From positions 1 to 22,375 of IMG/VR virus record IMGVR_UViG_3300043313_001969: a DNA stretch of 22,375 nucleotides; one strand, written 5' to 3'. The first letter of the stretch is position 1, and each line of letters opens with the position of its first letter. The translations under genes were made by a program, and so were the position numbers. Below the pieces are notes generated by a model. That model had not been told where the DNA came from and made no database searches. It saw only the letters and a list, made by a program, of their open reading frames with translations. The stretch comes from a virus. Of this stretch, positions 1 to 22,375 are shown piece by piece.

Positions 1-1282
1 TGCCGGAGCGAATCCACGGCAGCGCGGCGCCCGGATAGGTGGCCCCCTTCTCGTGCCGGTAGAGCCGTGTAGCTGAGGCCATGATCGGGAAGGCGGCGAG
101 CGTGCCGGGATAACCGCAGGTGCGCTCCAGATTGCCGATCGACCACCAGCCCTCCTGGAAGTTGTAGACGATCAGCTTGTCGTTTTCAGCTTTGCCTTTG
201 GACGGGTAACACCACCAGATTTCGCTGGCCGCACCGTTGAACCAGCCGGCCATATGCGCGCGGGTGCTCTTCTCGTCGAGGCTCTGCTGGAACCAATCCA
301 AGACCGAGCAGACCACCTGGGTGACCGCCGAGCCGTCGAATTGCCAGAACCCATCCAAGGCGGGCCAGATCACCGTGCCGGAGAACACCGCCGCCGCTTG
401 GCCCGACAGCGGCCCGGCGAAACTACCTAAGTAATCGTAGGTGTAAATGTAGGGCAGCCCGCGATACTGGATGACGTAAGCGCCCTGAATGGTCCAGAAG
501 ATGGTCGTGTAGCGCGCCACCTGGGCGTCGATGATGCGGCTCATCGGCTCGACTTCGTAGAAGCCGGCCGTATTGACGACGTTGGCGAAATCCCAGTCCT
601 CGATATCCTCCTGGCTGCACCAGCCGAACTTGTTCACCCGGCCGTCGATGCCGAACAGGATGACGTAGCGTTCGGGGGTAATCACAAAGGTGCGGTTGCC
701 TTCCGGGGCGAAGAACGTGCTGCCGCTAAGCTGGCCCTTGACCCGCTCGGCATTGGGTGTGTTGGGCATCCAGCGCAGCAGCCGGCCGTCGGATGAGGCC
801 ATGGCGATCAGGTGCTCGCCCCAATTCGCCAGCCGCCAGATCTCGCCGGTCTTGCGGGTGGTCAGGCGGTTGCCGCGCGGCGTGTCGTAAGTGCCGGTGT
901 CGTATTTGTCGTTGCCGTAGCCGCCGATGGTGGCGCTGGTCGGCCCCTTGATGCCCGCCGCGTAGCGGATGCTGCCGTCGGGGTTCTTTTCCTCGAGCGG
1001 CGAGATATCGATCACCGTCTCGCCCTCGATGACGAACAGGCGAGTCTCGCACAGCACGGCGATCCGCTCGGCGCCCTGCAGATCGACCCAGCGATGCAGC
1101 GCCCGAATCGGCGTCGGGAAGTCGGCAAAGGCCGGGAAAGTCATCGTCTCCCAGCCAAGGATCGGCCGCATACGGCCCGACACCCAGCGCATTAGATGCG
1201 AGTCGTACCAGTGCAGGCCGACGCCCGCCTGGGTCTTGGTGCGGACGACGCCGGGCGGGATGTCGACGGCGATCGGGTTCAT
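1..1282 (-). CDS. Tail nozzle/stabilisation-like protein, partial (runs off the left edge)
   Basis: An open frame runs from ATG at 1282 to the window edge without a stop, giving the first 427 residues. The start overlaps the TAA of the collar gene upstream by one base (TAATG), so translation is probably coupled. The N-terminus reads IPPGVVRTKTQAG, then HWYDSHLMRWVSGRMRPILG, and many short blocks follow with aromatic residues and turns (for example RLFVIEGETVIDISPL and RYVILFGIDGRVNKFGW). This looks like the blade pattern of beta-propeller-like tail proteins of short-tailed phages (the P22 gp10 hub or SU10 nozzle type). In such particles this protein forms the distal tail tube below the adaptor. 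The assignment rests on N-terminal pattern and context; the C-terminus is not visible. Shorter frames inside this span are shadows. Confidence 0.7.
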   Translation of the reverse strand, partial: MNPIAVDIPPGVVRTKTQAGVGLHWYDSHLMRWVSGRMRPILGWETMTFPAFADFPTPIRALHRWVDLQGAERIAVLCETRLFVIEGETVIDISPLEEKNPDGSIRYAAGIKGPTSATIGGYGNDKYDTGTYDTPRGNRLTTRKTGEIWRLANWGEHLIAMASSDGRLLRWMPNTPNAERVKGQLSGSTFFAPEGNRTFVITPERYVILFGIDGRVNKFGWCSQEDIEDWDFANVVNTAGFYEVEPMSRIIDAQVARYTTIFWTIQGAYVIQYRGLPYIYTYDYLGSFAGPLSGQAAAVFSGTVIWPALDGFWQFDGSAVTQVVCSVLDWFQQSLDEKSTRAHMAGWFNGAASEIWWCYPSKGKAENDKLIVYNFQEGWWSIGNLERTCGYPGTLAAFPIMASATRLYRHEKGATYPGAALPWIRSG

Positions 1283-1899
1283 TACCAGGCCGCGTATTTG
1301 CGGATGTACAGCACCGCGAAATAGGGCAGCGTCGCGGTCCCGTCTGGGTAGATCGCCACGCCGTTATGGACCGGATAGAACAGCGACCCCTCCGGCCCGG
1401 GGTAGATGTTGTACTGGTTGGCGTGGCCGTGCTCGCCCGGTAGCGCCGTGGTCTTGCCGCCAGCGGTCTGCGGTGGCAGCAGGTTGCCGGCGCAGAGGAC
1501 GAAGCGGTCGCGTAAGTCAGGCGAGCCGAGCGTGCCGTCGCAGAAGGTCCAGCCGGCCGGAACCGAGCCGAAGGCGCCCCACCACAGCATGATGGTGTTG
1601 ACCGGAATGAACTGATTCAGCAGCTGCCGGATGCGTAAGTCGACCCAACCCTGGGTGGCCACCAGTTGCGGATTGGCGATCACCGCCCCGTCCGCCTGAG
1701 CGGGCACGTAGATCGGAATCGTCGAGCCCTGCGCCGTCAGCGGCGTCGAAAACTCGGGCGGCGAGGACACCACCAGGCAGTTGCGCAGCGCCCGGTCGAG
1801 CTTGTCCAAATTGGCGTTGAGCTTCTCGCCCCAAGTGTCTGCTGAAGCGTCGACCTCCGGTTTTACGAAGTCGTAAAACTCGGTGATGCTATCGGGCAT
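1282..1899 (-). CDS. Phage tail collar domain protein
   Basis: A 205-residue protein. The N-terminus (VKPEVDASADTWGEKLNANL at about 12-31) matches the docking segment of the Ig-like fibre at 11564-13279. Near residue 110 comes GSVPAGWTFCDGT followed by PDLRDRFVLCAG, the classic tail-collar (microcystin-dependent protein type) signature, and the C-terminus has an H-rich stretch and a beta-rich end (PYFAVLYIRKYAAW). Collar domains form trimeric fibre segments or tips. It starts at ATG 1899, which overlaps the stop of the 55-residue gene by one base (TAATG), and its own TAA overlaps the nozzle start. The likely role is a short fibre or collar structure near the tail tube. Confidence 0.82.
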   Translation of the reverse strand: MPDSITEFYDFVKPEVDASADTWGEKLNANLDKLDRALRNCLVVSSPPEFSTPLTAQGSTIPIYVPAQADGAVIANPQLVATQGWVDLRIRQLLNQFIPVNTIMLWWGAFGSVPAGWTFCDGTLGSPDLRDRFVLCAGNLLPPQTAGGKTTALPGEHGHANQYNIYPGPEGSLFYPVHNGVAIYPDGTATLPYFAVLYIRKYAAW

Positions 1900-2066
1900 T
1901 AGGGCTTCTTTCTGCGTTTCACGGCGGCGTTGGCAATCCGGATCGCCTTGCCATCATCGCCGGTCTTGGCCAGCACGGCATTGGCCGTGCTGGTCCATTG
2001 CTTTTTGGCCACCGCGCTCTTGGCCTTGCTGGTCTTGGCCGGGACGTCTTTGCTCCGCCAGGGCAT
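1899..2066 (-). CDS. Small basic protein, 55 residues
   Basis: ATG at 2066 overlaps the TGA of the preceding gene by one base (TGATG) and the TAA at 1899 overlaps the next ATG, so this short frame sits in a chain of coupled genes. The protein begins MPWRSKDVPAKTSKAKSAVA, has a central KKQWTSTANAVLAKTG and ends in GKAIRIANAAVKRRKKP. It is strongly basic with one Trp per half. The pattern (MPW.SKD...K...W...AN..L...GD...AI..AN..V) resembles a small widespread phage/bacterial family known to me as ChaB-like or DUF7218-type proteins; that match is from memory and unchecked. Function is unknown; nucleic acid binding is only an inference from the charge. Confidence 0.72.
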   Translation of the reverse strand: MPWRSKDVPAKTSKAKSAVAKKQWTSTANAVLAKTGDDGKAIRIANAAVKRRKKP

Positions 2067-2272
2067 CAGAAGACGCTCTTGCCGCCGCCCTTGACGGTGT
2101 TCTTGCGGGCGTTCTTGCGGGTGATCGACTTCTGCGGCGCCTCAGACGGGGGAGCGGTCCCCTGCATGGCGGCCGTGGCCTTCTTCGGCGTGGCCGTGAA
2201 CGGGGTGCGCCCGCCGCCACCACCGAATTGTTTACCCGCACCCGGCTGCCGGGGCTTTGGACCGTTCTTCAT
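2066..2272 (-). CDS. Small basic Gly/Lys-rich protein, 68 residues
   Basis: ATG at 2272 lies behind a clear ribosome binding site (GGAGG, about 9 nt upstream) that falls at the end of the preceding gene. The product is low in complexity: basic N-terminus MKNGPKPRQPGAGKQ, a run of five Gly, and a Lys/Arg-rich C-terminus (SITRKNARKNTVKGGGK). No fold or domain is recognisable and it is probably disordered. It lies between another small basic protein and the 55-residue gene, and overlaps the latter by one base. A role in DNA condensation or as a minor virion protein is conceivable, but nothing in the sequence shows it. Confidence 0.6.
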   Translation of the reverse strand: MKNGPKPRQPGAGKQFGGGGGRTPFTATPKKATAAMQGTAPPSEAPQKSITRKNARKNTVKGGGKSVF

Positions 2273-2273
2273 C

Positions 2274-2570
2274 TCAGTAGACCTCCGTGGGATCAGTCCC
2301 CTTTAGTTTCAGCGGCTTCTTGGGCGGTGGCTTGCGCACCGGCCCCGGCACAGAGCTGAACTCCATCTCCAGCGGCGCGGCCTTACGGCGGGGCAAAGCG
2401 GAGCCACGGCCAGCCTGCATGCCGAGCGACTTGGGATCGAAAAAGTTTGTACTTTCCAGGCTTGGGAACTCGCCCGAGCCCTTCTTCTTGGCGAATGGGT
2501 TTTCCGGCTTCCCCTTGGCCTTGAGCTGGCTCATTTTCAGGCCGGTCCGGCCGGTCGCGTCGCGGGGCAT
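2274..2570 (-). CDS. Basic unknown protein, 98 residues, overlapping the endolysin 3' end
   Basis: ATG at 2570 has a good ribosome binding site (GGAG at 2578-2581, 7 nt spacing), which favours this start over the in-frame ATG at 2534, where none is seen. The protein is Lys/Pro-rich with motifs such as ENPFAKKKGSGEFPSLES and a C-terminus PPPKKPLKLKGTDPTEV. No domain is recognised. The endolysin frame stays open to 2383, so the two genes overlap by about 188 nt in different frames. In that overlap this frame looks more protein-like than the endolysin tail. Function unknown. Confidence 0.6.
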   Translation of the reverse strand: MPRDATGRTGLKMSQLKAKGKPENPFAKKKGSGEFPSLESTNFFDPKSLGMQAGRGSALPRRKAAPLEMEFSSVPGPVRKPPPKKPLKLKGTDPTEVY

Positions 2571-3330
2571 TTACAGGCTCCAGAGGTGGGGGTGATACTG
2601 AGCTATCGGATGCCATCTCCACAAGCTCATCCTCGACCACAATCTGGATCGGCGCGCTCGAGGTGATGGTGATGGTCTTGATGTAGACCTGCCCAACCAG
2701 CGGGGCCGGCATCGAGGCGGCTTCCAAAGCAGCCAGGAAATGGATGTGGTAGCCCTTGATCAGATTGCCGATCGAGACGCCGCCCGACCATGAGGGGACG
2801 ATGTGTTTGTCGCCATTGATGATCTCGCGGGCGCCGTACGAGTCGTCCACGTCTTCGTTAAAGTAGCGGTCGAGGTCCTGGCAGCCCTCGCTGTCGCTCC
2901 TGAACCAGCCCTCGCACATCCCTTCGAACATCACCTGCGCGGCGACGTGGTGATCGAGAGCGCGCTCCGCGTGCCATTCCAGGCTGTCGACATTCTGAAA
3001 CCCGAGTTCTTCATCAGCCCGCGCATAATTATCGCGCCAAGTGAGCTGAACGTACCCACGGCCGTAATAGGTCTGGCCGGTCTCGGGGTCGGGCTGGCCA
3101 TAGGCCATCCCTTTGCCTTTGCCGTACTCCTCGATCGGCGCCATGGTGAAGCCGGTCTCATGCGCGGTGGTGGCGAGCGGATAGGCTAGGTGCCGCAGGT
3201 TGTTTGAGCGCGGGTTGACCTCCCAGGCGTCGAGGATGGCGTTCATGCCATCGACCTGCTGTTGGGTCATCGAGCCATGGAAGATCGACCCCCGCACGGC
3301 GTTGAAGAAGACGGCCCTGTCGAAGCTCAT
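2383..3330 (-). CDS. Endolysin, GH19 chitinase-like muralytic enzyme
   Basis: ATG at 3330 overlaps the TGA of the HAD-like gene by four bases (ATGA); longer upstream readings of this frame are shadow. The product is 315 residues, of which about 1-205 form a glycoside hydrolase 19-type domain. Visible are the catalytic-region motif YPLATTAHETG (candidate acid E58), IEEYGKGKG (second acidic pair at 67-68) and YYGRGYVQLTWRDNY at 88-102, typical of phage GH19 lysozyme-like endolysins. It would cleave the glycan strands of peptidoglycan. No signal peptide is seen, so a holin is needed for export. Residues from about 240 on are Pro/Arg-rich, overlap the next gene and may have little function. Confidence 0.87.
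   Translation of the reverse strand: MSFDRAVFFNAVRGSIFHGSMTQQQVDGMNAILDAWEVNPRSNNLRHLAYPLATTAHETGFTMAPIEEYGKGKGMAYGQPDPETGQTYYGRGYVQLTWRDNYARADEELGFQNVDSLEWHAERALDHHVAAQVMFEGMCEGWFRSDSEGCQDLDRYFNEDVDDSYGAREIINGDKHIVPSWSGGVSIGNLIKGYHIHFLAALEAASMPAPLVGQVYIKTITITSSAPIQIVVEDELVEMASDSSVSPPPLEPVNAPRRDRPDRPENEPAQGQGEAGKPIRQEEGLGRVPKPGKYKLFRSQVARHAGWPWLRFAPP
2578..2581 (-). promoter_or_regulatory. Ribosome binding site deciding the start at 2570
   Basis: GGAG on the minus strand, 7 nt before ATG 2570, inside the endolysin coding frame. It supports independent initiation of the 98-residue protein. Confidence 0.55.
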
Positions 3331-3695
3331 CGGCCCGACCAGGTTTTGAAATCGCGCAACCGCTGCATCGGGAAGTCCGCCCAATTGCCGGTAAAGGTCA
3401 GCGCCCGGTCGTCGATCTTCAGCCGCGGACCGATCGGCACGGAGGTCACGACGTCGAAGGCGATGTGACCGAGCTTGTGCTGCCGCAGCCATTTCCGCAC
3501 ACGCTGGACGTCGCCGTGGGTCTTGGCCCGCGCCGGGAACAGCGCCAGCCGGAACTCCCGGCTCGCCTCCTCGGCCCAGTCCTTGAAGCCGTCGGTCGGC
3601 ACATCGTAGTAGACCCCGTCCTGCCAGCCCCGCCCATAGCGATGCACCGTGCCGTTGAAGTCGAGCAACAGCAGGGGGCGGGTGTCGAAACTCAC
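3327..3695 (-). CDS. HAD-superfamily-like protein with degenerate catalytic motifs
   Basis: 122 residues, linked by ATGA overlaps to the membrane protein upstream and the endolysin downstream. The frame of a small HAD hydrolase is clear: LLLLDFNGTVHRYGRGW at 8-24 (motif I), a helix-rich middle (VRKWLRQHKLGHIAFDVV), and LKIDDRALTFTGNW at 92-105 (motif IV, acidic pair D95-D96). Motif I keeps the nucleophile position D12 but has Asn14 where phosphatases carry the acid/base Asp. The motif II position reads LFPARAK instead of the usual Ser/Thr-containing segment, and no clear motif III Lys is present before IDD. The fold is likely HAD, but phosphatase activity is doubtful. Its place between holin candidate and endolysin is unusual. 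Confidence 0.75.
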   Translation of the reverse strand: MSFDTRPLLLLDFNGTVHRYGRGWQDGVYYDVPTDGFKDWAEEASREFRLALFPARAKTHGDVQRVRKWLRQHKLGHIAFDVVTSVPIGPRLKIDDRALTFTGNWADFPMQRLRDFKTWSGR

Positions 3696-3877
3696 GGCAT
3701 CCTCGCAATGCAGGCCTTCAGCAGCGTCTCAAAGCGCCCCTGCTGCGCCACCGCCAGGGCACTCAGAAACCACATCGCCGCACTGACCATGATGACGTTG
3801 AGCAGGATCAGCGCCAGGACCACCGGCGATGACTTCAGGCTGTCGACGGCCTGCCCGATGAATTGGTTCACGATCAT
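3692..3877 (-). CDS. Small one-helix membrane protein, holin candidate
   Basis: 61 residues. A short amphipathic N-terminus (MIVNQFIGQAVDSLKSSP) is followed by one hydrophobic segment at about 19-43 (VVLALILLNVIMVSAAMWF and onward) and a polar/basic C-terminus (RFETLLKACIARMP). Start and stop both overlap the neighbours by four bases (ATGA). It lies between the last tail fibre and the lysis genes. A single transmembrane helix and this position fit a class III holin or another lysis accessory protein, but no family-specific motif is visible; a virion membrane protein cannot be excluded. Confidence 0.68.
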   Translation of the reverse strand: MIVNQFIGQAVDSLKSSPVVLALILLNVIMVSAAMWFLSALAVAQQGRFETLLKACIARMP

Positions 3878-6300
3878 CCCTTCGCGGCGAGTACCGCTTC
3901 CAGCGCCGCGACCTTGTCCGAAAGCTGCTGGACCGCCAGCACCAGATGCATAACGACGCCCTTGCTGTAGTCGACCGCCAGGTAGCCCTCCTCGCTCTTG
4001 GTCTGGACCACCAGCTCGGGCGCGATGGCCTGCACCTCCTGGGCGATCAGCCCGAGATCGTCTTTCTTGCCCTCGCCGATCCAGTCGAAGATGACCGGAT
4101 GCAGCCCATCGACCACATTCAGCCCGCCCGGCATGTCGCGGACGTTTTCCTTCAGCCGCTCGTCAGAAGCGTTAACGACTTGGCCGTGATGCTCGACATC
4201 CCGCTCGCAGACCAGCACCCGCTTCATCTGCGTCGCGGTCGCCCCCTGGGCCAGAGCCGGCGAGCCGCTGACGAAATCCTCCAAGGTGTTGTTGGAACCG
4301 TTATGCCGGCGATAACAATCACCGAACCAATTGCCATTATAATAGTAACCAAAGTTGCTGCTGGTCGCGATTGAATTATAATAATGCCGCTGGTTGGTCC
4401 CCATATTGATCGCGGCGAAGGGCTGTGCGGAACCGCTAACGGTATGGGCCGCATTAACGGTATCGAAACCGACCTTGAAGTTGCCATTCAAAAAGTAGGC
4501 GGCATCCATCGCCATGTACGGGCTTTTGAACCAATTGCCGAACCAACGGCAATCGCCTGAGTCATCATTCTTCTGCCGGTCGAAAGCGATCGGCTCGTGA
4601 CAGACCGCGATATTATAATTGGGGTTATGGCTGTACTGGACCTCATAGGCAGTCAGAAAGATGCTCGGCCCATCGCCGTACATACTACCGCCGAACAGCC
4701 CGCCAGTAGCGGTGTTCATAAAGTAGCTTTGGCCGGCGTTCTTATTATACTGGTTCGTAACAACCATGTTGCCGACATGCACATAGGAGTCGCCGCCACC
4801 CCGATGTGCAACTTCGGTGTAATAAGCCGTACTCATAGTCCGGTCGGAAATGGTCACATAGCTGTAATAGGCCGGATACGGGCCGTTATAGACCGCCCGA
4901 TTTAGGCCGAGATTGGCGTTGGAACCTCCGGCAGACGTCACGCTGGTGACGGTGTAATCGCTATAATTGTCGCCCCACATCCGGATTTTGGCGCCGACGA
5001 CGACCTCGGCCCCCGGCCCCTGCACCTGAATGGAGTTAGCGCCGTTGTTGGCGGGAGTGTTCAACACAGCCGACTTGCCGGCATGCCCCCCATAATTATC
5101 GAAGACCACATGATACGGGGTAACAGCGGCGTCGAAATAAGTGTTGGTCTGGCCGCCATCCGTGTGCATAGCGGACGACCAGCCGTTGCGCAGATTGGCC
5201 GTGGCGGGCGTGCCGATCGCGGTCCATGACCCATTCATCCGCCCGGTCGCCCCGTCGTAATAAAGACTGGGCGGGACGCGGGTCCGGACAAACGCCACGT
5301 CATCGAAAGCCGTGCCGGAGCCAAGCTTGATCTTACCGGCGCCCGTATAGCGCTTGGTCAGATCGGTCTTGCTGGTGACGAAGGTGCCGGGCGGTATCCA
5401 GATCACCGGGCTGGCATGGGCTTCGGCTGCGGTAAACGCCGCATCGTTGCTGGTGACACCATCCCCCACGCCGCCAAGGGTCACCAGATCGGGCAGCAAA
5501 AACGCCCCGCCGCCACCACCGCCAGCCGCCGGTGTCTGCCAGGACAGACTGCCGGCTGATGAGCCAGCCGTCAGCACCTTGCCGTTGTTGGTGGTCCCAG
5601 TCGCCGGAACGTGCAGGTTGCCGTCCCCGGTCGGGTGGACATAGGCAGGCGCCCCGCCCCCTGCCCCCGCGGGGGGCGCCGGCACTTTCTGCCAGATCGA
5701 ACCATTGAACCGGATCTGGTCCCCCACCACCCAGGCCGCGGTGCCGTCGATATCGGTCGAACCCGCGGTGCCGACGGTGTAGAAATCATCCGCCGTGCCC
5801 GAGCCTGAAACCAAGGCGGGGGAATTGGTGGAGGCGTTCCAGGTGCCCTGATAGATGCCGGGCCGGGTCCAGGTCAGGCTGCCGGCCGACGCCCCTGCGG
5901 TCAGCCGTTTGGCGTTGTTGGACGTGCCGGTGGCCGGTACATGCAGATTGCCGTCACCGGTCGGGTGGACGTAGTTGCTGCCGCCGCTGGCCGGCGTAGT
6001 CCAACCGGTGTTCTGGTTGGCGTTGGAGAGCTTGGTCAGAACCTGGTTGGTGGTCCCGCCGTCGGGCACTTTTCCGGCAGTCGATGGTACCGGCAGATTG
6101 ACCCAGCCGGCATCCTGATCAGCCGGGGAGAGCTTGGTCAGGACCTGATCCTTGACCCCGCCGCTCGGCAGCGCGGTTCCGCCCACCCCGGCTTCGGGAA
6201 AGCCGCCGCCGGTCCAGGCATAGCCGTTCCAGGTGTAGTCGATGCCGTTGGCCAGGAAGACCTGGCCTAGCGTCGGATTGCTTGGGAAATCAAAGGCGAT
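3874..6300 (-). CDS. Tail fibre/spike with beta-helix body and C-terminal S74 intramolecular chaperone; probable ATC start
   Basis: The frame gives 808 residues if begun at ATC 6298-6300; the first canonical start (GTG, 6186) would delete the conserved docking module. That module (AFDFPSNPTLGQVF then YTWNGYAW) equals the N-termini of the two fibres upstream. Next come QVLTKLS repeats (about 50-95), two copies of a YVHPTGDGNLHVPATG module (about 110 and 220) around a GTWNAST...DWxxGD-like linker, a Gly run, and from about 275 a pectate-lyase-type beta-helix start (GVGDGVTSNDAAF, then IWIPPGTFVTS). The Tyr/Asn/Gly-rich middle is probably the receptor or depolymerase part. The end (ASDERLKENV; Ser712, Lys717 in this numbering) is the Ser-Lys dyad of peptidase S74, which assists trimer folding and cleaves itself off. 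Confidence 0.85.
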   Translation of the reverse strand: MAFDFPSNPTLGQVFLANGIDYTWNGYAWTGGGFPEAGVGGTALPSGGVKDQVLTKLSPADQDAGWVNLPVPSTAGKVPDGGTTNQVLTKLSNANQNTGWTTPASGGSNYVHPTGDGNLHVPATGTSNNAKRLTAGASAGSLTWTRPGIYQGTWNASTNSPALVSGSGTADDFYTVGTAGSTDIDGTAAWVVGDQIRFNGSIWQKVPAPPAGAGGGAPAYVHPTGDGNLHVPATGTTNNGKVLTAGSSAGSLSWQTPAAGGGGGGAFLLPDLVTLGGVGDGVTSNDAAFTAAEAHASPVIWIPPGTFVTSKTDLTKRYTGAGKIKLGSGTAFDDVAFVRTRVPPSLYYDGATGRMNGSWTAIGTPATANLRNGWSSAMHTDGGQTNTYFDAAVTPYHVVFDNYGGHAGKSAVLNTPANNGANSIQVQGPGAEVVVGAKIRMWGDNYSDYTVTSVTSAGGSNANLGLNRAVYNGPYPAYYSYVTISDRTMSTAYYTEVAHRGGGDSYVHVGNMVVTNQYNKNAGQSYFMNTATGGLFGGSMYGDGPSIFLTAYEVQYSHNPNYNIAVCHEPIAFDRQKNDDSGDCRWFGNWFKSPYMAMDAAYFLNGNFKVGFDTVNAAHTVSGSAQPFAAINMGTNQRHYYNSIATSSNFGYYYNGNWFGDCYRRHNGSNNTLEDFVSGSPALAQGATATQMKRVLVCERDVEHHGQVVNASDERLKENVRDMPGGLNVVDGLHPVIFDWIGEGKKDDLGLIAQEVQAIAPELVVQTKSEEGYLAVDYSKGVVMHLVLAVQQLSDKVAALEAVLAAKG
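5539..5643 (-). repeat. YVHPTGDGNLHVPATG module, copy 2 in the S74 fibre
   Basis: Reads YVHPTGDGNLHVPATGTTNN then KVLTAGSSAGSLSW. Separated from copy 1 by a GTWNAST-type linker that is widespread in tail fibres. Confidence 0.8.
5869..5973 (-). repeat. YVHPTGDGNLHVPATG module, copy 1 in the S74 fibre
   Basis: Reads YVHPTGDGNLHVPATGTSNN then KRLTAGASAGSLTW. Direct repeat within one gene. Confidence 0.8.
6211..6300 (-). repeat. Fibre docking module A, copy 3
   Basis: Encodes AFDFPSNPTLGQVF then YTWNGYAW at the N-terminus of the S74 fibre; the first codon is ATC. Shared with the copies at 9021-9110 and 11463-11552. Confidence 0.8.
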
Positions 6301-6305
6301 AGCAG

Positions 6306-6311
6306 CCTCCC
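6306..6311 (-). promoter_or_regulatory. Strong ribosome binding site in front of ATC 6300
   Basis: GGGAGG on the minus strand, 5 nt before ATC 6300-6298 and just after the TGATG junction at the end of the esterase gene. The ATG inside that junction (6313) opens only a seven-codon frame (MGGCYRL), so the site seems to serve the ATC-initiated fibre. Confidence 0.6.
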
Positions 6312-6312
6312 A

Positions 6313-7332
6313 TCACGCGACGGCCAGGAAAGCTGGCAGCATTTTGGTCTCGTTCGTGGTCGTGCCGGGGTGGGTCCCATCCGGCAAATCGCTCAAGGTG
6401 CAGATCGGCAGACCGTTCATGTAGACCGGCGGTACGCTCCAGCCGGCACGGGCCGTCACCTCGCCGGCGATCGCTGTCCGGCCCTGCGGCATGGTCCAGC
6501 CATTGGTGGTGGCGGTCTCATCGCGGATGATCGGGCTGCTACAGACAACCGGAATGGTGGAGGCGATGGCGTGGATCGCGTCCAGCAGCCCCCCGTAATA
6601 GGCGGTAAAACTCGCCAAGTTCGGACCGCCGGGAACCGCCTGGTCGTTCGACCCGATGGCGAGGATTATCTTGGTCGGATTCAGACTGACGAGAAAACTG
6701 GCGAAGGCTGTCCGCTTGGGCGCGGTGTCGCAATCATCCAACAAACGCCGGTAGCCATGCGAGACCAGCGTCACACTACCGTCATAGCCACCATTGGCGG
6801 CGGGCCGCTTCATCAGCCCGGCATAGCCGAACAGGGTCGGGCAGACACCGACGCCCCCCGAGGCGATGCTGTCGCCATAGATCACGACATGCTTGGCCAG
6901 CAGCACCGGAGCGACTGCCGTCGCCGCAGCATCGAACCGGACACGGATCGGATAGACGCCAACAGGTGCGGCGCCACCTGACATGGCGTATTGGGCCGGG
7001 ACAAAGATCTGCACCGTCTTATTGGTCCCGGCGGGCAACAACAGTTTGGCGGTGAAGGCCCCGAGTGCTTCGGGCACCTTAAAGAACCGATCTTCGGTCT
7101 TACCGCCTTGGATGGTGCGGGCACAGATCCGGTTGGTGACACCGCCGACACCGAACGGCGCCGTCGCATAGCCGTCCAGCTCAGCGTATCGGGCCGATGT
7201 GGTGAACTCCCAGTAGGCGCCGTTGCCGACATCGTAGTAGTCGTTGCCGCCGCCGACCGAGACCAGCGCCGGGGTGCGGCCGTTCTCGTGCAACTGCGCG
7301 GGGGTGAGGGTGATGGCCGCCTGTAAAGTCAT
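6313..7332 (-). CDS. SGNH/GDSL-family esterase (putative polysaccharide deacetylase of the tail)
   Basis: 339 residues from ATG 7332, which overlaps the stop of the preceding fibre by four bases (ATGA); an in-frame ATG at 7347 is less likely. The N-terminal 140 residues are beta-rich and resemble an accessory carbohydrate-binding part. The catalytic half shows all SGNH blocks: VVIYGDSIASGG with Ser155 (block I), VSHGYRR with Gly193 (block II), LAIGSND with Asn229 (block III) and DLPDGTHPG with Asp318 and His321 (block V). Such enzymes hydrolyse O-acetyl or other ester groups; in tail cassettes they deacetylate capsule or O-antigen sugars. Substrate is unknown. The gene lacks the fibre docking module, so it is either attached in another way or soluble. 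Confidence 0.85.
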   Translation of the reverse strand: MTLQAAITLTPAQLHENGRTPALVSVGGGNDYYDVGNGAYWEFTTSARYAELDGYATAPFGVGGVTNRICARTIQGGKTEDRFFKVPEALGAFTAKLLLPAGTNKTVQIFVPAQYAMSGGAAPVGVYPIRVRFDAAATAVAPVLLAKHVVIYGDSIASGGVGVCPTLFGYAGLMKRPAANGGYDGSVTLVSHGYRRLLDDCDTAPKRTAFASFLVSLNPTKIILAIGSNDQAVPGGPNLASFTAYYGGLLDAIHAIASTIPVVCSSPIIRDETATTNGWTMPQGRTAIAGEVTARAGWSVPPVYMNGLPICTLSDLPDGTHPGTTTNETKMLPAFLAVA

Positions 7333-9110
7333 GTGGTGCCATCCCACTTGGTCGCCCCACTGGGAAGCGAATAGGTCAACGGGTTGTTGAGCGTGACGCT
7401 TGAATGCGGCGTGGCACTCAAACCGGCGAAAATGAAGACATTTGTCCCCAGCGAAGTGATATCAACTGTCGCGCTGAACGTACCACCGTTCTTATTCATC
7501 TTCACTGTATGGGCGGTGAAATCGACCAAAATCCCGATAACGTCACCAGCAACATAAGCCCCAGGGTTGGCCACCCCGGAACTACCACCATTCTTATAAA
7601 AAGACCCGAAGTTAGCTGCATAGCCAACACCGAAGTCATCTGAACCAGGATGGCTATCGACATTTGCCGCCGATCCACCGACACCAATGTTAGTTCCAGC
7701 ACTGCCAAAAACATCGACATGAACCTCGACATATCGCAGCCCGGTTGCCTGCGAGGTGGCCGACTTCGCGCTGAGATACGCCCCTCCCGCAGTCGTCCCA
7801 CGGGTTGCGGTGCGGTTCTGCGAACCACCAACAACGGTCATGAACCCGCTTCCGGCTGGGTCCCAGGCAACCGGGGCCGTCGCCGGCACGGTGCCAGTCG
7901 TGGTCGAGGTGAAGGTGTCGCTGACACCGCCGATGGTCAGGGTGGTGTCGGTGGCGGTGAAATCAGCGCCTGAGTTGGTGTGCCGGACGGCAAAGGTGTC
8001 GGTGTTGACCGCTGTGGTGGGGAGGGTCGACCAGGCGCCGCCGTTTTTGGAATACTCACCGCCAGTGACGGTAACAGGGGTGCTCATACCTGGAGAAAGG
8101 CCGGAGACGGTGATGATGTTGGAGGTCGAGACCGAGGACAAAGGAACCGCAGTGACATCGGTAAACGTAAATGGGTTCGGGACCGAGTTGATCCCGACGA
8201 CCCCTTCGGCCATCACCGCCCGACCGAGGGCTGTGTTGAACTCATGCAAAATCCAGAACAGCAGGGCCACATCGTCGGGCGTCAGCCCGAAACCGATGAA
8301 ATCCCCACCAGAAGCGCCTGGGGCCGTGTAGACTTTGCGGGGGACCGCAGGAGGAAGGTGTGGCGTTACGCCTGTCGTCACGCCCCGGATGACCCCGTTC
8401 CGAGCAATCAGGGCGGCTGTCGACGAATACCGGGACCCACAGATAAGACCCTTGGTACGGGCTGAATCCGGCAGGGCAAGCAATGAACCATCCGTCTGCA
8501 CCCGGCCGTTATCTATAGCGCTGAAAGCATCGTACATTATGTATTGGCCGTAGCCACGACTAGCTAAAGTTAGATATTTCTCACCGGCGGCATAAGTGTA
8601 ATCCGCCGCGATACTGGCGTTGTCAGTCTTGGCATCCTCCAACATGTAGAGGCCCATGCAGGATGAGGAGGTCGTCAGGCCAGCGGCTTCGGCATTAACC
8701 CCCGTGTCCATGTTGCCTGTGCCGGCCAGCCCGAGGCCCTCCACCCAGGTCGAAAAGGTCCCTGTCTGGGTATCAAAACCCGGCCCATTAGTGGCAATCA
8801 GTGGAGAGCGGGCGGCGATCAGATCGTTGCCGCACCGAGGATTGAAATAGACGAACTTGACCGTCAGCCCGGCCAGCGCCAGATCCCGCTCCAACTGCTT
8901 GACGGCGGCGATGGTCGCCGGCGACTGTGATCCGCCCCGAGTGGTGATCGCCGCCGCCCGGGCATCCGCCAGCGGCGTCGGAACTGCACCCCCAGACCCT
9001 GGCTGCCCGAGAGCCTCAACCATCCAGAGATAGCCGTTCCAGATGTAGGAGGCATCACCAGAGGTGAAGACCTGGCCATCCGTCGGATTGCTGGGGAAGT
9101 CAAAGGCCAT
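7329..9110 (-). CDS. Tail fibre with docking module, jelly-roll-like domain and SPRY-like C-terminus
   Basis: 593 residues from ATG 9110, with AAGGA about 9 nt upstream overlapping the TAA of the preceding gene. Residues 2-30 (AFDFPSNPTDGQVF, YIWNGYLW) are the docking module shared with two other fibres. Residues about 82-305 form a beta-rich domain of unknown fold with a GGDFIGFGLTPDDVALLFW segment. Residues 313-405 repeat a module also found in the Ig-like fibre (PFTFTDVT...LTIGGVSDTF). Residues about 430-580 look like a SPRY/concanavalin-type sandwich, with YVEVHVDVF and VIGILVDFTAHTVKMNKNGG as its typical strands. A role in sugar or protein receptor binding is inferred. Part of the unknown domain (about 8521-8580) is much AT-richer than its surroundings. 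Confidence 0.8.
   Translation of the reverse strand: MAFDFPSNPTDGQVFTSGDASYIWNGYLWMVEALGQPGSGGAVPTPLADARAAAITTRGGSQSPATIAAVKQLERDLALAGLTVKFVYFNPRCGNDLIAARSPLIATNGPGFDTQTGTFSTWVEGLGLAGTGNMDTGVNAEAAGLTTSSSCMGLYMLEDAKTDNASIAADYTYAAGEKYLTLASRGYGQYIMYDAFSAIDNGRVQTDGSLLALPDSARTKGLICGSRYSSTAALIARNGVIRGVTTGVTPHLPPAVPRKVYTAPGASGGDFIGFGLTPDDVALLFWILHEFNTALGRAVMAEGVVGINSVPNPFTFTDVTAVPLSSVSTSNIITVSGLSPGMSTPVTVTGGEYSKNGGAWSTLPTTAVNTDTFAVRHTNSGADFTATDTTLTIGGVSDTFTSTTTGTVPATAPVAWDPAGSGFMTVVGGSQNRTATRGTTAGGAYLSAKSATSQATGLRYVEVHVDVFGSAGTNIGVGGSAANVDSHPGSDDFGVGYAANFGSFYKNGGSSGVANPGAYVAGDVIGILVDFTAHTVKMNKNGGTFSATVDITSLGTNVFIFAGLSATPHSSVTLNNPLTYSLPSGATKWDGTT
7896..8174 (-). repeat. FTFTDV module, copy in the SPRY-like fibre
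   Basis: About 93 residues: PFTFTDVTAVP, SNIITVSG, GGEYSKNGGAW, FAVRHTNSG and LTIGGVSDTFTSTT. Diverged copy of the module in the Ig-like fibre. Confidence 0.72.
9021..9110 (-). repeat. Fibre docking module A, copy 2
   Basis: Encodes MAFDFPSNPTDGQVF then YIWNGYLW at the N-terminus of the SPRY-like fibre; ATG start. Confidence 0.8.
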
Positions 9111-9122
9111 GGTGCCGGGTCC

Positions 9123-11552
9123 TTAAAGCAGCGTGCCGACGACGGCGGCAACCGAGGACCCTTGTGTGTCCTTCGCGACCGGGATCGACTTGGCGAACAG
9201 GCCGACATCGAACTCCATTTCAATCTCGACAATCGGCAACTGGTAGGGCTGCGAGCCGGCGAAATCGATGCCCGCATAACCCCAGAACAGTGACCCACCG
9301 CCGAACCACCGGTCGCTCGGCAGCATGGTCTGCGCCACCGACGCGACTAGGACCTGATCGTTGGGCTGCTTGCCGGTCATGGCTGTCAGGGTGAACTCCC
9401 GCCGGCCGACAATCGAGGTGTCGATATCCATCTGCATGGAGACCGCATCGGCCATCGTGTCGGTGCGCAGCACGCTGTAATTGGTGATGATGAGCCGGCC
9501 ACTCGTCCCGGCCGACTTCTGGTGCACCACCGCCCCCAGCCGGATCAGCCGGCCGGTGCGGCCGGTCCAGTGGCCGTTGTCGAGGGCCGGCTTGCCGAGG
9601 AAGACGTCACGGAACAACTCGCCCGGCTGCTTGCCGCGCGCGGTCGCATCCGACATCCGCCGGATGCCGTCACCCCCGGTGCAGTTCTCGATGATGACCC
9701 GGCCGGTGCGGTTGAAGCGGACCTGGCCATTGGCCCAGGCCGGCAGGGTCGCGTAGGGCAGCGTGGTCTCGATATAAGAGTAGGTGGCGTCCTCGTAGAT
9801 CCGGGTGACGACGCCCTGCCCGATCGGGCCGCTCAGGAACTGTCCACCGCCCCCGCACAGCAGACTGACCCCCTGTCCGGGGATACAGTTCCACATGTAT
9901 TTGGAGGTCGGGGCATAAGACAGAAGAATGCGGATCGTGCCGTTGCTGAAAGTGACGTTGGTGCCGTCGATCACGGCGCCCTGCACGATCGGCTTGAACG
10001 GGATCGCCGCGTCGTCGGCATTGGCAACGATGCTGTTGCGCAGCGTGAAGCTCCGGTTTGAGCCGTAGCCCAGCTCTCCGGTCAACGTCCCGAGATAGCA
10101 GTTGTCGACGGCGATATCCTTCGCCGCGCCCCGGATGAAGGTATTGGGCAGATAGCAGTTGCGGATCGAGATCCGGTCCATGCTCGACGACTGGAAGCCG
10201 AAATTGACCGTCGAGGCATCATGGACCCCGTCCATTTCAAACAGGCTGACCAGCTTGTCGGGCTCGCTGCCATTCGACAGCCGGCCCCCGAGGAGCTGCG
10301 CATGTTCGCAGATCGTCGGTGTCGCCCCCGGCAGATCGCAGTCGATGAAGCGGCTCTTGCGGCCCATCAAATACATGAGAGTCAGATTGGAAGTCGGAGC
10401 GATCCGGAACGTGCCGCCCCAATAGGAATGGTCCACGTCCCAGAAGTTGGGCTTGCCATTGAACGGCAGATCCAGCGGGAACAGCCGCGCCTTGCCGCAG
10501 GGCTTCAGATTGCCGGCGTCCGGGTAGTCGTCCCGGTGCGCGTAGCGCAGCGGCTTCCCCAGCGTGATGACACCGGTACCGGCATCCTTGGAGACGATCT
10601 TGACGAACTCAAACTGATCGCAATTCGACGGGAAGCCGTAATACATAAGGTCCAGCGACACCAGCAGCGCCGAACTGCCAGCCGCGAAGTTGGTGTGGTC
10701 GCCGACGGTCTTCAGTTTGACCGTGGTGGCGCCGATCGTCGTGGTATCGACCCGGTAACCGTCATAGAATAACGGCCAGAAGGCCGAACCCCAAGCCAGT
10801 TCCTTGTGGTCATCGTCGCCGCTAACCGATTGGTTATAAGTATTCTGCCAGATCGTCCCGCGCATATCCCAATACAGCTTGGAGATGCCGTGCAGATAGC
10901 CCAGACACAAGCTATGATCGAAGTTATGAATGCCAGGTTCTGAGCGGATCACCACCGCCCGCCCGGCAACGCTCTCGGCCCGGGCATAAGTGTTGAAGGC
11001 CATCAGCGCGGTCGAGTTATCAGCCACCTCCGGTCCGCCGCCGAAGTCCCGAAACGACACCATACTCGCATCGCTGCCAGCGGGCCCTTCGGGACCGACA
11101 GGCCCAGGAATACCCTGTGGCCCCACAGCCCCTTGTGGACCTGTGTCGCCCTTTGGCCCAGCACCAATCTGCACCCACTGCTGCGAGGTGCCATCGTCAT
11201 AATAGATGGCAAAAATTCCAGTGTCGCTCTCCCAAAAAAGTTGTCCTGGAACCGGCGACACCGGCAGAGTGTCACTGATCGTAACCCCGGCTCCTCCTCC
11301 GCCTTCTCCCCCGACCGTACCGTTGACCTGTACCCATTGCTGCGAATTACCGTCGTTGTAATAAACGTAAAGCGCCCCGGTATCGCTCTCCCAAAAAAAT
11401 TGTCCGTGCGTCGGAGATACCGGCGGCGTATCGCCGATCCAGGCACCATGCGTACCGCCCAGCTGCCAAGCATAGCCATTCCAAGTATAGCCAGCCCCGC
11501 CAGCAATAAAAATCTGGCCGGGCGTAGGGTTACTGGGAAAATCAAAAGGCAC
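9123..11552 (-). CDS. Tail spike with docking module, collagen-like stalk and beta-helix body
   Basis: 809 residues from GTG 11552; the SD-like TAAGGATC spans the stop of the Ig-like fibre 8-14 nt upstream. Residues 1-30 are the docking module (PFDFPSNPTPGQIF, YTWNGYAWQ). Two copies of a 39-residue QLFWESDTG-type module follow (about 39-77 and 92-130), then a collagen-like stalk of about nine Gly-X-Y triplets (GPKGDTGPQGAVGPQG and onward, 132-160). From about 165 on (SFRDFGGGPEVADNSTALMA, VVIRSEPGIHNF) the pattern fits the entry into a right-handed beta-helix of the pectate-lyase class, with many short Asn- and Gly-capped strands to about 660. The C-terminus is beta-rich. It is likely a trimeric spike; depolymerase activity is possible but no catalytic residues can be named. 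Confidence 0.8.
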   Translation of the reverse strand: MPFDFPSNPTPGQIFIAGGAGYTWNGYAWQLGGTHGAWIGDTPPVSPTHGQFFWESDTGALYVYYNDGNSQQWVQVNGTVGGEGGGGAGVTISDTLPVSPVPGQLFWESDTGIFAIYYDDGTSQQWVQIGAGPKGDTGPQGAVGPQGIPGPVGPEGPAGSDASMVSFRDFGGGPEVADNSTALMAFNTYARAESVAGRAVVIRSEPGIHNFDHSLCLGYLHGISKLYWDMRGTIWQNTYNQSVSGDDDHKELAWGSAFWPLFYDGYRVDTTTIGATTVKLKTVGDHTNFAAGSSALLVSLDLMYYGFPSNCDQFEFVKIVSKDAGTGVITLGKPLRYAHRDDYPDAGNLKPCGKARLFPLDLPFNGKPNFWDVDHSYWGGTFRIAPTSNLTLMYLMGRKSRFIDCDLPGATPTICEHAQLLGGRLSNGSEPDKLVSLFEMDGVHDASTVNFGFQSSSMDRISIRNCYLPNTFIRGAAKDIAVDNCYLGTLTGELGYGSNRSFTLRNSIVANADDAAIPFKPIVQGAVIDGTNVTFSNGTIRILLSYAPTSKYMWNCIPGQGVSLLCGGGGQFLSGPIGQGVVTRIYEDATYSYIETTLPYATLPAWANGQVRFNRTGRVIIENCTGGDGIRRMSDATARGKQPGELFRDVFLGKPALDNGHWTGRTGRLIRLGAVVHQKSAGTSGRLIITNYSVLRTDTMADAVSMQMDIDTSIVGRREFTLTAMTGKQPNDQVLVASVAQTMLPSDRWFGGGSLFWGYAGIDFAGSQPYQLPIVEIEMEFDVGLFAKSIPVAKDTQGSSVAAVVGTLL
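11166..11279 (-). repeat. QLFWESDTG module, second copy in the beta-helix spike
   Basis: ISDTLPVSPVPGQLFWESD followed by TGIFAIYYDDGTSQQWVQIG; more diverged, placed just before the collagen-like stalk. Confidence 0.78.
11322..11438 (-). repeat. QLFWESDTG module, first copy in the beta-helix spike
   Basis: IGDTPPVSPTHGQFFWESD followed by TGALYVYYNDGNSQQWVQVN; nearly the same DNA as the Ig-like fibre copy. Confidence 0.8.
11463..11552 (-). repeat. Fibre docking module A, copy 1
   Basis: Encodes MPFDFPSNPTPGQIF then YTWNGYAW at the N-terminus of the collagen/beta-helix spike; GTG start. Confidence 0.8.
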
Positions 11553-11563
11553 AGGCTTGATCC

Positions 11564-13279
11564 TTACAATGTCGCCGTGACAGGCCCCACCGAATTACTC
11601 GACGCCGTTGTCGAGCCCCCGGAATTGGTCGCCAGAACGTCGCAGTGTATTAGCTTATTCACATCAAACTGTTGTATGACATAAGTACTCGCCGTACTGA
11701 CGAAGTTAGTTCCGCTAAACCATTGGTACATGTAACTTGTCGGATTGCCGGTCCAGGTACCGTCCGACACGGTCAGCGTCTGCCCCTTGATGGGGGAACC
11801 AGTGACCTCGGGTAAGACCGTGTTCACCGGCGCTGCCTCAACTTCCGGGGCAATGACACCCGTCGATTCACTTTGCGCCGTGGTCGAGCCGCTCGCATTC
11901 GTCGCCGTGACTTTGCAGTGGAGGATGGCCCCCGCATCCGCCGCCTGCTGCAGATAGGTCATGGCGGTTGCGCCCGAGATCGCCGTCGAACCTCTGAACC
12001 ACTGGTAGGTGTAACCCGTCGGACCGCCGGTCCATATCCCGGTCGATACGGTGAGCGTGAAACCAACGGTCTGATTGCCGGTGATCGTCGGCCGAGCCGT
12101 GTTGCTCGGCGCCCCGGCGGCCGCTGTGGTCACCGTATAGGTATCCAGCACCCCACCGATGGTCAGGGCCGCATTCACCCCGGTGCCATTCGCCGACGCT
12201 GAGGTGACCCGAACGGTGACGCTATCCCCGAGCACCACAGTCCCTGCCGCACCCGTATAAGCCCCGCCGTTGATCGCGTAAGTGCCACCGACAATCGAGA
12301 TCGGCGCCGGCGCATTGATGCCCGCCACGGTGATAGCGTTGGAGGTATACACCGTCGCCGGCGCGGCGCCGGTTACATCGGTGAAAGTGAACGCGTCGGG
12401 CGTGGTGTCGACAATCGCCCCGATGACCCCGGTCGAGTTACTTTGGACCGTCGTCGAGCCGCTCGCATTGGTGGCTGTCACCTTGCAGTGCAGCACCGCT
12501 CCCACATCCGCCGGCTTCAGCAGATAGGTCGCCGCGGTGGCCCCGACGATCGCTCCCGCCGCACTCGACCACTGATAGGCGTAAGCAGTCGGGCTATTGG
12601 TCCAAGTCCCGTTCGACACCGTGAGCGTCTGGCCCTCGGTCTCAGTCCCGGTGATCGCCGGAGGTGTTGTGTTGCTGGGCACCGATACGGGAACCGGCGA
12701 GATCGCCCCCGTGACATTGCTCTGGGCGAGCGTGGACCCGCCGCTGTTGGTTGCCGTGACCTCGCAATAGAGCGCCGCCCCGACATCAGCCTCCACCGGC
12801 ACATAGGTCTGGGCAATCGCCCCGACGATGCTGCCGCCGGAGCGGAACCACTGATAGGCGTAAGCAGTCGGGATGTTGGTCCAGGACCCGTTCGACACGG
12901 TCAGGATCTGCCCGACCATCAGTGTCCCGGTGACGCTGGGCGCCACGGTATTGACCGGCGCTTCCGGCCCTGGCCCTGGCCCAGGCCCCGGGCCCACCCC
13001 TGAAACCGGGGTGACGCTATTAACCTGCACCCATTGCTGCGAGTTGCCGTCATTGTAGAAGACGTACAAACCCCCGGTGTCGCTCTCCCAAAAAAGTTGC
13101 CCGTGAACAGGAGATGCGGGCGGGGTGTCGCCGATCGAAACCGCCGCGCCCCCTAGCGCACTGACGGCAGCATCAATCTTGTCGAAGTTAGCGTTGAGGT
13201 CGTAGCCCCAGACGTTGTCGGTCTCCTCGCCATGGATTGCCGGTTTGACCAGCTTGAGGACTGGAGTTGTCGTTGCCAT
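11564..13279 (-). CDS. Tail fibre with docking segment and four Ig-like repeats
   Basis: 571 residues from ATG 13279 with GAGGAA 7 nt upstream (a TTG just before it is not needed). Residues about 8-42 (LKLVKPAIHGEETDNVWGYD, LNANFDKIDAAV) match the N-terminus of the tail-collar protein. Residues 48-87 carry one QLFWESDTG-type module, followed by a (GP)n linker at 96-106. Four Ig-like repeats of about 86 residues follow (107-193, 201-286, 390-476, 483-568), each with LTVSNG(T/S)W, YQW, an H/YC(K/E)V(T/L)ATN strand and GST at the end. Between repeats two and three lies a different module (291-385) shared with the 593-residue fibre. Ig-like domains on virions commonly give weak binding to host surface sugars. 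No obvious terminal receptor domain is present. Confidence 0.82.
   Translation of the reverse strand: MATTTPVLKLVKPAIHGEETDNVWGYDLNANFDKIDAAVSALGGAAVSIGDTPPASPVHGQLFWESDTGGLYVFYNDGNSQQWVQVNSVTPVSGVGPGPGPGPGPEAPVNTVAPSVTGTLMVGQILTVSNGSWTNIPTAYAYQWFRSGGSIVGAIAQTYVPVEADVGAALYCEVTATNSGGSTLAQSNVTGAISPVPVSVPSNTTPPAITGTETEGQTLTVSNGTWTNSPTAYAYQWSSAAGAIVGATAATYLLKPADVGAVLHCKVTATNASGSTTVQSNSTGVIGAIVDTTPDAFTFTDVTGAAPATVYTSNAITVAGINAPAPISIVGGTYAINGGAYTGAAGTVVLGDSVTVRVTSASANGTGVNAALTIGGVLDTYTVTTAAAGAPSNTARPTITGNQTVGFTLTVSTGIWTGGPTGYTYQWFRGSTAISGATAMTYLQQAADAGAILHCKVTATNASGSTTAQSESTGVIAPEVEAAPVNTVLPEVTGSPIKGQTLTVSDGTWTGNPTSYMYQWFSGTNFVSTASTYVIQQFDVNKLIHCDVLATNSGGSTTASSNSVGPVTATL
11576..12961 (-). repeat. 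Array of four Ig-like repeats, split by one foreign module
   Basis: Repeats lie at about 12701-12961, 12422-12679, 11852-12112 and 11576-11833 (about 86 residues each). Conserved elements are LTVSNGTW, AYQW and HCKVTATNASGSTT. The second and third are separated by the 12125-12409 module. Confidence 0.8.
12125..12409 (-). repeat. FTFTDV module, copy in the Ig-like fibre
   Basis: About 95 residues from DAFTFTDVTG via ITVAG, GGTYAINGGAYTG and VTVRVTS to LTIGGVLDTYTVTT; same order of motifs as 7896-8174. Confidence 0.72.
13019..13138 (-). repeat. QLFWESDTG module, copy in the Ig-like fibre
   Basis: About 40 residues: SIGDTPPASPVHGQLFWESD then TGGLYVFYNDGNSQQWVQVN. Close to the copy at 11322-11438 also at DNA level, including the TTTTTTGGGAGAGCGA stretch. 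Confidence 0.8.
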
Positions 13280-13421
13280 CAAGCTGTTCCTCTAAGGGGA
13301 CCGGTGCGCATGTGTGCAGCTCCCAATTCTTAGGATCGCAGACCGTCAGTATCCACGCCACGCGCCAGAGCCAGGAGTATTCGTACTCCGAATATTTGTA
13401 GTCCCCGTAGCGGAAGCTCAT
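13188..13421 (-). CDS. Unknown small aromatic-rich protein, 77 residues
   Basis: ATG at 13421 overlaps the TGA of the adaptor gene by one base (TGATG), so it is placed to be translated by coupling. The N-terminus is rich in Tyr and Trp (FRYGDYKYSEYEYSWLWRVA) with a short hydrophobic stretch WILTV; the C-terminal third is polar and basic. The final 92 nt overlap the start of the Ig-like fibre in another frame. No family is recognised. It could be a small neck or tail component, by position only. Confidence 0.62.
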   Translation of the reverse strand: MSFRYGDYKYSEYEYSWLWRVAWILTVCDPKNWELHTCAPVPLEEQLDGNDNSSPQAGQTGNPWRGDRQRLGLRPQR

Positions 13422-14182
13422 CAGCCAAAGCTCCGTACCTGCATGACCGGGGGCGAGGAAATCATCGCCCCCTGCCGGGCCGCGGCGTTCATACCGGCGA
13501 TCAGCGCCGTGACGTTGCCGTCCCAGAGCTGAGCCCGCTGGTCCTCGACAAAATACGGCGAGGAAGCCGCCAGCGATCCGAACAGATAGAGCTTCGGCGC
13601 CCTCCGAAAGATCGGGGTCGGCTCGGTCGCGTCAGCCAACGGCGGCAGCATGGCGTAATAGGTCAGCTCGACCTCGGTCGGAACGACGCCCTCCTCGGGC
13701 GTCACCACGGTCGGATGGATATGCATCGTCCGGCCGAGCGTGGTGTAAACGTTGCGCGCCAAGGGCAGCTGCGGACCGGACCGGCCGGGATAGTCGATGA
13801 AAGCCGGCTGCCGCGGCAGTGGCCCGAGCGGCGCCCCGGTCATCGGATCGAGATAGGTGATCGCCGTGGTCTGCGGGCCGGATAAGTAGTATTCCGTCGC
13901 GCTGCGCAGGCGGTAATACTCATCCGGCGGCACGTGCCGCAGCGGCAGCCCGCTCTCGGTGTAGCGGCACATCACCATTTCGAGAAAGTCGGATGGCAGC
14001 GGCACGCATTGATGGTCGAGCTGCACCCGCCGGGTGGAGACCATCTCCAGCGCCCGCAGCTCGTTGTTGAACCGCTCCTCCGCCATCGCGATCCACGACA
14101 GCAGCATTTCGTCAGTGACATCATGGTCGTCGACCCAGCTCTTCAGGGTCTCCATGAAGATCGCGACGAAGGGCGCCGTCAC
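13421..14182 (-). CDS. Head-tail adaptor protein (P22 gp4 / SU10 adaptor type)
   Basis: 253 residues when begun at GTG 14182, which overlaps the TGA of the upstream gene (GTGA); an in-frame GTG at 14206 is an alternative. The N-terminus has the known pattern of short-tailed phage adaptors: SWVDDHDVTDEMLLSWIAMA then EERFNNELRALEM, followed by PLPSDFLEMVMCRY and LRHVPPDEYYRL. The rest is beta-rich with LPLARNVYTTLGRTMHIHP and ends in a helical segment (LYLFGSLAASSPYF, MNAAARQGAMI). Adaptors form a dodecameric ring below the portal and carry the nozzle and fibres. The order portal, capsid, adaptor fits this. Confidence 0.78.
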   Translation of the reverse strand: MTAPFVAIFMETLKSWVDDHDVTDEMLLSWIAMAEERFNNELRALEMVSTRRVQLDHQCVPLPSDFLEMVMCRYTESGLPLRHVPPDEYYRLRSATEYYLSGPQTTAITYLDPMTGAPLGPLPRQPAFIDYPGRSGPQLPLARNVYTTLGRTMHIHPTVVTPEEGVVPTEVELTYYAMLPPLADATEPTPIFRRAPKLYLFGSLAASSPYFVEDQRAQLWDGNVTALIAGMNAAARQGAMISSPPVMQVRSFG

Positions 14183-14676
14183 CGCGTCACGCCCTTCGGC
14201 AGCCACCAGGTATCAGTGCCGGGCTTCTGCTCAGCCTGGGCCCAGCTCGGCCAGCGCTGCATATACGAGCTTTGGGTGTCGGTGGCGAAGCCCTCCGCGC
14301 CGGTGCCATAAATCTGCACCCGGCCGCCCCAGGGATCGGTGTCAACCGCAGCAGCAGCCGGCGGCGGAGCCGGAGCGCCGTAGGTCGGCACCTCGTCATG
14401 CGTCGGATACGGATTGGAGTTGAAGCCCAGCGCCCCGCTCGGCGCACCCGGGGCCAACAAGCCGGTTGCGGGCCCGCTGCCGACGCTCGGCGTCTCCAAC
14501 TCATAGGGCCGCAGCGATTCCGGCAGGGTGTTGGGCGGCGGCACGCCGGTCTGCGGTCCGGTCGGATTGCCCGGCGTCGCGCCTGCAGTACCCCAGCCCG
14601 GCAGCGGCGTGGTGCCGCCGCCGGTGGCTGCCGTCTGGTCGCCTGGTTCCTGTCCGGTATTGCCCGCGCCGCCCAT
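14179..14676 (-). CDS. Unknown Gly/Pro-rich protein, 165 residues
   Basis: ATG at 14676 has AAGGGGG about 7 nt upstream, overlapping the stop of the preceding gene. The first 60% is low complexity, rich in Gly, Pro, Thr and Ala (GGAGNTGQEPGDQTAATGGG, APAPPPAAAAVD); the last 50 residues are more ordered, with Trp and aromatic residues (SSYMQRWPSWAQAEQK, DTWWLPKGV). No family is recognised. Its position between capsid and adaptor suggests a minor head or neck protein, for example a disordered head decoration or completion factor. The stop overlaps the GTG start of the adaptor. Confidence 0.65.
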   Translation of the reverse strand: MGGAGNTGQEPGDQTAATGGGTTPLPGWGTAGATPGNPTGPQTGVPPPNTLPESLRPYELETPSVGSGPATGLLAPGAPSGALGFNSNPYPTHDEVPTYGAPAPPPAAAAVDTDPWGGRVQIYGTGAEGFATDTQSSYMQRWPSWAQAEQKPGTDTWWLPKGVTR

Positions 14677-14687
14677 AGCGTGCCCCC

Positions 14688-14987
14688 TTAGAGCCGGCCC
14701 TTCCAGACCCTGAAGACGGCGTTGTCGCCGTCGTTCAGGAACCTGGTCCAGTCGGCCTCATCCCAGTTCTGATGATAGGCCGTTTCCCAAATCGGAAAGG
14801 GCACACGCGCCACCGTCGTCATAGCACGGCGGGCGCTTTCGCGCTCGCCCTGCTCGCGGTTCAGCCGCTCCAGATTGGTGATGTCGGCTTCCGCAAACAC
14901 CCCAAAACGATCCGGCTCGGCCTCATCCCAGACGAGAGTGCGGCGCATACCGCACTCGTCCTGGTAGACGAACTTGCGTTCGGGCAT
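14688..14987 (-). CDS. Unknown protein downstream of the capsid gene, 99 residues
   Basis: Begins at ATG 14987 two bases after the capsid stop, with GGAAG a few bases upstream. The protein starts MPERKFVYQDECGMRRTLVW, carries an acidic then charged helical middle (TNLERLNREQGERESARRAM) and ends with Trp-rich WDEADWTRFL and AVFRVWKGRL. No domain is recognised. Good codon periodicity and tight spacing on both sides support it as real; a head-associated function is inferred from position only. Confidence 0.68.
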   Translation of the reverse strand: MPERKFVYQDECGMRRTLVWDEAEPDRFGVFAEADITNLERLNREQGERESARRAMTTVARVPFPIWETAYHQNWDEADWTRFLNDGDNAVFRVWKGRL

Positions 14988-14989
14988 GC

Positions 14990-16111
14990 CTACTTCCGTT
15001 CAACCGGATCTTTCTGCCGCTCACGACCAAGCTGCGGTGCCGGCGGCGCTTGGCCCACACGCTTCTGTTCCTCAGCCGACAGTCCGCCAGCCGCGGCCGG
15101 GTTCTCGACGAAAGCCTGGGTCGACATCAGCGCCGGCGCCGTCGTCGGGGTGATGCCGTTGAAGACGATATGGGCGAGCCCCGAATCCACCTGGGTGCCC
15201 CACTCGACGATGATCATCCGGGTCTCGGCATCGCCGATCTTGGCGATCGGGTACTGGCGGAAATTGCGGAAGAAGGCGAGCCGCGCATATTCCGGGTCGA
15301 GCAGCAGCCCCATATCGATCGGCAGCCAGCGCGACGGCATCGCGGTCACCCGGCCGCCGTCGGTGGCGATCACATCGACCGTGGCCACAACTTCGGTCTT
15401 GCCGACCAGCACCTGGGTCGACTCACGGCCTTTGAAATGCACCAGCCCGCGCTTGATGTTGTAGGGCACGATCAGCCGGGTCGGTTCGGCGCCGTCGGCA
15501 TAGGCCTTGGCCATCGCATCGCCGAGCATCGCCTCGGTAAAAGGGACATCCGCCGGATCGGCCCAGACATCGGTCGAGGCCACCGGCAGGCCGGTCGTGG
15601 TGCCAAAGACGTGCGTGCCCTTGGTGCCGGCCTTGTCAGCCGCCCGGGCGATCTGGTGCGGAATCGACTCGGTCTTGCGGATGCCGGTGGTTGAATCGTC
15701 CGAGGACTTGGCCTGACGCGAGAAGGCGATCACCTCGACGTCGGACTTCAGCGCCTTGGACTTCATGGCCATCTGGTGGGCCATCTCGGAATTCTTGCCG
15801 GCCTGGTCGGAAGCCTCCTGCGAAGCCGAGACGGTGGCGTCGCGCTTCGAGATCTGGGTCAGATTGGTCTGCCGCACGGTCGGCGTCGCCGGCGAGCGGA
15901 CCAGCTCGAACCCTTCTTCCTGCGCATTGTTGGCATCGACGACCGGCATATTCTCGGTCTGCCAGTCGAAAGTTCTATTCTTTACATTGCGGCGACCGAT
16001 CATACTGACACCTGGGGTGTCAAATGGATCGATGTTATAGATGCGATCGCTCAAGTCTTCGCGGTTGCCGCCCGCCTGATATGTCGTAAATGCATTGGCT
16101 ACTTTGGCCAT
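14990..16111 (-). CDS. Major capsid protein, SU10 type (DUF5309-like)
   Basis: 373 residues from ATG 16111, with GAGGGTTAACC directly upstream. The N-terminus (ANAFTTYQAGGNREDLSDRI, YNIDPFDTPGVSMIGRR) is the hallmark opening of the SU10-type HK97-fold capsid family, followed by FDWQTENMPVVDANNAQEEG and an N-arm/E-loop region. The centre has LTQISKRDATVSASQEASDQ and TKGTHVFGTTTGLP, and the C-terminal half has LDPEYARLAFFRNFRQYPIA and KIGDAETRMIIVEWGTQV, the typical P-domain end of this family. About 40 residues of Pro/Ala/charged tail follow. It forms the icosahedral shell with the scaffold encoded directly upstream. Confidence 0.92.
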   Translation of the reverse strand: MAKVANAFTTYQAGGNREDLSDRIYNIDPFDTPGVSMIGRRNVKNRTFDWQTENMPVVDANNAQEEGFELVRSPATPTVRQTNLTQISKRDATVSASQEASDQAGKNSEMAHQMAMKSKALKSDVEVIAFSRQAKSSDDSTTGIRKTESIPHQIARAADKAGTKGTHVFGTTTGLPVASTDVWADPADVPFTEAMLGDAMAKAYADGAEPTRLIVPYNIKRGLVHFKGRESTQVLVGKTEVVATVDVIATDGGRVTAMPSRWLPIDMGLLLDPEYARLAFFRNFRQYPIAKIGDAETRMIIVEWGTQVDSGLAHIVFNGITPTTAPALMSTQAFVENPAAAGGLSAEEQKRVGQAPPAPQLGRERQKDPVERK

Positions 16112-16113
16112 GG

Positions 16114-17106
16114 TTAACCCTCGCGGTCGAGATCCTGTTCAAATGCACGCGCAGCATCACGGACGCTGCCTGTGCGTTGGAGACGGCGCTCAGCTCGGGC
16201 TTGACCATTGGGGGCGGCTCTTGACGAGATGGCACCCGGCCTCAGACTTCCTTGCTGTCGGACGGGCTTCGGCTTGTTGGCCATCAGCGCATCCAATTTG
16301 GCGGCCTTGTACAGAAGCATGGTTTGGCGCGCATCGCGCAAACTTCCGAGTTCCTGCTCCGTAATGCCGACCGACATGGCGGTGCGGATCATCGATTTCC
16401 GGTCCCGGTCCCACCGCTTGGCGTCGGCCCATTCCGGGACCAGCGTCACAAGCTTGCGTCGTTCCGTATCCTCAAAAATCGCTTCTTGCCGCTGCCGCTC
16501 CCGCGCCTGTTCCTCTTGCACCTTTTGGTGCTCCAGGTGCAGCTGCCCCAGCTTTTCTCGGTAGGTGCGCCATTGGCGTTCCAACTTGGCGGCTTCGACG
16601 GGGTTTTCGTCGTAAAGCTTGTCCCAGTCGGGTTCCTGAGGCTGCAACGAAGCCAATTGCTGCTGCAAGGCGGGTATCAGAGCCGAGTAGTATTCCCGCC
16701 CTTGGGCGAGATCGGCTCGTTCCTTTTCGACGTGCTGGGCGACCTGCTGTAATTGGTTCAAGCGGCGGTGAAACGTTTCGGCGCGGACATAGCCGTTGAG
16801 TGCTTCTTGGAGCGAAACCTCGGCTGGTTCTCCGTCCACGGTCACCCGCACGACCTGAGCCAAATCAAGCTCGGCCTGTTCTTCGTCCTCCTCTTCCTCG
16901 ACTTTAGCCGGACGAGCATCCTCGTCCTCTTCCTCGGCGTCAATATCCGGATCGTCGGCTTCCTCGCCTTCGATCTCGCGCTGTGGAAACAGATCTTCCT
17001 GTTCGACCCCTTCCGCGAGCTCGGCCTTCTCGCGGCGCGGCGCAGGCTTGCCTTCCTCCTGATCGAGGACGGCCTCGAAATGATCTGCGAGTTCGGTATC
17101 AGCCAT
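16114..17106 (-). CDS. Capsid scaffolding protein
   Basis: 330 residues from ATG 17106 with AGGTGA 5 nt upstream. The first 80 residues are very acidic (EGEEADDPDIDAEEEDEDA, EEEEDEEQ). Residues 84-120 carry the scaffold-like segment VRVTVDGEPAEVSLQEALNG followed by YVRAETFHRRLNQLQ. A long Gln/Glu/Arg-rich helical or coiled-coil region runs to about 230, and the C-terminus is basic (KPKPVRQQGSLRPG, RAERRLQRTG), as expected for a capsid-binding end. Scaffolds are used during procapsid assembly and then leave. It lies directly upstream of the capsid gene with a two-base gap. Confidence 0.84.
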   Translation of the reverse strand: MADTELADHFEAVLDQEEGKPAPRREKAELAEGVEQEDLFPQREIEGEEADDPDIDAEEEDEDARPAKVEEEEDEEQAELDLAQVVRVTVDGEPAEVSLQEALNGYVRAETFHRRLNQLQQVAQHVEKERADLAQGREYYSALIPALQQQLASLQPQEPDWDKLYDENPVEAAKLERQWRTYREKLGQLHLEHQKVQEEQARERQRQEAIFEDTERRKLVTLVPEWADAKRWDRDRKSMIRTAMSVGITEQELGSLRDARQTMLLYKAAKLDALMANKPKPVRQQGSLRPGAISSRAAPNGQARAERRLQRTGSVRDAARAFEQDLDREG

Positions 17107-17113
17107 GAGTCAC

Positions 17114-17386
17114 CTATGTCGACAATCGACGCCGGCGCTCACTCGCGGCGCGCAGCATCTTGGGGTCATCCACCAGTCGGATCAGGTCGGCCTGCAGCGC
17201 CCTGAGCGCCATGATCCGCAAGTGGCAGGCGGTCGCCGCCGACGAGCCGGGCTCGGCTCGCACCAGGGCCTCGAAGGCATCGGTCTCGAGCTTGCCGTAG
17301 ATCTCCTGCAGCAGCGGGTTGTCGAGCAGCTCCTGGGCGTCGGCCGCCCGCTCGTCGCGCTGCAGCATGTCGATCGGCTCACTCAT
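17114..17386 (-). CDS. Small helical protein between portal and scaffold, 90 residues
   Basis: ATG at 17386 overlaps the portal stop by four bases (ATGA). The protein is almost fully helical by composition: PIDMLQRDERAADAQELLDN, a middle ETDAFEALVRAEP and a C-terminus HLRIMALRALQADLIRLVDD with a basic end. No domain is named. Small genes at this position occur in many portal-scaffold-capsid cassettes of short-tailed phages; a role as an assembly factor is inferred, not shown. Confidence 0.68.
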   Translation of the reverse strand: MSEPIDMLQRDERAADAQELLDNPLLQEIYGKLETDAFEALVRAEPGSSAATACHLRIMALRALQADLIRLVDDPKMLRAASERRRRLST

Positions 17387-19815
17387 CGACGCTGCCCAAA
17401 GTTCGGCGGCAAGTTCAATTGCGGCGGCAAGGGCGCTGGGAGGGGCGCTGGAGGCGGTCCGGCCTTGGAGGGCTGTGGGACACCCGGATTAGGCTCTTCG
17501 GGCTGTAGCGGCTGCGGAGGGCCGGCAAAGGGCTCCATAGGTGGTTTGGGGATGCCCTCGGCCGACGACTTGGCCTCCTCCGGCCGAGTGGCGTCGATCG
17601 CCATCTGCACGGCGTTCTGGTCCAGCTCGACGCCCTTGGTCTGGATCTCGGCGCCCTTGATGGCGATTTCGGCGTCGAGCTTGTCCCGCTCGCGGTCGTC
17701 CTTGAGCCCCATCTCGATGGTCTTGACGCGCGCGTCAGTCAGCGTCTTGACCACTTGCGCCCGCACCTTGTCGGCCTCGGCCTGGGCGAAGACCATCTCG
17801 GCGTTCGGCTTCTCGCCGGCCGCTTTCAGCGCCGCCTGCAGCTGCTGCGGGTCGATCGGCTTGAAATAGCGGCTGACGTTCTTAACGCCCGAAATCGACA
17901 TCAGGTCAGTCAGCGTGTTGCGGAACTCCATCGGCCCGACCATCGGGTTGTCGACGCCCTGGCTGGCCATGATCTCCTTCTGCACCGCCAGCACCTGGCT
18001 CAGCATCTGCAGCCGGTCCTGATCCGAGCCGCGGCCGATGGCCGGATTCACCTCGACATCCATCGTGGCGTCGTACTGGTCGGGCGTCACCTTGGTCCAA
18101 TGCCCGCGCAACCGGATCATCCGCTCGGGGATCGGGTTCTCGATGATCTCCTGCAGCAGTCCCTTGAACATGTCACGGAAGCCGGTCTCGGCCAGCGTGC
18201 GCGCAACCAACTCGATCCGCTCCTGCGCACCGCTGACCAGCATCTGCACGCCCGGCGTCGCGGTCGACTGCAAGGCTTTCGGGTCCAAACCTTTACTTTG
18301 TTCGGTGACGCCGGTCCGGCGATGGCCGATCAGGTCGAGATATTCGAGCGTCTGCTGGATCGTCGTCGGCGGCGGGGGCGTGTTCAGCGCCTGAACAGCT
18401 GCCGCATCCTTGACCCGGATGATCGAGCCGATCTCATTGTTGCGGACATCGTCGAGGTTAGCCATCGAATCGACGACCACCAGGCGCGGTAGAATGGTTG
18501 AGGCCAGCGCATCCAGGTAATTCCGCAGAATGTTGGTCTTGATGTTCTGCAGGTCCTCGACCTGCTCGCCGATCGAATGGCCGATGGCGGTGTGCGGCTC
18601 CGGGTCGGCACAGAAGATCGCAAACTTGGCTCGGGCCGCCGGCTCGTCGGAGACGATGCTATCGCCGTCGCCCATCGTGCAGATCTTGCGCAGCTCGGGG
18701 ACGCCGTCACCGTCCTTGTCGATGCGGATGAACCATTCGCCGAACCAGATCAGCGGATCCCCTTCCGACGCCGAGCGGGCATTGGCGAGCATCATGCCGA
18801 CGCCGCCGGGGCTGCGCGCCTCCTGCTCGGCGGTCGCATAGCTCGGCCCCGAGCCGGCATGTTCGTCGGCGATGTCGCCAGGCGGGTAGCCCATCTGGAC
18901 CAGCTGTGACAGCGGTACGAGGCGCTCCTGGCCGACGCAGGCGGCAGTCTGTACGTCGCGCGCCTCGCGGCTGATCCGGAACTCGTCCGGCGGAACGGCC
19001 ATGACCTTATGCTTCGGCGTCAGCTTAAGCCGGCGCACAGTCAGATCGAAGCGCGGCTCGATCACCTTGCCCATGCCAGCCGGAGGTCCGCCCGGCCCGA
19101 GAGGAGGACCGGGCGGGCCCGCCGCCTCCATCGGTCCGGGAGGTCCGACGGTCGGCTGCCCCGGCGCCGCGCCCTCGATCTTGGGGCTGTCGCGGCGTTC
19201 CTCGTTGACCACCTGGGTGCGCGGCTGCGAGATGACGTATTGGCGCTGCTCGAGCGTCAGGTTGGTGTAGCTCTGCTCGACCACCTCGGCTTCGCGCTCG
19301 GTCCACCACTTGGCGATGCCGGTGCGCTTGATCAGCGCGTCCTTAAGGATGGCGTTGAGGTTCAGAAAACCCGGATTGTCGTAATTCCAGACATAGGCGA
19401 CGTAGTCCATGGCCTCTTCAGCCATCGGCACGTCGTCTTCGGTCCGGGGCAGGAAATTGACCGGATGATCCTGGGCCGTGAACAGCCGGATCAGGCTCGG
19501 CAGCATCGCCAGCACCAAATCACGGACCTCGGTCAAGACGATCGAGGAGCGGCCCTCGTCGGCGACGCGCGGAATCTCGCCGTTGTAGAGCGCGGTGGCG
19601 TATTCACGCGCCGGGGCGAGGAAGTTGTCGTTGTAGTCGCGGGCATCCTCGATGATGGCGTGGATGGCGGCGATGTAGTCGGTGTCCTCGTCCGGATTGG
19701 CGTAGCCGGAAGTGTCCAGCTCCCGCTGCAGCTTGGGGAAGATCTGCGGCATCGGCGGCTCGTCGGGGTCGATCGGACCGAGCGAGGCGGGACGCGTGCG
19801 GCCGGGATGGGCCAT
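17383..19815 (-). CDS. Portal protein (P22-like head-to-tail connector)
   Basis: 810 residues from ATG 19815, which overlaps the TerL stop by one base (TGATG); the longer reading upstream is shadow, and an internal Met at residue 22 is a weaker option. Recognisable segments are PAREYATALYNGEIPRVADE, VLTEVRDLVLAMLPSLIRLF near residue 95-115, WFIRIDKDGDGVPELRKI, ADPEPHTAIGHSIGEQVEDL and NNEIGSIIRVKD, in the order typical of P22-like portals of short-tailed phages. Residues about 230-285 hold an unusual Pro/Gly-rich insert (PGPMEAAGPPGPPLGPGG). The C-terminal 200 residues form a helical barrel-like region (QAEADKVRAQVVKTLTDARV) and a Pro-rich tail. It forms the dodecameric DNA gate and binds TerL and the adaptor. 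Confidence 0.9.
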   Translation of the reverse strand: MAHPGRTRPASLGPIDPDEPPMPQIFPKLQRELDTSGYANPDEDTDYIAAIHAIIEDARDYNDNFLAPAREYATALYNGEIPRVADEGRSSIVLTEVRDLVLAMLPSLIRLFTAQDHPVNFLPRTEDDVPMAEEAMDYVAYVWNYDNPGFLNLNAILKDALIKRTGIAKWWTEREAEVVEQSYTNLTLEQRQYVISQPRTQVVNEERRDSPKIEGAAPGQPTVGPPGPMEAAGPPGPPLGPGGPPAGMGKVIEPRFDLTVRRLKLTPKHKVMAVPPDEFRISREARDVQTAACVGQERLVPLSQLVQMGYPPGDIADEHAGSGPSYATAEQEARSPGGVGMMLANARSASEGDPLIWFGEWFIRIDKDGDGVPELRKICTMGDGDSIVSDEPAARAKFAIFCADPEPHTAIGHSIGEQVEDLQNIKTNILRNYLDALASTILPRLVVVDSMANLDDVRNNEIGSIIRVKDAAAVQALNTPPPPTTIQQTLEYLDLIGHRRTGVTEQSKGLDPKALQSTATPGVQMLVSGAQERIELVARTLAETGFRDMFKGLLQEIIENPIPERMIRLRGHWTKVTPDQYDATMDVEVNPAIGRGSDQDRLQMLSQVLAVQKEIMASQGVDNPMVGPMEFRNTLTDLMSISGVKNVSRYFKPIDPQQLQAALKAAGEKPNAEMVFAQAEADKVRAQVVKTLTDARVKTIEMGLKDDRERDKLDAEIAIKGAEIQTKGVELDQNAVQMAIDATRPEEAKSSAEGIPKPPMEPFAGPPQPLQPEEPNPGVPQPSKAGPPPAPLPAPLPPQLNLPPNFGQRR

Positions 19816-21092
19816 CAGATAATGCCTTTGACGTTGCGGCGGAGCGCCCCGGGCGACCAGGCGGTGGTCAGATGCAGACCCATGGCGAAGTAGCGCATCG
19901 CGTCGCAGGCGTGGCTGGCCCAGGTATGGGCCGGGGCGTCGCGCACCGTCATGCCGGTCGGCGCGGTCTGGACGTGGTAGGAGCGCAGGGCGTCGATGCC
20001 GAGTTCGCACTTGGCCTCGTCAAACCAGGCGATGGGAATAATCGAACGGACTCCGGAAATACCGTCGGCAATGCCGTGATCGGGGACCACCAAGGGTTCA
20101 AGTCCGAGCGACAATAGGGTCTCAAATCGACTTCGTCCGGTTCCCAGCTCGCGGATTTTGATATCGTGGGGGAGCAGATGGGACCCATAGAGGTAGCCCT
20201 TCTCCTGCAGCACGCGGGCGTAGTGGTCGAGGCCCTTGCCCGAGTTCTGGTAGAAATCGACGAAGCGGATCTCCTGGCCGATCTTCTGGGCAAACCAGAT
20301 CGTCGTCAGATCCTTCATCCCCAGGTCCCAGGCGGTGATCACCTTGGCGCGCGGATCGTAGGGGACTTTCGTCAACCGGCCGTCCAGGCGGGCCTGGACC
20401 ATGAGGTCGCCGTAGTAGGAATTCTCGACCGGAGCCTCGAAGCTGCACATCAGCTCGCGTTCGAACTGATGCGGCGTCAGCTGCCGGCGCATCTCCTCCA
20501 GCTCATCCGGATCGAGAGCATTGGTCATCGTGACGGGAATATTAAAGACATCCCAAAGATCAGGGCTGTGTTCAGCCTGGACTTTCAAATCATAGAAATG
20601 GTCACGACCAGCGGGGGTACCAGCAACAATACCAAAACCTTGGTAATCGGCCAAAGCCGGTCGAATAACTGAATTAAGAGCTTCTGGATTGATAAGAGGA
20701 TATTCATCAAGCACTGCACCATCCAAATATAATCCTCGAATCCGATTATAGGCCTGCCCGCCACCATACAGTGTAATCATAGCTCGGTTGGGCAAACGAC
20801 AGGTCAATTCACTTTCTGAATAGGTGACGCCCGGCAGATCCTGCGTATATTGCTTGAGGTATGACCAGACCAAGTCCTTGGTCTGCGCAAAGGTAGGGCC
20901 CACATATGCATATCTGGGGACAGGAACATCTCGAGTATTCAACAAAGCGCGCTTGATCAGCTCATTGACGAACGACACAGACTTGCCGGCCCGACGATGC
21001 GCCACAACGTACCGCCACCGCTTCAATGAATTATGAAACGGCTGAAAATGCCGTCGCGGTCGATAATTCAAGGTGATGACGTCGGCTGTCAC
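19815..21092 (-). CDS. terL: Terminase large subunit (ATPase and nuclease)
   Basis: 425 residues if begun at GTG 21092, which has GGGAGGG just upstream and gives the usual terminase opening (ITLNYRPRRHFQPFHNS); the frame extends to ATG 21188 without a ribosome binding site and with atypical extra residues. Walker A is AHRRAGKS at 31-38, Walker B is GAVLDE at 125-130 and the coupling motif AGTPAG is at 157-162. The C-terminal nuclease has AWDLGMKDLTTIW (Asp256), LLPHDIKIRELG (Asp310) and HACDAMRYFAMG (Asp397). TerL pumps DNA into the procapsid through the portal and cuts the concatemer. GC content falls to about 43-45% in part of the ATPase half (20581-20760) against about 63% in the nuclease half. 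Confidence 0.94.
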   Translation of the reverse strand: MTADVITLNYRPRRHFQPFHNSLKRWRYVVAHRRAGKSVSFVNELIKRALLNTRDVPVPRYAYVGPTFAQTKDLVWSYLKQYTQDLPGVTYSESELTCRLPNRAMITLYGGGQAYNRIRGLYLDGAVLDEYPLINPEALNSVIRPALADYQGFGIVAGTPAGRDHFYDLKVQAEHSPDLWDVFNIPVTMTNALDPDELEEMRRQLTPHQFERELMCSFEAPVENSYYGDLMVQARLDGRLTKVPYDPRAKVITAWDLGMKDLTTIWFAQKIGQEIRFVDFYQNSGKGLDHYARVLQEKGYLYGSHLLPHDIKIRELGTGRSRFETLLSLGLEPLVVPDHGIADGISGVRSIIPIAWFDEAKCELGIDALRSYHVQTAPTGMTVRDAPAHTWASHACDAMRYFAMGLHLTTAWSPGALRRNVKGII

Positions 21093-21095
21093 GTA

Positions 21096-21102
21096 CCCTC
21101 CC
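21096..21102 (-). promoter_or_regulatory. Ribosome binding site supporting the GTG start of terL
   Basis: GGGAGGG on the minus strand, with the GGAGG core 4 nt before GTG 21092. No comparable site precedes ATG 21188, so this decides the start in favour of the shorter protein. Confidence 0.55.
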
Positions 21103-21213
21103 GGCAATAGTGACCGGGCGAGAGACGCCCGGCCACCACGGGATCCTCCGGAGAGTGGCTGTGCCCCATCAGATCCGGGAATTGTCATATCATGCGATCA
21201 AGGGGTTCGTCAC

Positions 21214-21594
21214 TCAAGCTGATTGAAGAGGTGACCAGTCCCCGTTAACCGGCTGCAATATATTAACATTCCGGCGGTTGGGACTGCCGTCGGCCCAGGT
21301 CAGGCACTCCTCGAGCGGACCGTCGAAGCGAAAGGCGTCCATCAGGTAGCGGACATCGGGCATGAGCGGCCAGCGCTCCGGACCGGTGACGCGCAGGTGC
21401 CGGCACGGCCAATGCGGCCGGCACTGGCCGACGACGAAGGAGATCCGGTAGCCGTGCGGGGCGATCAGGCTGCGCTCAGGCAGCGGCGTGTGAAACAGCC
21501 GCTTGGTGTGGGCCGGGGTGTAAGGCTGCAGATAGGCCCGCTCAGCCAGGGTGGTGATGGCCGCTCGGGTGGCCGGGGTCAGGACGAGCGGCAT
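21214..21594 (-). CDS. Unknown phage protein between the terminase subunits, 126 residues
   Basis: ATG at 21594 has AGGGGG 6 nt upstream, overlapping the end of the TerS candidate. N-terminal half: TLAERAYLQPYTPAHTKRLF and GYRISFVVGQCRPHWPCRHL. C-terminal half: LRVTGPERWPLMPDVRYLMD, then NRRNVNILQPVNGDW. The block H-L-x-V-x-x-P-x-R-W-P followed by a conserved aromatic end resembles small phage proteins I know as DUF7694-like; this is from memory and unchecked. Cys/His residues (QCRPHWPCRH) might bind metal, but two Cys and two His in such short spacing may be chance. Function unknown. Confidence 0.7.
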   Translation of the reverse strand: MPLVLTPATRAAITTLAERAYLQPYTPAHTKRLFHTPLPERSLIAPHGYRISFVVGQCRPHWPCRHLRVTGPERWPLMPDVRYLMDAFRFDGPLEECLTWADGSPNRRNVNILQPVNGDWSPLQSA

Positions 21595-21602
21595 GGCGCC
21601 CC

Positions 21603-22043
21603 CTAATCAGAATCCGTCTGCCATTTCACCGTGAGCTGTCTACCCGATCCGTCCGAGAGCGAGAAGCCGGCAGCGGCCGAGGTGGTGCTGGCGCCCCAAC
21701 CGAGCGACTTGCCGAGCGAGGTCAGCACGAATTTGGCCGCCTCGTCGCGCCGGTCGGGGGAATCCTCGTCGAGCAGCTGCTCGATCACGACGGCTTCGCT
21801 CTGGTCGACAATCATCCGGCGCGCGGCTTCGCGGTCGGCCTTGAGGCTGGGCAACATCTCGATCCGGCGGGCGAGGTCGCCGGGCAGGCAGCCGAGCGCC
21901 CGGGCAGCCAGGCCGACATTGCCGTAGTTCAGGTAGAGCGAGGTGCGGATCGCCTCGTCGTCATCGGCACCCGCCCCATAGGGCAGGGGGGCCAACTCAG
22001 TCGGGAGGTAGTCCGTCGGGGGTGTGGTGTCGCGGCGCCGCAT
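21603..22043 (-). CDS. Terminase small subunit candidate
   Basis: 146 residues from ATG 22043; an in-frame stop just upstream limits the start. After a Pro-rich N-terminus, residues about 28-62 (DEAIRTSLYLNYGNVGLAAR, ALGCLPGDLARRIEM) look like the helix-turn-helix of phage small terminases, where a growing index of gene order and the pattern GNV..AARALG are typical. A helical middle (EAARRMIVDQSEAVVIEQLL, DEAAKFVLTSLGKSLGWG) would make the oligomer. It would recognise the pac or cos site and load TerL. No clear ribosome binding site precedes ATG 22043. Context next to terL, with one gene between, supports the call. Confidence 0.7.
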   Translation of the reverse strand: MRRRDTTPPTDYLPTELAPLPYGAGADDDEAIRTSLYLNYGNVGLAARALGCLPGDLARRIEMLPSLKADREAARRMIVDQSEAVVIEQLLDEDSPDRRDEAAKFVLTSLGKSLGWGASTTSAAAGFSLSDGSGRQLTVKWQTDSD

Positions 22044-22296
22044 GGCGCATCATAGCGGCGGACCGGGTAGGCCTGGCAACCCCCCGACCCGCCGCCGGAT
22101 AGATGTGCTGGAGGGCGCATCTGATGCTTTGGTAGCATCGGAGACCGCCATCGGTCTAGCCTTGATCACCGCCGCCGTCGTGGTCCTGGCCCTGACATTG
22201 GCCTGGTTGGCCGAGCTGTCGGTCTGGGGGATGTGCGGGGTCTGGGTGATCAGCAACCTGCTGCCGGGGGCGGTAATGCTGGTCTGGCAGCGCTAA
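22042..22296 (+). CDS. Small two-helix membrane protein on the plus strand (start uncertain)
   Basis: The only plus-strand frame that looks coding. The reliable part, from about 22130 to the TAA at 22294-22296, has third codon positions that are almost all G or C and encodes two hydrophobic segments: AIGLALITAAVVVLALTLAW and GMCGVWVISNLLPGAVMLVW. The start is unclear: ATG 22042 lacks a ribosome binding site, GTG 22105 and TTG 22129 are other in-frame choices, and GGAGGG at 22110-22115 sits best for an out-of-frame ATG (22124) that stops after three codons. It is divergent from the TerS candidate and convergent with the gene at the right edge. Function unknown. Confidence 0.5.
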   Translation: MAHHSGGPGRPGNPPTRRRIDVLEGASDALVASETAIGLALITAAVVVLALTLAWLAELSVWGMCGVWVISNLLPGAVMLVWQR

Positions 22297-22375
22297 GGGA
22301 TAACCTCTTCGGGCGGCTTGCGGTTTTGGCCGGCACTAACCCGTTCAAGGTTCGGATCGGGATAGGCGGTGGCCG
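22293..22375 (-). CDS. C-terminal end of a gene entering from the right edge
   Basis: On the minus strand an open frame enters at the window edge and ends at TAG 22295-22293; the visible 26 residues end in YPDPNLERVSAGQNRKPPEE plus three residues. Composition is ordinary for a polar protein tail. The stop overlaps the stop of the plus-strand membrane protein, so the two would be convergent. Another minus frame also stays open here, so the choice is not certain and no function can be given. Confidence 0.4.
   Translation of the reverse strand, partial: ATAYPDPNLERVSAGQNRKPPEEVIP

Follow-up and report, generated by a model that had tools for sequence, protein, structure and literature searches.

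Where does translation of a phage tail-fibre gene begin when its conserved N-terminus is preceded by none of the codons ATG, GTG and TTG? This question is raised by a virus contig of 22,375 bases, referred to here as the window, which also encodes a terminase large subunit, a portal and a major head protein. Bacteria are considered to use non-canonical start codons very seldom, and only a small number of cases have been characterised (PMC5472188). The original prediction was that one fibre in the window can start only at an ATC codon. The genes and modules concerned are as follows.

3874–6300, minus strand: tail-fibre gene of 808 codons with a C-terminal endosialidase-type chaperone (Peptidase_S74)
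6214–6297, minus strand: conserved N-terminal docking module of this fibre, AFDFPSNPTLGQVFLANGIDYTWNGYAW, defined by alignment with the sisters and under strong purifying selection in comparison with the relative L006
6313–7332, minus strand: GDSL/SGNH-type esterase gene with its ATG at 7332, upstream of the fibre and ending 12 nt before the ATC
9027–9110, minus strand: sister docking module with an ATG start
11469–11552, minus strand: sister docking module with a GTG start

The proposed match of the docking module to two sister fibres was confirmed by alignment. Read from Ala 6297, the fibre protein is homologous to the modules that follow ATG 9110 (ATG GCC TTT GAC) and GTG 11552 (GTG CCT TTT GAT), both sister starts being as previously described, and the identities of 62% and 52% (E about 1e-13 and 5e-12, respectively) are beyond chance. 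The C-terminus of the fibre matched Peptidase_S74 with an E value of 1.8e-13, which is above the curated cut-off, and the protein also matched PHROG tail-fibre families. The window fibre has both parts of the phage fibres that combine an FDFPxxP...YxWNGxxW N-terminal module with a Peptidase_S74 C-terminus. The Pfam match of the esterase falls below the curated cut-off. Elsewhere in the fibre region, two genes (11167–11440 and 13015–13140) carry copies of the segment GDTPPxSPxxGQLFWESDTGxLYVYYNDGNSQQWVQ, as do other phages that were examined, and this segment resembles a mobile linker unit.

On the minus strand, the junction between the esterase and the fibre reads GTC GCG TGA TGG GAG GCT GCT ATC GCC TTT GAT TTC CCA. 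It contains, or is followed by, these elements.

6313–6315, minus strand: TGA stop codon that ends the esterase, lying in the fibre frame 12 nt before the ATC
6306–6311, minus strand: GGGAGG Shine-Dalgarno (SD) sequence, 5 nt before the ATC, with a calculated anti-SD duplex of -10.2 kcal/mol
6298–6300, minus strand: ATC, proposed fibre initiation codon, matching the ATG/GTG column of the sisters, with a same-place ATC in contigs L004, L331 and L387
6290–6313, minus strand: seven-codon frame ATG GGA GGC TGC TAT CGC CTT TGA, overlapping the esterase stop, from whose CTT-TGA end a +1 shift leads into the fibre frame
6184–6186, minus strand: GTG, next canonical in-frame codon, rejected as a start (no SD; GTA in L006)

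Upstream of the conserved N-terminus the frame is closed and holds no ATG, GTG or TTG, and the codon in the start column of the sisters is the ATC at 6300-6298, with GGGAGG lying 5 nt upstream at 6311-6306; both points stand as predicted. The esterase and the fibre occupy one reading frame, a point absent from the original prediction, and it is for this reason that the TGA at 6315-6313 closes the fibre frame. The closure itself had been foreseen, but the distance from TGA to ATC is 12 nt and not 11. The ATG at 6313-6311, overlapping the esterase stop, does open a seven-codon frame, and the next canonical start in frame is indeed GTG 6186-6184, at codon 39 and past the conserved module. Initiation at this GTG was rejected: the codon has no SD (duplex of -1.7 kcal/mol), L006 as the closest relative reads GTA in its place, and a start there would cost the fibre its module. 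RNA structure at the start did not exceed that of shuffled sequences (the z score of the window was about 0), and Rfam and tRNA scans of the window gave zero matches.

Two separate scans covered 2.9 million viral contigs, one for AT(A/C/T)-GCN-Phe-Asp-Phe-Pro and the other with A(A/C/G)G at the first codon of this pattern. Where a docking module lay in a closed frame that lacks a canonical start, the first scan yielded L331 alone besides the window, and the second yielded L106 alone; ATA, ATT, AAG and AGG at the start of a docking module gave zero cases in the scans of these contigs. A third scan, in which GGAGG was obligatory and the peptide pattern was looser, returned L387, which is hence SD-selected. 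The start of L331 reads ATGACAGGAGGCTACC-ATC-GCC-TTT-GAT (also given as ACAGGAGGCTACC-ATC-GCC-TTT-GAT), that of L387 reads AAATAGGAGGTTGTC-ATC-GCG-TTT-AAC (also as ATAGGAGGTTGTC-ATC-GCG-TTT-AAC) and that of L106 reads TAAGAGGAGGTTGTC-ACG-GCG-TTC-GAT (shorter, AGAGGAGGTTGTC-ACG-GCG), the ACG being preceded by the SD sequence AGAGGAGG. L331 and L387 each have a closed frame without a canonical start, GGAGG, a 5-nt spacing, ATC-GCN and a docking module; the strong SD, the spacing, the ATC and the module thus recur in at least two other, uncultured phages. The common block GGAGGCTRCYATCGCCTTTGATTTC could partly reflect recombination and not independent origin. In L331 and L106 the stop of the upstream gene also lies 12 nt before the start codon and in the same frame, which would suit translational coupling. 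Directly before the ATC-start fibre of L387, an opposite-strand open reading frame (526-936) lies between two fibre genes and resembles an HNH homing endonuclease by eye.

Of the 132 modules that a profile search recovered from all fetched loci, 4 (the window, L331, L387 and L106) lie in a closed frame and have no canonical start within eight codons. When modules were collected regardless of start codon, 94 of the 99 had ATG, GTG or TTG nearby, unlike the window; of the remaining five, the window and L106 have a closed frame and no canonical start, and the others are fused or internal modules or false matches. L146, L094, L112 and L196 were considered as further non-canonical cases and rejected as internal or fused modules, modules with an upstream ATG, or false matches. 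The suggestion that ATC serves as a rare start gained support from the independent ATC codons of L331 and L387, the ACG of L106 and the same-column ATC of L004; that such a start would lower the amount of the fibre is considered with the mechanism below.

The frame shared by the esterase and the fibre also bears on a different reading, in which the esterase TGA would be read through or reassigned to produce an esterase-fibre fusion. A fusion of this kind has a parallel in the relative L005, in which the esterase sequence forms the N-terminus of a larger protein. However, genes in the window end in TGA, TAA and TAG alike, the other non-canonical cases have TGA, TAG and TAA as the corresponding in-frame stops, and an ideally spaced SD would have no point, which together make readthrough most improbable.

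The strength of the SD sequences was calculated as their duplex with the 16S tail. The obtained values were -10.2 kcal/mol for the window, -10.3 for L331, -10.9 for L387 and -12.7 for L106, against a mean of -5.7 and a median of -5.9 kcal/mol in the 94 canonical docking genes. The compensation argument rests on the three clean, SD-unselected cases (window, L331 and L106), L387 being left out as GGAGG was in its search pattern, and their duplexes were stronger than those of the canonical sisters (permutation p about 0.002, n=3). By chance, GGAGG lies 4–8 nt upstream at 0.7% of window positions. Weaker start codons tend toward compensation by stronger SDs (PMC5622118), and the strong SDs at the non-canonical docking starts are in line with that tendency.

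The seven-codon frame offers another route into the fibre, namely initiation at ATG 6313 with a subsequent +1 shift at CTT-TGA, which serves as the slip site in the prfB (RF2) frameshift, to give MGGCYRL-DFPSNP.... The geometry is suggestive, given that the ATG overlaps the esterase stop (TGATG), that the shift would land exactly in the fibre frame and that the layout of L331 is alike (ATG ACA GGA GGC TAC CAT CGC CTT TGA). Yet CTTTGA is a simple product of the Ala-Phe-Asp codons GCC TTT GAT, and ATG 6313 has no SD. The prfB stimulator is an SD-like element about 3 nt before the slip codon; in the window no stimulator stands at that distance, and the GGAGG lies 10 nt before CTT, a wrong spacing for this type of element. 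The slip site occurs in L331 but is absent from L387 (GTT-TAA), L106 and L004, which are without a slip site or an upstream ATG and nevertheless have a non-canonical or ATC codon in the same place. Finally, the shift would lose the Ala-Phe of the conserved AFDFP. We therefore regard the frameshift as very unlikely, if somewhat less so than readthrough. In L331 (10295-10332), a frame that opens at upstream ATG codons and crosses GGAGG terminates with CTT TGA, like the seven-codon frame of the window, and this ending is probably a by-product of GCC TTT GAT.

The relatives of the window illustrate the history of the junction. L006 is the closest, with 93% DNA identity at the fibre start and ATG as its start codon. 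The fibre homology of L004 extends to 6305 in the window, a little upstream of the ATC, and CTGCT-ATC-G of the window stands there opposite CTGCC-ATC-G of L004, followed in L004 by GTG; L006 has ATG because three bases are missing relative to this alignment. The adjoining GTG may be the real start in L004 and its ATC unused. The adjacent ATC GTG of L004 (6001-6006) and the ATG of L006 amount to a small set of naturally occurring start variants of almost the same gene. In both L004 and L006 the upstream gene differs from the esterase of the window, which instead shares about 80% DNA identity with L005 and has 90% identity with the N-terminal portion of a longer L005 protein. As the esterase matches L005 and the fibre start matches L004 and L006 with another upstream gene, the junction of the window is a mosaic. 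The esterase of the window (6313-7332) stops exactly where its 887-residue relative in L005 (2558-5206) continues as a long fused protein, and modules of the fibre cassette appear to be swapped at domain borders and not at gene borders alone.

Among the other contigs searched, none carries the esterase-fibre junction of the window, and the search of cultured phages for near relatives likewise found none that does. A contig from another metagenome, L098, is 99.97% identical to the window over 3.1 kb (9927-13046), which indicates that nearly the same phage was sampled twice; it ends before the ATC junction. Docking modules are widespread but distant in cultured phages, chiefly cyanophages, and a scan of genome contigs gave one distant case with an ATG start.

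An error of one base in the assembled contig, with ATG as the true codon, had been left as an option by the original prediction. The window is a single metagenomic contig and its closest relative has ATG, but ATC stands in this place in three further contigs of different metagenomic origin, of which two have no alternative start. Among the three is L004, an independent contig with ATC in the same column, although its GTG may be the start. An error is therefore unlikely, and we give it as little credence as readthrough.

The main rival is that the start has been damaged, i.e., that a point change or a recombination between esterase and fibre removed the canonical start and left this variant with negligible or absent fibre. 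It draws on the ATG found at or near the same place in L006 and L005, on the mosaic nature of the junction and on its presence in no other contig. Against these stand the intact frame of 808 codons, an SD at the new junction that outdoes most SDs of the sisters, and the recurrence of the arrangement in other phages, where the dead codons AAG and AGG were not found in the scans. Selection on the module also argues against damage. Between the window and L006 the module is changed at 13 of 25 synonymous sites and at 4 of 83 non-synonymous sites; when L005 is used to polarise the changes, 6 synonymous and 2 non-synonymous ones fall on the window branch. Purifying selection has thus continued to act on the module along this branch, part of which may predate the loss of the canonical start. 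We consider a damaged start unlikely, though the most credible of the alternatives.

Judging from the sequence, we consider it likely that ATC 6300 is where translation of the fibre begins. In the proposed mechanism, a ribosome just finishing the esterase at TGA 6315-6313, or a directly recruited 30S subunit, would pair with GGGAGG, and this pairing would set the ATC in the P site at the ideal 5-nt spacing. The initiator tRNA (fMet) would then begin at the ATC and yield (f)Met-Ala-Phe-Asp-Phe-Pro..., with the docking module whole. The SD, and probably the ribosomes ending the esterase 12 nt upstream, would offset the weak ATC codon. Initiation of this type would be limited by IF3 and its yield would be low, so that the weak start may lower the amount of the fibre, as the original prediction had supposed.

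Comparable starts are known from bacterial genes. The IF3 gene infC, which begins with ATT in E. coli and with ATC in Streptomyces, is likewise read from a non-canonical start and documents ATC in GC-rich bacteria, IF3 being a repressor of non-canonical starts (PMC5472188). It is, however, a host housekeeping gene under IF3 autoregulation, whereas the window fibre is a phage structural gene. The sigR gene of Streptomyces is closer in layout, with an IF3-repressed GTC start after an extensive SD (AGGAGGTG), and this start holds the amount of product low (PMC5472188). The sigR start was proven by N-terminal sequencing and mutation and belongs to a regulator with a different codon, whereas the fibre is a virion protein whose start is predicted. 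The likeness to the work of Belinky, Rogozin and Koonin 2017 (PMC5622118) lies in weak starts with stronger SDs; the abstract of that study deals with GUG and UUG, whereas the codons here are ATC and ACG in phage fibre genes. Non-canonical initiation is thus known as a kind, and its recurrence in phage fibre docking genes appears to be undescribed in the literature searched, where we found ATC starts reported neither for phage fibre genes nor for phages generally.

A wider role can be put forward tentatively. ATC or ACG with an extra-strong SD could be a deliberate, IF3-sensitive attenuator in a group of phage receptor-binding fibre genes, which would restrict some fibres of multi-fibre cassettes to a constant low output or to conditions of relaxed start-codon discrimination; gene callers limited to ATG, GTG and TTG would then cut off the docking modules. 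If ATC and ACG do recur before fibre docking modules, annotation of this type sets the starts too far downstream and loses the part of the fibre that attaches to the virion. If true, such starts would also offer a phage a simple and testable means of fixing the proportions of its alternative fibres.
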